This document shows, one piece after another, positions 1 through 64,000 of a stretch of DNA of 64,000 nucleotides (within the stretch, counting starts at the first letter, position 1; every line of letters starts with the position of its first letter). The translations under genes and the position numbers were made by a program. Below the pieces are notes generated by a model. It did not search any database. It was given only the letters and a program-made list of their open reading frames with translations, and was not told the DNA's origin. This stretch comes from Nitrospirota bacterium (GTDB lineage Bacteria > Nitrospirota > Thermodesulfovibrionia > Thermodesulfovibrionales > JdFR-88), in assembly GCA_021789555.1 (NCBI GenBank), contig JAJYJK010000002.1, positions 62,001-126,000 on the forward strand. The letters run 5' to 3'.

Positions 1-404
1 ATAGCTCGCTGTCCGGCCTGAGCGTCATAAACGTCAAAGACAACCGGACGCTCTGGGTGGCCACATCGAAAAAGGCGATACTCGCAGGCGACGGGCAGAC
101 GGCCCGCTTAAGCGGCGTTGCGATAGACATACCGGCTGAAGACGCAAAACTCTCCGCAAGCGGCGGCGAGCTGGACCTGGACTCCAACGTCCTCACACTG
201 GATGGCGAGATCAAAAGCCAGATTAAGGGGTTCGACTTGAAGACAAGCTCCGTCCAGATAGTGCCGGGCGGAAAGCTCAACACAGGCAAAAACGACCCTG
301 TCCTCCTGGAGAAAAAGGGCATCGAAATCGAGGGGCGGGGCCTCGATGCCAACCAGGAGAAGAAAGTGAGACTGGACAACGATGTCAAAGCGATTTTTTA
401 TTAA
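1..404 (+). CDS. lptC: LptC, LPS export periplasmic bridge protein (5' end outside window)
   Basis: The reading frame is open from the window edge to the stop at 402-404, so only the C-terminal part of about 133 residues is present. The residues are a repetitive beta-strand pattern typical of the OstA/LptC jellyroll, with sequences such as 'LDGEIKSQIKGFDLKTSSV' and 'KKGIEIEGRGLDANQ'. LptC anchors the periplasmic LPS bridge to the LptBFG transporter in the inner membrane and passes LPS to LptA. The assignment rests mainly on context: lptA and lptB follow directly, and the last codons overlap the start of lptA by 23 bases. The N-terminal membrane anchor cannot be judged. Confidence 0.8.
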   Translation, partial: SSLSGLSVINVKDNRTLWVATSKKAILAGDGQTARLSGVAIDIPAEDAKLSASGGELDLDSNVLTLDGEIKSQIKGFDLKTSSVQIVPGGKLNTGKNDPVLLEKKGIEIEGRGLDANQEKKVRLDNDVKAIFY

Positions 405-933
405 GACCCTCCCCCTCCTGCTGGGCATCTTCATAGCCGCCTCCGGTTTTTCGCCCTCATTTGCCATCGGGAAAAACGGGCCGGCGGACATGGCGGTATC
501 CGGCGGCAAGGCGGGGGCCCCCGGCGATAAAAATAAAACGGGCAAAGGCCCGGCCGCGAAGAAAGGGCCCATCGTGATAACATCGGACAGGCTTTCGGCC
601 GATTCAAACACCCATACCGCCGTCTTCTCCGGGAGGGTCCAGGCCAAAAACGATAATATGTGGCTCTACTCGGACAAGATGGTGGTCCATTACAGCGAAG
701 AAGGGGGCGTCCAGACCATAGACGCGGTGGGCAGAGTGAAACTGATCAAGGAAGACCGGGTCGTCACTTCCGACAAGGCCCTCTACACGAAGGCCGACGA
801 CAAGGTCGTATTCACCGGGAAACCGAAGATAGTCCAGGGAGACACGATAGTGACCGGCGCCGTCATAACCTATTACGTGTCCGCCGACAGGATGGACGTG
901 CAAAACAGCAAGGTCCTGATGCAAAGCAAATGA
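382..933 (+). CDS. lptA: LptA/OstA, periplasmic LPS-binding protein
   Basis: 183 residues. A signal peptide is visible in the first 28 residues (MSKRFFIK, then a hydrophobic stretch ending SPSFA). A spacer rich in Gly, Ala and Lys follows, and then an OstA-like beta-jellyroll from about residue 60, starting near 'GPIVITSDRLSAD' with repeating 'TSDKALY' and 'FTGKPKIVQGD' strands. LptA polymerises into the periplasmic bridge that carries lipopolysaccharide from LptC to LptD. The start lies inside the end of lptC and the stop overlaps the lptB start as ATGA, indicating translational coupling through lptCAB. Confidence 0.9.
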   Translation: MSKRFFIKTLPLLLGIFIAASGFSPSFAIGKNGPADMAVSGGKAGAPGDKNKTGKGPAAKKGPIVITSDRLSADSNTHTAVFSGRVQAKNDNMWLYSDKMVVHYSEEGGVQTIDAVGRVKLIKEDRVVTSDKALYTKADDKVVFTGKPKIVQGDTIVTGAVITYYVSADRMDVQNSKVLMQSK

Positions 934-1655
934 CGCATGCGCTAAAGGCCATAGACATCACGAAGAAATACGGCCGCCGCACGGTCCTGAAGGGCATCGG
1001 CGTGGAGGTCCGCTCCGGCGAAACGGTCGGCCTGCTGGGGCCAAACGGGGCCGGCAAGACGACCACTTTTTACGTGATAGCAGGCCTCCTGAGGCCCGAA
1101 AGCGGAAGCATCGAGCTTGACGGCAAGGACATAAGCGGCCTGCCCATGTACCGGAGGGCGAGGCTGGGCATAAGCTATCTGCCCCAGGAACCCTCTATCT
1201 TCAGGAAGCTCACGGTCAGGGACAACCTCCGGGCGGTCCTCGAATTGACGGACCTGCGCGGGGCAGGCATGGAGGAGGAGATCGAAAGGCTCCTTGCGGA
1301 GTTCAACCTGGGGGATTTCGCCGGGCGAGAAGGTTTCAGGCTCTCCGGCGGGGAAAGGCGGAGGACCGAGATAGCCCGCTCCATCGCGACCCGTCCGGAC
1401 TTCATGCTCTTTGATGAGCCTTTCACCGGGATAGACCCAATTGCTATAATAGAATTGAAGAAGATGCTAGAATATTTAAAGGAAAAGGGCCTGGGGATAC
1501 TTATAACTGACCATAACGTGAGAGATACGCTCTCCATCACAGACAGGGCCTACATCATAAGCGAGGGGAAGATCCTCTTCGAGGGCCCTCCGGTGGAGCT
1601 TGTAGCCGAACCCAGGGTCAGGGAAACGTACCTCGGAGAGGAATTCAGGCTCTGA
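930..1655 (+). CDS. lptB: LptB, ATPase of the LPS export ABC transporter
   Basis: 241 residues. The cytoplasmic ATPase powers LPS extraction from the inner membrane together with LptF and LptG, which are not in the window. Visible motifs are Walker A 'GPNGAGKTT' near residue 39, the ABC signature 'LSGGERRRTEIARSIA', Walker B 'FMLFDEP', and the switch His in 'ILITDHNVRDTL'. The motif LSGGERRR is characteristic of LptB. The frame is open further upstream, but the ATG at 930, which overlaps the lptA stop as ATGA, gives the normal family length. The rpoN start follows the stop after one base. Confidence 0.95.
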   Translation: MTHALKAIDITKKYGRRTVLKGIGVEVRSGETVGLLGPNGAGKTTTFYVIAGLLRPESGSIELDGKDISGLPMYRRARLGISYLPQEPSIFRKLTVRDNLRAVLELTDLRGAGMEEEIERLLAEFNLGDFAGREGFRLSGGERRRTEIARSIATRPDFMLFDEPFTGIDPIAIIELKKMLEYLKEKGLGILITDHNVRDTLSITDRAYIISEGKILFEGPPVELVAEPRVRETYLGEEFRL

Positions 1656-1656
1656 A

Positions 1657-3132
1657 ATGGCTCTCGACAACCGTCTTGAAATAAAACTCCTTCAGAAGCT
1701 GATCCTCACTCCCCAGCTTCAGCAAGCGATAAAACTCCTGCAGATGCCGCAGCTTGAGCTGACCCCGTTTCTGACGAACGAGCTGATGGAAAACCCGTTC
1801 CTCGAGGAACTGGCCGAGGAAGGGGTTGTACCTGAAGACGAGCCGAAGGACGGGGCGGAGGCCCGCTCACTGGAAAAGGTGGAGGCGGAGGCCGGCTCGG
1901 AGACGCCGGTTTTCGACGACACGGAGGCGCCGCTTGAAAAGCTCATGAACCTCTCGGAATCGGACGATTACTTCGAGGAGCGCGGTTTCGACGGCAGGGA
2001 CCTTGGTTATTTCAACCCCGGTACGGTCGCCCAGACCAGTTTCGAGAATTTCGTGAGCAAGGAGGGCGATCTCCAGGAGCACCTGATGTGGCAATTGAGG
2101 CTTTCAACCGTGCCGGCGGGCCTCATGAGCGCGGCGGAGGCCGTAATCGGCAATATCGACGAAAACGGATACCTCCGCGCCACCGATGCGGATATAACGG
2201 AAATCGCGGGCTGCACGGCGGAGGAGGCCGGCCGGGCCATAAAAATCGTCCAGGCCCTCGACCCCTCGGGGGTCGGCGCCCGTGACCTGAGGGAATGCCT
2301 TGTCCTGCAGCTCGACCGCCTCGGTCTGGGCGGCAGTCTGGCCCAGTCCCTGATAACCTCCAACCTCCAGGACCTCGAAAAAAAGAGGTACAACCAGCTC
2401 GCCAAGCAGTATAACTGCACGCTGGAGGAGATATTGGCCGCCGTCAGGGTCATAAAAAAACTGGAGCCCAAGCCCGGCAGAAATTATTCGAGTTCCCAGC
2501 CGGTCTATATCACCCCGGAAGTCTACATAGTGAAGACGGCGGGGGAGTTCCACGTGGTCCTCAATGACGAGGGGATGCCCAAGCTGAGGCTCTCCCATTT
2601 TTACAAGAAGCTCGCTTCGCAGCGAAACAGCCTCCCGAAGGAGGAAAAACATTTCATCGACGAAAAGCTCCGCCAGGCCGTGTGGCTCTTGAAGAGCCTG
2701 GACCAGAGGAACAAGACTATCTACAGGGTCGGGGAGAGCATACTTAAATTCCAGCGTGATTTTTTCGAAAGGGGGCGGATGCATCTGAAACCCCTGAATC
2801 TCAGGGACATGGCCACGGAACTGAGCCTTCACGAGAGCACCATAAGCAGGGCCACGGCCAACAAATATCTCGCATGCGACCACGGGCTGTTCAGCCTGAA
2901 ATTCTTCTTCTCCAGCGGGGTGCAGGGCAGCGACGGGAAGGTCTCCTCCACATCGGTCAAGGACATGATAAAGAGGATGATAACCGAGGAAAACCAGAAA
3001 AAACCCCTGAGCGACCAGGAGATCGTGGCCCTCTGCAAGACCGGAGGCATCGAGATAGCCAGAAGGACCGTGGCCAAATACCGCAAAGAGCTGTGCATCG
3101 CTCCGCAAAACCAGAGAAAACGGCTCGACTAG
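1657..3132 (+). CDS. rpoN: RNA polymerase sigma-54 factor
   Basis: 491 residues, the usual length. Region I is the Gln/Leu-rich N-terminus (residues 1-50, including 'LTPQLQQAIKLLQMPQLEL') that binds activator ATPases. An acidic linker (about 50-110) and the core-binding and DNA-binding regions follow. Near the C-terminus the RpoN box 'ARRTVAKYRKEL' (about residue 468) recognises the -24 element. Sigma-54 needs an AAA+ activator, and none is encoded in this window. The order lptB-rpoN-hpf-rapZ is the familiar proteobacterial-type rpoN neighbourhood, but the ptsN or hprK gene often found here is absent. Confidence 0.96.
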   Translation: MALDNRLEIKLLQKLILTPQLQQAIKLLQMPQLELTPFLTNELMENPFLEELAEEGVVPEDEPKDGAEARSLEKVEAEAGSETPVFDDTEAPLEKLMNLSESDDYFEERGFDGRDLGYFNPGTVAQTSFENFVSKEGDLQEHLMWQLRLSTVPAGLMSAAEAVIGNIDENGYLRATDADITEIAGCTAEEAGRAIKIVQALDPSGVGARDLRECLVLQLDRLGLGGSLAQSLITSNLQDLEKKRYNQLAKQYNCTLEEILAAVRVIKKLEPKPGRNYSSSQPVYITPEVYIVKTAGEFHVVLNDEGMPKLRLSHFYKKLASQRNSLPKEEKHFIDEKLRQAVWLLKSLDQRNKTIYRVGESILKFQRDFFERGRMHLKPLNLRDMATELSLHESTISRATANKYLACDHGLFSLKFFFSSGVQGSDGKVSSTSVKDMIKRMITEENQKKPLSDQEIVALCKTGGIEIARRTVAKYRKELCIAPQNQRKRLD

Positions 3133-3155
3133 CAAGGAGGAGGAAAAGGAACAAC

Positions 3156-3692
3156 ATGAACATAGTCACCACAGCGAGACACCTTGAGCTTACGCCTGCC
3201 CTCAAAAGCTACGCGGAGGAAAAAGTCAGCAAATTTGACAGGTTCCTGTCGAACATAACCGAGGCGAAGGTCACCCTCATCCTCGAGAAAAACGTGCACA
3301 AGGCGGAAATCCTGCTGAACGTAAACGGGATACTCATATGGGCCGAAAGCTCGACCGGAGACATATACTCCGCAATAGACGAGGTGGTGGACAAGCTCGA
3401 CATCCAGGTCCAGAAATACAAGGGGAAGATGACTGACCGCAGGAAGGGCGAAAACAATAGGACCATCGCCGCCGGCGCGGCTTTGTCCGAGGGCGCGCTC
3501 CCGGACGAGGGCGGCAGGATAATAAAGACGAAGCGCTTCGGCATAAAGCCGATGACGCCCGAGGAGGCCACGCTGCAGATGGAACTGCTGGACAAGAGTT
3601 TTTTCGTCTTCACTGACGCGGCCTCGGGCGCGCTGAACATAATATACAGGCGCGACGATGGAAACTACGGGCTCATCGAACCAGTCAAATGA
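3156..3692 (+). CDS. hpf: Long-form ribosome hibernation promoting factor
   Basis: 178 residues. The start is the ATG at 3156, preceded by a strong ribosome-binding site (aaggagg, 3134-3140); the open frame extends further upstream inside rpoN but without family similarity. Residues 1-100 form the ribosome-binding S30AE domain, starting 'MNIVTTARHLELTPALKSY'. After a linker, the C-terminal dimerisation domain begins near residue 120 (KTKRFGIKPMTPEEA) and contains 'FFVFTDAASGALNIIYRR'. Long HPF dimerises 70S ribosomes into inactive 100S particles in stationary phase. Location next to rpoN is conserved in many bacteria. Confidence 0.93.
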   Translation: MNIVTTARHLELTPALKSYAEEKVSKFDRFLSNITEAKVTLILEKNVHKAEILLNVNGILIWAESSTGDIYSAIDEVVDKLDIQVQKYKGKMTDRRKGENNRTIAAGAALSEGALPDEGGRIIKTKRFGIKPMTPEEATLQMELLDKSFFVFTDAASGALNIIYRRDDGNYGLIEPVK

Positions 3693-3735
3693 CCGGCAGC
3701 GCATTGCCCGCGTATAAAAAAACTCCCTGCTCCAG

Positions 3736-3770
3736 GGTCCCCCGCGGCCTCCGGGCGCGGGGGGGAGACC
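3736..3770. promoter_or_regulatory. GC-rich hairpin in the rapZ leader
   Basis: An inverted repeat pairs CCCCCGCG with CGCGGGGG, extended by GGTC/GACC, and ends 12 bases before the rapZ start codon. There is no U-tract, so it is not a standard terminator. It could mask the rapZ ribosome-binding region or stabilise the upstream hpf mRNA end. The structure is seen in the sequence; its function is a guess. Confidence 0.4.
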
Positions 3771-3781
3771 ATCAATAGGAA

Positions 3782-4636
3782 ATGTCCTCCCCCTTTATAG
3801 TGGTGATCACCGGCCTGTCGGGCTCCGGCAAGACGCTGGCCCTCAGGGCGCTTGAGGACAGCGGCTTTTTTTGCGTCGACAACCTGCCCCCGCAGCTCAT
3901 GGAAGAGTTCACAAAGGTGGCCGCCCAGAAGAAGGACGTCTCCAATATCGGCATAGGCGTCGACATAAGGGAGCGCGGGTTTCTCTCCGGCATCGACGCC
4001 GCCATCAAGACCCTCCACGAACGCCACCGGATGATGGTCTTCTTCCTTGAAGCGGAAAAGGACGTCCTCATACGGAGGTTCAAGGAGACCAGAAGGCCGC
4101 ACCCCCTGCATGGGGAAAGCATCGAAAAGAGCATAGAGGCGGAGATCTCCGCCCTGGCGTCCCTGAGGCAGCATGCCGACAAGGTCATAGACACCACGGC
4201 CTTCACGCCGCAGCAGCTAAGGCAGGTCATAACTTCTTTCATCGGGGCCGGCGGCCCCGTCTTCCAGATACAGATAATGTCCTTCGGGTTCAAGTTCGGC
4301 CTGCCGCCCAATGCCGACATGGTCTTCGACGCGAGGTTCCTTCCAAACCCGTTCTTCGTACCCGAGCTCAAGGAGCTCTCCGGCCGGGACGATGCGGTGA
4401 AGAAGTTCGTCGCGGGCGACCCGCTCACGATAGATTTCATAAAGAGACTTGAAAACCTGCTTGCCTTCCTCATCCCCCATTACAAAAGGGAGGGGAAGAC
4501 CAGTCTCACCATATGCATAGGCTGCACGGGCGGCAGACACCGCTCGCCCGTCATAGCCGAGCTGATAGCCGCGAATTTGTCCGCAAGATGGGCGGGGCCC
4601 GAGCTTCCGGTAAACGTGGTCCACAGGGACCTGTAG
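3782..4636 (+). CDS. rapZ: RapZ, nucleotide-binding RNase adapter protein
   Basis: 284 residues, full family length. The N-terminal P-loop is 'ITGLSGSGKT' at residue 8. The C-terminal domain carries the family hallmark 'CIGCTGGRHRSPVIAE' near residue 245. In enterobacteria RapZ binds GlcN6P and presents the sRNA GlmZ to RNase E; in other phyla (YvcJ) it binds nucleotides and its role is less clear. It lies between hpf and an rluD-type gene. The start is the ATG at 3782 with a weak AGGA three bases upstream; a GC-rich hairpin precedes it, so translation may be structure-controlled. Confidence 0.93.
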   Translation: MSSPFIVVITGLSGSGKTLALRALEDSGFFCVDNLPPQLMEEFTKVAAQKKDVSNIGIGVDIRERGFLSGIDAAIKTLHERHRMMVFFLEAEKDVLIRRFKETRRPHPLHGESIEKSIEAEISALASLRQHADKVIDTTAFTPQQLRQVITSFIGAGGPVFQIQIMSFGFKFGLPPNADMVFDARFLPNPFFVPELKELSGRDDAVKKFVAGDPLTIDFIKRLENLLAFLIPHYKREGKTSLTICIGCTGGRHRSPVIAELIAANLSARWAGPELPVNVVHRDL

Positions 4637-4646
4637 GCCCCGGAAA

Positions 4647-5639
4647 ATGCGTCTTCGTTTCGAAATCCCCCCCGGCCCTCCCCCTCCAGAGCGCGCCCCA
4701 GACCGAAAATCCGGCAGGCTTGACGCCCTCATAGCCGAGCGGGCCGGCATCACGCGCTCCCAGGCAAAAAAGCTCATCGAAATGGGGAAAGTCCTTATAG
4801 ACGGCCGGCCGCCTTCCAAGGCCGGCGGAAGGCCGAAGGCGGGCGAGGTGGTGGAGGTGGATATCCCCGGCCCCGAGTCCGGCCGCCTTCTTCCGGAGCC
4901 GATCGAGCTGGATGTCCGCTACATCGACGATTATCTGGCGGTCGTGGACAAGCCCGCCGGCATGGTCGTCTATCCGGCTGCCGGCCATGCCGGGGGCACC
5001 CTCCTGAACGCCCTGCTCTACCGCACGGGGGGCAAACACGCGGGCGTGGGGGCGCCGCTTCGGCCGGGCGTGGTCCACAGGCTCGATAAAGACACGACGG
5101 GGCTGATGGTCATAGCCCTCGAAGACAAGACGTATTACGGGCTTCTTGAGCAGCTAAAATCCCGCTCGATAAGACGCGAGTACGCCGCGCTCGTATGGGG
5201 AGGGCTGCGGCAGGACGAAGGCGTAATAAGCGCAAGGATTGGCCGCAGCCGGACGGACAGGAAAAAGATGTCCACAAGGACAAGACACGGGAAAGAGGCC
5301 GTCACAAGCTGGAGGGTAGTTGAAAGGTTTCATCAGGCCGCGAGCCTCGTCCATGCCCGGCTTGGGACCGGCAGGACCCATCAGATAAGGGTCCATTTCG
5401 CCTCTGTCGGACATCCCGTCCTGGGGGACAGGACTTACGGCAGAAAAACCAGGCTGGAACTGGGGGGGCGGATTTTCCCGGTCCCCAGACAGATGCTCCA
5501 CGCCCGCCTTCTGGGGTTTACCCATCCGGTCACAGGCGAAAAGCTGGAGTTCGAAAGCCCCCTCCCGCAGGACATGGCTGAAATCCTTGGGAAGCTGAGG
5601 GATTTTCACGGGGAGAGGGAGGAGCGAAGCGGAGGGTGA
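4647..5639 (+). CDS. rluD: RluD-family 23S rRNA pseudouridine synthase
   Basis: 330 residues. An N-terminal S4 RNA-binding domain (about residues 22-85, 'RLDALIAERAGITRSQAKKL') precedes the RsuA/RluD catalytic domain with motif 'HRLDKDTTGLMV', whose Asp is the catalytic nucleophile, and the later 'GRTHQIRVHF'. The enzyme isomerises uridines in 23S rRNA helix 69 if it is RluD itself; RluA/RluC-type specificity cannot be excluded. The last residues (GEREERSGG) are encoded by a copy of the GC-rich repeat that overlaps the stop codon, so the native C-terminus was probably replaced by repeat insertion or drift. Confidence 0.9.
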   Translation: MRLRFEIPPGPPPPERAPDRKSGRLDALIAERAGITRSQAKKLIEMGKVLIDGRPPSKAGGRPKAGEVVEVDIPGPESGRLLPEPIELDVRYIDDYLAVVDKPAGMVVYPAAGHAGGTLLNALLYRTGGKHAGVGAPLRPGVVHRLDKDTTGLMVIALEDKTYYGLLEQLKSRSIRREYAALVWGGLRQDEGVISARIGRSRTDRKKMSTRTRHGKEAVTSWRVVERFHQAASLVHARLGTGRTHQIRVHFASVGHPVLGDRTYGRKTRLELGGRIFPVPRQMLHARLLGFTHPVTGEKLEFESPLPQDMAEILGKLRDFHGEREERSGG

Positions 5640-5642
5640 GGG
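5606..5642. repeat. Dispersed GC-rich repeat (CCCTCACCCTCCGCTTCGCT type), partial
   Basis: On the minus strand this stretch reads CCCTCACCCTCCGCTTCGCT followed by CCTCCCTCTCCCC. It matches the left half of the element at 52210-52303 and the outer arms of the element at 9648-9721. It overlaps the last codons of the rluD-type gene. Confidence 0.65.
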
Positions 5643-5753
5643 AATTTATATGCAGTTATCAATAGTTGCCGGGCAGATAAACCTTTTGGTAAAAAAATTC
5701 GATAAGTATATTTAAGAGAGTTTCAACAAATTTTTAACGCGGGAGCTGTATCG

Positions 5754-8054
5754 ATGGTCCGGTCCGGATTATTATGTTTTGACGATGAAAAACGCTGTGT
5801 TTTCGCCAACCGCGCCGCATCCGAAATACTCGGCCTTAGCCCCGAGCAGCTCATCGGCAGGAATTCCGACGAACTGCTGAAACTCCAGGCGCTCCGGCAG
5901 GACAACCGGCCCGCGGACGCCGGCAGAAAAGACATCGCGGAAATATCCTTCGCCCTCTCGTTCGACAATGCGCCAAACGGCTCCGCCGCGGCCGGCGCCA
6001 TTACCATGCTTTCCGGCCTGGACCCCGAGGCAAGCGGGCTTGTAAGGGATTGCCGCGAATCCATGCTCCTTTTCCGGCGCGCCGAGAAGATAAGGATGGA
6101 GTGGGAAATAATAATGGACCGCATCGGAGACGCGGTCTTTCTCCTGGACAGAAACGATGTCGTAAACAGGTGCAATCATTCCGCCAAAAAGGTCCTCGAC
6201 AAGGATTTCTCCCGGATAATCGGCAGGAACATCTGGACACTTCTGCGGCAAAGCGGAATCGACGCGTTTCATGCAGATAAGATCGAGGTGCGTCAGGAAG
6301 ACACCGGCAAATGGTTTGTCCTGGATTCCTACGAGTTGGGGGAAAACGGCAAGGGGTCTTTAAAGACCGTATTGACCCTCTACGATTCCACGGCGCTGAA
6401 GAGAACCCACGAGCTGGAGGAGAAAAACGCCCTGATAAGCGAAAGCAGGGAAAAACTGAAGACCGCCCTCGACGGCATATCGGCCCTTATACAGAAGGTA
6501 GTGGAGGGAAAGGGGTTTAACGTCAGGTTCCAAAACCCTTACCTGCCCAAATGCTACGAGCTGCTCTCGTGCGAAAAGCAGGACTGCCCCTGTTACGGCG
6601 GGTCCGCGTCAAGGTGCTGGCAAATGTCGGACACGTGCACGTACTCCGGGGGGAGAGCCCTGAGGGCGTTTGCCGAAAAGATCATGAGCTGCAGCGAATG
6701 CACGGTTTTCAAGGAGGCCACAAAGGACCCCGTTTACCAGATAGGCGAGCATTTCAACAACATGATGCACCTGCTCGAGCTGAATCACGAGAAACTCGTC
6801 AGCGCCCATTATGAACTGGCGGAGAAGACCGCCCTTATAATCGAGAACACGGAAAAACTGGAGACCGCCCTCGCCGGCATATCGGACCTCATACAGAAGG
6901 TAGTGGAGGGAAAGGGGTTTAACGTCAGGTTCCAAAACCCTTACCTGCCCAAATGCTACGAGGTGCTTTCGTGCGAAAAGCAGGACTGCCCCTGTTACGG
7001 CGGGGGCCAGTCAAGATGCTGGCAGAAGGCGGGCACATATTGCGGCGGAAAGGTCCAGGGGGCGTTTGCCGAAAAGATAAAAAACTGCAGCGAATGCACG
7101 GTCTTCAAGGAGGCCACAAAAGACCCCATTTACGAGATAGGCGAGCACTTCAACAACATGATGCACCTGCTCGAACTCAACAACAGGAAACTCACCACGG
7201 CCTACGCAGAGCTGAAGAGCGCCCAGTCGAAGATATTGCAGCAGGAAAAAATGGCGGCAATAGGCCAGCTGGCGGCAGGCGTCGCCCACGAGATCAATAA
7301 CCCCATAGCGTTTGTGATGAGCAATTTGAATTCCCTCGGCAAATACGCCGCCAGGCTGAAGGACCATCTCCGGGCCCAGTCGGAGGCGCTGGAGGCGATA
7401 TCGCGGGGGCAGGACGCGTCCGCCGCCCTCGGCCGGGTCGACGAGGCCGCGCGCCTGACGAAGATAGACAGCGTCACAAGGGACATTGAAACGCTGATAA
7501 CGGAGTCCCTGGAGGGCACGGACCGCGTGCGCCAGATAGTGCAGAACCTGAAAAATTTCTCGCACGTGGACGAGTCCGAGTTCAAATACGCCGATATAAA
7601 CGCCGGCCTCTCCAGCACCATAAATATCGTATGGAACGAGCTTAAATACAAGGCGGACCTCGAAAAGGAATTAGGCGACATCCCGCTGATAAAATGCAAC
7701 CCCGGACAGCTCAATCAGGTATTTCTGAACCTCCTGGTAAACGCCGCCCAGGCGATGGAGAAACACGGGCGGCTCAAGGTCAGAAGCTGGCGCGCAGCGG
7801 AACATGTCTGTGTCTCCGTGTCCGACACCGGCTGCGGGATACCGCCTGAAAACATCCCGAGGATATTCGACCCCTTTTTTACGACGAAAGAGGTGGGCAA
7901 AGGGACCGGGCTGGGTCTTAGCATCGCTTACGACATCGTGAAAAAACACAGGGGAGAGATAACCGCGGAGAGCGTGGCGGGGGCCGGGACGACCTTTACC
8001 GTCAAGATACCTATCGGGCTCGAAGACCTGTCACAGGAGGCACATGATGAATGA
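5754..8054 (+). CDS. PAS-domain sensor histidine kinase with duplicated cysteine-rich domain
   Basis: 766 residues with no transmembrane segment, so probably cytoplasmic. Order: PAS (about 1-85), second PAS (about 115-215), short coiled coil, two near-identical cysteine-rich units (about 220-353 and 354-487), then HisKA with phospho-acceptor His in 'LAAGVAHEINNPIAFV' and HATPase with N box 'NQVFLNLLVNAAQ', G1 'DTGCGIP', F box and 'GKGTGLGLSIA'. Each Cys unit has the pattern KCYE(L/V)LSCEKQDCPCYGG, RCW, a further C, and CSECTVFKEA, then 'IGEHFNNMMHLLE'. Similar CW-type modules occur in signalling proteins of related bacteria and may bind metal or a redox group. The start has GGGAG eight bases upstream. 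The next gene, an HD-GYP response regulator, overlaps its end and is the likely partner. Confidence 0.88.
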   Translation: MVRSGLLCFDDEKRCVFANRAASEILGLSPEQLIGRNSDELLKLQALRQDNRPADAGRKDIAEISFALSFDNAPNGSAAAGAITMLSGLDPEASGLVRDCRESMLLFRRAEKIRMEWEIIMDRIGDAVFLLDRNDVVNRCNHSAKKVLDKDFSRIIGRNIWTLLRQSGIDAFHADKIEVRQEDTGKWFVLDSYELGENGKGSLKTVLTLYDSTALKRTHELEEKNALISESREKLKTALDGISALIQKVVEGKGFNVRFQNPYLPKCYELLSCEKQDCPCYGGSASRCWQMSDTCTYSGGRALRAFAEKIMSCSECTVFKEATKDPVYQIGEHFNNMMHLLELNHEKLVSAHYELAEKTALIIENTEKLETALAGISDLIQKVVEGKGFNVRFQNPYLPKCYEVLSCEKQDCPCYGGGQSRCWQKAGTYCGGKVQGAFAEKIKNCSECTVFKEATKDPIYEIGEHFNNMMHLLELNNRKLTTAYAELKSAQSKILQQEKMAAIGQLAAGVAHEINNPIAFVMSNLNSLGKYAARLKDHLRAQSEALEAISRGQDASAALGRVDEAARLTKIDSVTRDIETLITESLEGTDRVRQIVQNLKNFSHVDESEFKYADINAGLSSTINIVWNELKYKADLEKELGDIPLIKCNPGQLNQVFLNLLVNAAQAMEKHGRLKVRSWRAAEHVCVSVSDTGCGIPPENIPRIFDPFFTTKEVGKGTGLGLSIAYDIVKKHRGEITAESVAGAGTTFTVKIPIGLEDLSQEAHDE
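6411..7214 (+). repeat. Two tandem 402-bp units inside the histidine kinase gene
   Basis: Unit 1 spans about 6411-6812 and unit 2 about 6813-7214; the offset is exactly 402 bases (134 codons). Over the core (for example from 6491 and from 6893) the DNA is nearly identical, including long runs without mismatch, which indicates recent duplication or gene conversion rather than old domain repetition. A short third partial copy of the unit start follows at about 7211. Confidence 0.85.
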
Positions 8055-9333
8055 ACCCGCTCTGAAGACCCTTATTGTGGACGATGAGGACAACGTCCTT
8101 CGGGCCATCAAGAGGCTGTTTATGGACGAGGAGACCGAAGTCCTTACGGCCGCATCCGGCCAGGCGGGGCTCGATATCCTGAAGGAAAACGAGGTCGCCC
8201 TGATCATATCCGACCAGAGGATGCCCGGGATGAGCGGCTCGGAATTTCTGAAGCTGGCCAGAGAAATCGCCCCGGACGCCATAAGGATCATCCTCACCGG
8301 ATATGCCGATGTCACGGCCGCGGTCGACGCGATTAACAAGGGCGGCGCATACAGGTATCTCGGAAAGCCCTGGAACGATTCGGAGCTGCTGATGGTGGCC
8401 AGGGACGCCCTCGACAGATACCGGCTGGTGCGCGAAAACAGGCGCCTCACCGAGCTTACCAGAAGACAGAACGAGGAACTGCAGAAATGGAGCGATGAGC
8501 TGCAGATATACGTCCAGCAGCAGACAATGGAGCTCTCGGAGCAGAACATGAAATTTACCGAACTGAACCGTCGGCTGAACCTGAAAATCGAGGAGTTCAT
8601 CGCCGCCTTCTCCAACCTGGTCGATATCAGGGGCGGGGCCGCTCACGGCCACTCGGAGAACGTGGCCGCGATCACGCAGAGGATAGGGCTAAAACTCGGC
8701 CTGGACAAACAGGCGCTTGAGCGGACCGTCCTGGCGGCCCGGCTGCACGATATAGGGAAGGTGGGCATACCGGACGTCATCGCCATCGCTAAACCGGAAG
8801 CCCTCTCCGGCGACGCACGGCGCAAGTATGAGAGCCATCCGGTCATGGGACAGTCCGCCATCGGCATGATAGAGGAATTTCGGGACTTGGGGGTGCTCAT
8901 CAGGCATCACCACGAAAATTATGACGGCTCCGGCTTCCCGGACGGCCTCAAAGGGGAGAAAATCCCGCTTGGATCAAGGATAATAGCCGGCGCGGACCTG
9001 CTGGACAGGTTTTTAAGCAGCGGCCTTACCATGGGCGAAATAAGCCTGGAGATTAAAAAAAGGTCAGCCACCGTATTGGAACCCGAACTGGCGTATCTGA
9101 TGGGCCACCACCCGGCTGAGTTTACCGGCTTTCGTGCCGGCAACGGCAGCGGCGAGTCCGCCCTGGGCCTGGAGGATTTGAGGCCGGGATTGAGGCTTTC
9201 AAGGGATTTCAGAACGGACGACGGCGTCTTGCTCCTGACGAAAGACACCTTATTGTCCGAAAAACATATAGAACTGCTTAAGAGCTGCGATTTTCTGGAC
9301 CACTCCGAAACGAGTATATTCGTATGGGTCTGA
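8047..9333 (+). CDS. Response regulator with HD-GYP domain (putative c-di-GMP phosphodiesterase)
   Basis: 428 residues from the ATG at 8047, which lies six bases after AGGAGG (8035-8040); an ATG one codon earlier is possible. Receiver domain 1-125 with acidic pair 'VDDED', phospho-acceptor Asp in 'LIISDQRMPGMSG', and 'GKPW'. A coiled coil (about 130-180) leads to an HD-GYP domain with 'ARLHDIGKVGIPD', 'SHPVMGQ', 'HHHENYDGSGFPDGL' and 'RIIAGADLLDR'. The signature reads GFP rather than GYP, a common variant. A C-terminal extension (about 345-428) is of unknown function. It overlaps the kinase gene by eight bases, so the pair is probably a cognate two-component system tuning cyclic di-GMP. Confidence 0.9.
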   Translation: MNEPALKTLIVDDEDNVLRAIKRLFMDEETEVLTAASGQAGLDILKENEVALIISDQRMPGMSGSEFLKLAREIAPDAIRIILTGYADVTAAVDAINKGGAYRYLGKPWNDSELLMVARDALDRYRLVRENRRLTELTRRQNEELQKWSDELQIYVQQQTMELSEQNMKFTELNRRLNLKIEEFIAAFSNLVDIRGGAAHGHSENVAAITQRIGLKLGLDKQALERTVLAARLHDIGKVGIPDVIAIAKPEALSGDARRKYESHPVMGQSAIGMIEEFRDLGVLIRHHHENYDGSGFPDGLKGEKIPLGSRIIAGADLLDRFLSSGLTMGEISLEIKKRSATVLEPELAYLMGHHPAEFTGFRAGNGSGESALGLEDLRPGLRLSRDFRTDDGVLLLTKDTLLSEKHIELLKSCDFLDHSETSIFVWV

Positions 9334-9340
9334 CCGCCGT

Positions 9341-9520
9341 TCAATCCGGATTCATCAATATATAGTCCGCATCGCCTGTCGTTACGTCCTTGTCCGGTTT
9401 CCCGTTTGGCATCTCCGGCAGCGCCACGGCGCAGCGGTAATTCGAGATTTTTGCGAGCTGCGCCGGTATCCCCCTTTCCCACGCGTGCCCTATGCCGGTA
9501 AGCACCACCACCTTCACGCC
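9341..9520 (-). pseudogene. C-terminal remnant of a ChaN-family (DUF399) protein
   Basis: About 59 residues ending at a stop at 9341-9343. They match the end of ChaN-like haem/iron-uptake lipoproteins: 'VVVLTGIGHAWERGIPAQL' followed by 'VALPEMPNG' and 'DADYILMNPD'. Upstream of 9520 on the minus strand the similarity stops abruptly and runs into a hexanucleotide low-complexity tract and a terminator hairpin belonging to another gene, so the 5' three-quarters of the gene is missing. The family call is by eye. Confidence 0.6.
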
Positions 9521-9544
9521 AGGCGAACTAAATGGGAAATGATG

Positions 9545-9583
9545 AAATAAAAACGAAAACGAAAATGAAAATGAAAGTGAAAG
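9545..9583. repeat. AAAACG/AAAATG hexanucleotide tract
   Basis: About six consecutive hexamers of the form AAAACG, AAAATG or AAAGTG. It sits at the breakpoint of the ChaN remnant. Confidence 0.7.
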
Positions 9584-9603
9584 ATTCCAGACGGAAAAGA
9601 AAA

Positions 9604-9627
9604 GGCGGCTGCCGGCCGGCAGCCGCC
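9604..9627 (-). terminator. Rho-independent terminator of the 9.7-10.2 kb gene
   Basis: A perfect 24-base palindrome (GGCGGCTGCCGG plus its complement). On the minus strand it is followed directly by TTTTCTTTT. It lies about 100 bases past the stop of the secreted basic protein gene. Confidence 0.7.
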
Positions 9628-9647
9628 CCGAACATCGGATTCTATTT

Positions 9648-9721
9648 CCCCTCACCCCTGCCCTCTGCCTTTGGGAGAGGGCAGGGGTGTCCCGCCCCTA
9701 GCGGGACGGAGGGTGAGGGAA
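9648..9721. repeat. Dispersed GC-rich repeat, full copy with three nested stems
   Basis: An outer stem (TCCCCTCACC with GGGTGAGGGA) encloses two hairpins: CACCCCTGCCCTCT/GAGAGGGCAGGGGTG and GTCCCGC/GCGGGAC. It would fold as a three-way junction in RNA or a cruciform in DNA. It shares its arms with the elements at 5606, 52210 and 63952. Confidence 0.65.
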
Positions 9722-9725
9722 ATCG

Positions 9726-10238
9726 CTAATCGTCATCACCGCGACCCATGCCGCGGTGCCAGCCGCGGTCGTGCTCGCGCCGCCCCCCCTCGTCTCTGTC
9801 CCAATGCCTTTCCCGCTCCCAGCGCCTCCAATGGCCCCGGAGCCGACCATAAGGAATGCGCCCGTAACGAGCCGGCCTGCCGCGCCAGCCGGGCGGAAGC
9901 ATCACAAGCGGACGTGGCACACGGCGCGGGGCCATGAACATCCACGGCCCCCTGTAATAAGGCGACCTGTACCAGCGGCCCTCATACGGACGCCACCATA
10001 AACCGTGATAAAAGAAGATGTTTACATCCACATCAGGCACATAATACACATACGTGCCCGGGATCACCACCACATCGGGCGGCGCAGGAAACGCCATCGG
10101 GGGCGGCGCAGGATACACGACCGCAGGCGTCCCCAAACCTATGCCAATGTTTAAGTTTACACCCGCGCCGGCGGCGCCGACCAGCCCTGTCGAGACCAGC
10201 AGCGCAGCCCCAAAGACCACCAAGACCGCTTTTTTCAT
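9726..10238 (-). CDS. Secreted basic protein of unknown function
   Basis: 170 residues from the second of two adjacent ATGs, which is better spaced from GGAGAGG. A signal peptide is clear (MKKAVLVVFGAALLVSTGLV, cleaved after about residue 25). A Pro-rich stretch (VVYPAPPPMAFPAPP) follows, then a Trp/Tyr-rich segment 'YYVPDVDVNIFFYHGLWW' and 'YRSPYYRGPW'. The C-terminal third is very rich in Arg, with Trp, Gly, His and Asp, ending RGDDD. This W/Y-rich, R-rich layout is familiar from uncharacterised exported proteins of delta-proteobacteria-like genomes. Location is probably periplasmic or surface-associated. It is monocistronic, with a terminator at 9604-9627. I do not recognise a function. 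Confidence 0.75.
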   Translation of the reverse strand: MKKAVLVVFGAALLVSTGLVGAAGAGVNLNIGIGLGTPAVVYPAPPPMAFPAPPDVVVIPGTYVYYVPDVDVNIFFYHGLWWRPYEGRWYRSPYYRGPWMFMAPRRVPRPLVMLPPGWRGRPARYGRIPYGRLRGHWRRWERERHWDRDEGGRREHDRGWHRGMGRGDDD

Positions 10239-10284
10239 CATTGGACCTCTCCTCGCAAAATAAAAAAATTCATGCGGATTGATC

Positions 10285-10316
10285 TTTTCCGCGGGGGACT
10301 AGTCCCCCGCGGAAAA
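10285..10316. repeat. 32-bp perfect palindrome centred on ACTAGT
   Basis: The left arm TTTTCCGCGGGGGACT is followed without spacer by its exact complement. The sequence between the secreted-protein gene and the nitroreductase (10242-10548) otherwise holds only the repeat at 10335-10380, a pair of imperfect 'ATTNATTTTATCCC' direct repeats at about 10371-10408, and no visible gene. Confidence 0.75.
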
Positions 10317-10334
10317 TTGATGTGAAACTCCGTG

Positions 10335-10380
10335 GCAAATCTTTATCCACGGTCAATACGCTCACTGTCCATTAATTTTA
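10335..10380. repeat. GCAAG...ATACGCTC...TCCATT dispersed repeat, copy 1
   Basis: GCAAAT, then a T-rich stretch, TCCACGGTCAATACGCTCAC and TGTCCATTAATTTT. It aligns with the copies at 13996-14040 and 41878-41930. A palindrome lies just to its left here and at copy 2. Confidence 0.6.
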
Positions 10381-10548
10381 TCCCTGCCCCATTGATTTTA
10401 TCCCCGTCATTGAGATAAAACCTGTGACCGAGGTCACCAGTGAGGCCACCAGTGGCCGGGTCGCCACAGCCGCAGATGGACCGACAGCGGGCGTATTGCC
10501 CGAAAGGCCGGGAAAAAACCCTGGCAATATCCGGACAGGGCGGGAAGC

Positions 10549-11064
10549 TCATTTGAAAATCACGGCCTCTTCCGCCCGCACCCTGGCAGGGGCATCCGGC
10601 ACTATGAGCGGGTAGCCCACAGGCAGGATGGCCACGGGCCTGAAATCCTCGGGCAGCTCCAGGGCCTTGCTGACATCCTTTTCATTGAACGCGCCGACCC
10701 AGACGCTGCCAAGGCCAAGCTCGCATGCCTCAAGCATCATGCACATGGCGCTGAGGGTCGCGTCCTGCACACAGTAGAGCTCTACGCCCCGCCTGCCGTA
10801 TCTCCCCGAAACCGTCTCTTTGTCCGCGCAGGCCACCACGACAAGCGGCGCCCTGGCTATGAAACCCTGCCCGTAAGCGGCCATCGCTAGTTTTTGCCTG
10901 ATGGCGGCCTCCGTTACGAAATAGAACTTCCGCGACTGGAGGTTCCCCGCCGAGGGCGCCCATAACAGCGCCTCTATGAGCTTGTCCACGGCCTCCCGCG
11001 AGACCTGCTTATCCTCGAAATTCCTGATGCTCCTTCTCTCCATGATAACGGAAAGAACTTCCAT
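10549..11064 (-). CDS. Nitroreductase-family FMN oxidoreductase
   Basis: 171 residues from the ATG at 11064, which has GGAGGGGG upstream at normal spacing; a GTG at 11082 is the alternative. The N-terminus 'VIMERRSIRNFEDKQV' with RRSIR is the FMN phosphate-binding signature. 'LLWAPSAGNLQSRKFYFV' and 'GLGSVWVGAFNEKDV' follow the family pattern, and the C-terminus carries 'PVAILPVGYPLIVPDAPAR'. The family reduces nitro groups, quinones or flavins with NAD(P)H; the physiological substrate is unknown. It lies 26 bases downstream of the PPC-domain gene on the same strand, so the two are probably cotranscribed. Confidence 0.88.
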   Translation of the reverse strand: MEVLSVIMERRSIRNFEDKQVSREAVDKLIEALLWAPSAGNLQSRKFYFVTEAAIRQKLAMAAYGQGFIARAPLVVVACADKETVSGRYGRRGVELYCVQDATLSAMCMMLEACELGLGSVWVGAFNEKDVSKALELPEDFRPVAILPVGYPLIVPDAPARVRAEEAVIFK

Positions 11065-11090
11065 TGAAAAATCCCCCTCCACTTGGTTTT

Positions 11091-11525
11091 TTAGAGCCTG
11101 AGCAGCGCGAGACCGGAGGCGGGGTCCACCTGTCTGCCGGCGTCAATGCCGGCGATTTCGAATATGACCGCCTCCAGCACAAGAAAGGTCCTGGAGTTCT
11201 CCCTCAGACAGCCGACCTTTACACTTTCACCCCGTCCGGCGGCCATGTGGAGATGGATTTTCGGCCCGTTCTCGTCCCAGAATATGGTGCCCGTGCCCAC
11301 AAGCTCGCTATTTCCGCTGATTTCGCCCCAGACCGGCTCGGGCGGCATCTCGTCCCCCTTGGGGCCGAGGACTATCCTGCCTCCTTTCACGCCGCCCACG
11401 AGGAAAAAGACCGCAGAGCGTATCTCCTGCTCCCTTGAAAACCCTGCCAGCGACTGAAGAAAGTCCTCCCCGTCATCGAAGCTGGCAACAAAGACCCTTC
11501 CGGTCCGTCCCGCCTGGTATTTCAT
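11091..11525 (-). CDS. PPC/DUF296 domain protein
   Basis: 144 residues covering a single plants-and-prokaryotes-conserved (PPC, DUF296) domain. Visible features are the start 'MKYQAGRTGRVFVASFDDG', the glycine-rich core 'SAVFFLVGGVKGGRIVLGP', the metal-site motif 'HLHMAAGR' with two His residues, and the end 'IFEIAGIDAGRQVDPASGLALL'. In plants the domain accompanies AT-hooks; bacterial stand-alone forms are trimeric and of uncertain role. It is followed by the nitroreductase. The start at 11525 is supported by AGGAAAGG just upstream on the minus strand. Confidence 0.85.
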   Translation of the reverse strand: MKYQAGRTGRVFVASFDDGEDFLQSLAGFSREQEIRSAVFFLVGGVKGGRIVLGPKGDEMPPEPVWGEISGNSELVGTGTIFWDENGPKIHLHMAAGRGESVKVGCLRENSRTFLVLEAVIFEIAGIDAGRQVDPASGLALLRL

Positions 11526-11604
11526 GTCCTTTCCTCGTAAATAATTGAATCTACCTTTAATTGTTCCGAAATCTTTTGCTCTTTTGGCCTTTGGGGCTTT
11601 TTGT

Positions 11605-11817
11605 TTACCACATTATCGATAGCAGGCTTTTGATGTCCGACTGCAGGCGATGGTACTTGCAGTCGAGCACCATGCACTGGTCGGAACGATAGCAGTAGCC
11701 GCCCTTTATCACCACATGCACCTCAACCCCGGATTTCTCCCTGTGAGGGCACGGGATGTGGAGCTTGCCGGTGCTCTCGGAAAACTTCTTCTTCTCGAAA
11801 ACGTCTTTCACTGACAT
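11605..11817 (-). CDS. Small Cys/His-containing protein of unknown function
   Basis: 70 residues from the ATG at 11817. The frame extends a few codons upstream to a TTG inside a terminator region. The protein starts MSVKDVFEKKKFSES and then has a cluster of possible metal ligands: 'HIPCPHREKSG', 'GGYCYRSDQC' and 'LDCKYHRL'. The spacing suggests a small zinc- or iron-sulfur-binding fold. No good Shine-Dalgarno sequence is visible, and the terminator at 11828-11858 ends only 11 bases upstream, so expression may depend on readthrough. I do not recognise the family. It precedes the PPC-domain gene by 79 bases on the same strand. Confidence 0.6.
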   Translation of the reverse strand: MSVKDVFEKKKFSESTGKLHIPCPHREKSGVEVHVVIKGGYCYRSDQCMVLDCKYHRLQSDIKSLLSIMW

Positions 11818-11827
11818 TATTATAACC

Positions 11828-11858
11828 AAAAAGGGGCCGCCAAATGGCGGCCCCTTTT
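11828..11858 (-). terminator. Rho-independent terminator, probably bidirectional
   Basis: Stem GGGGCCGCC/GGCGGCCCC with a four-base loop, flanked by five A on one side and four T on the other. On the minus strand it ends with TTTTT. It closes the transcript that contains the peptide gene at 11942-12004. Confidence 0.85.
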
Positions 11859-11941
11859 CATAGCCCTCTACAATCCGGGGAAACCTCGCCCGTGCGAACC
11901 CCGCGTACTACTTTCCCTTGCTGTTTGCCCCTTGTCCCTCG

Positions 11942-12004
11942 TTAGCAGGGGTGCATGCAAACGGAGCCGATTACGCGCGGCCTTGCGTATCTCAGCTTTC
12001 TCAT
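11942..12004 (-). CDS. 20-aa peptide A, candidate modified-peptide precursor
   Basis: This complete small gene encodes MRKLRYARPRVIGSVCMHPC and stops with TAA. It has an excellent ribosome-binding site: AAAGGAGGG ending about eight bases before the ATG. A sister peptide at 13858-13932 shares KLRYARPRV, GSVC and HPC. The N-terminal 'YARPRV-G' resembles the YxxPxL/V motif with which several ribosomally made, post-translationally modified peptides bind a PqqD-like recognition element, and the C-terminal CxHPC offers residues for modification. That resemblance is an inference; no maturation enzyme lies in the window. It is 52 bases past the stop of the secreted protein gene at 12056 and before a terminator, so it is probably the last gene of that operon. 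It could instead be an unmodified regulatory peptide. Confidence 0.55.
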   Translation of the reverse strand: MRKLRYARPRVIGSVCMHPC

Positions 12005-12055
12005 ATCCCAGCCCTCCTTTCTCTCGAAGACTCCACCTTAACGCCTGCTGTCCAT

Positions 12056-12931
12056 TTAATAACGATACCCGGCCATCCAACTGTCCCAGGTGATATTCAC
12101 TCCTGTCAGATGGTCTCCGCTTTTTACGGTTATCGGGCAGTCCGGAAAACAATTGTACTTTCTCGGATCACCATATATGGACCAGCACGCGTTGGAAGTG
12201 GCAAATACCGCCCCGCCCCCGGACATGGTTTGCGAGCAGGTGGAAGAAGGTTCAGCGCCTGCCGTACCGCTTGCCGGGACGCCGCTTAAGGCGTAAATGT
12301 AATACGTCCCCGGATTCCTTAATATTATGGTGTAATTGCCGTTGGAATCGGTGGGCGCCTCGGCGGGGTATTTTATTCCCGGTTGGGGATAATAAACCCC
12401 GGGGTGTATAAGTGTCGTTGTGGCCATGACGAAGAATGGGCACGTCGGGCAGTTGCTGAAAACCTGTCCCGAGATGGCAATTGGCGCGGAATTGAATACC
12501 TGGGCGTATACCGTGCCGAGATTTATTGCCGAGCCGGCGGCAACGGTAATGGTGGAGGAACTGCCGGCCATATGCCACGTATAATCCCCGCTTCTGGGCG
12601 GGCCGTATGCCTGGGCCTGGGTGGGGATAGCAGAAAGCGGCGCCCTCCGGGTTATCCTGATGTGGTAAATCCCCTCGGGGACGCTCACCGAAATATTGCC
12701 GTTTGCATCGGACGGCCCGAGGATATACTGCGCGGCCCTGAAATATTTTTCCATGATCGGAGCCCCCTGCGGGTATGCATGGAGATAGACGTAGGCCCCG
12801 GCAAGCGGCTGGTTGACCCCGCTTCCGTTATAGATAAATGTCGCGGTAATAGTGCCGTTAGCCATTGCCGTTCCGGCAAAAAGCACTGTCGCAAGCGCCA
12901 GCATGACCAATACGATAAAAATTCTTTTCAC
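12056..12931 (-). CDS. Secreted protein with carboxypeptidase-regulatory-like beta-sandwich domains (A)
   Basis: 291 residues if translation begins at the GTG at 12931, which gives a clean signal peptide (VKRIFIVLVMLALATVLFAG, cleavage after AMA) and has AAGGAGGAAGG upstream; the frame is open to 12982. The mature protein has two prealbumin-like (carboxypeptidase regulatory) domains. The first, from about residue 27, contains 'PLAGAYVYLHAYP' and 'ILGPSDANGNISVSVPEG'. The second contains 'ISGQVFSNCPTCPFFV' and 'TDSNGNYTIILRNPGTYYIY'. Such domains are structural or carbohydrate-binding modules in exported proteins; no catalytic motif is seen. Paired cysteines suggest disulfides. It is a paralogue of the gene just upstream (12963-13775). 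Confidence 0.75.
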   Translation of the reverse strand: MKRIFIVLVMLALATVLFAGTAMANGTITATFIYNGSGVNQPLAGAYVYLHAYPQGAPIMEKYFRAAQYILGPSDANGNISVSVPEGIYHIRITRRAPLSAIPTQAQAYGPPRSGDYTWHMAGSSSTITVAAGSAINLGTVYAQVFNSAPIAISGQVFSNCPTCPFFVMATTTLIHPGVYYPQPGIKYPAEAPTDSNGNYTIILRNPGTYYIYALSGVPASGTAGAEPSSTCSQTMSGGGAVFATSNACWSIYGDPRKYNCFPDCPITVKSGDHLTGVNITWDSWMAGYRY

Positions 12932-12962
12932 GTTAATCGCCTTCCTCCTTTGGTGGCTGCTC

Positions 12963-13775
12963 TTAATAACCCGGGACAGCAATGTTTTCTCCGCTTACCG
13001 AAGAAGTAACGTTTACCGGGCAGTTGTAATAGAAATAATCGCCGCAGTCCTCGCATCCCACGCCCGTGGCGCATGTCGGATAGCCGCCCGGATAGTTGGT
13101 GTTAGCGAAATTCAGGTTCGGGCTCGCGTAGACGTAATAGGTCCCGGTATTTTTAATTGTGACGGTATAGTTTCCGTTAGCGTCGGTCCAGGCCGGGTAC
13201 TTTATGCTGCCGCATTCGTTGAAGGAATGGGCATAGCCCCAGTTGCCCGATTCGCAGGGCGCGGTCGTCGCCTTTACCGCCCAGCCCGCCAGAGGTTTGC
13301 CCGAAGCGCCCTTCACCGTCCCGGATATCGTGACAGGCTGGCCGTATACGGTGGTGTTTACCGTCCCCAGGGAAACCACTCCATTGGTAGTGATTGTTAT
13401 GGTCGGGGGACTGCCGGTGTAGTCCCAGGTATAATCCCCCGGATACGGTGGGCCCTCGTATGACGAGTAAGTGTATATCCCCGGATATGATAAGTAAGCC
13501 TCCCTCGCCGTGATCCGTACATAATAAGTGCCCTCGGGCACACTTACTGAAATATTTCCATTCGCATCGGATGGCCCAAGGATATAAGCGGCGTTCTGAT
13601 AGTATTGCTCCTGGGGTGGCAACTGGGCATTGCTCTGCAGATATACATAAGCGTTTGATAGCGGCTGGCCATTATAAAGGACAGTGGCCGTCAGCGTGCC
13701 GTTTGCCAATGCCGCCCCCGCGGAAAGCAGCATCGCCGGCATAAAGACGATAAAAATGTAAGGCCATTTTTTCAT
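12963..13775 (-). CDS. Secreted protein with carboxypeptidase-regulatory-like beta-sandwich domains (B)
   Basis: 270 residues. Signal peptide MKKWPYIFIVFMPAMLLSAG, cleaved near ALA. Two prealbumin-like domains: one with 'NGQPLSNAYVYLQSN', 'ILGPSDANGNISVSVPEG' and 'YYVRITAREAYL', the other with 'VTISGTVKGASGKPLAGW' and 'TDANGNYTVTIKNTGTYYVY'. The C-terminus is Cys-rich (CATGVGCEDCGDYFYYNC), probably disulfide-bonded. Paralogue A, 31 bases downstream, shares exact blocks such as ILGPSDANGNISVSVPEG, so the two arose by tandem duplication. It lies between a 24-aa peptide gene and paralogue A, apparently in one operon. A role at the cell surface or in the periplasm is likely; the ligand is unknown. 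Confidence 0.75.
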   Translation of the reverse strand: MKKWPYIFIVFMPAMLLSAGAALANGTLTATVLYNGQPLSNAYVYLQSNAQLPPQEQYYQNAAYILGPSDANGNISVSVPEGTYYVRITAREAYLSYPGIYTYSSYEGPPYPGDYTWDYTGSPPTITITTNGVVSLGTVNTTVYGQPVTISGTVKGASGKPLAGWAVKATTAPCESGNWGYAHSFNECGSIKYPAWTDANGNYTVTIKNTGTYYVYASPNLNFANTNYPGGYPTCATGVGCEDCGDYFYYNCPVNVTSSVSGENIAVPGY

Positions 13776-13857
13776 GATGTCATTTACCCCCCTTAGGGTG
13801 ACTTCTTGTCACCCGGTCCATTTGTCTAAAATGAGGGCGCAGCAGGCAACGCCCCTA

Positions 13858-13932
13858 CTATAACTTGCCCTGGCAGGGATGCACGCAAACGGAGCCGGCT
13901 ACGCGCGGCCTTGCGTATCTCAGCTTTTTCAT
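13858..13932 (-). CDS. 24-aa peptide B, candidate modified-peptide precursor
   Basis: This small gene is complete with start and stop (TAG). It encodes a peptide beginning MKKLRYARPRVAGSVCVHPC and ending QGKL. The ribosome-binding site AAGGAGG ends nine bases before the ATG. Compared with peptide A the changes are R2K, I12A and M17V, one silent change, and a four-residue extension; Cys16, His18, Pro19 and Cys20 are kept. It lies 82 bases upstream of secreted protein B and downstream of a good promoter match (14109-14137), so it is the first gene of the proposed operon. The 65-base block shared with peptide A includes the coding part but not the flanks beyond the start region. Confidence 0.55.
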   Translation of the reverse strand: MKKLRYARPRVAGSVCVHPCQGKL

Positions 13933-13974
13933 GTCCCATTCCTCCTTCCTTCCGGGAATTGAAGAGCCCCGCGG

Positions 13975-14040
13975 CTTGAGGGGACTAGTCCCCCCGCAAG
14001 TTTTTGTCCGCGAGGGATACGCTCGCTATCCATTTTTATT
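13975..14040. repeat. GGGGACTAGTCCCC palindrome plus GCAAG...ATACGCTCGCTATCC repeat, copy 2
   Basis: An imperfect palindrome (CTTG...GGGGACTAGTCCCC...CAAG, 13975-14000) resembles the perfect one at 10285-10316. It runs directly into GCAAG, a T-run, GTCCGCGAGGGATACGCTCG and CTATCCATTTTTATT, which matches copies 1 and 3. It lies in the leader of the peptide B operon. Confidence 0.6.
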
Positions 14041-14108
14041 TGCAACCCCAATTTCCCATCGCAACCGTAAGCAGCAATTCCCGTACCCGAAACTATGGAA
14101 ATTTAAAT

Positions 14109-14137
14109 AGAATACTAGACCCTCAGCTAAAATTCAA
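14109..14137 (-). promoter_or_regulatory. Predicted sigma-70 promoter of the peptide/secreted-protein operon
   Basis: On the minus strand TTGAAT (-35) is separated by 17 bases from TATTCT (-10). The transcript would start near 14102, giving a leader of about 170 bases before peptide B that contains repeat copy 2. The surrounding 14050-14200 stretch is AT-rich and holds no other gene. Confidence 0.45.
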
Positions 14138-14249
14138 CATATAATTCAACCAGTTTCAGATTTTTATAATTTAGAAAATGAATATTTTACATCAGCAATT
14201 CCTGTGCGAAATGGCACTGAGCAGTTGCGATATAACGCAATACGGAGAC

Positions 14250-14828
14250 CTAATGAAATATCGAAGGCGTGTTTGTGAGGAAGACCCTTATGTAAGCCTT
14301 TTCCCTCAGGCCCTGGAGGTAGCTCTGGAGACTGCGGTTTATCTCCTTTTCCTTAAGAAGGCGCTCAATCTGTCCCCTCATCTGCTCATACGGCGCGCCC
14401 CCCATTTTGGCCTTGTTTTTCTCATAGAAATCCCTCACCGCATCTTCGGGCACTACCACGAAGGCCCTTATCTTGAAATCCGTAAATTCCCGGATGGCCT
14501 GCTCATCGTCCATGGTCTCGGGGAATATCTTCCTGGCCTCCCTCAGCAGGAGCAGCCGGTTTATCATCGTCTGGAGCACCTGCGCCTTCGTTATATCGGG
14601 CGTGAGTTTTACGGCCTGGGTGTAACGGGTTTCAAGTTCGCTAAGCAGTATTGCGTCGTCGCCCACGAACGCGACGGTTCTGTCTAGAATCTTTTCAGAA
14701 TCGGGCACAGCCAATATCTTCCGGACGGCAGAATTCTCCGGCGTCTTTTCCCCTGAGGACGCCTGGGGCGCCGCAACGAGAAAAAGCAAAAATATAGCTA
14801 TTATCATGTGAAAACCTTTAAAACGCAT
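14250..14828 (-). CDS. Short SurA-like periplasmic chaperone, no PPIase domain
   Basis: 192 residues. The N-terminus is a signal-like hydrophobic stretch (HMIIAIFLLFLVAAPQAS). From about residue 45 it follows the SurA N-terminal domain: 'ILDRTVAFVGDDAILLSEL' and 'MINRLLLLREARKI'. A helical segment 'AVRDFYEKNKAKMGG' and 'EQMRGQIERLLKEK' closes the chaperone core. There is no parvulin PPIase domain, so it is less than half the length of E. coli SurA. SurA escorts unfolded outer-membrane proteins to the Bam complex. Its position, overlapping the end of the Omp85 gene by 11 bases, fits that job. Confidence 0.7.
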   Translation of the reverse strand: MRFKGFHMIIAIFLLFLVAAPQASSGEKTPENSAVRKILAVPDSEKILDRTVAFVGDDAILLSELETRYTQAVKLTPDITKAQVLQTMINRLLLLREARKIFPETMDDEQAIREFTDFKIRAFVVVPEDAVRDFYEKNKAKMGGAPYEQMRGQIERLLKEKEINRSLQSYLQGLREKAYIRVFLTNTPSIFH

Positions 14829-17595
14829 GGCCTATGCTGAAATCTATCTTGGTCCTGCTCTCCCCTTCCCGTCGGCTTAATTTTACTCCGTAGTCGAGCC
14901 TGATGGGGCCGACCGGGGTCAGGTACCTGAGACCGAGCCCAGTTGCAAACCTGATATCGAGGGGCTTTATCTGTCCAAGGGTGAGCCAGACGTTGCCGGC
15001 GTCCAGAAAAGGCACAATCCCCCAGTTTTTTGTTATCCAGGTCCTCAGTTCCAGGTTGGAGACGAAAAAGGCGTTGCCCCCGATGGGGGTGCCGTCGGCC
15101 GCCGTCGGGCCGAGGCTGTCCTGGGTATAACCCCTCACGCTGTCCCTGCCGCCGAGGAAAAACCTCTCGACTATGGGCAGCTCATGCGTGCTGCCAAGCC
15201 CCTCGGCCAGCCCCACCCTGGCGTCGTAGGCGAGCACCAGCCGGCTTGAAAGGGACTGGTATTTCGCCCCCCGGACGATGAGTTTGGCGAAATTGGTCTG
15301 CGAGAGAAAGGCCGCGCTGGCGAGTTTCAAGGTCGCCCCCGCGAATACGCCCCTCGTCGGGTTAAAAGGGTTGTCCCTGGTATCATAGCCCACGGCCGGC
15401 CTGATGGCGCTTATGGCCAGCGTGCCTACGTCCTCTCTGGAGAGTATCACGCCGGGCAGCACGTCATAGGTCCTCACGATGGAAAACTCATGATAAAGCT
15501 CCACTTTCAGATGGGTCGTGAGCTGCTTTTCCACGCCGGCCGTGGCCGAGTACTTTACAAGCTTATAGCTTATCTGGCCGGTGTCGTAATTCTTCTGCTC
15601 CCTGCTTTCGGCCAGGGCATAGGCCCTGAACGGCAGCCTGTGACCCAGGAACCAGGGCTCGTCGTAGTTTACTATCAGACGCCTCATAAGGGAGCTGAAC
15701 TCAAACCGCGCGGAGCCAAGCCTGTCCATCCCGAAGAGGTTCTTGTAGGAGAGGCCAAGGAAACCCCTGTATTTTTCGTATTCGCCGTAACCCGCGCCGA
15801 ACTCCACCGCGCCGGGTTTGGACTCCTTTACCCGGTAGACCGTGTCAAACGTTGCGCCGTTATACGCGGGCATCTCCGATACATCGACGGAATCAAAAAT
15901 CCCCATCTCATAGAGCCTCTGCCTCTCCTTCATCACCGTCTTCTGGCTGAAGGGGTCGCCCTCCTTGTGCAGCAGCTCCCGCCAGATGACCCACGCCTTC
16001 GTATCGTAATTGCCCACTATTATGTTCTTGCCGAAGACGTATTTCGGCCCCGCATTTACCGTATAGACGAGCCTTGCCCGGCGGCCCGGCAAATTAAAAT
16101 CCCTTTTTATGCCGACGGAACAGTCCGCGTAACCCAGTTTGTTATAGAGCTCCAGCACCCTGTACCTTGCGTTCGTGATGTCGACTTCGTTATACACGTC
16201 GCCGGGTTTTATGCGTATCGCCTTCCGCAACTCATCGGCGGAAAACGGCGGCGCCGCCTGCACGTCGACCTCGCCGATTACGTATTTTCCGCCCTCTTTC
16301 ACATTGTAGGTGATGGCCACCAGCCCCGGCCCGCTCGCCTGCACCTTCGGAGCCGCCACCGATGCGTCAAGATAGCCCAGACTGTAGAAAAAATCCTGCA
16401 GGCCGGAGCGGTCGGCATCGAGGAGGTCCGGGTTGTAGAGCTCCCCCTTCCGGAGCATGAGAAAATCCTGCAGACGCTCCGCGGGCAGCGACACGCCGGT
16501 GAAACTCACCTTGTCCACCTTTATCCGGCCGTCCTCGGAGACATAGAACTTTACGGTGTAATTGTCCCCCTTTCTCTGCACGACCGGCGCCACCTCCGCA
16601 TACGGGCGGCCCACTTCCCGGTAAGCGTCCTTTATTTTCTGCACGGCCTCCTCCACAAGCTCGTCCGTGACGTCGCCCGCCTCCATGAAAGGCAGGAGAT
16701 TTTCGAGCTTCTTTTTGCCGAGGTCATGGTTTCCGTAAAAATGCGCCTCGTAGCGCTTGCCCGGATTGACGACGATCAAAAGCACGCCTTTTGAAAAACT
16801 GTAAGGCCCCACCTGCGGATTGACGTAATGCCGCTTCAAATAAAAATCCTGCAGGCTGGCAAGCTGCTCTTTCAGTTTGAACTGGTTGTAAACGTCCCCA
16901 GGCCCCGTCTTTATACGTCCGGCAACCTCTGCCGCGGGGGCGCCCGAGATGTTAACCTTCTTCACCAGCACCGGCGGCCCCGGCGAAACCGAGACATCTA
17001 TCCTGACATTGTACGGGTCTTTCTTCTTCGGTATCCTCTCGACGCGCACCTTGACGGCGGCATCCGGGTACCCGGCCAGGGAGAGGGTCTCCCCAAGCGC
17101 GGTCCTGGCCTTTTCCAGGAGGTCATAACGCATGAAATCCCTTTCCTTGAAGAGAAACGTCCCCTCCAAAAACCCCCCGGAGGGCCCTTCGCCTTTCACA
17201 TGGAAGCTTATGTCTTTTATCCTGTCTTTTTCCCTTACCCTGACGATGATCACACCGGGCCGGTCTGCGTCCTCGCCGACGCTGATGTACTCGAAAATGC
17301 CCTTTTTAAAGGCCCTTTTTATACCGCGTGCGAGGTTTTCCGGAACGATTACCTTCGCGCTTCTGAGGCAAAGAAGATAGATGAGCTGGTCCTTGTCGAT
17401 CGTGTAGAGCCCCTGCACCTCTATCTTTTTTATTTCTATCGGCCCCGGGGTTGTCTTTTCTCCCGGCCCGGCCGTTATTTTTTTTGTCTGTCCGAACGCC
17501 CGTCCCGCCCCCTTTTCTCCGGGCAGGAGAAAAAAGAGCAGGCAGGCAAGTAAAAATAAAAATTTCGGGGGGAAAAACCCATCGGCCTTTTTCAT
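14818..17595 (-). CDS. bamA: Omp85-family outer membrane assembly protein with seven POTRA repeats (BamA/TamA type)
   Basis: 925 residues, longer than the usual BamA of about 800. Signal peptide in residues 1-35. I count seven POTRA-like repeats at about 52-122, 125-207, 208-278, 281-354, 357-433, 436-514 and 517-591, each starting with a beta strand such as 'IEIKKIEVQGLYTID' or 'IKVDKVSFTGVSL'. The Omp85 barrel (about 595-925) has the hallmark 'FFLGGRDSVRGY' and ends in an aromatic C-terminal residue, as expected for a barrel. It inserts beta-barrel proteins into the outer membrane. It overlaps tamB by four bases (ATGA) and the SurA-like gene follows. Because of the tamB linkage it could be the TamA partner rather than the general BamA. 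Confidence 0.87.
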   Translation of the reverse strand: MKKADGFFPPKFLFLLACLLFFLLPGEKGAGRAFGQTKKITAGPGEKTTPGPIEIKKIEVQGLYTIDKDQLIYLLCLRSAKVIVPENLARGIKRAFKKGIFEYISVGEDADRPGVIIVRVREKDRIKDISFHVKGEGPSGGFLEGTFLFKERDFMRYDLLEKARTALGETLSLAGYPDAAVKVRVERIPKKKDPYNVRIDVSVSPGPPVLVKKVNISGAPAAEVAGRIKTGPGDVYNQFKLKEQLASLQDFYLKRHYVNPQVGPYSFSKGVLLIVVNPGKRYEAHFYGNHDLGKKKLENLLPFMEAGDVTDELVEEAVQKIKDAYREVGRPYAEVAPVVQRKGDNYTVKFYVSEDGRIKVDKVSFTGVSLPAERLQDFLMLRKGELYNPDLLDADRSGLQDFFYSLGYLDASVAAPKVQASGPGLVAITYNVKEGGKYVIGEVDVQAAPPFSADELRKAIRIKPGDVYNEVDITNARYRVLELYNKLGYADCSVGIKRDFNLPGRRARLVYTVNAGPKYVFGKNIIVGNYDTKAWVIWRELLHKEGDPFSQKTVMKERQRLYEMGIFDSVDVSEMPAYNGATFDTVYRVKESKPGAVEFGAGYGEYEKYRGFLGLSYKNLFGMDRLGSARFEFSSLMRRLIVNYDEPWFLGHRLPFRAYALAESREQKNYDTGQISYKLVKYSATAGVEKQLTTHLKVELYHEFSIVRTYDVLPGVILSREDVGTLAISAIRPAVGYDTRDNPFNPTRGVFAGATLKLASAAFLSQTNFAKLIVRGAKYQSLSSRLVLAYDARVGLAEGLGSTHELPIVERFFLGGRDSVRGYTQDSLGPTAADGTPIGGNAFFVSNLELRTWITKNWGIVPFLDAGNVWLTLGQIKPLDIRFATGLGLRYLTPVGPIRLDYGVKLSRREGESRTKIDFSIGHAF

Positions 17596-20500
17596 CTGAA
17601 CCTCAACCGGAATTCCACGTCCCCGCCCAGGTCCCCGGTGTCGTCCCTTACGCCCACGATGGAGATTTTCGGCGAGACCGCGTATTCCATCCGTATGACC
17701 TGCTCCTCGGTGCCTATCGGGGCGGAATATATGACGAAGAGCTTGTCACCCAGGAGCCTTTTTGACACCGTGACCCTCGGCGCCACGGTGCCCGTCCTGG
17801 TCGAGACATAAGGCGCGATCTCGAAGCGCTCAAAGCCGGTGATGCTCTTTAGCCTGCTGGTGATTACGCTTTGGAACTGCCCCGCGAGAAACGAGCTTGC
17901 CTCGGAATAGTCCACTCCGCCCTCGAGCCCGGTGGAGGCCGCGCCGGAAAAATTCCCCGTGGTCAGCAGCGACAGGATATCGCTTTCCTGCAGATAGGGC
18001 TGGCTCGAAAAGGCCAGATTTAGCCCGCTTGCCGTGCCTGCCATGTTTACCGTTATGCTGTATCCCCTGATGGTCGCAGAGGACATTATGTCCAGGGTCG
18101 GGTTTATCCGGTTTGGGTCCGCGAAGATGACGGAGGCGTGCTCGATTGAAAATTCGGTGTTCCGGAAGTATATCTTCCCCCTCGAGGCCTCGATCCTGCC
18201 CAGGGGGATGGGGTTTGCCAGGGTCCCCCTTACGGTGAGGTCGACGCTCAGGGGGGCGCGGGCTACGTTGTTTGCCACCATGATATTCCGGGAGCCGTAA
18301 ATCCTCATGCTTAGCCCGGTTGTGGCCTCAAAGCTCCTGGGTGAAGGCGGACGGACGACCTTCTTTTTGAATATCAGGCCCTTCAAGTCCAGGTTCTTCC
18401 TGTAGGCCGCCTTCCTTACGAACACCTCGCCCGTAAGGCTGCGTGAATCGGGGTCTCCCCTGACAACGAAATTGCCGTCCAGAGTGGCCTCCAGCCCCTC
18501 GACCGAAACGCCGGCGTCTTTGAGGACGCCGTCAAAATAGTATTTTGCCGGTTTGAGCCCGCTCAGATAGATTATTCCGGTGGCGTCGAGTTGGCCGCCC
18601 CCCACCTTCGACGAAAACTCCTGCAGCACGATCCTGTTTTCATCAATATACATATAGGCGGACATTATCCTGACATTCGCGGGCATGCCCGTTATCCCGA
18701 TTACCGCGTTCGAGAGGGAAAGGTCGCCGGAGACGTCCGGCTTGCCCCAGGCCCCGCCCACGTGAAAGACATAGCTGGAGTCTCCGGAAAGCATGTTGGC
18801 CTGCTTCAGAAAACTCTTCATGGGGGCAAGCGAGCTTTTGCCCTCGATATCGACGTCATAGTACTTGCCGAGCGCAATCGAGCCCGAGATTTGGACGTCG
18901 GTCTGGGCGCCGCTCAAGGCCAGCGAACGGAGGGTGAGGGTCTTGTCATGGACGTCCAATGAGGCCGGCCTCTCCGCCGAAAAGTTCTGGCCGAAGGCGG
19001 TAAAGGCAAGCTGGTTTAAGACGAGTGTACCGTTTATCGCCTTCTTCGTCCCCGTGAACTCTCCCCTGCCCTGCAGGCTGACAAACAGGTCCGGAGGGAC
19101 ATTCGTCAGAAAAGGAGAGACAAGATAATCAAACCGCCCGTTTTTAAGCTCGATGTCCGCCCGCCACGGCAAGTCGCCTTCAAGCAGCGCCTGGCCTTTT
19201 AAAGTTACCCTGCCGTCCTGAAGAGTGGCATCGATTGCGGCCTTTCTTCCCCCGGGGCCGGAAGAGACGGTCGCCTTGAATTCACCGCCCTTTAACGGGT
19301 GGCCTTTGTATTTGCCGCCGGTTAACCTTCCTTCGAGCCTGAACTGCGGATTTTCAAATGTGCCTTTGCCGCCGCCTTTGAAGGACATCCTGTAGTCCAC
19401 GGGCAGCTTCCTGCCCGGCAAGAGGTCTTTTATATCGACGCCCGGCGATTGCGCGCTGAAATTGAATTGCCTGCCGTGCAGCAATTCGCCGGAGACCTTT
19501 ATGGACGCCCCGTCCTTCATCAGGACGCCTTCGGGGATGGTCAGATCTCCGTCCTTGTAATCGAAATCAAAACGGGCCGATGAGACCTGGAAGCCCGAAT
19601 AGGCGATCTGCGAGGCTGCGACCCTGCCCGATATCTCCGGGGCCGCGCCCCTGACCTTCAAATCGGCCGAGACGACAGAGCCGGAAAGCTTTTGTCCCTT
19701 CAGGTCGGGCCTTATCAGTTTCAGGACCCGGAGGGCGGGGGATTCGCCCAGTTTCAGGTCCATGTCATAGACCGGTCCGGCCAGCTCGAATATCTCTTTC
19801 GCCTTCGGAAAGAGAACCCGCCCGGTCGCCTTAATCTGCTGCTCGTTTATCTTCGCCTGCAGCCCCCGGACCTGAAGCACGTCCTTATCATATGAGATGT
19901 CGCCGTCTATCGCCCCCGCCTTCATCCCGCTTATGACGGCGTCTCCGGCAAATATCCTGCCTGCGAAGGTGGGGTTTTTAAGCGGCCCGGAAACCCGGCC
20001 GTCGAACCCGCCGAAACCCTCCGCGAGCGTGGAATAGGGCAGCGTGAGGTCCCTTAAATCATTCGTCCGCATGGAGAAAATCATGTCGACGGTGTTGTCC
20101 CCGTAATTTATGGCCCCGTTGCCGCTGATCGCGGTAAGGGCGGTCTTCACGCGGGTCTGCGAAAAAATCACGGTCTTGCTTTTGCCGGCAAGGGCAAAGC
20201 CGCTTGTGATGGTGCGTATCCTGCCGGTAAAATCCTTCCCCATGGATGCGGCGCGGAACCGGAAATCCCCGTCCGGGGCAAAAACGGCGGACCGGTTTAT
20301 CATCCTGCCCGAAAGCCTGCCGGCGGGCAGGGGGAGGTCCAGTTTGAGGAACCCGGCCAGGAATTTTTTCGAATTCAGATTCGAGAAGGCGACGTCTATA
20401 TTCAGCGTCCTGACCCCGGGCAGATTTATGGAGAACTCACCCTTCGCCCGTCCGCCGTAAAGCCTGCCCCTTATCTTGCTGAACGACAGGAGCCCGTCCT

Positions 20501-21593
20501 TGAATTTCAGGCCGAAATCCAGGCTGTCGGCGCTGGCCCCGTATATGACCGCCTTTTGGAGGCTGCCCTCGCCGCTGCCCGTCAGGTTGTCGAGCGGCCC
20601 CCTGACGTGGGCGTCCACCTTCGCAAAACCGGTAACGTCGACGTCCGCATGCACGAGTTCCAAAAGCGTCTGGGCATAAAGGCCGCCCTTCACGTCCATA
20701 TCTATATAGGTCTTCTTCCAGTCAATTGCCGTCTTATCGGCCGGCGGCCCCGCCGCATTGAAACCGGGCAGCCTCACTTCTCCCGACAACTGGAGTCTTC
20801 CCGCGCCAGGGTTTTTTAGACGAAAGACGTCTTTAAGCGTGGCGATCAACAATCTTATCCCGGTCATGATGCGGCCGCCGCGCGCCTTTGAGTAGCCGCC
20901 GCTTAAACTGACCGTGCTGCCCGCGCTCTCAAGCGAAAGGGCGTCAAGTTTTATAACGCCGTCTTTGTAGGACGCCCTGGCCGTCTCCAGCGCCGCGCTT
21001 ATTGGGGGAATGCCCTCTCCCGATACGGAAATATTCTTGCAGGAAAGCTCCACCTGCTTTCTGCCCAGGAGCGCCTCCGCATCCAGACCCCGGCAGGAGA
21101 CGGACAGGCCCCCGGGGCCGCCCCCCCCGCCCTGTTGCCGGACATAGCTCAGAGAGCCTTCCGCAACGACCACGGTCTCCAGCTTGAGCGTAAACTCCCC
21201 GGAGGGTTTCTCATGCCTTGAGAGCTCAAGGAGGTGCTCCATGTCCCTGTCGGTCATCCTTATGTCCGGCCCGGAAAGGGCAAGCCTCCTGATAAGGACC
21301 GTCTTATTGAGGAGGGCGGAAAGCCCGATGTAGGCCTTTATCCCGCGCGCGGAAAAGATCACGTCCCCGCGGTCATCCAATACCCTGATGTTCCTGGCCC
21401 CCACATAGAAAGGGAAAAGGTTCGCGTAGAGCCTGTCGGCCGTAAGCTCGTAGCCCGTTTGGGACTCGAACCCCCTGGAGACGATTTCCTTTAGATAATT
21501 CGAGACATGGGGGCCGCGCAGAAACAGATACCCGGATAAGACTGCCGCAGCCAAAAGGACAATACCCGCTAATTTTTTTAAATTTTTCCTCAT
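17592..21593 (-). CDS. tamB: TamB/AsmA-like translocation and assembly module protein
   Basis: 1333 residues from the ATG at 21593; a TTG four codons earlier is possible and neither has a clear ribosome-binding site. One N-terminal transmembrane anchor (LKKLAGIVLLAAAVLSGYLF) is followed by an AsmA-like N-domain and more than a thousand residues of repetitive beta-strand sequence. The C-terminal DUF490 domain holds 'LQESDILSLLTTGNF', 'PRVTVSKRLLGDKLFVIYS' and the terminal 'FRLRFR'. TamB spans the periplasm, works with an Omp85 partner, and as a bridge-like protein has been linked to phospholipid transport. It heads the operon tamB-omp85-surA-like. Confidence 0.88.
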   Translation of the reverse strand: MRKNLKKLAGIVLLAAAVLSGYLFLRGPHVSNYLKEIVSRGFESQTGYELTADRLYANLFPFYVGARNIRVLDDRGDVIFSARGIKAYIGLSALLNKTVLIRRLALSGPDIRMTDRDMEHLLELSRHEKPSGEFTLKLETVVVAEGSLSYVRQQGGGGGPGGLSVSCRGLDAEALLGRKQVELSCKNISVSGEGIPPISAALETARASYKDGVIKLDALSLESAGSTVSLSGGYSKARGGRIMTGIRLLIATLKDVFRLKNPGAGRLQLSGEVRLPGFNAAGPPADKTAIDWKKTYIDMDVKGGLYAQTLLELVHADVDVTGFAKVDAHVRGPLDNLTGSGEGSLQKAVIYGASADSLDFGLKFKDGLLSFSKIRGRLYGGRAKGEFSINLPGVRTLNIDVAFSNLNSKKFLAGFLKLDLPLPAGRLSGRMINRSAVFAPDGDFRFRAASMGKDFTGRIRTITSGFALAGKSKTVIFSQTRVKTALTAISGNGAINYGDNTVDMIFSMRTNDLRDLTLPYSTLAEGFGGFDGRVSGPLKNPTFAGRIFAGDAVISGMKAGAIDGDISYDKDVLQVRGLQAKINEQQIKATGRVLFPKAKEIFELAGPVYDMDLKLGESPALRVLKLIRPDLKGQKLSGSVVSADLKVRGAAPEISGRVAASQIAYSGFQVSSARFDFDYKDGDLTIPEGVLMKDGASIKVSGELLHGRQFNFSAQSPGVDIKDLLPGRKLPVDYRMSFKGGGKGTFENPQFRLEGRLTGGKYKGHPLKGGEFKATVSSGPGGRKAAIDATLQDGRVTLKGQALLEGDLPWRADIELKNGRFDYLVSPFLTNVPPDLFVSLQGRGEFTGTKKAINGTLVLNQLAFTAFGQNFSAERPASLDVHDKTLTLRSLALSGAQTDVQISGSIALGKYYDVDIEGKSSLAPMKSFLKQANMLSGDSSYVFHVGGAWGKPDVSGDLSLSNAVIGITGMPANVRIMSAYMYIDENRIVLQEFSSKVGGGQLDATGIIYLSGLKPAKYYFDGVLKDAGVSVEGLEATLDGNFVVRGDPDSRSLTGEVFVRKAAYRKNLDLKGLIFKKKVVRPPSPRSFEATTGLSMRIYGSRNIMVANNVARAPLSVDLTVRGTLANPIPLGRIEASRGKIYFRNTEFSIEHASVIFADPNRINPTLDIMSSATIRGYSITVNMAGTASGLNLAFSSQPYLQESDILSLLTTGNFSGAASTGLEGGVDYSEASSFLAGQFQSVITSRLKSITGFERFEIAPYVSTRTGTVAPRVTVSKRLLGDKLFVIYSAPIGTEEQVIRMEYAVSPKISIVGVRDDTGDLGGDVEFRLRFR

Positions 21594-21719
21594 TCTTTGC
21601 CGCAAAATCTATTGTAATAATAAAATAGAAATTAAACAATTCTCGGGGTCACATTACGGGGCATGGCGGGCGGGTGAGTTGATTAAAAGCCCTTTTTTAT
21701 GTTAGAAATTAATATCCTA

Positions 21720-21794
21720 AGGCGCGTAGCTCAGGGGGAGAGCGCTACCTTGACACGGTAGAGGTCTGGGGTTCGAAACCCCACGTGCCTACCA
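21720..21794 (+). tRNA. tRNA-Val (GAC)
   Basis: 75 bases with encoded CCA. Acceptor AGGCGCG pairs with CGTGCCT (one G-T); D arm GCTC/GAGC; anticodon stem CTACC/GGTAG with loop TTGACAC giving anticodon GAC; T arm TGGGG-TTCGAAA-CCCCA. A terminator follows nine bases later. Confidence 0.95.
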
Positions 21795-21802
21795 TAAAAA
21801 AC

Positions 21803-21834
21803 AAGGGGTTGGCCATTGATGGCTAGCCCTTTTT
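21803..21834 (+). terminator. Terminator after tRNA-Val
   Basis: AAGGGGTTGGCCAT pairs with ATGGCTAGCCCTT through a 14-bp stem including G-T pairs, followed by a T run. Confidence 0.75.
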
Positions 21835-21952
21835 CATTTGGATTGTATACTTTTTGTATACTTGGCGTTTTCGCTGGCGGTCTTATCGAGGATGTTTAAC
21901 GTTTATTCACCTTATTAAGATGCTTTCCCCAGGGTTATTGCGTCCCCCCCGG

Positions 21953-22246
21953 TCAAGCATGCCTTTCAATCCAATAGCGTGGTTCCCTATGCAGATGTGC
22001 TACCGCAACGATGACAACGGACTCGGAATCGAGGCCGTAGATAATTCCATAAGGGAACCGCGAGAGAAGGCAACGACGCAATCCAGGCTCGATTTCCGAA
22101 CTGGCGAGGGGATACGCCATGATTCTTCGGATTGTACGGTCCAAGTCATCCAAAAAATATGTTCCCAAACCTTGGGTCTGGGAAGAATACCATGCAAAGG
22201 CGGCATCGATCTCAGCCTGGGCAGGTTTTAAGAAAAGGACCTTCAT
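21953..22246 (-). CDS. RelE/ParE-family toxin
   Basis: 97 residues. The sequence follows the RelE/ParE fold: N-terminal 'VLFLKPAQAEIDAAFAWYSS', the helix 'FLDDLDRTIRRIMAYPLAS', then 'LRRCLLSRFPYGIIYGLDS' and 'VVIVAVAHLHREPRYWIER'. The C-terminal 'VAHLHREPRYW' block is typical of ParE-type members that accompany TIGR02574-type antitoxins. ParE proteins poison gyrase and RelE proteins cut ribosomal mRNA; which applies is not evident. The start overlaps the antitoxin stop by four bases. Located close to tRNA-Val in an accessory patch. Confidence 0.88.
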   Translation of the reverse strand: MKVLFLKPAQAEIDAAFAWYSSQTQGLGTYFLDDLDRTIRRIMAYPLASSEIEPGLRRCLLSRFPYGIIYGLDSESVVIVAVAHLHREPRYWIERHA

Positions 22247-22464
22247 CTGGTCCGATATTTTTCCATTACCTGCTCATAGGACATTGTCCCCAATTCACCC
22301 GTTTTGTAGGCCTGCCAGCGCTTTCGCGCCTCAGCTGCCCATACACGGTCGATTTCCGGGTCCGGCTTGTCCAGTTGCATCAAAATTGAATCTACCAGCT
22401 CTATTTTTTCGGTATCCGGTAAACTTTTAATTTTTTCCGCAAACTCTTTACTGATGCTCCCCAT
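22243..22464 (-). CDS. Addiction-module antitoxin (TIGR02574-type)
   Basis: 73 residues. The pattern 'EKIKSLPDTEKIELVDSIL' followed by 'WAAEARKRWQAYKTGEL' and 'SYEQVMEKYR' matches the putative addiction-module component family that pairs with RelE/ParE toxins. The final helix normally wraps the toxin. The start is preceded by AAAGGAGATC. A weak promoter match (TTGAAA, 16 bases, TAGAAA) lies upstream on the minus strand. First gene of the pair, as expected for an autoregulated antitoxin. Confidence 0.87.
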   Translation of the reverse strand: MGSISKEFAEKIKSLPDTEKIELVDSILMQLDKPDPEIDRVWAAEARKRWQAYKTGELGTMSYEQVMEKYRTR

Positions 22465-22607
22465 AATTGATCTCCTTTCATTATTATTTTACCAAAGTTT
22501 CATTTTCTATCCGCCCCAGGTACTCTTTCAACATTCTTGACTGCTATTAACGGCTATTATAAGAGATTTCATAGCATTACATCTCGGGAAAATAAGGAAA
22601 AGAAATT

Positions 22608-22826
22608 TCAGTCCCAGTCCCACAAGCCAGCGCCGCCGCGCGGCGCCTGCCTGGAAATGGCCTCCCTATAGCCTGTTAGCGACGGCCTCATAGAATCAAT
22701 CACTACTATATGAGGACTGCTGTAAAGTTCCTGTAGGGCATGGTCGAGGTCTTCCCCCTGGACAAGGAATTCAACCTGCTTTTTAAATTTGGAATATATC
22801 CTTTTCGACCGGGTAAAAGCTGTAAT
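22608..22826 (-). pseudogene. Possible gene remnant, no start codon
   Basis: An open stretch of 72 codons ends in TGA at 22608 and has natural-looking protein sequence ('KFKKQVEFLVQGEDLDHAL', 'SSPHIVVIDSMRPSLTGY') but no convincing start. Another frame just upstream (ending 'DYSFYPVEKDIFQI') also looks coding, which suggests a frameshifted or truncated gene cut by the neighbouring toxin-antitoxin pair. I do not recognise a family. Confidence 0.25.
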
Positions 22827-22830
22827 CTAG

Positions 22831-22859
22831 TTGCTCTTCGGCGTGAGAAAGGGTATAAT
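22831..22859 (+). promoter_or_regulatory. Predicted promoter of the phd-vapC pair
   Basis: TTGCTC and a consensus TATAAT separated by 17 bases. Predicted transcription start is near 22866, at the ACTAGT repeat. Confidence 0.6.
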
Positions 22860-22861
22860 AA

Positions 22862-22876
22862 ACTAGTCTGACTAGT
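22862..22876 (+). promoter_or_regulatory. Putative operator, ACTAGT-CTG-ACTAGT
   Basis: Two self-complementary ACTAGT hexamers three bases apart cover the expected transcription start and directly precede the AAGGAG ribosome-binding site (22877-22882). The arrangement fits autoregulation by the Phd-type antitoxin. Confidence 0.5.
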
Positions 22877-22888
22877 AAGGAGTGTGCT

Positions 22889-23140
22889 ATGAGAACCTGG
22901 CAATTGCAGGAAGCGAAAGCGCGTTTGAGCGAGGTGATTAAGCGGGCTTCAAAAGAGGGCCCGCAGACCATTACGATGCGCGGAGAACCAACCGCTGTGG
23001 TCATTTCAAAGGATGAGTATAAACAGCTCAAACACCCGAAGGGGAGTTTCGTCGATTTTATGCGGAAATCACCTCTCTACGGGGTTGATCTTTACCTGAA
23101 ACGAGAGCAGACATTGACCAGGGAAGCTGATGTCTCATGA
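22889..23140 (+). CDS. Phd/YefM-family antitoxin
   Basis: 83 residues. The N-terminal DNA-binding domain reads 'WQLQEAKARLSEVIKRAS' followed by 'GPQTITMRGEPTAVVIS' and 'DEYKQL', the Phd/YefM pattern. The C-terminal tail (FVDFMRKSPLYGVDLYLKR) should bind the toxin. Antitoxins of this type neutralise the PIN toxin and repress their own promoter; an ACTAGT double site lies over the expected transcription start. The ribosome-binding site AAGGAG is six bases from the ATG. It overlaps the toxin gene by four bases (ATGA). Confidence 0.92.
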   Translation: MRTWQLQEAKARLSEVIKRASKEGPQTITMRGEPTAVVISKDEYKQLKHPKGSFVDFMRKSPLYGVDLYLKREQTLTREADVS

Positions 23141-23553
23141 GTTATTTACTCGATACGAATGTTGTTTCCGAGACAATTCGGCGACAGCCAAACAAGCTGG
23201 TAATTGGATGGCTCGAACAGATTCCGGCTGAAGCGCTCTTTGTGAGCGTCCTGACAATCGGCGAAATTCGGAAAGGCGTTGAGGGGCTTGCGGATAAAAA
23301 AAGAAGGGAGAAGCTGCGCCTCTGGCTGGAGCACGAGCTTCCGGCCTGGTTCGAGGGGCGGGTGCTTCCAGTTGATCTTGCCGTGGCCGAACGCTGGGGC
23401 AGACTGCTTGCACAAGCGGGCCGTCCGGTACCCACTATCGACAGTCTTCTTGCCGCCACGGCGTTGCATTGCGATTTGCGGCTGGTTACGCGGAACGCCG
23501 GCGACTTCGATTATCCGGGACTTGAAGTGATTAATCCATGGCAGGCGACTTAA
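23137..23553 (+). CDS. PIN-domain toxin, VapC/FitB type
   Basis: 138 residues. The PIN fold is shown by 'YLLDTNVVSETIRR' (first catalytic Asp), 'VLTIGEIRKGVE' (Glu), 'PTIDSLLAATALHCDLRLV' (Asp) and 'TRNAGDFDYPGLEVINPW' (last acidic cluster). The four acidic residues coordinate Mg for RNase activity against tRNA or rRNA. The 'VVSE...RQPN' start and the FDYPG-type end are typical of the FitB/VapC group paired with Phd antitoxins. It is downstream of and translationally coupled to its antitoxin. Confidence 0.92.
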   Translation: MSYLLDTNVVSETIRRQPNKLVIGWLEQIPAEALFVSVLTIGEIRKGVEGLADKKRREKLRLWLEHELPAWFEGRVLPVDLAVAERWGRLLAQAGRPVPTIDSLLAATALHCDLRLVTRNAGDFDYPGLEVINPWQAT

Positions 23554-23584
23554 ACGTACTTATTGGCCTTATGTGCCTATCATG

Positions 23585-23611
23585 AAAAAAAGGCCGGCCA
23601 ACTGGCCGGCC
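23585..23611 (-). terminator. Terminator of the SAP-domain gene
   Basis: Stem GGCCGGCC(A)/(T)GGCCGGCC; on the minus strand it is followed by seven T. It lies 24 bases past the stop of the gene at 23636. Confidence 0.8.
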
Positions 23612-23635
23612 CCTGTTCATTTGGAAAGGCCCTTT

Positions 23636-23824
23636 TTATTTCAGATTGAGGCAATCCTCGCGCCAGAGGCAGTCCGTCTGGTCACAGAAGCCGGACACGG
23701 AGGAACCATAGCAGTCAAAATTCCCCTCGGCCTTCTGGATGCCCCTGATAATCTCCGCCTTGCTGAGTTTTGCGGTTTTTACACCCTGCTGCTTCGCGAT
23801 GGCCATTATCTTTTTAATATTCAT
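23636..23824 (-). CDS. SAP-domain mini-protein with C-terminal cysteine cluster
   Basis: 62 residues from the ATG at 23824, with AAGGAGGG upstream. The N-terminal half 'IKKIMAIAKQQGVKTAKLSK' plus 'AEIIRGIQKAEGN' is a SAP-like helix-extended loop-helix motif, usually nucleic-acid binding. The C-terminal part has cysteines in 'FDCYGSS', 'GFCDQTDC' and 'WREDCL'. Small proteins with this exact layout are common in delta-proteobacteria-like genomes but have no assigned function as far as I know. Monocistronic with its own terminator. A redox-sensitive or metal-binding nucleic-acid factor is a reasonable guess. Confidence 0.8.
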   Translation of the reverse strand: MNIKKIMAIAKQQGVKTAKLSKAEIIRGIQKAEGNFDCYGSSVSGFCDQTDCLWREDCLNLK

Positions 23825-23956
23825 TCCTAACCCTCCTTTTTTGGCCACTTTCAATCCAGAAATAACAATATACCTTATAATCTTTTTTTTCAAGAATGAG
23901 AGGGGCTCATTGACGGTCGGCCTGAAATTATGATAGTTTAAAACTCGGATTACCTC

Positions 23957-25048
23957 ATGTTCAGGCACTTTATCCTGATTGCCGCGCTCGTCCTGGTGAC
24001 CTGGTTTTCAAGGCTGCTCGAGGGCGCTGCCTTGCATTCCCCCTCCGGATATCCGCTTATAGCGGTCTCGCTGCTGGCCGGCATGCTGATAATACTTGCC
24101 GGGTGCGAGCTTTTTGCAAACGGAGTCGAACACCTGGGGGACAGGATGAACATGTCCCATGCAACCACAGGCAGCCTGCTGGCGGGGGTAGGCACGGCTT
24201 TGCCGGAGACCATAGTGCCAATCCTGGCCCTGATAGCGGGCAATCGCGCCCGCGGGCAGGAAATTGCAATCGGCGCCATCCTGGGGGCCCCCTTCATGTT
24301 GAGCACCCTCGCCTTGTTTCTTCTTGGCTTGACGGTCCTGTCAAGAGGGGCCTTCAAAAAAGACGCCTCCCCAACGATGAGCGTTAACGCCAACGCACTG
24401 AGGTTCGAGCTGGGCCAGATCATTTTTGCCATGACCCTCATATTTTTGGCCTCCGTCCTGAGGGTCCGCGCCGCAAATTACCTCTGCGCTTCAATACTGT
24501 TCGTCTCGTACCTGTTTTTTATCTCCCGGACGATGAAACATGAGGCCGAAGAGGGCGAGGAATACACCGAGGCGTTTCATTTCGGGACCTTCCTCGGTTA
24601 TGAAAAAAAGCCCCTCTGGATCTCCTTGCAGGTCCTCGCGGGGTTGTTTTTGATGATCGGCGGGGCCTCCGTCTTTGTGGATTTCATCTCCCTGCTGGCC
24701 GTCAAATCCGGAATCTCCGCCCTTGCGCTTTCCCTGATAATTGTGCCCTTTGCGACCGAACTGCCCGAAAAGGTCAACTCCATAAGCTGGACGCTCAGGG
24801 GCAGGGACACCCTCGCAATCGGCAATATAACGGGGTCGATGGTGTTTCAGTCCACCGTACCGGCGTCGATAGGGTTGATATTTACAAGCTGGTCGCTGGG
24901 CCGCGCAGAACTTCTGGACATCATATCCGTAATCCTGATGAGCGCGCTGCTGAGAATTGCGGTTGCCAGGGGGAAAAAAATCCCGGCCGCCATACTCCTT
25001 GTGGGCGGGATTTTCTATCTGGTGTATATAATGGGAATCGTATTTTAG
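23957..25048 (+). CDS. Sodium/calcium exchanger-family membrane protein (CaCA superfamily)
   Basis: 363 residues, about ten transmembrane segments. The two inverted alpha-repeats are visible: 'LLAGVGTALPETIVPILAL' (about residue 74) and 'IIVPFATELPEKVNSISW' (about 260), each with the acidic ion-binding residue after Pro. A hydrophilic loop (MKHEAEEGEEYTEAF) separates the halves. Family members exchange Na or H for Ca or other cations across the inner membrane; specificity cannot be read from sequence. The start at 23957 has no strong ribosome-binding site. It converges with the emrB-type gene 18 bases away. Confidence 0.85.
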   Translation: MFRHFILIAALVLVTWFSRLLEGAALHSPSGYPLIAVSLLAGMLIILAGCELFANGVEHLGDRMNMSHATTGSLLAGVGTALPETIVPILALIAGNRARGQEIAIGAILGAPFMLSTLALFLLGLTVLSRGAFKKDASPTMSVNANALRFELGQIIFAMTLIFLASVLRVRAANYLCASILFVSYLFFISRTMKHEAEEGEEYTEAFHFGTFLGYEKKPLWISLQVLAGLFLMIGGASVFVDFISLLAVKSGISALALSLIIVPFATELPEKVNSISWTLRGRDTLAIGNITGSMVFQSTVPASIGLIFTSWSLGRAELLDIISVILMSALLRIAVARGKKIPAAILLVGGIFYLVYIMGIVF

Positions 25049-25066
25049 GGGCGGGACAAGAAAAGT

Positions 25067-26638
25067 CTAGCGCATCCCGGCCGGGGCCTCGTGCCTTGCC
25101 TTCCTCATCAAAAAGACCAGCGGCAGGATAAATATCATGAATATGCTCAGTTGCCGGAACGCGCCGTTGTAAGCGAGCATCGAGGCCTGCCTGGAAAGCT
25201 CCGCGTAGAGCGTGCCGGCGGCGGCCTGGCCTGTCAGGGCGTGCCCGAAGGCCCCAAAATACCCGATTGCGTTCGATGTCCGCCCGAGCGCAATCTGGTA
25301 GTTGCGGTCAAAGGGGGTCAGATGGCTGATCATGAGGGCCTGGTGTATCTGGGAGCCCCGTGCAAGCATCGTCGTCACATAGGCGACCCCGAAGCTGCCG
25401 CCCAGGTTCCTCAGGAGGTTGTAGATGGCGGTCGCGTTGCTCATCTCCTCCCTTCTGATGTTCGACATCGTCATTGTCGTCAGGGGGATGAAGAGAAAAC
25501 CCATTCCGAGCCCGAGCATCGCCCTTGGCCACAGGATTGTAAAGAAATCCGCATCCAGGCTGAAAAGCGACATCATGTGCGTGGCATAGGCGCCGATGAT
25601 TATGCCGAAGGCCAGCAGCGCCTTCGGGTTGACCTTTGTGACCAGGCGCCCGGCTATCGGCATGGCAAGAAGGGTCGCCAATCCTCCCGGCCCCAGCACC
25701 ATGCCGGCAAGCGTGGCGTTGTAGCCCATCATCGTCTGCACAAATATTGGCAGAAGCACGATGCTGCCGAAGAGATTGAAGAAGGCGAAAAACATCACCA
25801 GGTTGCCGGAACTGAACGTGATGTCCCGGAAGGCCCTCAGGTTAATGATGGGGTGCTCCGCAAAAAGCTCGTTGATGATGAGGAGCACCAGCGAAAGGCC
25901 GGCCGTCACCGCCAGGGCGACAATGTAGCCGGAGGCGAACCAGTCGGCCCTCTGGCCCTTGTCAAGGACCACCTGCAGCGATCCCAAGCCGACCGATAAA
26001 AGAAGTATGCCCCAGTAATCTATCCTGATCCCCCTCTGCCTTACATAGGAGGGGTCCGTTATGAACATGTACACCATGATGATCGAGATAATCCCTATCG
26101 GCACGTTTATGAAGAATATCCAGTGCCAGGACCAGTTGTCCGTTATCCACCCGCCCAACAAGGGGCCGATTATCGGGCCGAACATGATGCCCACGCCGAA
26201 TATGGCCATCGCCATGCCGTGCTGCCTGCGGGGGAACGTCTCAAGCAGTATGGCCTGGGAAAGGGGCTGCAGGGCGCCCCCGCCGATTCCCTGAAGCACC
26301 CGGAAAAACACGAGGCTCTGCAGGTTCCACGCCATCCCGCACATAAGCGAGCTTGCCGTAAAAATCGCTATCGAAGACATGAGATAATTCTTCCTGCCGA
26401 AAACCCTGCCGAGCCATCCCGTCATCGGGATGATGATCGCGTTTGAGACCAGGTAAGAGGTTATCGTCCATGTCGCCTCGTCGATGCCGGCCGAAAGACT
26501 GCCCCTGATATGGTCCAGCGAGACGTTTACGACGCTGGTGTCGATTATCTCTATCAGCGTGGGCAGCATCACCGTGACGGCGATGAGCCACTTGTTTACG
26601 GTCAGGGCCTTTTGCTCTTGGGTTTCCCCCTCCCCCAT
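25067..26638 (-). CDS. emrB: EmrB/QacA-family (DHA2) multidrug MFS transporter
   Basis: 523 residues, 14 transmembrane segments expected for DHA2. Motifs include 'LPTLIEIIDTSVVNVSLDHI' at TM1 (the D in 'IDTSVVNV' is typical), motif A-like 'GWLGRVFGRKNYLM' and 'FRVLQGIGGGALQPLSQAIL' with motif C-like 'GIMFGPIIGPLLGGWI'. It is the inner-membrane pump of an EmrAB-TolC tripartite efflux system, expelling hydrophobic drugs by proton antiport. It is the last gene of the operon and starts one base after the adaptor stop. Substrate unknown. Confidence 0.93.
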   Translation of the reverse strand: MGEGETQEQKALTVNKWLIAVTVMLPTLIEIIDTSVVNVSLDHIRGSLSAGIDEATWTITSYLVSNAIIIPMTGWLGRVFGRKNYLMSSIAIFTASSLMCGMAWNLQSLVFFRVLQGIGGGALQPLSQAILLETFPRRQHGMAMAIFGVGIMFGPIIGPLLGGWITDNWSWHWIFFINVPIGIISIIMVYMFITDPSYVRQRGIRIDYWGILLLSVGLGSLQVVLDKGQRADWFASGYIVALAVTAGLSLVLLIINELFAEHPIINLRAFRDITFSSGNLVMFFAFFNLFGSIVLLPIFVQTMMGYNATLAGMVLGPGGLATLLAMPIAGRLVTKVNPKALLAFGIIIGAYATHMMSLFSLDADFFTILWPRAMLGLGMGFLFIPLTTMTMSNIRREEMSNATAIYNLLRNLGGSFGVAYVTTMLARGSQIHQALMISHLTPFDRNYQIALGRTSNAIGYFGAFGHALTGQAAAGTLYAELSRQASMLAYNGAFRQLSIFMIFILPLVFLMRKARHEAPAGMR

Positions 26639-26639
26639 A

Positions 26640-27728
26640 CTATTTGATTATCACGGTGGGCTGCACGGACATCCCCAGCCGGAGGATATGGTTGGGGTCT
26701 TCGCCGGGGTTGAGGACTATCTTCACCGGGACCCTCTGGACCACCTTCACATAGTTGCCCGTGGCGTTTTCAGGCGGGAAGAGGGAGAAGACCGCCCCGG
26801 TGCCCGCCATGATGCTGTCGACCTTGCCATGGAAGGTAACGCCCGGGAAGGTGTCCACATCTATGTCCACGTCCTGGCCCGGCCTAATCTTTGTGAGCTG
26901 GGTCTCCTTGTAATTTGCCGTCACCCATGTCTCGGAGAGGGGCACGATGGCCATAAGCGGCTGGCCCGGCTGCACCTGGTTGCCGACCTGGACGGATTTC
27001 TTCGTGACATAGCCGTCAGTGGGCGCATGGATTTTCGTGTAGCCTTCATTGAGCCGGGCGAGATCAAGCGAGGCCTTGCCCTGCTTGATGACCGACCCCT
27101 GGTACACGAGCGCCGCCAAAGACTCGGCAAGGACCGCCTTTTGCGCGGCATAGGCGGACCGGGCCCTCCGCAGCTCCTGCCTTGCCGCCTGGAGCTTCGC
27201 GGTCTGCACGTCGAAGTCCGTCGTCAGCCGCTCGTAACGCTCCCTCGGTATGGCCTCTTTTGCGAAGAGGTTTTTGGCCCTGATGGCGTCCTTCTTCGCC
27301 TGGCGGAGGTTCGCCTCCTCGAGGGCGACCGCCGCCGCCTGCGCGTCTATATTGGCCTTTCTCTCGGCAAGCTGCTTCCTGGCCGCCACGATCCGCGCGT
27401 CATCCTCCAGGAGCCTGCCCTGCTGGGCCCCGAGAGCGGAGGATGCCTGCCGGGTCTTCGTCGCATAATCTATGGGGTCCAGCTCGGTAAGCAGGGCGCC
27501 CTTTCGCACGAACTGGTTGTCTTCCACGTAAACCGCCTTCACGGTCCCGTATATCTTGGGCGCTATTGTATGGACGTTGCCGTCTATGAAGGCGTCATCG
27601 GTGGAGATGTGCGTGTTTTTATACCGGATGTAAAAAAACGCGGCAACCGCGAAAATTATTCCCAAAAACACAAACAGGATCACAGCCGCCTTCTTGCGGC
27701 CGAACCGCGGCCTGGCAGTCTCTTCCAT
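26640..27728 (-). CDS. emrA: EmrA-type membrane fusion (HlyD) adaptor
   Basis: 362 residues. One N-terminal transmembrane anchor (AAVILFVFLGIIFAVAAFF), then the EmrA signature 'NTHISTDDAFIDGNVHTIA', lipoyl-like half-motif 'GTVKAVYVEDNQFVRKG', a long coiled coil (about 90-200), the second lipoyl half 'IHAPTDGYVTKKSVQVGNQV', and the beta-barrel 'TWVTANYKETQLTKIRPG'. It bridges the MFS pump and TolC across the periplasm. Two bases separate it from the TolC-type gene upstream. Confidence 0.93.
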   Translation of the reverse strand: MEETARPRFGRKKAAVILFVFLGIIFAVAAFFYIRYKNTHISTDDAFIDGNVHTIAPKIYGTVKAVYVEDNQFVRKGALLTELDPIDYATKTRQASSALGAQQGRLLEDDARIVAARKQLAERKANIDAQAAAVALEEANLRQAKKDAIRAKNLFAKEAIPRERYERLTTDFDVQTAKLQAARQELRRARSAYAAQKAVLAESLAALVYQGSVIKQGKASLDLARLNEGYTKIHAPTDGYVTKKSVQVGNQVQPGQPLMAIVPLSETWVTANYKETQLTKIRPGQDVDIDVDTFPGVTFHGKVDSIMAGTGAVFSLFPPENATGNYVKVVQRVPVKIVLNPGEDPNHILRLGMSVQPTVIIK

Positions 27729-27730
27729 GA

Positions 27731-29056
27731 TTATCTATATACCTCCGCTAAATCGTTCCCCTGCGAGTACAGGAATCCTGCCTCCGCCTTTCTGAAATCA
27801 TACAGTGCGCGGTAGTGGTTCGTCTCGGCCACCGTCAGCAGCGTCAGGGCGTCCAGGACGTCGGTTGCGGTGCCTACGCCCTGTTCATACCGCGTCTTGT
27901 TTATCCTGAGATTCTCCCTGGCCTGGCCCACGGCGTCCCTGGTGACGTCGAGGCGCTTGCGCGCGTTTTCGAGGTCGAGGGCGTAGGTCTCGACCTCCAG
28001 TCTTATATCGTCGGCTATCTTGTCCCTCTGCTCAAGGAGTCTTGCTCTCTGTCCGTTTATCCTCGCCACCTCGGCCCGTGTGGCCCCGCCGCCGTAGAAA
28101 TTTATGCCCATCCCGATTATCAGGGAGAAATTGCCGTTTGGGGTCTCAAAATCGTTCTTGGTGAAATCATACCCGCCGCGGGCGAAAAATCTGGGGTAGT
28201 ATTCGGATTCCGCGGCCCTCTTCTCCAGATTGAGGGATTTCATCGTCTCGGCGACGACGGCCAGCTCCGGCCTGTTTTTCCTGGCGTTCGCCCATGCCTC
28301 GCCGATGTTCGGGGCCATGCCCCCGCCCGGATAGGAAATCTCGTTTTCCGGGACATCGACCGGCTGGAATTTCGTATCGAGCGGCCTTGCCAGCATGTTG
28401 TTTACGCTGGAGGCCGTGATGTTGCGGGAATTCATGGCGCTGACCAGCCTCTGCCTGGCGTCGGAGATGCGGACCTCGGCCTGGAGGAGGTCATTCCTGG
28501 TTATGACGCCCTGCGCGTAGAGGTTCTGCGCGTCCTTAAGGTGAGCCTGCAGCCTGCTTACCTCATCCTCCGCGACGAGCACCATCTTGCCGGCCTCCAG
28601 GAGGTCGAAATAGGACAGGGCGAACTGGAAGGCCACAAGGTTTCTTGTCCTCGCCGTATCATACCTGCTTGCGGCCAGGACCGCCTTGCTGGCCCCGTAC
28701 CTGGAGGCGTTGCCCTCGAAATCATAAAGCGTCTGCTGGATTCCAAGACTGTAGGAATAAAAATCTCTGTTTGAAGTCGGCGCCACCAGCCCGTCGAATA
28801 CGGCCTTGGGCTGGCGGGTAAGGAAGCTCTGGCCGGCCGACCCGTTTACAGAGGGCAGCATCGGGGCGCGGGCGGCCTGGGCTTCCGCCCTCTGGATTTC
28901 CTCCTGCCTCTGGGCGATCTTTACGAGCCTGTTGTCACGGGTGACCATCTTCAGCCCCTCCTGGAGACTGAGCCTCTCTTCAGCCGATGCGCCTCCCGCG
29001 GCGATGATTAAAACCCCAAGCGCCATAAAGGCGGCAACAAACCTGACGCGCCTCAT
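27731..29056 (-). CDS. TolC-family outer membrane efflux protein
   Basis: 441 residues with signal peptide (RRVRFVAAFMALGVLIIAAG, cleaved near ASA). Two OEP repeats are seen: 'LQEGLKMVTRDNRLVKIAQR' early and 'EAWANARKNRPELAVVAE' in the middle, each followed by long heptad coiled coils, and the family ending 'VLDALTLLTVAETNHYRALY' near the C-terminus. It forms the trimeric outer-membrane channel for the EmrAB-type pump downstream. The start overlaps the TetR stop by four bases. Confidence 0.92.
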   Translation of the reverse strand: MRRVRFVAAFMALGVLIIAAGGASAEERLSLQEGLKMVTRDNRLVKIAQRQEEIQRAEAQAARAPMLPSVNGSAGQSFLTRQPKAVFDGLVAPTSNRDFYSYSLGIQQTLYDFEGNASRYGASKAVLAASRYDTARTRNLVAFQFALSYFDLLEAGKMVLVAEDEVSRLQAHLKDAQNLYAQGVITRNDLLQAEVRISDARQRLVSAMNSRNITASSVNNMLARPLDTKFQPVDVPENEISYPGGGMAPNIGEAWANARKNRPELAVVAETMKSLNLEKRAAESEYYPRFFARGGYDFTKNDFETPNGNFSLIIGMGINFYGGGATRAEVARINGQRARLLEQRDKIADDIRLEVETYALDLENARKRLDVTRDAVGQARENLRINKTRYEQGVGTATDVLDALTLLTVAETNHYRALYDFRKAEAGFLYSQGNDLAEVYR

Positions 29057-29673
29057 GCGGCCGTCCCCCTGACAAAGATATCCACGAACTCGCTTATGAC
29101 CTTCTTTTCATCCGAAGATTTGGCCCCTTTCCTTAGCAGCTCCCGCACGGTGAAATAGGAAAAAAACATCCCGAGAAACGCCCTCGCGCCGTACTCGGGG
29201 TCGAAATCCCGCAGCACGCCGCTGTCCTGCAGGTCCTTGAAATAAGTGGCCAATGTCTTGTAGACCCCGCCTATGAAATTGTGATAGATGCCCTTCACAC
29301 TGGCGGGGTAGAGGTGCATCTCGGAGTGCATTATGCGTATGAGGTCGCGCCGCTCGTAGAGCCTGCCCAGGAATTTTTCAGCTATCAGCAGGAGCGCCTC
29401 CCTGTATTCAAGCTCCTTTATCCCGGGCATCAGGCCCTTCAGGGCGGGCAGGAAAGTATAGCTGTTGATGACCTCCTGGAAGAGCTGATCCTTCGACGAG
29501 AAATGCCTGAAGAGCGTAAGCTCGGCAACCCCGGCCTTTTTTGCTATGTCTTTGGTCGTGGCCCCCAGGTAGCCCCTGGCCGAGATGAGCTTCAGCCCCG
29601 CCTCGAGGAGTCTCCTCCTGGTGGCCCCGGCCTTTTCGCCCCTCCCGACCTTCGGCAGTTTCTCGGCCTTCAA
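29053..29673 (-). CDS. TetR/AcrR-family regulator of the efflux operon
   Basis: 206 residues; the most likely start is the TTG at 29673 with GGGGG upstream. The helix-turn-helix is at about 17-64: 'RRRLLEAGLKLISARGYLGA', 'TKDIAKKAGVAELTLFRHF' and 'SSKDQLFQEVI'. The rest is an alpha-helical ligand domain. TetR repressors of this group release DNA on binding a drug or metabolite. It is the first gene of tetR-tolC-emrA-emrB, and a repeat of ACTT lies just upstream as a possible operator, so autoregulation is likely. Confidence 0.92.
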   Translation of the reverse strand: MKAEKLPKVGRGEKAGATRRRLLEAGLKLISARGYLGATTKDIAKKAGVAELTLFRHFSSKDQLFQEVINSYTFLPALKGLMPGIKELEYREALLLIAEKFLGRLYERRDLIRIMHSEMHLYPASVKGIYHNFIGGVYKTLATYFKDLQDSGVLRDFDPEYGARAFLGMFFSYFTVRELLRKGAKSSDEKKVISEFVDIFVRGTAA

Positions 29674-29698
29674 CAGCGCGCGCCCCCTTTCAAAGATG

Positions 29699-29716
29699 TT
29701 AGTACTTACTTACTTT
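29699..29716. promoter_or_regulatory. Possible TetR operator, repeated ACTT tract
   Basis: TTAGTACTTACTTACTTT lies about 26 bases upstream of the TTG start of the tetR gene. It has three ACTT steps and a partial AGTA/TACT dyad. The only support is position and repetition. Confidence 0.35.
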
Positions 29717-29751
29717 ATCAGCGGGCCGCGCGCGGTGTCAAGCGGGTTTCC

Positions 29752-31761
29752 TCAGAGCCGGTCTTTCACGAGCGAGTCGACTACGCCGGGGTCGGCGAGC
29801 GTCGAGGTGTCGCCCAGGTCCTCTACGTCCCCGCGGGCGATCTTCCTGAGTATCCTCCTCATGATCTTTCCGCTTCTTGTCTTCGGAAGCCCCGGCGCAA
29901 ACTGGAGCTTGTCGGGTGCGGCTATGGGGCCTATCACGCTCCTGACGTGGCTGACGAGCATCTTTCTTAGCTCGCCGGTGGGCTGGTATCCCTCCTTCAG
30001 CGTGACGTAGCTGTAAATGCCCTCGCCCTTGACCTCGTGGGGGAACCCCACAACTGCGGCCTCGGCGACCGCCTCGTAGCTTACGAGGGCGGACTCGACC
30101 TCCGCCGTGCCGATCCTGTGGCCCGAGACGTTCAGCACGTCGTCTATCCTGCCCATGAGCCAGTAGTCGCCGTCCTCGTCCACCCTGGCCCCGTCGCCGG
30201 AGAAATACTTGCCGGGGAACCTGCTGAAATAGACCTCTTTCATCTTTTTGTTTTCCGGGTCCCCGTAGGTGCCCCTCAGCATGCCGGGCCATGGCTTGTC
30301 GATAATCAGATAGCCGCCCTCATTGGTCCGGGCGGGCTGGCCGTTTTCCCTCACCACCTGGGCCACGACCCCGGGGAAGGGCCTGTTGGCGGAGCCCGGT
30401 TTCAATGTCATTGCGCCCGGAAGCGGCGTGATGAGGATGCCGCCGGTCTCCGTCTGCCACCATGTGTCCACTATCGGAAGCTTCCCTCTTCCGACATGCC
30501 GGTGATACCACATCCAAGCCTCGGGGTTTATGGGCTCCCCGACAGTGCCCAGTATCCTGAGGGAGGAGAGATCGTGACTGTCCAGCCAGGAAGTCCCCTC
30601 GCGCATGAGGGCCCTTATCACGGTGGGCGCGGTGTAGATTATGTTCACCGCGTGCTTGTCGACTATGTCCCAGAACCTTCCGGGGTCGGGATAGGTCGGC
30701 ACGCCCTCGAACAGCACCGACGTGGCGCCCTCCGAAAGCGGCCCGTAAAGGATATACGAGTGCCCGGTAATCCATCCCACGTCGGCGGTGCAGAAATGGA
30801 TGTCCTCCTCGCGGTAATCGAAAATCCACTTGAATGTGAGGTTCGCAAAGACCATATAGCCGCCGGTCGTGTGGAGCACGCCCTTGGGCTTGCCGGTGGA
30901 GCCGGAGGTGTAGAGTATGAAGAGGGGGTCTTCGGCGTCCATCTCCTCGGGCTCGCAGTAATTGGCGATGTCCCTGGCCTTGACCTCCTCGTGCCACCAG
31001 AAATCCCTGCCCTCCTGGATATCCACGGAGCCCCCCGTGCGGCGCACCACAATGACCCCTTCCACGCCAGGGCATTCCTTCAGGGCGGAATCGACGTTGG
31101 TCTTAAGCGGCACCCTACGGCCGCCCCTGACCCCCTCGTCCGCCGTCACGACCAGCCTCGCCCCGCAATCGTTTATCCTGTCTCTGAGCGAGTTTGAGGA
31201 AAAACCTCCGAACACCACACTGTGGATTGCGCCAATTCTCGCGCAGGCGAGCATGGCTATCGGAAGCTCCGGTATCATCGGCATGTACATGGTCACCCTG
31301 TCGCCCTTGCCAACGCCGTGCTTTTTGAGCACGTTGGCGAACCGGTTGACCTCCATCGAGAGCTGCTGATAGGTGTAGGTATGGTAATCGCCCCCATCGG
31401 TCTCCCAGATGAGCGCGGCCTTGTTCCTCCGCGCCGTCGCCAGGTGCCTGTCCAGGCAGTTATATGAGGCGTTGAGCTTGCCGCCCTCGAACCATTTCAC
31501 AAAGGGCTTTGTGAAGTCGTATTGGAGCACACTGTCCCACTTCTTGAACCAATGGATGTTTTTTTCGGCCATCTCCGCCCAAAAACCCTCGGGGTCTTCG
31601 ACGGACCTCTTATAAACCCGCCGATACTCATCCATGCTCTTTACATGGGCCCCGGCGCTAACCTCCGGTCCGGGGGGAAACACCCTTTTTTCAGCCATAA
31701 GGACATCGATGCCCTCCGGGACCGGTCCGGGGACTGGTCCCCTTTTCTCAGACTCCGCCAT
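29752..31761 (-). CDS. acsA: Acetyl-CoA synthetase
   Basis: 669 residues, full length for AMP-forming acetyl-CoA synthetase. It makes acetyl-CoA from acetate, ATP and CoA through acetyl-AMP. Motifs: N-terminal '[18 protein letters not shown]', the AMP-binding loop '[20 protein letters not shown]' near residue 284, '[16 protein letters not shown]', the hinge region '[19 protein letters not shown]', and the regulatory acetylatable Lys in '[14 protein letters not shown]'. AAGGAGG precedes the ATG. It is monocistronic with tRNA-free 315-base spacing upstream; its stop lies 79 bases from the TetR gene. Confidence 0.95.
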
Positions 31762-32076
31762 TTCAAATCGCCTCCTTGGGAAAAAATGAAAGAAACGGCA
31801 GTTGGTATTTTAACACATACTGTTCCATCTGCCCGGAGGTATCATCTGCCTGCCCTTTCGTTCGATCGCGCGGTTCCGGGCTTGTCCGAACGGCTTTGTT
31901 GAATCGTTTTCAGGGCGAAGGGCCAACGGGCATCCGGATGCGACGGTGTGTATCCGTCCGCATAGCTCCCTCTCTCAAGGACAGGCAAATATTATCCGGG
32001 CTGTTTGCCGTTACCGGGGCATGGGGCGGAGCCCGTACATTTGAAAGGGCGGGTGGGCGGGAATATTAAAATTTCC
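31762..32076. other. Intergenic region upstream of the acetyl-CoA synthetase gene
   Basis: 315 bases between acsA and the end of glgB. It contains the acsA ribosome-binding site (AAGGAGG near 31772) and an AT-rich TAAAAT box in the minus orientation near 31810. No gene, RNA or repeat is convincing. Confidence 0.5.
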
Positions 32077-34020
32077 CTATAAACTTTTCGCCTTGAAGAA
32101 GACCACCGCCAGGGGAGGGGCGGTAATGAGCAGGGAGAAGGGCCTGCCGTGGGCCGGCTCGGCTGCGGCCTCCACGCCGCCCGAATTCCCCATGCCGCTG
32201 CCGCCGTAATAGGCGGAATCGCTGTTTAGGACCTCCTGCCACTGGCCGCCGGAGGGCACTCCCACGCTATATCTCTGCCTCGGCACGGGGGTGAAATTGC
32301 AGACCACGAGCATCACCTCGCCGATGGTGCTTTTCCTCAGGAAACTTATCGTGCTGCCTTCCCAGTCCGAGAAATCGACCCACTCGAAGCCGTCGTTTTC
32401 GAAATCGCGCTCGTAGAGCGCGGGCTCGCTCCTGTAGAGCGCGTTTAAATCCCTCACCCACTGCTGCACGCCCCTGTGCGGGGCCCACTGAAGCAGGTGC
32501 CAGTGGATGCTCTCCTCATGGTACCATTCGGCGCGCTGCCCGATCTCGCCCCCCATGAAGAGGAGCTTTTTGCCCGGATGGCCGTACATAAAGCCGAAGA
32601 GCGCCCTCAGGCCTGCGAATTTCCGCCAGTCGTCCCCCGGCATCCGGCCGATGAGCGAACCCTTCCCGTAGACCACCTCGTCATGGGACAGGGGCAGGAT
32701 GAAATTCTCAAAAAAGGCATACCAGATGCTGAAGGTAAGCTCGCTGTGATGGTACTTCCGGTAGATGGGGTCCAGCGAGAAATATTTCAGCGTGTCGTGC
32801 ATCCATCCCATGTTCCATTTCATGCCGAAGCCGAGCCCGCCGATATAGGGCGGCCTCGAGACCATCGGCCATGCGGTCGACTCCTCGGCCGCGGTCTGGA
32901 TGTCCGGGTGGCCGGTGTAGACCGCCTCGTTGAACTTCCGGATGAAACCGATGGCGTCCAGGTTTTCCTTGCCGCCGTACCTGTTTGGTATCCACTCGCC
33001 GGGCTTCCTGGCGTAATCAAGGTACAGCATGGAGGCCACGGCGTCCACCCGTAGGCCGTCGACATGGTATTTTTCCAGCCAGAACATCGCGCTGCTTGTA
33101 AGGAAGGCCCGCACCTCGTTCCTGCCGTAATTGAAGATATAGCTCCTCCACTCCGGATGGAAGCCCTGCTTGCGGTCCCGGTGCTCATAGAGGTGCGTGC
33201 CGTCGAAATACGCGAGCCCGTGGGCGTCGTCGGGGAAATGCGACGGCACCCAGTCGAGGATGACCCCGATGCCGTTTTGGTGCAGGTAGTCCACCATGTA
33301 CATGAAATCCTGCGGGGCGCCGTAGCGGGCCGTGGGGGCGAAATACCCGAGCACCTGGTAGCCCCAGGAGCCGTAAAAGGGGTGCTCCATCACCGGCATG
33401 AACTCGACGTGCGTAAAGCCCATCTGCTTTACATAATCCGCGAGGCGGGGGGCCATCTCCCGATATGTAAGATAGCGGTTGCCCTCCTCCGGCACCCTCC
33501 GCCAGGAGCCCAGGTGCACCTCGTAAATGGAGAATGGCCCGTTAAGGGCGTTCCTCTGCCCCCGCGTGCTCATCCAGTGGCCGTCGCCCCATTCATAACC
33601 CAGGTCCCAGATAATGGAGCCCGTGCGCGGAGGGACCTCCCAGTAAAAGGCGTAGGGGTCTCCCTTCTCCCCGCGATGGCCCCCCGCCCTGGAGACAATA
33701 TGGTATTTGTAGATTTCGCCCTGCCCTATGCCGGGGATGAAACCTTCCCAGATTCCCGAGCTGTCCCACCTGGCGGAGAGCTGGTGCGAGCTGCGGTCCC
33801 ATCCGTTAAAGTTCCCCATGACGGAAACGCTCCTGGCGTTGGGTGCCCAGAGGGCGAAATAAGTCCCCCTGCCCCCCCCGGTCTCCATTATGTGGGCGCC
33901 CATCTTGTCGTGGAGTTTAAAATGGTTGCCCTGCCTGAAGAGGTATATGTCAAGCTCGGAAAAAAGGCTCACGCCGTTTATTACGTCTGCCGCCATCTGG
34001 GGGACCTCCCGGATTTTCAC
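32077..34020 (-). CDS. glgB: 1,4-alpha-glucan branching enzyme
   Basis: 647 residues. It cuts alpha-1,4 glucan and re-joins chains in alpha-1,6 linkage to branch glycogen. Layout: N-terminal CBM48 domain ('[20 protein letters not shown]' near residue 53), then the GH13 barrel with '[20 protein letters not shown]', nucleophile Asp in '[15 protein letters not shown]', acid Glu in '[10 protein letters not shown]', and '[14 protein letters not shown]'. The C-terminal beta domain ends '[13 protein letters not shown]'. No other glycogen gene is adjacent. The start is taken at 34020; ATG at residue 9 is the alternative. Confidence 0.95.
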
Positions 34021-34219
34021 TTTTTTACTTTATGAGAATTATAATAGATTCTCGGGCGATGTGAAACCAAAAAAGGGGCGACCACAAAGAAAGTCCCGTC
34101 CAAAATGACGGCATGAGCAAGTTGTCGGTCACTGAAAGGCCGGGACGGCGGTTTTTATCTTGGCGGGTCAAGCCAGGGGATGACGAATTTCGGGACTTTT
34201 TCAGAATCCTGTTATTAAG

Positions 34220-34291
<72 letters not shown>

Positions 34292-34360
34292 TTTCTTGCA
34301 GCCCCGCTTGCAGCCCCGAAGGAAACCGAAAGACAAAAGATAAAGGACCCGTTAGTTATT

Positions 34361-35011
34361 TTACCCCAAATTGAGATAATTTTCAGGCTCTTTTATCCAT
34401 AACTCAAAAATCATCCTGCCCGTGAAAAGGCCAAGCAGCGCGCCGACCAGGACATCGGTGGGGAAATGGGCCAGAAGCAGCACCCGCTCCACTGCCACCA
34501 TGACGGCAATCAGGTAAAAAAGAGGACTGTATTTGGGGAAAAACCTGGCCAGCGTATAGGCAAGGCAAAAGGCGACCATCGTATGGCCGGAAGGGAAGGA
34601 GTCAAACCCGCCCTTAAAAGAGGGGCCCGCAAAGAAGACCCCCATATCCTTCCGCGGCCTCGCCCTGCCGATAAGGTGTTTTAACATCTGCACCCCGACT
34701 CCGGAGCTGATGAAGGAAACAAACAGGACAAGCCCGAGCCTCCGCAGCCGCCGGCCCGTAAACAGGCCGACGGCAAAAAGCCCGGCGATGATGCCTATCT
34801 GCCATCCCCCGTAGCCTATCATGTCTATGAAGGGCGAGATGAAATGAAAGGCCAGATAGGCCGGGGGTTTTGACGCCTGGAGCCGATGCGCCCAGCCGAT
34901 GGCCCCCATGTCATAGCCCAGCGTGAAGAAGGGCAGGATTGCCGCGGCCAGGGGCAGCAGGAAGGCGGACTTATTTTTTCTCAAAAAGGCTGTAATTTCC
35001 ACCTGATTCAA
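34361..35011 (-). CDS. PAP2-family membrane phosphatase
   Basis: 216 residues, about six transmembrane segments. The three PAP2 catalytic motifs are present: 'KHLIGRARPRKD' (KxxxxxxRP type, about residue 111), 'FPSGHTMVAF' (PSGH, about 140) and 'RVLLLAHFPTDVLVGALLG' (SR...HxxxD type; here R...HFPTD, about 178). The family dephosphorylates undecaprenyl pyrophosphate or lipid phosphates on the outer face of the membrane. It overlaps the 3' end of the ArnT-like glycosyltransferase gene by 41 bases, so recycling of the polyprenyl carrier used by that enzyme is a sensible role. Confidence 0.85.
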   Translation of the reverse strand: MNQVEITAFLRKNKSAFLLPLAAAILPFFTLGYDMGAIGWAHRLQASKPPAYLAFHFISPFIDMIGYGGWQIGIIAGLFAVGLFTGRRLRRLGLVLFVSFISSGVGVQMLKHLIGRARPRKDMGVFFAGPSFKGGFDSFPSGHTMVAFCLAYTLARFFPKYSPLFYLIAVMVAVERVLLLAHFPTDVLVGALLGLFTGRMIFELWIKEPENYLNLG

Positions 35012-36590
35012 GCAATTTCAGTTTCAGTGAGGGGCCGATCAGGGCATCCACCTCTTTTGCGTCCCCTGTTTTTGTAATTATCATGGCCTCGCTGCCGCCG
35101 CTCAGGGCCGCGCGAAGCTCCCTTTCGTCCTCGGCCCCCACCACACGGCGCCCGGAATAAAAGACCACGCTCGGGTTGTTTATCTTGTAGCCTATCAGGA
35201 CCCCGTCGGGCCGGAGGTTTTCCCTTGCGTACAGGCTGTAGCGGTAAAGGCTCCCCTGCAGATATTCGCTTGCCGCCGGGACGGCTTTCAAGACAGCGAC
35301 CGAAAGGAGGCATATCATGAGGAGGGCCAGGACCAGATTTTGGCTCTTGCCGCTCAGGGCCGCGTACGCCGAGAAGGCCGCCATCAAGAGCATGATGCCG
35401 GCTATCCAGTACGGCCAGTCCGCACGGATGCCCGCCCGAAGCAGATATCCTTTCGCCAGGAAAAGGCCCGCGCCCATCAGGAGCGCCGCGAAGGCGATAA
35501 ACCAGTTCGACAGCCTGCCTGTTCCGCTCATGCCGTAGCGGGTGTAACACGCCCTGCTCATCCCGGAGCCCATGAGAAGGGCCGCGGCCGGGACCGCGGG
35601 AAGGACGTAATCCGGCAGCTTCGTCCTGGCGAAGGAAAAAAATACGAGGACGAACGAAAGCCAGATGACGGCCAGGAGTCCCGGCGATGATCCCTTCTGA
35701 CGGAAGGCGCCCGCGACACCCTGGGGGAGATACGCTATCCAGGGGAAAAGCCCGAGCGCAAGCACCGGGACATAGTAATAAAACGGCCCCGTATGGCCGG
35801 ATATCACGTGCATGTATCTCACAAAATGCTGCTTTATGAAAAAATTCCGTATGAACTCATCCCCCGTGGCCAGGTACTCGGCAACATACCAGGGCAGCCC
35901 GACGGCCAGAAACAGCAAAAAACCCGATGCGCTCCAAACCCTTCCTACGCTTTCCCGCCCCGCCGTCTTCGGCACGCGGCGCAAAAACAAAAGCCGGTAC
36001 AAAAAGGCGATGCCGAAGGGGAAGACCACCCCGATAAGCCCCTTCGTGAGAAAGGCAAGCGCGGAGAAAAAGTAAAAACCATATATGAACCCGCCCCTGC
36101 CCTTTGCGGCCGCCAGATAGAAACAGAAGAGCGAAAGGGTTATAAACAGGGTAAGCGTCATGTCCGTTACGGCCGCATGGGAATAAACAAGGAAAAAGAC
36201 GGTCAGGACAAGGCAGACGGCCGCGTTAAAGGCCTTCTTCTGCCAGCTTTCGGCCTCTCCCCAGGGGCTCGCGTCCCGGGCGGCAAGCCCCGTGAAGAAG
36301 AATATGGAAAGAGCGAGCAGGACGGCGGCGGCCGCGGACGGGAACCTCGCCGCAAAGGCGTTCACGCCGAAAGCCTTGTAGGAGGCGGCCATCAGCCAGT
36401 AGATGAGGATGGGCTTGTCGAAGCGGTCCTGCCCGTTATAGGTCGGGGTGACAAGGTTGCCGCTTGCCAGCATCTCCTTCGACGCCTGGGCGAAGACGGC
36501 CTCGTCCACGTCAAAAAGGGTGAACGAGCCCAGCCTCAAAAAGGCGATGAACAAGGCCACTGCGATTACGGGAAGCGCGTATCTGCCCAT
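34971..36590 (-). CDS. ArnT-like glycosyltransferase (PMT/GT83 family)
   Basis: 539 residues, about 12 transmembrane segments. The first extracytoplasmic loop has the catalytic acidic motif 'FTLFDVDEAVFAQASKEM' (DVDE) and 'GQDRFDKPILIYWLMAAS', the hallmark of the ArnT/PMT_2 group. The C-terminal periplasmic part ends 'LKLLESGGNYSLFEKK'. Members transfer a sugar from a polyprenyl-phosphate donor to lipid A or other glycolipids. Lipid A aminoarabinose genes are not adjacent, so the donor sugar is open. Coupled with the PAP2 phosphatase downstream. Confidence 0.85.
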   Translation of the reverse strand: MGRYALPVIAVALFIAFLRLGSFTLFDVDEAVFAQASKEMLASGNLVTPTYNGQDRFDKPILIYWLMAASYKAFGVNAFAARFPSAAAAVLLALSIFFFTGLAARDASPWGEAESWQKKAFNAAVCLVLTVFFLVYSHAAVTDMTLTLFITLSLFCFYLAAAKGRGGFIYGFYFFSALAFLTKGLIGVVFPFGIAFLYRLLFLRRVPKTAGRESVGRVWSASGFLLFLAVGLPWYVAEYLATGDEFIRNFFIKQHFVRYMHVISGHTGPFYYYVPVLALGLFPWIAYLPQGVAGAFRQKGSSPGLLAVIWLSFVLVFFSFARTKLPDYVLPAVPAAALLMGSGMSRACYTRYGMSGTGRLSNWFIAFAALLMGAGLFLAKGYLLRAGIRADWPYWIAGIMLLMAAFSAYAALSGKSQNLVLALLMICLLSVAVLKAVPAASEYLQGSLYRYSLYARENLRPDGVLIGYKINNPSVVFYSGRRVVGAEDERELRAALSGGSEAMIITKTGDAKEVDALIGPSLKLKLLESGGNYSLFEKK

Positions 36591-36657
36591 AAGCCTAATG
36601 TTATATTCTTTCCGGCGGTCATGTCCACTTGGGATTCACTCATATGATGGGGCCTGG

Positions 36658-37293
36658 CTAAGCCGGTCCCGAGAAATATTTTTCGATGTCCCCGAATCTT
36701 ATCGCGCCCTGCCTCAGGAGCACGGGCGCATCGCCGGTGGCGTCGACTATTGTGGAGGGGGGCCCGCCAGGGGACTCTCCGGCATCCACTATCAGGTCGA
36801 CCCCGTCTTTGAAATATTCGGCCACCTGTGCCGCGCTCCTTGCCGGTCTGAGCCCGGAGGGGTTGGCGCTTGTCGCCGTAAGCGGCATCCCGAAGGCCTT
36901 CGCGAGGACCAGGGCGAAGGAAGCCCCCGGCATCCGCAGCGCGACTTTGCCCTCCTTCGCTATGCGCCCGGAGAGATGGGGCCTGGCGCGGACCACAAGG
37001 GTAAGGGGCCCCGGCCAGAACTTCCAAGCAAGCTTTTCAAAAAGATGGCCGCTCTCGGAGACCAGAAGCGGCAGCGCGTCCATGGAGCCTACTATGAGGG
37101 GGGAGGGTTTCGACTGTCTCCGGCTGCCTTTTAGCACAAAGAGCCTCTCAAGGGCCGCCTCGTCGTCATACCTCGCGCACAGCCCGTAATAGGTCTCCGT
37201 GGGGCAGGCCACTATGCCCCCCTTGCTGAGAATGTCCGCGGCCTCCTTCACGGCCCATTCCAGATTGTCCACGCTTGCGTCGATCAAACGCAC
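36658..37293 (-). CDS. L-threonylcarbamoyladenylate synthase (Sua5/YrdC/YwlC)
   Basis: 211 residues from a GTG start with GAGAGGG upstream. It makes threonylcarbamoyl-AMP from Thr, bicarbonate and ATP, the first step of tRNA t6A modification. Motifs: 'GGIVACPTETYYGLCARYDD', 'FVLKGSRRQSKPSPLIVGS' (KxR...SKP core), 'FWPGPLTLVVRA', 'KVALRMPG' and 'TATSANPSGLRPA'. It is the short YrdC-like form without the extra Sua5 domain. It lies ten bases after the DUF89 gene, suggesting cotranscription. Confidence 0.92.
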   Translation of the reverse strand: MRLIDASVDNLEWAVKEAADILSKGGIVACPTETYYGLCARYDDEAALERLFVLKGSRRQSKPSPLIVGSMDALPLLVSESGHLFEKLAWKFWPGPLTLVVRARPHLSGRIAKEGKVALRMPGASFALVLAKAFGMPLTATSANPSGLRPARSAAQVAEYFKDGVDLIVDAGESPGGPPSTIVDATGDAPVLLRQGAIRFGDIEKYFSGPA

Positions 37294-37303
37294 CTTTTCC
37301 CTC

Positions 37304-38161
37304 TCACCAGTTCTCCGCCCTCTTCAGGAGCATCGATTTAAGCGGCAGCCCAAGCTCCCTTGAGACGACCTCGCATTTTGACTGAAACAGGAAAAATATA
37401 TGCTTCTTCTCTTCGAGGAGAGTTTCGAAATTGCCCTGCCCCTTGCTGATGACAAGCCCCGCGTCCCTGTAAACCTTCCTGAAGCCGGCGGAGGTCATGG
37501 GCAGTATCGTGCCCACGCAGTCCGAGCCGTTGTCCACCACCCGGCATATCTCCGTAATGCCGGCGCTGGCCGCGTCCTCGAGCGTTGCGTCATTGAGGAC
37601 CGGCCCGCCCTTCACCGCCACGATGACTTTCCTGCCCATGTTCCCCAGCGATTCGATGAGTATCCTGTCAAAGACTATCTCGCCCGCGTTATCGGCAAGA
37701 TAGAGGATATCTCCCCTGGCGCCCCGCACGGCCCTTTTGAAGTCGGCGTAATCGTCGCAGGCGATTGCGCCCTGGAGCGCCCGCTCCACCGTGGCGTCGA
37801 TGTCAATTGAAGTGAAGATGCCGAAATCTATGATATTGCCGGCTATGGCAAGCCTTGCGGCCGTAAAAAGGGGGTCGCGGGAACCGGCGGCGAACCTTGA
37901 AAGCCTCGGGTAGGACTTCATTGCAATCCTGTTGTAATCGGATTTTACCTTTTTGAACGGGTCGCGGCCCAGCACCTGCCTTATCCTGCGGTGCATGAAG
38001 GTGGTGGCGTGGGCGGGGCTTTTGGAGAGGTCGGCCCGCTCTATCTCCTCAAGCACGCCTTTTATTACCTTCTCCTGCAACCTGCCGTCTTTCGTGCCCT
38101 GTTTGAGGGCGATGACCGTCTGTTTGAAAAAACACGGCAGGCAATCCGGGTGGACCTTCAT
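37304..38161 (-). CDS. DUF89-family metal-dependent phosphatase
   Basis: 285 residues. The N-terminus 'MKVHPDCLPCFFKQTVIAL' with CxxC is typical of microbial DUF89 proteins. Core motifs are 'ILYLADNAGEIVFDRILIE' (DNAGE metal site), 'KGGPVLNDATLEDA' and 'DNGSDCVGTILP', then 'LVISKGQGNFETL'. The family is thought to act in metabolite damage control by removing phosphate from harmful sugar or cofactor phosphates; the substrate here is unknown. It starts 24 bases before the end of the purine cluster on the same strand. Confidence 0.87.
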   Translation of the reverse strand: MKVHPDCLPCFFKQTVIALKQGTKDGRLQEKVIKGVLEEIERADLSKSPAHATTFMHRRIRQVLGRDPFKKVKSDYNRIAMKSYPRLSRFAAGSRDPLFTAARLAIAGNIIDFGIFTSIDIDATVERALQGAIACDDYADFKRAVRGARGDILYLADNAGEIVFDRILIESLGNMGRKVIVAVKGGPVLNDATLEDAASAGITEICRVVDNGSDCVGTILPMTSAGFRKVYRDAGLVISKGQGNFETLLEEKKHIFFLFQSKCEVVSRELGLPLKSMLLKRAENW

Positions 38162-38185
38162 CGGGTTATTTTACTTTAGATTGGC

Positions 38186-38677
38186 TTATTTTTCCGTGAC
38201 CCTGGATTTCTTTTTCACTTCGTCCGCCAGGGTTTGTCTGTATTGCCTCAGGAGCTTTTCTATCTTCCCGTCGGCCGCGGCCAGGATTTCAGCCGCGAAG
38301 ATGCCTGCGTTCTTCGCTCCGGCAACCCCCACGGCCATCGTCGCAACAGGCACGCCGGGCGGCATCTGGACGGTCGAGTACAGGGCGTCCACGCCTTTAA
38401 GCGGGGAGCTGTCCAGGGGCACTCCGACCACGGGCAAAATGGTCCTCGCGGCGATTGCCCCCGCCAGATGGGCCGCCGCCCCGGCCCCCGCTATGATGAC
38501 CGCGACGCCGTCTTTTTCGGCGCGCGAGACGATCTCGTCCAGGAGTTCCGGGCTCCTGTGAGCCGAGGCTATCCGCATCTCATGCGGGATCGAAAACACG
38601 GAAAGCATCTTTCCCGTCTCCCGCATGACCGGCAGGTCGGAGTCGCTTCCCATCACTATGAGGACTTTAGGTTTCAT
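38186..38677 (-). CDS. purE: N5-carboxyaminoimidazole ribonucleotide mutase
   Basis: 163 residues. PurE converts N5-CAIR to CAIR in purine synthesis. Motifs: 'MGSDSDLPVMRETGKML' near residue 10, 'EMRIASAHRSPELLDEI' (the catalytic AHR) and 'VIIAGAGAAAHLAGAIA' with 'PVVGVPLDSSPLKGVDALYS'. This is class I with the SAHR signature. The upstream junction to purD is unusual: two extra copies of the stop-start unit TGCTGATGAAA precede the real start, so its ATG is reached through a ten-codon mini-ORF. A separate purK is not in the window. Confidence 0.96.
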   Translation of the reverse strand: MKPKVLIVMGSDSDLPVMRETGKMLSVFSIPHEMRIASAHRSPELLDEIVSRAEKDGVAVIIAGAGAAAHLAGAIAARTILPVVGVPLDSSPLKGVDALYSTVQMPPGVPVATMAVGVAGAKNAGIFAAEILAAADGKIEKLLRQYRQTLADEVKKKSRVTEK

Positions 38678-38709
38678 CAGCAGATCGTTTTCATCAGCAG
38701 ATGTTTCAT
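38677..38709 (-). repeat. Triplicated stop/start junction between purD and purE with a mini-ORF
   Basis: On the minus strand the unit TGCTGATGAAA occurs three times. The purD TGA overlaps the ATG of a ten-codon ORF (MKHLLMKTIC), whose own TGA overlaps the purE ATG. Translation could therefore pass purD, mini-ORF and purE by re-initiation. Confidence 0.75.
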
Positions 38710-40004
38710 CAGCAGACCACGCGGCCGACAGCCCGGTCGGCTATGTCGTTCCTGTAATGCATGCCCTCAAAGGAAATCTTCGCCACCGCATCGTAAGCCC
38801 TTGCCTTCGCCGTCCTCACGTCGGAGCCGGTCGCGGTCACGCCCAGGACCCTGCCGCCGGCCGTGACCACGTTTTCCCCGTCGAAGCCCGTCCCCGCGTG
38901 GAAAACGACCACATCCTTCATCTTTTTTGCCGCTTCGAGCCCTTTGACTATTTTACCTTTTTCATAGCCGCCGGGATAACCGCCGGAGGCCAGCACCACG
39001 CAGACCGAGGCATCGGGCCGCCAGGCGACAGGGGCCCTCTCGGCAAGACTGCCCAGCTTGCCCTCGGAGACGGCCAGGGCCACCTCGAAAAAGTCCGAAT
39101 CGAGCCTGGCCAGCACGGCCTGCGTCTCGGGGTCGCCGAACCTGCAATTGAACTCAAGCACCATCGGACTGCCGTCCGCTCTTATCATGAGCCCGGCGTA
39201 TATCACCCCGCGGAAATCCATTCGCTCCGCTTGAACGCCGTGAAGGAAGGGTTTCATCACCTTTTCCATCACTGCCCGCTCAACCTCCTCTGTAAGCACG
39301 GGGGCCGGGCTGTATGCGCCCATGCCGCCGGTGTTCGGGCCGAGGTCTTTGTCGAAAATCCTTTTATGGTCCTGCGAGGAGACCATGGGCACAAATGTCT
39401 TGCCGTCGGTAAACGCCATGAAAGAGGCCTCTTCGCCCCCGATGCACTCCTCGACGACCACCCTGTCGCCGGCCTCGCCGAAGGCCCGCTCTTTCATTAT
39501 GAGTCTGATAGCCTCGCATGCCTCATCGACCGTCCCGGCGACGAAAACGCCCTTCCCCGCGGCCAGCCCATCGGCCTTTATCACAATTGGCGCGCCTTTC
39601 AACCTCACATAATCCTCCGCGTGGATGTAGGAGTTAAAAACTTTGTACTCGGCCGTGGGTATCCCGTAGCGGCGCATGAAATCCTTGGAAAAGACCTTGC
39701 TGGACTCCAGCCTCGCGGCGGAGGCGCCGGGGCCGAATATCTTCCTGCCGTCTTTCCTGAAGACATCGGCGAGGCCCGCGGCAAGCGGGTCTTCCGGGCC
39801 CACGATGGTAAGGTCTATCCATTCGTACCTGACAAGGTTCATAAGTCCGTCGAAGTCCGTGGGCCTTATGTCCACGCACTCGGCAAGCTCCGCGATGCCC
39901 GCATTGCCGGGGCAGCAGTAAATCTTGTCGACGCGCCTGCTCTGGGCCAGCCTCCAGACAATCGCGTGCTCCCTGCCGCCGCCCCCTATGACCAGCACTT
40001 TCAT
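38709..40004 (-). CDS. purD: Phosphoribosylamine-glycine ligase (GAR synthetase)
   Basis: 431 residues. PurD joins glycine to phosphoribosylamine with ATP. Motifs: 'MKVLVIGGGGREHAIVWRL', 'VGPEDPLAAGLADVF', 'APIVIKADGLAAGKGVFVA' (ATP-grasp), 'VVEECIGGEEASFMAFTDG', 'QDHKRIFDKDLGPNTGGMGA' and 'FNCRFGDPETQAVL'. Length is normal for the family. It lies between purH and purE on the minus strand; a spacer with repeated purH-like 3' ends separates it from purH. Confidence 0.96.
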   Translation of the reverse strand: MKVLVIGGGGREHAIVWRLAQSRRVDKIYCCPGNAGIAELAECVDIRPTDFDGLMNLVRYEWIDLTIVGPEDPLAAGLADVFRKDGRKIFGPGASAARLESSKVFSKDFMRRYGIPTAEYKVFNSYIHAEDYVRLKGAPIVIKADGLAAGKGVFVAGTVDEACEAIRLIMKERAFGEAGDRVVVEECIGGEEASFMAFTDGKTFVPMVSSQDHKRIFDKDLGPNTGGMGAYSPAPVLTEEVERAVMEKVMKPFLHGVQAERMDFRGVIYAGLMIRADGSPMVLEFNCRFGDPETQAVLARLDSDFFEVALAVSEGKLGSLAERAPVAWRPDASVCVVLASGGYPGGYEKGKIVKGLEAAKKMKDVVVFHAGTGFDGENVVTAGGRVLGVTATGSDVRTAKARAYDAVAKISFEGMHYRNDIADRAVGRVVC

Positions 40005-40022
40005 TTTTTTGCCCGGTCTTTT

Positions 40023-40123
40023 TTAATGTTTGTAACGCCTCGCGCCTTTATTTGCATCTCAGTGCTTGAAACGCCTTGCCCCCGCATTTTATATTTTAGT
40101 TAATGCTTGAAATGCCTTGCCTT
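40023..40123 (-). repeat. Three degenerate copies of the purH 3' end
   Basis: Units at 40100-40123 (in purH), 40059-40082 and 40023-40046 read on the minus strand as AAGGCAAGGCATTTCAAGCAT and stop, GGGCAAGGCGTTTCAAGCACTGA, and GGCGCGAGGCGTTACAAACATTAA. Periods are 36-41 bases. Confidence 0.55.
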
Positions 40124-41665
40124 TGTAAGGAGCATGGCCATGCCATGCTCGTCGCAGGCCTTTATGACATCCTCGTCCTTGACGGAGCCGCCCGGCTGTA
40201 TGACCGCCGTAACGCCGGCCTTGGCAATCTCGTCCACGCCGTCCCTGAAGGGGAAAAACCCGTCCGAGGCGACGACCGAGCCGGAAAGCGGCAGCATCGC
40301 GTTTGCCGCGCCGCACCTGGCGGCATAGACCCGGCTCGTCTGCCCTATGCCGATGCCGACCGTCCGGTCTTTTAACGCATAGACGATGGCGTTCGACTTC
40401 ACATGCTTTACGACCCTCCAGGCGAGGTCGAGGGCGTCCGTTTCCTCGGGGGTGGGTTTTCTCTTCGTGACCGCCTGAAGGGATTTCACGTCCACGCGGA
40501 GCGTGTCCCAGCCCTGCGTGAGTATCCCCCCCGCTATCCTCTTTATATCGAAGCCTTTTAGCGGCCTTGTGAGCATCTCCGGCAATTCCAGGACCCTGAT
40601 GTTCGGCTTCGCGGAAAATTTCCCCAGCGCCCCTCCGGTAAACGAAGGCGCAATCACGACCTCCACGAAGAGCTTCGATATCTCTTCGGCGGTCTCCTCG
40701 TCCACCTGCACGTTAAAGGCCAGCACGCCGCCGAAGGCGGAGACGGGGTCGGTCGAGAGCGCCAGCCTGTAGGCCTCGGCCGGGGTCCCAGCGGTCGCCG
40801 CCCCGCAGGGGTTATCGTGCTTGATGATGGCGCAGGCCGTCTTGTCGAACTCGAGCGCCAGCAGCATGGCCGAGTGCGTGTCGAAGTAATTGTTGAAGGA
40901 CATCTCCTTGCCCTGGATTTTTCTTGCCCTCGCCAGGGAGAGGCCGTCCGTGCGTTCCTCGTAAAAGCCGGCCGCCTGATGCGGGTTCTCGCCGTATCGA
41001 AGCGGCGAGGCCAGCCTGTAGGTCAGCGTCAGCGCTGGGGCCAGCCCGGTTTTACCGGATGAAAGCTGGCCGCCGGTGACGTCCTCAAGGTAATCCGAGA
41101 TGAGGGCGTCGTAACGGGCGGTGTGGGCGAAGACCTTCCTGGCGAGCGTGAGGCGCGTCTTGCCGGAGACCTCGCCGCCCTGGGACTTCATCTCCTCAAG
41201 CACCGCAGCGTAGTCGGCGGGGTCGCAGACGACGCTCACCGACTCGAAATTCTTCGAGGCGGCCCGCAGCATCGTGGGCCCCCCGATGTCTATGTTTTCA
41301 ATCGCGTCCATGAATTTCACGTCCGGGTTGGACACGGTCCGCTCGAAGGGGTAGAGGTTAACGACCACCATATCGATGAGCCCGATGCCGTGCTTCCTTA
41401 TATCTTCCATGTGATGTGAGTCGCTCCGCCTGGCAAGCAGACCGCCGTGGATTTTGGGGTGCAGGGTCTTCAGCCTCCCGTCGAGCATCTCCGGGAACCC
41501 GGTATACTCGCCGACATCGATGACTTTCAGCCCCGCGTCCCTCAGGGCCTTGGCCGTCCCGCCGGTAGATAAAAGCTCCACGCCCATGCCGGCAAGCCCC
41601 TGTGCGAAGGGGACAATACCGCTTTTGTCAGATACGCTCAGCAGCGCCCTCATTATCTTGGACAT
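40100..41665 (-). CDS. purH: Bifunctional AICAR transformylase / IMP cyclohydrolase
   Basis: 521 residues. It carries out the last two steps to IMP. The N-terminal MGS-like cyclohydrolase domain (about 1-190) contains '[20 protein letters not shown]', '[16 protein letters not shown]' and '[15 protein letters not shown]'. The C-terminal transformylase has '[17 protein letters not shown]', '[14 protein letters not shown]', '[12 protein letters not shown]' (catalytic Lys-His region) and '[23 protein letters not shown]'. It ends in ARHFKH, the normal PurH C-terminus, and degenerate copies of that end follow downstream. A promoter match lies at 41770-41799. First gene of purH-purD-purE. Confidence 0.97.
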
Positions 41666-41769
41666 TTTTCAAACCCCCTATGAAGAAAAAATTTGCGCCA
41701 GAAACCAGCAGGGCATCTATCTGGCCGAAAAAAGATTTGATGCCGCGCAAAAAATGGAAAATGGATTTG

Positions 41770-41799
41770 ATTTTACCACTTGCGGGAAAAGCTTGTAAA
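41770..41799 (-). promoter_or_regulatory. Predicted promoter of purHDE
   Basis: On the minus strand TTTACA and TAAAAT are separated by 18 bases. The leader to purH would be about 100 bases. No purine riboswitch fold was recognised in it. Confidence 0.5.
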
Positions 41800-41877
41800 G
41801 AAATAACCGCCTGCCCGTGTCTCAAAGAAAACCGGGCGCAGCTACAAGATATCCACGTGGCAAGACCACGGGGAATT

Positions 41878-41930
41878 GCAAGTTAAATAGTTTTTTGCCC
41901 ACGGGGAATACGCTCGTTATCCATTTAATT
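41878..41930. repeat. GCAAG...ATACGCTCGTTATCC dispersed repeat, copy 3
   Basis: GCAAG, an AT spacer, CCCACGGGGAATACGCTCG and TTATCCATTTAATT. It overlaps the DUF2892 stop codon by two bases. A CCACGTGG palindrome and a second ACGGGGAAT lie just to the left (41853-41876). Confidence 0.6.
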
Positions 41931-42156
41931 ACCTGCCAAGGCGGGGCTCGAGGCCCGTGAATTTCTTAAGCAGGTTGGCCATGAGGCAAAAACCAGTCAG
42001 GGCGAACACCACCAGGTTTAGCCCGGCAAAGGCGGCAAGCAGCAGCCAGTAGGGGCTAACCAGAAGCGCAAGCCCAAGCGACAGCAGCACCACTATGCCG
42101 GCAGCAAGATACACGGCCCTCTCCAGGTACCATGAATCGGTCTTAAGCAGATACAT
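41929..42156 (-). CDS. DUF2892/YgaP-like small inner membrane protein
   Basis: 75 residues from the ATG at 42156, which is preceded by AGGAGGAAGAGG; the longer frame upstream lies inside the RND gene. Two hydrophobic helices are visible (AVYLAAGIVVLLSLGLALLV and 'WLLLAAFAGLNLVVFALTGF'), then 'CLMANLLKKFTGLEPRLG'. The pattern 'TDSWYLERAVYLAAG' and 'LTGFCLMANLLKKFG'-like end is typical of DUF2892, often seen fused to rhodanese domains or beside RND pumps. It overlaps the RND gene by 14 bases and is the last gene of the operon. Function unknown. Confidence 0.85.
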   Translation of the reverse strand: MYLLKTDSWYLERAVYLAAGIVVLLSLGLALLVSPYWLLLAAFAGLNLVVFALTGFCLMANLLKKFTGLEPRLGR

Positions 42157-45100
42157 CTTTTTCCTCTTCCTCCTCTTCCTTCCTAAGCCTGGGGCAGGGC
42201 CTCCTCTTGAAAAACTCGTAGTAGATGAGGGGCACGGCAATGAGCGTAAGCGCCGTTGCGGCCACCGCCCCGAACATAAGCGAAATCGCCAACCCCTGGA
42301 ATATGGGGTCGAAAAGTATCACCGACGAGCCCACCACCACCGCGGCCGCCGTAAGCACGATCGGGCGGAACCTCACCGCGCCGGCGCGCACAAGGGCGCT
42401 CTTGAGGTCGTCGCACTCCGCCCATTCCAGCTGCACGAAATCCACCAGGAGGATGGAGTTTCGCACTATGATGCCCGCCAGCGCGATAAACCCTATCATG
42501 CTTGTGGCCGTGAAAAACGCCCCGAAGGCGAAGTGCCCCGGCAGTATGCCCACCAACGTCAGCGGTATGGGCGCCATTATGACAAGCGGCACCGCGAAAT
42601 CTCCGAACCAGGCCACGACCAGTATGTAGATGAGGATGAGCACGGCGGCAAAGGCGATCCCAAGGTCGCGGAAGACCTCGTAGGTGATCTGCCATTCGCC
42701 GTCCCACTTGACCGAATAACTTTCGTCCAGCGAGGGCTGATGCGTGTAGTACTGCCTCACCGGAAGGCCGTCCATCCTGAGCGCGCCTATCTTGTCCTTC
42801 ATCTTGAGGATGGCATAGACGGGGCTTTCCTCCCTGCCGGCCACGTCCCCGATCACGTAGACCACCCTGTGCAGGTTCTTCCTGTAGATGGACTGGTCTA
42901 TCGTGCCCTCCTGAACGTCCAGTATCTCACCCAGGGGGACCAGTTTCCCGTCTCGCGAAGGCGCAGTAAGCTCAAGCAGACTGGCCGCGCTTGAGCGGTA
43001 CTGCTCGGGCAGCCTGAGCACGATCGGGACCGGGTCCCTTTCGTCTTTTATGTGGGCGAGCCCCGCGGGCAGCCCCGAAAGGCCCGCGCTCAGGGTGGAC
43101 GCCGCCGCCTGTGTTGAGACCCCGCTTAAGGCCGCCTTCGTCTTGTCTACCGTGAATGTGAGCTTCTTCTGGGACGCCTCCACATACCAGTCCACGTCGA
43201 CCACCCCGGGGGTTTTTTTGAATATGTCCATGATCTTTCCCGCCAATAGAGTCTGCCCTTTCAGGCTCGGCCCGTAGACTTCGGCTACGAGAGTGTCCAG
43301 GACGGGCGGCCCCGGCGGTATCTCCGCTATCTTCACCTTTGCGCCGTAGAGGGCGGCGATGCGGTCCAGCCCCGGCCTTATCCTCTTTGCGATATCGTGG
43401 CTCTGGGCGGCCCTCTTCCCCTTGCCCACGATGTTCACCTGAATGTCGGCGACGTTTGGGCCCCTGCGTAAGTAATAGTGCCTGACCAACCCGTTAAAGT
43501 TGAAGGGGGAGGCGGTCCCGACATAGACCTGGAAGTCCGTGACCTCGGGGACGCTGCGCAGGTATTCCCCCATCGCCACGGCCACCTTCTCTGTATTTTC
43601 GAGCGTCGTGCCCTCGGGCATGTCGATAATCACCTGAAACTCGTTTTTGTTGTCGAAGGGCAGCATCTTCAGCGTGACCAGCTTCAGAGGTATCATCAGT
43701 AAAACGATCAGCAGAAGCCCCCCGATGCCGCCCAGCACCGCGAGCCGTCTCTTCCTGTTTTCCAGCAGCGGCATCAGCGCCCTGTGGTAGAAATGGTCCA
43801 GCTTCCGCAGCTCTTTTTTCTCATGCCCTTCCCCCGCCCCCGTGTGCTTCACGTTTTTAAGGACCTTGTACCCCAGCCAGGGGCTCACGATAAAGGCTAT
43901 CAGGAGCGAGAATATCATCGCCGCCGAGGCCCCCACGGGTATCGGCCTCATGTACGGGCCCATGAGCCCCCTTACAAAGGCCATCGGCATCAGGGCCGCG
44001 ATGACCGTGAAAGTGGCCAGAATGGTGGGGTTGCCGACCTCGTCTACGGCATAAGCGACCTTGTGTTTGCCAGGCCCGTAGAGCTTGAAATGCCTGTGGA
44101 TGTTCTCCACGACCACTATCGCGTCATCGACCAGTATGCCTATCGAGAAGATGAGCGCAAAGAGCGTGACGCGGTTCAGGGTATAACCATAGAGGTAATT
44201 TATCAGCAGCGTAAGCGAGAGGGTCACCGGGACGGCCACGGCCACCACGACCGATTCCCTCCAGCCGAGCGCCAGGGCTATGAGGATAACGACCGAGATG
44301 GTCGCAATCAGCATGTGCTCCAGCAGCTCGTCGGATTTCTCCTCGGCGGTCTGCCCGTAGTTTCTGGCCACGTTTATGTGCACGCCCCCGGGGATGAGAC
44401 TCCCCCTTACGGCCTCTATCCTGTCCCGGAGCCTGTGGGCGATGAGGGCCGCATTGGTGCCTTTCTTCTTGGCGACGCTTATCGTGACCGCGTTAAAGAG
44501 CGCGTCGGGGTGTTTCACATTCACCCGCTCGTATCCGCCGCCAATGCCTTGCTTTTTCGAGAAGGCCGGCCCCAGGCCCATGAAGAGATAATCGTCCGGC
44601 TCCTGGGGGCCGTCCTTGATGGCGGCGACGTCCTTCAGGTAAACCGGCTTTCCGTTTGAGACGCCGACCACGACGTCTCCTATCTGCTCCGCGTTCTCCA
44701 GAAAGCCCCCGGCCTGGACGCGGAAACTCTCGTTGCCGCTGTCGAACTGTCCCTCCGGGGTCACGAAGTTGGCCTTCTCCAGTGCCCCGGCAATGCCGAA
44801 GGCGGACTGGCCGTAGGCCTTTAACTTCGCCGGGTCCAGCACCACCCGCACCTGGCGCTTCGGGCCGCCGGTTATGGTCACGTCCGAGACATCCCTGTCC
44901 TTCTTCAGCTCATCGGCCAGTTCCTCCGCGATGCGCCTGAGTTCATAGGGTTGATACCTGTCCGACCAGAGGTTGTAGACCAGTATCGGCACATCGTAAA
45001 TGGATTTGGGTTTTATAAGCGGGCGGCTGACCCCCGGCGGGATGCGGTCGTAGCCGGACATGAGCTTCGTGTAGAGGTTCACGACGCTTTTCTCCATATC

Positions 45101-45472
45101 CATGCCCACGTAGTACCTGACGATTATCAGCGAGCCGCCGGTCCGGCTTGTCGAATATACGTACTCGACCCCCGGTATCTCATGGATGAGCCTCTCCATC
45201 GGCTTCGTGACAAGGTTTTCGACCTCATGCGCGGAGGCCCCCGGGTAGCCCACGAAGACGTCTATCATGGGGACTTTTATCTGCGGGTCCTCTTCCCTCG
45301 GGGTGACGATGATGGCGAAGGCCCCCATGACAAGCGCCGCCGCCACTATGAGGGGCGTGAGCTTCGATGTGAGAAAAGCCTTTGCGATCCTGCCCGACAC
45401 TCCCAGGCGGCGGCCGGGGAATTCCCGCTTCGGTTTAAGGTCCTGGTCCATTGATTTCGGGTCCCGGTTCAC
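42143..45472 (-). CDS. RND efflux transporter permease (AcrB/MdtB type)
   Basis: 1109 residues, somewhat longer than typical RND pumps (about 1030). Twelve transmembrane segments in two halves with two large periplasmic loops. Recognisable parts: N-terminal 'LTPLIVAAALVMGAFAIIV', 'MIDVFVGYPGASAHEVENLV', TM4 'FALIFSIGILVDDAIVVVEN' (with the paired Asp typical of proton relay), 'VLIYILVVAWFGDFAVPLV', and the second half 'GIIVRNSILLVDF' with 'VRAGAVRFRPIVLTAAAVVV'. The C-terminus is a run of Glu (EEEEEEKDVSA). The DD in TM4 fits hydrophobic-substrate or metal-efflux families; an ArsR regulator in the operon hints at an ion or toxic-compound signal. Confidence 0.92.
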   Translation of the reverse strand: MNRDPKSMDQDLKPKREFPGRRLGVSGRIAKAFLTSKLTPLIVAAALVMGAFAIIVTPREEDPQIKVPMIDVFVGYPGASAHEVENLVTKPMERLIHEIPGVEYVYSTSRTGGSLIIVRYYVGMDMEKSVVNLYTKLMSGYDRIPPGVSRPLIKPKSIYDVPILVYNLWSDRYQPYELRRIAEELADELKKDRDVSDVTITGGPKRQVRVVLDPAKLKAYGQSAFGIAGALEKANFVTPEGQFDSGNESFRVQAGGFLENAEQIGDVVVGVSNGKPVYLKDVAAIKDGPQEPDDYLFMGLGPAFSKKQGIGGGYERVNVKHPDALFNAVTISVAKKKGTNAALIAHRLRDRIEAVRGSLIPGGVHINVARNYGQTAEEKSDELLEHMLIATISVVILIALALGWRESVVVAVAVPVTLSLTLLINYLYGYTLNRVTLFALIFSIGILVDDAIVVVENIHRHFKLYGPGKHKVAYAVDEVGNPTILATFTVIAALMPMAFVRGLMGPYMRPIPVGASAAMIFSLLIAFIVSPWLGYKVLKNVKHTGAGEGHEKKELRKLDHFYHRALMPLLENRKRRLAVLGGIGGLLLIVLLMIPLKLVTLKMLPFDNKNEFQVIIDMPEGTTLENTEKVAVAMGEYLRSVPEVTDFQVYVGTASPFNFNGLVRHYYLRRGPNVADIQVNIVGKGKRAAQSHDIAKRIRPGLDRIAALYGAKVKIAEIPPGPPVLDTLVAEVYGPSLKGQTLLAGKIMDIFKKTPGVVDVDWYVEASQKKLTFTVDKTKAALSGVSTQAAASTLSAGLSGLPAGLAHIKDERDPVPIVLRLPEQYRSSAASLLELTAPSRDGKLVPLGEILDVQEGTIDQSIYRKNLHRVVYVIGDVAGREESPVYAILKMKDKIGALRMDGLPVRQYYTHQPSLDESYSVKWDGEWQITYEVFRDLGIAFAAVLILIYILVVAWFGDFAVPLVIMAPIPLTLVGILPGHFAFGAFFTATSMIGFIALAGIIVRNSILLVDFVQLEWAECDDLKSALVRAGAVRFRPIVLTAAAVVVGSSVILFDPIFQGLAISLMFGAVAATALTLIAVPLIYYEFFKRRPCPRLRKEEEEEEKDVSA

Positions 45473-46593
45473 TTGAGGACTTCGCCCTCGCTGAGGTTTT
45501 CGAAATCCGATATGGTCACGCGCTCGCCCGGATTCAGGCCGGAGAGGACCTCCACGTAGCCCTCATATCGCTCGCCGGTCCTCACGGCCCGAAGCTCCAG
45601 CACCCCCCCGCCGCCCACCACGTAGGCGAAATCCATCTGGCCCCTCCTGCCGATGGCGGCCGCCGGGGCCATTATGGCCGTCTTCCGGCCGTCCGGCACC
45701 AGGACGTTCACATAGAGCCCGCCCTGCAGCTCGGGGGAAAAGGGCAGCCGGGCCTTGACTGTAAAGCTCCGGGTTGCCGGGTCTATCATGGGGGTCACCT
45801 CGGTTATCGGGACCTTTTCGCTTTCGCCGCGGCCCTGGGCCGGGATTTGCACCGTTATCGGCACGCCCCTTTTCGCCTTGCCCCAGAAACGCTCGTCGAG
45901 CGAGACCGAAACCCTGTACTCCGGCTCTTCCAGCGCGATAAGAGGGGTCCCCGGGGTGGCCATGCTCCCCACGTCAACTTTTTTGTCCACGACGAGTCCG
46001 TTTATTGGGGCGCGCACCGTTGCGTAACCGAGATAGGTCCCGGCCTCGGCGAGCGCGGAGCGCGCCCTGGCAAGGGCCGCCGCGGCCTGCCCGGCCCGGA
46101 GGCCGGCAAGCGCGCGACTGGTGCTTACCTCATCGAACTCCTGATCGGAAAGGGCCTTCTCGTCATGGAGCCGCTTGTATCTTTCGTAAGTGACCTCGGC
46201 AAGCGCTTTTTGCTCATTCGCCATTTTGCCTGCCTGGGCGGCCTCCTGTACCGCCTGCCCGGCCTGCGCCACCTTCTGCCTGGCGTCCGCGTCCTCGATC
46301 GTGAGCAGCACCTGGCCCTTCCTGACCCTCTGCCCCCTGTCCACGCGCACGGATGTGACCGCGCCCATGATCTTTGCCGCGACCAAAGAGGAGTTCTTCG
46401 ACTCGACCGCGCCGGAGGTCACATAAAATGAGGGTACGCTCATCGACCGGACCGTGGCCGTCTTGACGCCCTCCACCGTCCTTCTTTGTACCTTTTCGCT
46501 TCCCGGCTTTATCTTTCCCCCGCAGGAGGCAACGAGCGCCGCGGCCGCAAGGGCCGCGAAAACCAACCGGATTTTCACCTTTTCCATTTTCAT
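45469..46593 (-). CDS. RND periplasmic adaptor (membrane fusion) lipoprotein
   Basis: 374 residues. The signal sequence ends in a lipobox 'AALVASCGG' (Cys about 24), so the adaptor is probably lipid-anchored in the inner membrane. Lipoyl halves are 'GAVTSVRVDRGQRVRKGQVL' and 'VRAPINGLVVDKKVDVG'; between them is a coiled-coil hairpin (about 105-190). The barrel and membrane-proximal domains contain 'TPMIDPATRSFTVKARLP' and 'PGERVTISDFENLSEGEVLK'. It connects the RND pump to TolC. Overlaps the pump gene by four bases. Confidence 0.92.
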   Translation of the reverse strand: MKMEKVKIRLVFAALAAAALVASCGGKIKPGSEKVQRRTVEGVKTATVRSMSVPSFYVTSGAVESKNSSLVAAKIMGAVTSVRVDRGQRVRKGQVLLTIEDADARQKVAQAGQAVQEAAQAGKMANEQKALAEVTYERYKRLHDEKALSDQEFDEVSTSRALAGLRAGQAAAALARARSALAEAGTYLGYATVRAPINGLVVDKKVDVGSMATPGTPLIALEEPEYRVSVSLDERFWGKAKRGVPITVQIPAQGRGESEKVPITEVTPMIDPATRSFTVKARLPFSPELQGGLYVNVLVPDGRKTAIMAPAAAIGRRGQMDFAYVVGGGGVLELRAVRTGERYEGYVEVLSGLNPGERVTISDFENLSEGEVLK

Positions 46594-46615
46594 CCCTGCT
46601 CCCCTTTTCCCCGGA

Positions 46616-48058
46616 CTAGTCGCCGTACGCGCTGACCTTTTCTATGAATTCGGAAATCCTGCCGCTCTGAAATCCCAGATTGAAATATTTCTCCATGAGG
46701 TCGTTCTGCGCCTCGATCTTGCGCATCCTTGCGGAGTCGACCATGACCTGCGAGTCCAGCAGGTCTATTATCGGGGAGAGGGAGTTTTTATATCTCAGCT
46801 CCACGAGCCTCCTGCCCTCCCTGGCCGAAGCCAGCTCCGCCTGGGCGTAATCGAGGGACTTACCGGCCTCCTGCACATCCTGATACGCCGCGAACACTTT
46901 AAACAAGGCCTCCTTTTTAGCGCCGTCGAGGCCTTCCCGGGCCTCGCCAAGCCCTGCCCTGGCCCTGCTCACCTCGTGCTCCCGCCTGGTGCCGTCAAAG
47001 ATGTTCCATCTGAGGAACGCGGCCACCTGGTAACTGGACCCCTCGCCGTCGATTGGGCTGCGGTGGTCGTTCCACTGGTACTGGCCCCTTGCGCCTATCT
47101 CCGGGTAATAACCGGAGGCGGCCAGGTCCACCGCGTTTTTCGCGTTCTTGTATCTTGCCTCGATTGCCTTTATATCGGGCCTCTGCCCGGCGCTGGCGTA
47201 ATAGGTCTCGATGGGGTCCATCTCCACCTTGTAGCCGGTCCCAAGGGCATCGACGCTCTCCGCGCGGCCCATCACGAGGCCAAGGGCCCGCTTCGCCACC
47301 TCATAAGAGCTCTGCGCTTTCGCCTGCCCCCTCTGGGCCTCCTTCAGGGCCGCATCCGCCCTCAGGACGTCCGAATAGAGCCCGAGTCCGGAATCAAACC
47401 GGAGTTTCGCCAGCCTCTCGTGCTCAGTGGTGTCCTCGACCGCCTTTCCGGCGGCCTCAAGCGAGTTTCTGGCCGTGATCACTCCGAGATACGCCTTCAC
47501 GGTCTCCATGGTCACCTTCTGCCTGAGCCTGTCAAAGTCCAGCCCCCTGGCCGCATGGTCCTGCTTCGACATCCTCAGGGCCGCGATGAGCCTCCTCGAG
47601 TAAATAACCTGGTCCAGCTCCAGAGAGTTTTGGAAATCGTTTATGGCCGGGGGGGAGTTTAGCGCGTCTATAGCGAAATCGGAGGGGGCGAACCTCTGCT
47701 GGTCCAGCTTCGCCATGAAGGCGTATGTGGGATTGTCCGTCCTCAGGTAACGGCTCTCGAATGAAAGCGAGGGATAGAAATACCCTTCCTGAACGCCTAC
47801 GGCCTCCTCGGAGGCCCTGAGCGCCCAGCGCCCGGCCTTTATCTCCGGATTGTCCTTCAGCGCGGCCCCGACCGCCTGACTTAAATTGATAGCTGCCCCG
47901 GGTTTCAGATTGACCGTTTTCACGGGGACGCCCTGCCCCATTGAGGCCGCCGCCGCATCCGGGACGGCGGGAAAGGCCGTGACCAAAACAATTATCGAAA
48001 CAATCAGGGACAGAAACAAAAGGCGCAAAATCCGGAGATAAAAAGGTAAATGTCTCAT
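46616..48058 (-). CDS. TolC-family outer membrane efflux channel
   Basis: 480 residues with an N-terminal hydrophobic signal (ILRLLFLSLIVSIIVLVTAF). OEP repeats: 'NLSQAVGAALKDNPEIKAGR' and 'AGQRPDIKAIEARYKNAKNA', each with long coiled coils such as 'RLAKLRFDSGLGLYSDVLRA' and 'RLVELRYKNSLSPIIDLLDS'. It supplies the outer-membrane tunnel of the RND system. The start overlaps the ArsR stop by four bases (ATGA); the adaptor follows after 22 bases. Confidence 0.92.
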   Translation of the reverse strand: MRHLPFYLRILRLLFLSLIVSIIVLVTAFPAVPDAAAASMGQGVPVKTVNLKPGAAINLSQAVGAALKDNPEIKAGRWALRASEEAVGVQEGYFYPSLSFESRYLRTDNPTYAFMAKLDQQRFAPSDFAIDALNSPPAINDFQNSLELDQVIYSRRLIAALRMSKQDHAARGLDFDRLRQKVTMETVKAYLGVITARNSLEAAGKAVEDTTEHERLAKLRFDSGLGLYSDVLRADAALKEAQRGQAKAQSSYEVAKRALGLVMGRAESVDALGTGYKVEMDPIETYYASAGQRPDIKAIEARYKNAKNAVDLAASGYYPEIGARGQYQWNDHRSPIDGEGSSYQVAAFLRWNIFDGTRREHEVSRARAGLGEAREGLDGAKKEALFKVFAAYQDVQEAGKSLDYAQAELASAREGRRLVELRYKNSLSPIIDLLDSQVMVDSARMRKIEAQNDLMEKYFNLGFQSGRISEFIEKVSAYGD

Positions 48059-48552
48059 ATCGGCTTCGTCCTTTCCGCAGAGGGGTCCCCCGAAAGACCG
48101 GAGGTGTTACTTCTTCCGGGCGGGGCCGCGGATGTCTTGCCCGCGGCAGATGTATTGCCGGCGGGGCGTTTTCTCCTCATGAACTCGCGTAAGGATTTCA
48201 TATCGCAGCGGCCCGTCGCCTTCTGGAACTCCCGGCACGCGCCGAGGCGGCGCCTGTCCTCGGCCGCCCGGTCCGACCCCGCAAGGTCTTTCAATATCGT
48301 CTTTACAAACCCGAGGCCCGCGTCCTCCAGGTGCGGCCGCCGCCTGTAGAACATGAGCTTCTTTTCCCGCCTGGAGACGAGGAAGCCCGCCTCCTTCAGG
48401 ATGGCCAGGTTTCTGGAGACCAGCGGCTGGGAGACGCCGAGGACCGCCATCATCTGGCAGACGCAAAGCTCCCTGCCCGCCACGAGCATGAGTATCCTGA
48501 GCCTCGTCTCGTCCGACAGCGCCTTGAATGCCTTTACGCGGCCTTCGATCAT
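48055..48552 (-). CDS. ArsR/SmtB-family regulator of the RND operon
   Basis: 165 residues from the ATG at 48552; the frame extends 12 codons upstream without support. The winged helix is at about 5-85: 'FKALSDETRLRILMLVAGRE', 'LCVCQMMAVLGVSQPLVSRN' and 'LAILKEAGFLVSRREKKLMF'. The motif ELCVC is the metal- or metalloid-binding CxC of the ArsR alpha-3 site, so arsenite/antimonite-type or other thiophilic ions are candidates. The long C-terminal tail (about 75 residues, with 'GRCDMKSLREFMRRKR') is unusual. First gene of arsR-tolC-adaptor-RND-DUF2892. Confidence 0.9.
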   Translation of the reverse strand: MIEGRVKAFKALSDETRLRILMLVAGRELCVCQMMAVLGVSQPLVSRNLAILKEAGFLVSRREKKLMFYRRRPHLEDAGLGFVKTILKDLAGSDRAAEDRRRLGACREFQKATGRCDMKSLREFMRRKRPAGNTSAAGKTSAAPPGRSNTSGLSGDPSAERTKPI

Positions 48553-48578
48553 AATATAAACCCGGCCACAATATAAAC

Positions 48579-48608
48579 ATATAACCATAAGTGTATACGA
48601 ATAGTCAA
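48579..48608 (-). promoter_or_regulatory. Predicted promoter and operator region of the ArsR-RND operon
   Basis: On the minus strand TTGACT is separated by 18 bases from TTATAT. The following AT-rich stretch TATATGTTTATA is close to a dyad and could be the ArsR site over the start of transcription. Confidence 0.45.
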
Positions 48609-48704
48609 TATATTTCTAAACTGCTTGACTGAATATGCGCCCTGGCATGACGGTCTTCGCATCTTTGGGCTTTTCCCCCGCCATGCCCGGCGGCATTGCA
48701 CCCT

Positions 48705-49829
48705 TCAGAGGGGTCTTTCCGTCGAGACGGGGCCGTTTATGTCCGCGGACTCCACGCCTAGAGAGCGGGCGACTCCCGGGTGGACGACCCTGCCCCTGTA
48801 GATGTTAAGCGCGCTCCTGAGGGGGCCGCTTTTCTCCACCCCCGCCTCGACGCCGGTCTCCGCCAGGAGTTTCACATAAGGCAATGTGGCGTTTGCCAGG
48901 GCCAGCGTGGAGGTCCTCGGGTACGCGGCCGGCATATTGGCCACGCAGTAGTGAATGATGCCGTCGACCTCGTACACGGGGTCGTCATGCGTGGTCGGCC
49001 TCGATGTCTCCGTTACCCCGCCCTGATCAATCGATATGTCCACCAGGACGGAGCCCCTCCTCATGGTCCCGAGCATCGGCCTCGTTATGAGCAGGGGGGC
49101 TTTGGCGCCCGGCACCAGGGCAGCGCCTATTACGATGTCCGCGTCCCTGACGGCCGCGCCGAGTGCGGCCTCCGTCAGCAGGAGGGTTTTGACCCGGCCG
49201 CGGAACATCTCGTCGATGCGCCTGAGCCTTTCCGTCGTTATATTAACGACCGTCGTGTCCATGCCAAGGGCGTATGAGACGCGCGCGGCGTTCGTGCCTG
49301 CGTTGCCGGCCCCGAGTATCAGGCACCTGCAGGGCCCCACCCCGACGGCCCCGGCCGCGAACACCCCGCTTCCCCCGCGGCCCGCCTGGAGGTAAAAGGC
49401 GCCCATCAGGGGGGCCATCCTGCCCGCTATCTCGCTCATCGGCGCCAGAAGCGGAAGCCCGCCGCCGTCTTCAAGCGTCTCATAGGCCAGCGCGGAAACC
49501 CCGCTGCCCAGGAGCGCGCCCGTAAGAGCAGGGTTCGAGGCCAGATGAAGAAAGGTGAAGATGGTCTGTCCCGGCCTCAAAAACCCGTATTCCGGGGGCA
49601 GCGGCTCTTTTACCTTCACGATGAGCCCCGCGCGCCTGAAAATCTCCCGCCCGTCCGTCATCTCGGCCCCGGCCCCGATGTAAAGCCCGTCGGAAAAGCC
49701 GCTGCCAAGCCCCGCCCCCTTTTCAACCAGCACCTTATGGCCCAGGCGCACAAGCTCCGCCACGCCGTCGGGGATGAGGCCGACCCGGCGCTCTTCTTTT
49801 TTAAGCTCTGACGGGACCCCTATTATCAC
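48705..49829 (-). CDS. ald: Alanine dehydrogenase
   Basis: 374 residues from the GTG at 49829, which has AGGAGG seven bases upstream and gives the usual N-terminus 'VIIGVPSELKKEERRVGLIP'. The longer frame to 49880 is not supported. It deaminates L-alanine to pyruvate with NAD. Motifs: 'VLVEKGAGLGSGFSD', 'KVKEPLPPEY', 'TFLHLASNPALTGALL' (catalytic His), NAD site 'CLILGAGNAGTNAARVSYAL', 'VLVDISIDQGGVTETSRPTT' and 'CVANMPAAYPRTSTLALANA'. Divergent from tyrS. Confidence 0.95.
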   Translation of the reverse strand: MIIGVPSELKKEERRVGLIPDGVAELVRLGHKVLVEKGAGLGSGFSDGLYIGAGAEMTDGREIFRRAGLIVKVKEPLPPEYGFLRPGQTIFTFLHLASNPALTGALLGSGVSALAYETLEDGGGLPLLAPMSEIAGRMAPLMGAFYLQAGRGGSGVFAAGAVGVGPCRCLILGAGNAGTNAARVSYALGMDTTVVNITTERLRRIDEMFRGRVKTLLLTEAALGAAVRDADIVIGAALVPGAKAPLLITRPMLGTMRRGSVLVDISIDQGGVTETSRPTTHDDPVYEVDGIIHYCVANMPAAYPRTSTLALANATLPYVKLLAETGVEAGVEKSGPLRSALNIYRGRVVHPGVARSLGVESADINGPVSTERPL

Positions 49830-49913
49830 CTCCGGACCTCCTCTCCACCGTAATGAAAATATCAGATTATGCCAGCTCATTCAATAAAAAGATGGCCGGT
49901 TGGGGCGCGCCGA

Positions 49914-49943
49914 TTGACCCCTCCCGCCCGGCTTATATATCAT
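49914..49943 (+). promoter_or_regulatory. Predicted tyrS promoter implying a near-leaderless mRNA
   Basis: TTGACC followed after 18 bases by TATCAT (or after 16 by TATATC). The preferred tyrS ATG at 49952 begins only eight bases after the -10 box. Confidence 0.35.
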
Positions 49944-49951
49944 ACAAGACC

Positions 49952-51154
49952 ATGCTTGAAGCCGGCAGACAGCTCGAGATAATAGAAAGAGGGGCCGCGG
50001 AGGTCATCAGCCGCGGGGAGCTTTTGAAAAAGCTCGAACGGGGCATTCCCCTGCGCGTGAAAGCGGGGTTCGACCCCACCGCCCCGGACATACACATCGG
50101 CCACACCGTGCTGCTTGAAAAGATGCGGCAGTTCCAGGAGCTGGGCCACGAGGTAATATTCCTCATAGGCGATTTCACCGGTATGATCGGGGACCCAAGC
50201 GGCAAAAGCGAAATGCGAAGGCCCCTTACGCGCGAGGAGGTCGCCAAAAACGCGGCCACTTACAAGGCCCAGATATTCAGGATACTCGATGCGGACAAGA
50301 CCCGCATAGAATTCAATTCCTCATGGATGGCCGGCATGAAGGCCGGGGAGTTCGTCAGGCTTACGGGCAATTACACCGTGGCCCGGATGCTCGAACGTGA
50401 GGATTTCAGGCAGCGCTTCCACAACCAAAACCCCATCGGCATCCATGAATTCCTCTACCCCCTCATCCAGGGCTATGACTCCGTCTTCCTGAGGGCCGAC
50501 ATCGAGTTGGGGGGCACGGACCAGAAATTCAATCTCATTGTCGGACGGGAATTGCAGAAATCCTACGGGCAGGAGCCCCAGGGCATCGTCCTCATGCCGC
50601 TTCTGGAGGGCCTGGACGGGGTGAAAAAGATGTCCAAAAGCCTCGGCAACTACATCGGCATCACGGAGCCCGCGCCTAATATGTTCGGCAAGGTCATGTC
50701 CGTCTCGGACGACCTCATGCTCCGCTATTTCACCCTTTTAAGCCGCATCTCAAACGATGAGCTGGTCCGGCTCAGGGAGGGCGTGAAGACGGGGGCCGTC
50801 CACCCGATGGAGGCCAAGATGAATCTCGCCCTGGAGCTGACCGAAAGATATCATGGGCGTGAGGAGTCGCTAAAAGCCAGGGCGGAGTTCGAGCAGGTAT
50901 TCAGGAAAAAAGAACTCCCCGATGAAATCCCCGTCCATAAGCTCTCATGGGAGGAGGCAGTGATGTGGCTGCCGCGGATACTGAAACTCTCCGGGCTCGC
51001 ACCCTCCACCGGGGAGGCCCAGAGGCTCATCAGGCAGGGCGGCGTGAAGATAAACGGACAAAGGGTTTCAGACCCCGAGGCGAAACTCCCGAAGGGAGAT
51101 TACATCCTCGCCGTCGGCAAAAGACGCTTCGTGAAAATAGAGCCGGCCAATTAA
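49952..51154 (+). CDS. tyrS: Tyrosyl-tRNA synthetase (TyrZ/type 2 form)
   Basis: 400 residues from the ATG at 49952, the normal family length; the frame is open to 49853 but the extra 33 residues have no family counterpart and no ribosome-binding site. It charges tRNA-Tyr. Motifs: 'GFDPTAPDIHIGHTVLLEKM' (HIGH), 'IGDFTGMIGDPSGKS', 'QGYDSVFLRADIELGGTDQK' and 'GVKKMSKSLGN' (KMSKS). The C-terminal S4-like domain ends the protein: 'PSTGEAQRLIRQGGVKINGQ'. A promoter-like sequence lies inside the disputed N-terminal extension. Confidence 0.94.
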   Translation: MLEAGRQLEIIERGAAEVISRGELLKKLERGIPLRVKAGFDPTAPDIHIGHTVLLEKMRQFQELGHEVIFLIGDFTGMIGDPSGKSEMRRPLTREEVAKNAATYKAQIFRILDADKTRIEFNSSWMAGMKAGEFVRLTGNYTVARMLEREDFRQRFHNQNPIGIHEFLYPLIQGYDSVFLRADIELGGTDQKFNLIVGRELQKSYGQEPQGIVLMPLLEGLDGVKKMSKSLGNYIGITEPAPNMFGKVMSVSDDLMLRYFTLLSRISNDELVRLREGVKTGAVHPMEAKMNLALELTERYHGREESLKARAEFEQVFRKKELPDEIPVHKLSWEEAVMWLPRILKLSGLAPSTGEAQRLIRQGGVKINGQRVSDPEAKLPKGDYILAVGKRRFVKIEPAN

Positions 51155-51208
51155 CAAGCGGCAAGGCAATCCATTACCCGGACCTGGCGTTTTGGCCTCG
51201 CGCCTTGT

Positions 51209-52135
51209 TCACACCCCCACCGGCGACTCCGCCTTTGCCGCATGGGCCTTCCATGCCTCAAAGAATATCTCCGCCTCGTCGGCAAAACCCGTGTGTCTCG
51301 GCCGCCAGCCAAGCAGGGTCTCCGCCTTCCGGCTGTCTACGTGCTGGTCCAGGGCGAGGCATTCCGCAAACGGCCCCAGTTGCCTTTCCGCCTCGCCGAC
51401 CGGCACGTATCTGATATCTTTTTTATAATCTGCCGCGCAGGCTATGGCCTCCACCAGCTCGCTTACGCGCTGGCGGGAAGGGTCCGCCAGGTTGAAAATT
51501 TCGCCCGAAAGCCCGCTTTCGGCCGCGCGCAGGTAGCCGTCCGCCAGGTCGTCGACGTGCACGGCGCACCAGCGGTTGACGCCGTCTCCTATCACGCTCA
51601 GATGGTCTCCCTTCTGCGCGTCCGACATCCATATCCCGAAGAGCCTCTCCTGCCTGCCGTACGCGCACCCCGGCCTTATGACAATCCCCCTTGTCCCGCT
51701 GGTCCCGAGCGCCTTTCGCTCGACTGCGGGACGCCAGGCGACCAGGGAGGGTGGCGAAAGCGCGGAGGTCTCGTCCGCTATTTCGCCCTTCGTATTGCCG
51801 TATACCCAGCAGCCGCTCGTGTAGATGAGCGTCTTCGGGCAGGGCCCGGTCCCGGACAGGGACAAGAAGCTGTCCACGGTCATATTGTCCAGTCCGGCCG
51901 TGTCGCCATGCATCTGCAGCGCCGCGTGCACCAGCACCTGACAGCCCCCCGCAGGCCCGCTGTAGCTGCCCGGCTCCTCCATGCGCCCGATTACCGGATG
52001 TATCTCATTTTCGCGGAGCATCCAGGCCTTCTTTTCGTTCCTGACGAGCCCCCACACCTCATGCCCGGCCCTCCGGAAGGCCTGCGCCACGTTGGACCCT
52101 ATATACCCGCTTGCGCCCGTAATGAACACCTTCAT
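51209..52135 (-). CDS. NAD-dependent epimerase/dehydratase family protein
   Basis: 308 residues from the ATG at 52135 with AAGGGGGA upstream. An extended SDR: nucleotide motif 'MKVFITGASGYIGSNVAQAF' at the N-terminus. 'TLIYTSGCWVYGNTKGEIAD' stands in the place of the YxxxK region; the usual catalytic Tyr-x-x-x-Lys is not evident (the region reads SLVAWRPAVERKAL). 'GIVIRPGCAYGRQERLFGIW' and 'WCAVHVDDLADGYLRAAES' follow the family pattern. The loss of a clear catalytic Tyr/Lys suggests a reductase-like or non-catalytic variant; substrate unknown. Faces tyrS convergently. Confidence 0.82.
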   Translation of the reverse strand: MKVFITGASGYIGSNVAQAFRRAGHEVWGLVRNEKKAWMLRENEIHPVIGRMEEPGSYSGPAGGCQVLVHAALQMHGDTAGLDNMTVDSFLSLSGTGPCPKTLIYTSGCWVYGNTKGEIADETSALSPPSLVAWRPAVERKALGTSGTRGIVIRPGCAYGRQERLFGIWMSDAQKGDHLSVIGDGVNRWCAVHVDDLADGYLRAAESGLSGEIFNLADPSRQRVSELVEAIACAADYKKDIRYVPVGEAERQLGPFAECLALDQHVDSRKAETLLGWRPRHTGFADEAEIFFEAWKAHAAKAESPVGV

Positions 52136-52209
52136 TGCGAGTTCCCCCTTATTTTTATCGCTGATCGGAGCTTTATCAAATCTTATCACCGCAGAGGCAT
52201 TTTTATAAT

Positions 52210-52303
52210 CCCGCCCACCCGCCCCACTCACTCTCCGCTTCGCTCCCCCCTCTCCCGCGGGGAGAGGGTCGGGGTGAGGGTCAGGACAATAAGGTGGGCA
52301 GGA
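52210..52303. repeat. Dispersed GC-rich repeat, long copy
   Basis: CTCACTCTCCGCTTCGCTCC, CCCTCTCCC-GCG-GGGAGAGGG and GGGGTGAGGGT, flanked by CCGCCCACC and GGTGGGCAGG. It lies between the epimerase and MgtC genes, directly upstream of two TATAAA/TATAAT boxes (52305-52320). Confidence 0.65.
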
Positions 52304-52328
52304 CTATAAAATGCTATAATCTGCGGGG

Positions 52329-53006
52329 ATGCAGATAGGCCAGTGGGAGATATTAGCCAGGCTTCTGATTGGCGCCATGATGGGGGGCGTGATAGGCTTC
52401 GAACGCGAGGCCCACGGCCGTCCGGCCGGTTTCAGGACGCACCTGCTCGTCTGCCTCTCCGCCGTGCTCCTCATGGTGATCTCTCACAACCATTACAAGC
52501 TTGCCCCTCCAAACCCGATATTCGGAAAAGTCGATACCGGGAGGATCGTCTCCGGGGCGGTGACCGGCATAGGCTTCCTGGGCGCGGGCGTGATAATCAA
52601 GATGAGGGGGACCATCTACGGGCTTACGACCGCGGCCTGCATCTGGATCGTCTTTGCGATAGGGCTTGCCGTGGGCAGCGGCCTCTATGTCCCTGCGGTG
52701 GCCACCTTCATGCTGACCTTTCTGACGCTCTGGACGCTGAGGATCGCGGAGAGAAAGATCCCGAAGGTGATGTACAGGAGGATAGAGATAACGGCCGACG
52801 ACGTCCTGGCCGAGGAGCAGTTGCGCGCCATCATAGACACGTTCGGCCATGTGACCGGGATCGATTACGAGAAGGACAACCAGACCAGGAGCGTCATATA
52901 CAGCGTCTCGGTTGCCCTGAAACACGATACGCCCTTAAGGCGGCTCCTTAAAGAGCTATCCGAACTGGGGGGCGCAAAGAACGTGAGGATCGGACTGACC
53001 TTTTAG
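52329..53006 (+). CDS. MgtC/SapB-family membrane protein
   Basis: 225 residues. Four or five N-terminal transmembrane segments with the family motif 'LLIGAMMGGVIGFEREAHGR' and 'PAGFRTHLLVCLSAVLLMVI', then 'SGAVTGIGFLGAGVIIKMRG' and 'GLTTAACIWIVFAIGLAVGSG'. A cytoplasmic C-terminal ACT-like domain (about 150-225) follows. MgtC inhibits the F-type ATP synthase and helps survival in low Mg; other family members have unclear roles. TATAAT ends eight bases before the ATG, so the mRNA may have almost no leader. Confidence 0.88.
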   Translation: MQIGQWEILARLLIGAMMGGVIGFEREAHGRPAGFRTHLLVCLSAVLLMVISHNHYKLAPPNPIFGKVDTGRIVSGAVTGIGFLGAGVIIKMRGTIYGLTTAACIWIVFAIGLAVGSGLYVPAVATFMLTFLTLWTLRIAERKIPKVMYRRIEITADDVLAEEQLRAIIDTFGHVTGIDYEKDNQTRSVIYSVSVALKHDTPLRRLLKELSELGGAKNVRIGLTF

Positions 53007-53083
53007 GGAAGCAGAGGCGGGCGTCACCCAGCAAAGGCAAGAGCCTGTCCGATACCGCGGCCGGCGTGTTAAAATCAGAGACT

Positions 53084-54643
53084 ATGGAAAAAAAGGGGAA
53101 AGTCTTCCTGGTCGGGGCCGGCCCCGGCGACATCGGGCTGCTGACGATAAAAGGGGCCCGGTGCCTGGAAAAGGCCGACGTGGTCGTCTATGATTTTCAT
53201 TTGAACTCGCAGGTGCTCAATTACGTCCGGCAGGACGCGGAGTTCATCTACGCGGGCAAGCGGGGCGGCCATCATACGATGGGCCAGGAGGAGATAAACG
53301 CCGTGCTCATCGACCGGGCCAGCGGCGGGAAGACTGTCTGCAGGCTCAAAGGCGGCGACCCCTTCGTCTTCGGCCGCGGCGGCGAGGAGGCCTGCGCCCT
53401 CGCCGAGGCGGGGCTTGAATTCGAGATAGTCCCGGGGGTAAGCTCCGCAGTGGCGGCCCCCGCCTACGCGGGGATACCGCTTACCCACAGAAAGATTTCT
53501 TCCTCCTTTGCCGTTATCCCCGGCTACGAGGACGCCACCAAGCAGAACTCCGCCATCGATTGGGAAAAACTCGCCACCGGGGTCGGCACGCTGGTCTTCC
53601 TGATGGCCGTGAAAAACATGGACGAGCTGGCCGGAAAACTCATCGAAAACGGAAAGCCGCCGGAGACCCCCGTGGCGGTCGTCAGATGGGGCACGAGGCC
53701 CGAGCAAAGGACGATAATAAGCACCCTGGGGGAGATCGCCGGCCAGATGAGGCAAAACGAGATAAGGCCGCCTGCCGTAGTGGTCGTGGGCGAGGTCGTA
53801 AGGCTCAGGGAAAAACTCAGGTGGTATGAAACAAAACCCCTCTTCGGCCACCGCGTGCTCGTCACAAGGCAGCATTCCGCCGCGGCCGCCGGGGCCGCCG
53901 GGTTCGAATCGCTCGAAGACCTGGGCGCGGAGATAATGCAGTTTCCCACGCTGGAGATCGCGCCCCCGGAGAGTTTTGAACCCCTCGACGAGGCCCTGGG
54001 CAGGATCGGCTCCTATGCCTGGATAATATTCACGAGCGCAACCGGGGTGCAATTCTTCTTTGAAAGGTTTTCACATCTTGGCATGGATATACGCTCCATT
54101 AAGGCCGGGATTTGCGCCGTCGGCTCGAAGACGGCGGAAGCCCTCAGGCGGTTCTGCCTGAATGTGGACCTGGTGCCCGAGGAGTTCCGGGCCGAAGGGC
54201 TCATAAAGGCTTTTTGCGCGCTATATCCTTCCGGCCTTGAGGGCAGGCGCTTCCTGCTGCCGCGCGCCGAGGAGGCAAGGGAGCTATTCCCGGAGAAGGT
54301 CAGACGGATGGGCGGCATCATAGATGTCCCGTCCGCATACCGCGCCGTAAAACCATTTGCCCACGGCAAGAGGCTGAAACGTTTCCTGAAGGAAGGAAGG
54401 ATAACCGTGGCCACCTTTACAAGCGGGGCCACCTTTACGAATTTCATGGAAATGGTCGGCGAGGACGCCACGGACCTGCTTCGGGGGGTGGCGATTGCGG
54501 CGATAGGGCCGGTGACGGCAAAGAAGATCGAGCAGGCGGGGCTCAAGGCGGAGATCATTCCCGGGGAGGCGACCATGGAGGCCTTGGAGGAGGCCATCCG
54601 GCTGTGGGCGCTCGGGGAGAAGAGATCAAGTGAGCTGATCTGA
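53084..54643 (+). CDS. Fused uroporphyrinogen-III methyltransferase / uroporphyrinogen-III synthase
   Basis: 519 residues from the ATG at 53084; a GTG at 53066 is possible. The N-terminal CobA/SUMT domain (about 1-245) has 'VFLVGAGPGDIGLLTIKGAR', 'CRLKGGDPFVFGRGGEE' and 'GVSSAVAAPAYAGIPLTHR'. The C-terminal HemD domain (about 258-515) starts 'HRVLVTRQHSAAAAG' and contains 'IIFTSATGVQFFFERF' and 'ATFTSGATFTNFM'. It makes uroporphyrinogen III and methylates it to precorrin-2 for sirohaem, cobalamin or haem d1. The other early haem genes are not here. A mannose-pathway operon starts seven bases downstream. Confidence 0.93.
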   Translation: MEKKGKVFLVGAGPGDIGLLTIKGARCLEKADVVVYDFHLNSQVLNYVRQDAEFIYAGKRGGHHTMGQEEINAVLIDRASGGKTVCRLKGGDPFVFGRGGEEACALAEAGLEFEIVPGVSSAVAAPAYAGIPLTHRKISSSFAVIPGYEDATKQNSAIDWEKLATGVGTLVFLMAVKNMDELAGKLIENGKPPETPVAVVRWGTRPEQRTIISTLGEIAGQMRQNEIRPPAVVVVGEVVRLREKLRWYETKPLFGHRVLVTRQHSAAAAGAAGFESLEDLGAEIMQFPTLEIAPPESFEPLDEALGRIGSYAWIIFTSATGVQFFFERFSHLGMDIRSIKAGICAVGSKTAEALRRFCLNVDLVPEEFRAEGLIKAFCALYPSGLEGRRFLLPRAEEARELFPEKVRRMGGIIDVPSAYRAVKPFAHGKRLKRFLKEGRITVATFTSGATFTNFMEMVGEDATDLLRGVAIAAIGPVTAKKIEQAGLKAEIIPGEATMEALEEAIRLWALGEKRSSELI

Positions 54644-54650
54644 CAAATCC

Positions 54651-55430
54651 ATGTCCAAATCCAAATCTCTTGTAATACTGCCTACCTATATGGAAAAAAA
54701 AACACTTCCGGTGGTCCTTGCAAACGTCCTCTCGCAGGAAGCGGCCGATATCCTGGTAATAGACGACAACTCGCCCGACGGCACTGGACGGATAGCCGAA
54801 TCGTGGGCCGGGCGGGACCCGAGGGTGCACGTCATGAACAGGCCGGGGAAGATGGGGCTTGGCACCGCCTATGTGGCCGGCTTCCTCTGGGGTCTTGAGC
54901 GGGACTATGACTGCTTCATCGAAATGGACTCGGACATGTCCCACAACCCGCTGGACCTCCCCAGGTTCATCGCGGAGATAGACAAAGGGGCGGACCTCGT
55001 CATCGGCTCCAGGTACATAGGCGGCAAGATAAGCGTGGTGGGCTGGGATTTCAAGAGACTTCTGCTGTCGAAATTCGCCAATTTTTACGCCTCGCGGATA
55101 CTCGGCAGCAGACTGAGCGATCTTACCAGCGGCTACCGCGCCTTCAGCCGCAGGGCGCTCGAGCAGGTGGCGTTTGACGAAGTCCATTCGGGAGGATACG
55201 CCTTTCAGATCGAGATGGCCTACAATCTCTGCATGGCCGGGATGCGGGTCGAGGAGATACCCATAGTTTTCACGGAGCGCGCCAGCGGCTCATCCAAGAT
55301 GAGCAAGGCGATCATAAGAGAGGCCGTCTGGCTGCCCTGGAGGCTCAGGCTGCGGCGGATAAACTCCTCGTTCATCAGGCGCGCCCTGGGCATGAAAAAA
55401 AAACATGAAAAAACCGAGCAGGGAGGCTAG
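54651..55430 (+). CDS. Polyprenol-phosphate mannosyltransferase (Dpm1-like, GT2)
   Basis: 259 residues. GT2 fold: 'SLVILPTYMEKKTLPVVLAN', 'ILVIDDNSPDGTGRIAESWA' and the catalytic DxD 'FIEMDSDMSHNPLDLPRFI'. Dpm1-type features are 'VIGSRYIGGKISVVGWDFKR', 'LSDLTSGYRAFSRRALEQV' and 'EIPIVFTERASGSSKMS'. There is no C-terminal membrane domain, so it is the soluble, membrane-associated class. It would make polyprenyl-phosphate-mannose from GDP-mannose, the product supplied by the next gene. Confidence 0.9.
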   Translation: MSKSKSLVILPTYMEKKTLPVVLANVLSQEAADILVIDDNSPDGTGRIAESWAGRDPRVHVMNRPGKMGLGTAYVAGFLWGLERDYDCFIEMDSDMSHNPLDLPRFIAEIDKGADLVIGSRYIGGKISVVGWDFKRLLLSKFANFYASRILGSRLSDLTSGYRAFSRRALEQVAFDEVHSGGYAFQIEMAYNLCMAGMRVEEIPIVFTERASGSSKMSKAIIREAVWLPWRLRLRRINSSFIRRALGMKKKHEKTEQGG

Positions 55431-55433
55431 AGG

Positions 55434-56921
55434 ATGAGTGTCTCTAAAAGGGCCGGGAGGATGACCGTCCGCAAGAAGACGGCCGCAGGCAAAGGCAGGC
55501 ATCTCCATGCCGTCATAATGGCCGGGGGCAAGGGGACCAGGTTCTGGCCCCTGAGCCGCGAGACCTTTCCCAAACAGTTCCTGAAAATATTCGGCGACAA
55601 GACACTCCTTCAAAACACGATTGAGCGGCTGGAAGGCAAAGTCCCGCCCGGCAATTTCATCATCATAACCACGCAAAACCAGGCGGAACTGGTCCGCTGG
55701 CAGACGAAGGGCGTCTTGCCGCCGGAATGCGTGGTGACAGAGCCGGAGGGCAGAAACACCGCCCCGGCCATAGCGCTCGCCGCCTTCAAAAAAAGAAAGG
55801 CCGACAGGAGCGCCCTGCTCCTGGTGCTGCCTTCCGACCATTATATCAGGGACAACGCGGCCTTCTCGGCCGCCGTTGACGCCGCCATCCCGATGGCCGA
55901 GGCGGGATACCTGGTGACATTCGGGATTGTGCCCACCAGGCCCGAGACCGGCTACGGCTATATAAAATCGGGGAAGGCCCCCCTGGGCAAAAATAAAGAC
56001 GTCCTCAGGGTCGAGCGCTTCGTGGAAAAACCCGACGCCAAAAAGGCCCGCGCATTCCTGAACGACAGCTCCTACCTCTGGAACAGCGGCATCTTCCTCT
56101 TCAAGGCGCAGGCGATAATAGCCGAGATGAAGAGGCACATGCCCGCGCTCCATTCGGCCTTCGCGGGGATCGAAAGGCAACTTGGCGCCCCCGGCGAGCA
56201 AAAGGCCCTGGAGGGCCTGTACGGACGGATAGAGCCGGACTCCATCGATTACGGCGTCCTCGAAAAGTCAAAGCGGGTCTGCGTGATGAGGTCGGATTTC
56301 GGCTGGTCCGACATAGGCAGCTGGAACGCCCTCGAGGACGTCATGGAGACGGACGCCGGCGGCAACGTGGTGCTCGGCAATTCGGTCAATATAGAGCCCG
56401 AGAGCTCGATAATCTTCAGCTCCGGAAGGCTCCTGGCCACAATCGGGCTTAAGGCGATGGTGGTCGTGGACACCCCGGACGCCACCCTCATATGCCCCAA
56501 GGACAGGGTGCAGGAGGTGAAAAAACTGGTCGGGAAACTCAAGCAGACGGGCAGGGAAGAATACCTGCTCCCGAGGGTGGAGGAAAGGCCCTGGGGACAT
56601 TTCTGCGTACTCGACAAAGGCCCCGGTTATCAGATAAAGCACATCTGCCTGAAACCCAAGGCAAGGCTCTCCCTGCAGATGCATAACCACAGGAGCGAGC
56701 ACTGGATCGTGGTCTCCGGCACCGCCAGGGTGCAGAGGGGAGATGAAACCTTCTACGTAAACAAGAATGAGAGCACCTACATCCCGAGCACCGTAAAACA
56801 CCGGCTTGAAAACCCCGGCATGATACCCCTGAAGATAATAGAGATACAAAGCGGCGAACACCTGGTCGAAGATGATATAATACGCTTCGATGACATCTAC
56901 GGACGTTCGGCAGACCGGTAA
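55434..56921 (+). CDS. manC: Mannose-1-phosphate guanylyltransferase / mannose-6-phosphate isomerase
   Basis: 495 residues. The N-terminal nucleotidyltransferase has 'MAGGKGTRFWPLSRETFPKQ' near residue 26, 'EPEGRNTAPAIALAAF' and 'RFVEKPDAKKARAFL'. The C-terminal cupin domain has the isomerase-type metal motif 'QMHNHRSEHWIVVSGTARV' and 'YIPSTVKHRLENPG'. The bifunctional enzyme makes GDP-mannose from fructose-6-phosphate together with a mutase. It starts four bases after the Dpm1-like gene and overlaps the next gene by 32 bases. Confidence 0.94.
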   Translation: MSVSKRAGRMTVRKKTAAGKGRHLHAVIMAGGKGTRFWPLSRETFPKQFLKIFGDKTLLQNTIERLEGKVPPGNFIIITTQNQAELVRWQTKGVLPPECVVTEPEGRNTAPAIALAAFKKRKADRSALLLVLPSDHYIRDNAAFSAAVDAAIPMAEAGYLVTFGIVPTRPETGYGYIKSGKAPLGKNKDVLRVERFVEKPDAKKARAFLNDSSYLWNSGIFLFKAQAIIAEMKRHMPALHSAFAGIERQLGAPGEQKALEGLYGRIEPDSIDYGVLEKSKRVCVMRSDFGWSDIGSWNALEDVMETDAGGNVVLGNSVNIEPESSIIFSSGRLLATIGLKAMVVVDTPDATLICPKDRVQEVKKLVGKLKQTGREEYLLPRVEERPWGHFCVLDKGPGYQIKHICLKPKARLSLQMHNHRSEHWIVVSGTARVQRGDETFYVNKNESTYIPSTVKHRLENPGMIPLKIIEIQSGEHLVEDDIIRFDDIYGRSADR

Positions 56922-58764
56922 CCACTGGAGGAAATGGGCATGGCATCTCATCGCCCTGCTCTTTTTCGCCTGGATCTTCGGCATAACCACGAATTTCAGC
57001 CTCAATGACCCGGACCTCTGGTGGCACCTGAAGACCGGCCAGGTGACGCTGCAGACGCGGTCGATCCCCAATCAGGACCTGTTTTCCTTCACCACCCCCG
57101 TCCAGTTGCCCAAGGTGCAAAGAGAGGGGCTGAGGGCCCACTGGCTTGGGCAGGTAATATTCTATCTGGCCTACATGATAGGCGGGTACGCGGGCCTCGG
57201 CGTCTTCAGGGGACTGCTGATAATCGCGCCGATGGCCGCCATCTACCTGTGGCTCGTGAAGAAGGGCGTAAAGCCGTGGATGGCCCTCGGGACAAGCTCG
57301 TTCGGGGCGCTCATGCTTGCCGTGGAGCTGTTCTATTCGTTTGAAAGGCCCCAGGGCATATCTTTCCTGCTTGCCCTGCTGGCCATAATGCTCCTTGAGC
57401 AGATGAAGAAGGAAAACTTGACCATGGCCGTCCTGCTGGCGCTTTTGATGGTTTTTTGGGCGAACGTCCATGCCGGGTTCATCGTCGGCGTGGTGATAAT
57501 CCTCCTATACATCTTCGGGGAGGCGGTGACGTGGGGTTACCACAGGCTCAGGGAAGGGCGCTTGAAGCCGAACTACATCTTTTTTGGCGGGGCGCTGGCG
57601 GCCGTATTCGCCTCCGGCCTGAACCCGAACGGGTACGCCCTGAGTTATAACTACCTCTACGGCATCGCGTCCAGGTTCCTGATGGACATAAAGCACACGG
57701 TGGGCGTTCGGGGAGGGGGCTGGGTCGCAAACGTGGTGCTCGAATTCAGGCCGCTCACCTATTTCTACAGCGACCTCTTCTACCGGTGGCTCATGTTCTA
57801 CTGGGTCTTTACCGGTTTGCTCATCATCCTGCTGCTGGCCAAGTACTGGGTGAGGAAAAAAATCGACCTCACCGAGTTGTTCACGGTATGCTTCGTCTCC
57901 TTTTTCGCCAATTACTACGCAAGGGGGCTCATGTTCTCAATCGTCATACTGTCGTTCTACTACGGAAAAAGCATTCTGGAGCTGGGGGATTTCAAAAGAA
58001 AGTTCTTTGGCCCAAACGGCCCGCGGGTGGCGCCCGCGTTTTTTTCAGCCCTCCTGATAGCAACGACGCTCTGGTTCGGCCTGTACGTGTCCAAGTCCTA
58101 CGCCTGGGCGTTCAAGCCCGGCATGACAAAGCAATGGGTGTCGCCCTGGTATCCGATAAGCGCTGATAAGTTCCTGAAGGAGCACGACATCAAACCGCCG
58201 ATGTACAACTTCTACACCTGGGGGGGATTTCTCATCTGGGACCTCTATCCCAGATACAAGGTCTTCATAGACGGGCGCGCCCTGAGCGATACCATAAACC
58301 GCTCGGCCGACGCCATCCTTAAAAGCTATCCCGGATGGCAGCAGGAGCTTGACGCCTACAACATAAACTTCATACTCGTGCCGGTCATATTCAGGGAATC
58401 GGGATACATAATCCCCGTTTCGGTCTCATTGATAAGCGACCCGCAGTGGAAACTCGTCTACATCGGCGACAATTCCGCCATCTTCGTGAGAAACAGCGCC
58501 GAAAACAGCGGTATCATAAGGCGATACTCGGTTGACAAAAGGGCCGTCCTCAAAGAGATAGTGAGCGTCGAAAACATATTGCTCTTCGGCGACCCGTCGA
58601 ACCCCATCTACAACATAAGCAAGGCCGATGCATTAAGCGCCCTGGGCGACAGCCAGGACGCCCAACAAATCTACGGGATGTACCCGGACTGGGTCAGGAG
58701 AAAATTCAGCACCCTCTTTACGTATTATTCCCCGAACGGCAGCCGGGCGCTGCCGTATGAATAA
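56890..58764 (+). CDS. Large multi-pass membrane protein, candidate GT-C mannosyltransferase
   Basis: 624 residues. About 10-12 transmembrane segments occupy residues 15-400 (for example 'LIALLFFAWIFGIT' and 'IIILLYIFGEAV'-like helices), followed by a soluble C-terminal region (about 420-624). The first extracytoplasmic loop has 'NDPDLWWHLKTGQVTL', with the acidic pair after TM1 that is typical of polyprenyl-phosphate-sugar dependent GT-C transferases. The C-terminal part has 'YNFYTWGGFLIWDLYPRYKV' and 'FIDGRALSD'. The position right after dpm1-like and manC genes, with overlap, suggests it uses polyprenyl-phosphate-mannose. The acceptor is unknown, and this role is inferred rather than demonstrated. 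Confidence 0.7.
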   Translation: MTSTDVRQTGNHWRKWAWHLIALLFFAWIFGITTNFSLNDPDLWWHLKTGQVTLQTRSIPNQDLFSFTTPVQLPKVQREGLRAHWLGQVIFYLAYMIGGYAGLGVFRGLLIIAPMAAIYLWLVKKGVKPWMALGTSSFGALMLAVELFYSFERPQGISFLLALLAIMLLEQMKKENLTMAVLLALLMVFWANVHAGFIVGVVIILLYIFGEAVTWGYHRLREGRLKPNYIFFGGALAAVFASGLNPNGYALSYNYLYGIASRFLMDIKHTVGVRGGGWVANVVLEFRPLTYFYSDLFYRWLMFYWVFTGLLIILLLAKYWVRKKIDLTELFTVCFVSFFANYYARGLMFSIVILSFYYGKSILELGDFKRKFFGPNGPRVAPAFFSALLIATTLWFGLYVSKSYAWAFKPGMTKQWVSPWYPISADKFLKEHDIKPPMYNFYTWGGFLIWDLYPRYKVFIDGRALSDTINRSADAILKSYPGWQQELDAYNINFILVPVIFRESGYIIPVSVSLISDPQWKLVYIGDNSAIFVRNSAENSGIIRRYSVDKRAVLKEIVSVENILLFGDPSNPIYNISKADALSALGDSQDAQQIYGMYPDWVRRKFSTLFTYYSPNGSRALPYE

Positions 58765-58779
58765 CCGCCGGGAAGAGGC

Positions 58780-59370
58780 TCATTCCAGAAAGTCCCGGAT
58801 CATCTCCATGAGATGCCACGCGACGGCCTTCACGCCTTCCAGCAGGGACAGGTACACCGAAGAGGCCCTTGGAAGGCAAATCCCCTCCCGGAGACGTTCT
58901 TCGTGGAGGGCCGCGAAAGCGCCGGCGCTTTTGGAGACCGAGAGCCCGGTCCGCCCCACGTAGCCCGCTATGAAGGCGTCCCCGGCAAGGAGCATCCCGG
59001 CGGCCTCTGAAAACATGTCCCTCAGTTTTTCAAACAGATAGTTCATCTCCTCCTGCGCCTTGTCGCTGAAATATATGTCTTCCAGGGCCTTTCTCCTCAA
59101 AAGCCGGCTTGCGTCCTCGAAATGGTCGCAGACCCGCTCCACATGGCCCGGGATGGAGATATATTTCAGGGCCGCGGGCTCGCTTGCCGCGCTTTTGGAG
59201 AGCTCCCGGCAGAGGTCGTCCCCCAGCCGCCGCACGCGGGGCAGGATAGTGTCCGCTTCATCCAGAAGGGCCGGGTCCGAGCGGAGCGCGCTTTGTCCCA
59301 GAAGCCCCGTCACCACAACAAGCTCCGAGAAAAGCGCGTCAATGCCGGAGACTATCTCTTTCAATTCCAT
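58780..59370 (-). CDS. PhoU/DUF47-like protein
   Basis: 196 residues from the ATG at 59370; the frame is open to 59481, through the 18-base repeats. All-helical. The PhoU-type motif 'KYISIPGHVERVCDHFEDAS' (IPxHIERIxD pattern) is in the middle, and a partial second helix bundle contains 'EEMNYLFEKLRDMFSEAAG'. PhoU-like proteins sit with phosphate transporters or permeases and control phosphate signalling, but no pst or pit gene is adjacent here. It converges with the membrane protein gene 15 bases away and is divergent from the lipoprotein gene. Confidence 0.65.
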   Translation of the reverse strand: MELKEIVSGIDALFSELVVVTGLLGQSALRSDPALLDEADTILPRVRRLGDDLCRELSKSAASEPAALKYISIPGHVERVCDHFEDASRLLRRKALEDIYFSDKAQEEMNYLFEKLRDMFSEAAGMLLAGDAFIAGYVGRTGLSVSKSAGAFAALHEERLREGICLPRASSVYLSLLEGVKAVAWHLMEMIRDFLE

Positions 59371-59396
59371 TCCGAAATAAAACTCCACGCCTCTAT

Positions 59397-59432
59397 ATAT
59401 CTCTAGGATATCAGATATCTCCAGGATATCAG
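59397..59432. repeat. Two tandem 18-bp units ATATCTCTAGGATATCAG / ATATCTCCAGGATATCAG
   Basis: One mismatch between the units. The junction forms GATATC-A-GATATC. It lies just upstream of the PhoU-like ATG and about 120 bases from the lipoprotein start. Confidence 0.75.
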
Positions 59433-59552
59433 GCCAGGGGGCATACGGGGGCCATGATGAAGAGGGTTCGGCGCATGCCATGTTGACCCCGGGGGGGCCG
59501 TTCGTGGATAATGAATACCTGTTTGAAACTCATCACCGATATGGAGGAGTGG

Positions 59553-59990
59553 ATGAAAAGGTCTCTTGTAATCCTGCTGTTCTTCGCCCTTGCCCTGTCC
59601 GCCGGCTGCTCGAAAAAAGCGATAAAGCCCGTCCCGGAGGGGGCCGTTTACTATAACGAGGCCAACGGCGTGATCCAGGCCCTCCTGAAGGGCTACATCA
59701 ACAAGGACGCCGGCGCCATGAAGGCGGTAAGCACCGACAAGGGATACGCCGGGATAGCGCCCGATTTCGAAAAATTCGATTCGGTCAAACTCTCCTTCAC
59801 AACGAAATGGATCGATGTGGCCGGCCGGACCATCGACGTCAACGTGGCATGGGAAGGGGTCTGGACGAAGGGGGACAAGAAAGACAGCGAGCGCGGCATG
59901 GCGGTCTTCGAGCTTGCGGGCACGCCCCCCAGGCTAAATGCCGTCTTGAGCGGCAGCCCGTTTGTCTATCCTAAAGACGGGCCTAAGTAA
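59553..59990 (+). CDS. Small lipoprotein of unknown function
   Basis: 145 residues from the ATG at 59553, which follows GGAGGAG by five bases; earlier ATGs are poorly supported. The signal sequence MKRSLVILLFFALALSAGC ends in a lipobox (Cys about 19). The mature part resembles a small NTF2/SnoaL-like or lipoprotein fold: 'EANGVIQALLKGYINKDAGA', 'FDSVKLSFTTKWIDVAGRTI' and 'DVNVAWEGVWTKGDKKDSE'. It is probably membrane-anchored. I do not recognise the family. Confidence 0.72.
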   Translation: MKRSLVILLFFALALSAGCSKKAIKPVPEGAVYYNEANGVIQALLKGYINKDAGAMKAVSTDKGYAGIAPDFEKFDSVKLSFTTKWIDVAGRTIDVNVAWEGVWTKGDKKDSERGMAVFELAGTPPRLNAVLSGSPFVYPKDGPK

Positions 59991-60127
59991 GGCTTGCACG
60001 GCGGGCTGAAGTAAGAGAATTTTATTTCGCCCCTGTGATAAAATAGTTTGTTGCATTGGGGGTTTACAAGTCTCTGGTAAAACTCTTGTGGGGGTGGCCG
60101 GGTAGCTCTTATACGTGGTAAGGTCTG

Positions 60128-60171
60128 TTACCCGCAGGGTGTTTTACCCGTTAAGATGCTTTACCCGTTAA
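60128..60171. repeat. Three TTACCCG units spaced 16-17 bases upstream of purL
   Basis: TTACCCG at 60128, 60144 and 60161; the last two are part of an exact repeated TTTACCCGTTAA (60143-60154 and 60160-60171). The last copy is 11 bases from the purL start. Confidence 0.6.
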
Positions 60172-60181
60172 TGGTCTCGAT

Positions 60182-62458
60182 TTGAAAGAACCCGAGATAA
60201 CCGAAGAACTCATACGGGAGCACGGCCTCAAGGCCGAGGAATACGCCAGGATACTCGATATCCTGGGCAGGCCGCCCACATTCACGGAGCTTGGCATCTT
60301 CTCCGTCATGTGGAGCGAGCACTGCTCTTATAAGAGCTCGCGCATCCATTTCAGAAATTTCCCCACATCCGCACCCTGGGTGGTGCAGGGCCCGGGGGAA
60401 AACGCCGGGATAATAGAAATAGGCGAAGGCCTCTGCGCCGCCTTCAAGATGGAATCCCACAACCACCCCTCCTTTATCGAGCCCTACCAGGGCGCGGCAA
60501 CCGGCGTGGGGGGGATACTCCGGGACATCTTCACGATGGGGGCGCGGCCGGTGGCAAGCCTGAATTCCCTCCGCTTCGGGCCTCTGGACGAGCCGCTCCA
60601 GCGGCACCTGCTCTCCGGCGTCGTCTCCGGCATCGCGGGATACGGAAACTGCATCGGCGTTCCCACCGTGGGCGGAGATGTCTACTTCCACCCCTGCTAC
60701 AGCGGCAACATCCTCGTTAACGTATTCAATTTAGGCATAGTAAAAAAGGGAAAGATATTCAGGGGGACGGCCTCCGGCGCGGGCAACCCCGTCATATACG
60801 TGGGCTCCAAGACCGGCCGGGACGGCATACACGGCGTTACGATGGCATCCGAGGAGTTCACGGATGACGCCGAGCAGAAGAAGCCAAACGTCCAGGTGGG
60901 AGACCCGTTCACCGAAAAGCTCCTCCTGGAGGCCTGCCTCGAAGCGATGGACAAGGACCTCATCGTCGGCATCCAGGACATGGGCGGGGCCGGGCTCACC
61001 TCCTCCTCCTCCGAGATGGCGGGAAGGGCCGGCACGGGGATCGAGCTGTACATAGAAAAAGTCCCCCCAAGGGAAAAAGACATGATCCCCTACGAGTTCA
61101 TGCTTTCCGAGAGCCAGGAGCGCATGCTCATCGTCGCAAAAAACAGCAAGGTGGAGGAGCTTCTGGAGATATTCCGCAAGTGGGACCTGGAGGCCGTCGT
61201 GATCGGCAGGGTGACGGACGACGGTTTTTTAAATGTGAAATGGCACGAAAAGACGGTCGCCAAAATACCGGCAAACAAGATATCAAGCGAGGCCCCGTTC
61301 TATGACAGGCCGTATGAAAGGCCCGCCTGGCAGGACGCCCTCCAGGCGCTCGATACAAACGCCATCGGACTGCCAGCGGACTATAACAAGGTCCTCATAA
61401 GCCTGCTTGGTTCGCCCAATATCGCCTCCAAGCAGATGATCTGGCAGCAGTACGATCACATGGTAAGGACGAACACGGTGGTGCTGCCCGGCTCTGACGC
61501 CGCGATTATTCGAATAAAAGAGACGGGCCGGGTGAAAGAGGCGGGTCGCGTGGACAAAACGGGCGACTGGCGGGAGATGGGCATTGCCATGAGTGTTGAT
61601 TGCTCCAGCCGGTACTGCTATCTTGACCCCTACCTGGGCGGGATGCACGCGGTCGCGGAGGCGGCAAGGAACATTGCGTGCTCCGGCGCGAGACCGCGCG
61701 CCCTCACCGACAACCTGAACTTCGGCAACCCGGAAAAACCGGAGGTAATGTGGCAGTTCGTAAACGCCGTAAAAGGCATCGGGGAGGCATGCCGCGTCCT
61801 CGAGACCCCCGTAGTGGGCGGAAACGTGAGTTTCTATAACGAGACAAAAGGCGCGGCCATCTACCCAACCCCTACTATCGGCATGGTGGGGATATTCGAG
61901 GACGTGCAGAGGCATCTGACCCAGGCATTCAAGCGCGAGGGCGATACCGTAGCGCTCCTTGGGGCCACGAGAGAGGAGCTTGGAGGCTCCGAATACCTCG
62001 CGGTCATTCACGGGATTGAAAGGGGCATGCCCCCGTCGCTTGACCTGGAGGCTGAAAAAAGGCTCCACGGACTTCTGTTCGAGGCCGTACCCTTTTTGCA
62101 TTCCGCCCACGACTGCTCCGAGGGCGGGCTTGCGGTCGCGCTCGCCGAATCCGCGATATCCGGTGGAGTCGGGGCCGGGATATCGCTAAAACCGCTCCTC
62201 GGCGACGGCAAAAGGGAAAAACCGATGAGAAAAGACGCGCTTCTCTTCGGGGAGTCCGCAGGCCGGGTGGTCGTCAGCCTGGCCGAAGAAGACCTGGCGG
62301 CCCTGAAGGGCCTCTGCGAAAAATGGGAGACACCCCTGTTTGAACTGGGCAGGACCGGGGGCGAAAACCTGAAAATAGACGCTGAGATAGATTTACCTTT
62401 GGGCGAGCTTTCAAATGCTTTCAATCACTCACTCAGACAGCATGTGGAATCCAGATAA
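60182..62458 (+). CDS. purL: Phosphoribosylformylglycinamidine synthase, PurL subunit
   Basis: 758 residues, the small-subunit PurL type that works with PurS and PurQ (neither is in the window). It makes FGAM from FGAR, glutamine ammonia and ATP. The start is a TTG at 60182, giving the normal N-terminus '[20 protein letters not shown]'; no good ribosome-binding site is visible. Motifs: '[18 protein letters not shown]', '[20 protein letters not shown]', '[19 protein letters not shown]', '[19 protein letters not shown]' and '[18 protein letters not shown]'. It overlaps purF by 17 bases, and three short repeats sit just upstream. Confidence 0.95.
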
Positions 62459-63845
62459 GTTCAGGGAGGAGTGCGGGGTCTTCGGGGTATACGGCCATCC
62501 CGAGGCGGCCAACCTCGTTTACCTCGGGCTCTACGCGCTCCAGCACCGCGGACAGGAGAGCGCGGGCATCTGCTCCTCGGATGAAAAGCAGCTCCACCTT
62601 GAAAAATCCGTCGGCCTCGTGGCCGACATCTTCACGGAAAAGCGGCTGAAAAAACTCCCCGGCTACGTGGCGATCGGCCACAACAGGTATTCCACGGCCG
62701 GCGGCAGCAACCCCAAGAACGTGCAGCCCATACTTGCTAATTTCTCCATGGGACAGCTTGCGATCTCCCACAACGGAAACCTCATAAACGCCTACGAACT
62801 GAGGAAGTCCCTCGAAAAAAACGGCGCGATCTTCCAGTCCTCCTCCGACAGCGAGGTCTTCATCCACCTCATAGCCCACAGCAGGGAAGAGGACCTCAAG
62901 GAGCGCGTAATAATGGCCCTCCGGGAGGTGGCCGGCTCATACAGCCTTATAATACTCACGGAGAAAAGACTCATCGCGGTCCGAGACCCCTACGGCGTGA
63001 GGCCGCTGAGCGTAGGCACGGTGGACGGCGCCTACGTGGTGGCGTCCGAGACCTGCGCCTTTGACCTCATCGGCGCCGAATATCTCAGGGACGTGGAGCC
63101 GGGCGAGATGATAGTGATCGATATTAACGGCCTTACCTCTTACCCGAAAAGCGTCACGGCGCCCAGGAAGGCCTTCTGCATATTCGAGTACATATATTTC
63201 GCCCGCCCGGACAGCCGCATCTTCGGCGGGCACAGCGTAAACGCGGTGCGGAAACAGTTCGGCAAACAGCTCGCCCTCGAATGCCCGGTGGATGCCGACC
63301 TGGTCATCCCGGTGCCCGATTCGGGCGTGCCGGCGGCCATAGGCTACAGCGAGCAAAGCGGCATCCCCTTCGACTTCGGGCTCATAAGAAACCACTACAT
63401 AGGCAGGACTTTCATCGAACCCAAACAGAGCATCAGGCACTTCGGGGTGAAGATAAAACTGAACCCCGTGCGAGACCTCCTGGAAGGCAAAAGGGTGATC
63501 GTCGTGGACGACTCGATTGTAAGGGGCACCACGAGCAAGAAGATAGTGAAGATGCTGCGGGAGGGGGGCGACGTGCGCGAGGTGCATATGAAGATAAGCT
63601 CTCCGCCCACGAAAGGGCCCTGCTTCTACGGCATAGACACCCCCACCCGGCAGGAGCTCATAGCGTCGAGCCACAACGAGGAGGAGATCCGCCGCTACAT
63701 AACCGCCGACAGCCTCTCCTACCTGAGCATCGACGGGCTCTTCAAGGAAATACCCGACCCCGAAAATTTCTGCAGGGCCTGCTTCACAAAAGAATATCCG
63801 ATTTCCTTCCCCGGCCAGGAAAGCCAGCTGGAGATTCTTTTCTAA
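62442..63845 (+). CDS. purF: Amidophosphoribosyltransferase, iron-sulfur type
   Basis: 467 residues from the ATG at 62442, chosen because it leaves a ten-residue propeptide ([10 protein letters not shown]) before the catalytic Cys of '[20 protein letters not shown]'. It makes phosphoribosylamine from PRPP and glutamine, the committed purine step. The PRTase site is '[19 protein letters not shown]'. Four Cys positions match the B. subtilis-type [4Fe-4S] enzyme: '[11 protein letters not shown]', '[11 protein letters not shown]' and '[11 protein letters not shown]', so the cluster is probably present. It overlaps purL. Confidence 0.95.
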
Positions 63846-63951
63846 CTTTAAATTGAATCCCCCTGCCGCAAGCTGCACACAGCCCGCATCCCGCCCTTCG
63901 GGTTTATCTCAAATAGCCACATGAACTCAAAAAAGCCTTTTTTTTAAAGTT

Positions 63952-63990
63952 ACACCCTCTCCCTTGAGGGAGAGGGTTGGGAGAGGGTGT
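63952..63990. repeat. Dispersed GC-rich repeat with alternative hairpins
   Basis: ACACCCTCTCCC and GGGAGAGGGTGT are perfect outer arms; the middle GAGGGAGAGGG can also pair with the left arm. Two mutually exclusive hairpins are possible. It is 107 bases past the purF stop; nothing else is visible in 63846-64000. Confidence 0.7.
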
Positions 63991-64000
63991 TTAGAACCTA

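Follow-up and report, generated by a model that had tools for sequence, protein, structure and literature searches.

The closest described system is GeoRSP, for which NCBIfam holds a PqqD family (TIGR04302), a radical SAM/SPASM family (TIGR04303) and a SPASM family (TIGR04304). The same enzymes are encoded in the source genome of the locus reported here and in the peptide-bearing operons described below. The GeoRSP models that we saw do not extend to peptide copies scattered through a genome beside secreted partners: NCBIfam models the enzymes, and no model of a target peptide was found there; an earlier suggestion of such a peptide is not excluded. A search of the open-access literature found no paper naming GeoRSP in this sense, only an unrelated usage concerning elephants. 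What is added here is the assignment of a very likely target peptide family to these known but uncharacterised enzymes.

Two cofactor pathways show a similar arrangement. Mycofactocin biosynthesis (MftA/MftB/MftC) shares with GeoRSP a short peptide with conserved C-terminal residues, a PqqD-like chaperone and a radical SAM/SPASM enzyme, and MftC decarboxylates the C-terminal Tyr of its precursor (PMC8728441). However, the source radical SAM enzyme scores only 165.4 bits against the MftC model (cut-off of 265, not met), the GeoRSP peptides end in HPC rather than Val-Tyr and are encoded by up to 16 dispersed precursor genes, and MftD/E/F were not recognised in the GeoRSP operons that were read. 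The PQQ pathway (PqqA/PqqD/PqqE) likewise combines a PqqD-type chaperone, a SPASM enzyme and a precursor of about 20 residues, and PqqE (6c8v) is the best solved-structure match of the maturase. The PqqE model nevertheless gives only 134.2 bits, short of its cut-off of 381, the Glu/Tyr core is absent and the other operon genes differ. Haem enzymes of the AhbD/NirJ type also act on carboxylate side chains.

The leader resembles that of lasso peptides, the pathway RREs of which bind a [Y/W]xxPx[L/V/I/F/A] motif (PMC13381572); the YARPRV of the peptides described here fits this motif, but a lasso cyclase and B2 protease were not recognised in the GeoRSP operons that were read, and the core is very short and ends in Cys. 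In RiPP mining of anaerobes, Geobacter is mentioned for lasso peptides only. The geopeptide maturase (TIGR04280) is also a peptide-modifying radical SAM family with a Geobacter-derived name, but it belongs to a different system, with a best source-genome match of 57.1 bits against a cut-off of 400.

Layout of the locus and its secreted partners

The locus lies within a window of 64,000 nucleotides (the whole stretch of DNA that was analysed) and comprises the following features.

14109..14137, minus strand: weak sigma-70-like promoter, TTGAAT-17-TATTCT, read from the sequence
13858..13932, minus strand: micropeptide 1, MKKLRYARPRVAGSVCVHPCQGKL, putative GeoRSP-type precursor, with a strong Shine-Dalgarno site ggaaggaaggagg
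12963..13775, minus strand: secreted protein B, 270 residues, with a signal-peptide-like N-terminus and beta-sandwich domains
12056..12931, minus strand: secreted protein A, paralogue of B, 291 residues, GTG start, with a signal-peptide-like N-terminus
11942..12004, minus strand: micropeptide 2, MRKLRYARPRVIGSVCMHPC, putative GeoRSP-type precursor, with a strong Shine-Dalgarno site agaaaggaggg
11828..11858, minus strand: intrinsic terminator hairpin followed by T5, assessed by folding energy against shuffles

The sequence-only reading had described these features as an operon with a consensus-like promoter, excellent Shine-Dalgarno sites and a strong terminator. The terminator held, as it lies inside a hairpin of -29.6 kcal/mol (z -4.8; 0/200 shuffles as good), and so did the Shine-Dalgarno sites, both of which were read directly and are strong. 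The promoter is weak: it matches 8/12 consensus bases and was not listed by a scan with a threshold of 9/12, so the earlier label was generous. Peptide 1, B, A and peptide 2 lie on the same strand with small gaps between them, from which a single transcript running from 14.1 to 11.83 kb is inferred in the absence of transcript data. Micropeptide 1 carries an unusual QGKL tail behind HPC. An Rfam search of the region gave no match.

A and B had also been described as exported paralogues resembling carboxypeptidase regulatory domains. The paralogy held (46% identity), and the signal-peptide-like N-termini of both proteins are consistent with export. B lies above the gathering score of CarboxypepD_reg (PF13620; 42.8 bits against 32.3) and matches DUF4198 (43 bits), whereas A, at 19.7 bits, lies below the same gathering score of 32.3. 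A fold search with B returned low-TM matches only, to Gram-positive pilin-type beta-sandwich domains, and the model of B has a pTM of 0.54, with the order between domains uncertain. Several A/B homologues of about 530-560 residues (L045:8885-10489, L048:8051-9703 and L051:7057-8655) are fused to N-terminal repeats that have the look of NHL/propeller repeats (LxWGSxGxGxGQF).

Peptide copies and the wider family

The KLRYARPRV pattern alone, with at most two mismatches, was found eight times in the source genome and seven times in a sister genome, and a reversed control pattern gave no matches in either. Within the loci retrieved from the two genomes, 28 copies were gathered using the N-terminal expression only, without reference to the C-terminus; all 28 continue to an HPC or QPC end, and the stop codon directly follows the Cys in 27, the exception being micropeptide 1. 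Copies share 81% identity over the 45-base core, compared with the random level of 27-30% in the flanks, and pN/pS across the copies is 0.22. The two micro-ORFs are therefore genuine genes, far beyond chance, although their translation has not been measured. This bears out the claim of two real peptide genes, which would have been undermined by a lack of conservation in relatives; instead, the copies are under amino-acid selection. It would also have been weakened by blocks without an intact frame, of which there is one among the 28 (G000:C101:6896-6956). Seven A residues behind the ATG of this copy place it out of frame with the conserved part YVRPLIVGSVCVHPC, and a decayed gene or an assembly error is possible.

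When species-level genomes were scanned with a gapped DNA pattern, at least 112 stretches matched; by a stricter expression, all but one of 112 contain a peptide. A Dyadobacter match (L104) fits the pattern only, lacks the peptide and was set aside as chance. Peptide-bearing records come from Geobacter, Pelotalea, Geomobilimonas, Desulfuromonas, Malonomonas, other Desulfobacterota and Nitrospirota. The family consists of previously unmodelled peptides of 18-24 residues with the consensus MKK-YxKPxVVGSxxVHPC-stop; the usual forms are MKKYMKPKVVGSSNVHPC and MKKRTYIKPRVVGSADVHPC, with MKKYMKPRVVGSSNVHPC and micropeptide 2 as further examples, and NCBIfam and Pfam scans of the peptides matched no model. 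Shine-Dalgarno-like sites lie 5' of 116/127 copies, and YxxPx[V/I] is present in all 127 core copies. Part of this family-wide conservation is ascertainment, since the search patterns fixed several residues, including the Y and P of this motif for distant copies. The source and sister copy set is free of this effect, as is the Val before HPC, which was not fixed by the pattern and is present in 124/127 copies with all four Val codons in use. Both Ser codon families and all Pro, Gly and Val codons are used among the copies. Only the last Cys is invariant; the position two before His is N, S, C, D or V.

Partner genes were classified at 120 peptide places. The neighbour is a multihaem protein at 46 of them, an A/B-type protein at 22 and the GeoRSP radical SAM/SPASM genes at another 22; at the remaining 30 the neighbours are of other kinds or none is clear. 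The multihaem neighbour is the upstream gene in 42 of the 46 cases, with a median gap of 64 bases. These proteins are up to about 2,270 residues long, with as many as 51 CxxCH motifs (some are cut at contig ends), and many end in a conserved CSKCH..H...LPRL.(V/I)TNCLD..H........CH......WN..TPW domain, which co-occurs with the maturase (p=1e-14). In the genus of the window this domain is absent and A/B are multiplied instead. The hosts of these scattered copies are iron-reducing bacteria and their relatives.

Two further contexts were observed. A 78 kb viral-collection contig (L171, IMGVR_UViG_3300002231_000542) carries MKKYMKPKVVGSSSVHPC at 6695-6751 with a good Shine-Dalgarno site, close to two ORFs of which one resembles a phage radical SAM gene and the other a ribonucleotide reductase gene, and might encode a phage-borne GeoRSP substrate. 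Five loci (L107, L111, L142, L145 and L159) carry MKRYQKPKVVGSSNVHPC or close forms between HD-domain-like and BI-1-like membrane protein genes; the two genomes with this context that were tested (G342 and G345) gave no strong GeoRSP maturase match.

GeoRSP enzymes and their co-occurrence with the peptides

The sequence-only reading had inferred that a PqqD-like domain binds the leader and had called for a search for nearby radical SAM or PqqD genes. None adjoins the two peptides of the window; a GeoRSP set is encoded on another contig of the source genome (C1), which supports the inference. There, the radical SAM/SPASM protein (L197:14084-15082) scores 547.5 bits against TIGR04303 (cut-off of 400) and has a CNFKCKHC motif (CxxxCxxC) and a C-terminal Cys set, and the adjoining PqqD protein (L197:13783-14094) scores 123.8 bits against TIGR04302 (cut-off of 100). 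The best TIGR04304 match is full length (E 1e-60), at 205.2 bits against a cut-off of 300. After its own model, the maturase scores best against AhbD, NirJ2, TIGR04053 and the mycofactocin maturase. The likeness of the radical SAM enzyme to viperins in PADLOC is that of radical SAM proteins in general and was discarded.

Elsewhere, a peptide gene lies within the maturase operon itself, although this does not apply to the window's own copies (gene calls in the fetched loci were mechanical). In Desulfuromonadales the operon has PhnD-like, TPR-like, YedE (TIGR04112) and GeoRSP PqqD genes, followed by the GeoRSP radical SAM gene, the peptide, the GeoRSP SPASM gene and a cysteine-desulfurase-like gene, so that the peptide lies 3' of PqqD and between the radical SAM and SPASM genes. 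The peptide directly follows the radical SAM gene in G081. In three Nitrospirota genomes (G004, G006 and G014) it lies near the head of a related operon encoding CarboxypepD_reg proteins, a NosD-like beta-helix protein and OpuAC-like, PhnD-like, ResB-like and YedE proteins, followed by an ArsP-type permease (in most), PqqD, radical SAM and SPASM. The source genome has most of this set, split over two places on contig C1, which also carries five peptide copies.

Co-occurrence was assessed in 296 evenly drawn Nitrospirota genomes. The GeoRSP radical SAM model exceeded its cut-off in 17, and the C-terminal peptide pattern matched in 20, among them all 17 maturase genomes (Fisher p=6e-25; 8e-14 counted by genera). 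The three genomes with a peptide match and no maturase comprise one chance match and two incomplete MAGs (74% and 83% completeness); the match in G177 ends in TGG without a stop and was rejected as chance. A profile of A/B, built partly from genomes within the sample, matched in 17/17 maturase genomes and 2/279 others, one of them with the peptide (p=9e-26). As the genomes are related, there are fewer independent events than these p-values imply; the pattern spans several families. Among 49 further peptide genomes from the DNA pattern scan (50 minus one chance match), the maturase was found in 42; seven lack a strong match, and two of these have a different gene context. G008 was rejected as an exception, since its peptide lies on a 5.4-kb contig (C156, L056) that is 99.9% identical over its full length to C15 of the sister genome G002 and probably reflects cross-contamination between MAGs. 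A/B-type proteins and the cytochrome end domain also occur in G080 (Nitrospirota), where the maturase and peptide went undetected.

Proposed mechanism and rival explanations

The micro-ORFs very likely encode RiPP-type precursor peptides of the GeoRSP system (probability of roughly 0.85), an assignment that is based on operon membership, co-occurrence and the motif. The same three lines support leader binding by a PqqD-like domain, without binding data, and the earlier interpretation as a whole is supported in the absence of modification, translation or binding data. Points against the assignment include the distance of the maturase from the peptides of the window, the source copy with an ATG out of frame, the seven of 49 peptide genomes without a strong maturase match and the source SPASM protein, which falls below its curated cut-off.

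In the proposed mechanism, the N-terminal KxxxYxRPxV part would be a leader held by the GeoRSP PqqD-type chaperone (an RRE) and delivered to the radical SAM enzyme, which together with the extra SPASM protein would modify the C-terminal core, (G)S-x-x-V-H-P-C. The enzymes would be encoded once per genome, here on a different contig, and would work in trans for many scattered peptide genes. Each of these genes would stand beside those secreted proteins that it serves: A and B here, and giant multihaem cytochromes in Geobacter-type bacteria. The modified Cys core proposed from sequence alone remains a supported inference, its modification, chemistry and function being unproven. Chemistry at the terminal Cys, for instance an MftC-like oxidative decarboxylation or a thioether link, is inferred from the near-obligate C-terminal Cys and from the scores of the maturase near AhbD, NirJ2 and MftC. 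Given such chemistry, micropeptide 1 would be a poor substrate or need trimming; its tail argues that a C-terminal carboxylate is not strictly required. Once exported, the product would serve the co-encoded extracellular proteins as a small ligand or cofactor derived from the peptide, which they would use or to which they would be joined. This role is suggested by the many copies next to giant multihaem cytochromes or beta-sandwich proteins, and the client-linked copies might mean that use of the product scales with the secreted proteins, but the export and ligand step taken alone is an inference to which we give slightly less than even weight.

The main rival concerns function only, as it shares the GeoRSP substrate assignment: the modified CxHPC/NVHPC peptide could be an exported metallophore or metal chaperone that loads the secreted proteins with metal or provides them with it. 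This remains possible. It is favoured by the His and Cys of the core, the DUF4198 match of B, the NosD-like beta-helix protein, cupin and PhnD/OpuAC-like binding proteins of the operon, and its ArsP-type permease, which comes close to the Cu/Zn efflux family SO_0444 without reaching the cut-off (112 bits). However, invariance is limited to the last Cys, with N, S, C, D or V tolerated two before His, and the neighbours of the copies are multihaem cytochromes, not metal-uptake genes. A role as a secreted signal or as an antibacterial peptide, with the neighbouring secreted proteins as mere passengers, would account for the multiple gene copies and the exporter-like permease, but is unlikely: unlike in bacteriocins, the core is almost invariant over copies and phyla, the operons read showed neither an immunity gene nor a peptidase-containing exporter, and all 17 maturase genomes also have the A/B family.

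Two further rivals dispense with modification. Unmodified attenuator leader peptides, stalling at HPC-stop and regulating the secreted protein genes, would fit the short ORFs with strong Shine-Dalgarno sites, their invariant end and their frequent position directly 5' of a secreted protein gene. Against this, the peptides at cytochrome loci lie downstream of their partner in 42 cases, peptide 2 is the last gene before the terminator, the flanks are not conserved, the region has no Rfam match, and the co-occurrence with the PqqD/radical SAM system is near perfect; we therefore regard attenuation as very improbable. Near-identical blocks scattered through one genome could also point to a conserved DNA or RNA element (an insertion scar or binding site) with an incidental frame, but the pN/pS of 0.22, the variation of codons under fixed residues over two phyla and the Shine-Dalgarno sites in 116/127 copies leave almost no room for this explanation.

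We retain the reading of the micropeptides as very likely GeoRSP substrates. By supplying a substrate for enzymes that are named in databases, it makes their chemistry directly testable in vitro. A bolder reading, for which the evidence falls a little short of an even case, is that one central radical SAM system converts a ribosomally made peptide into a covalent ligand or cofactor of extracellular proteins, and that each client (multihaem cytochromes, beta-sandwich proteins and beta-helix surface proteins) shares its transcript with a precursor gene. If true, this cofactor system would be dispersed over the genome and linked to its clients, and it might take part in extracellular electron transfer. 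The linkage to multihaem cytochromes and A/B proteins in electroactive bacteria suggests that electron transfer at the surface of these organisms may need a peptide-derived component that has not been recognised.
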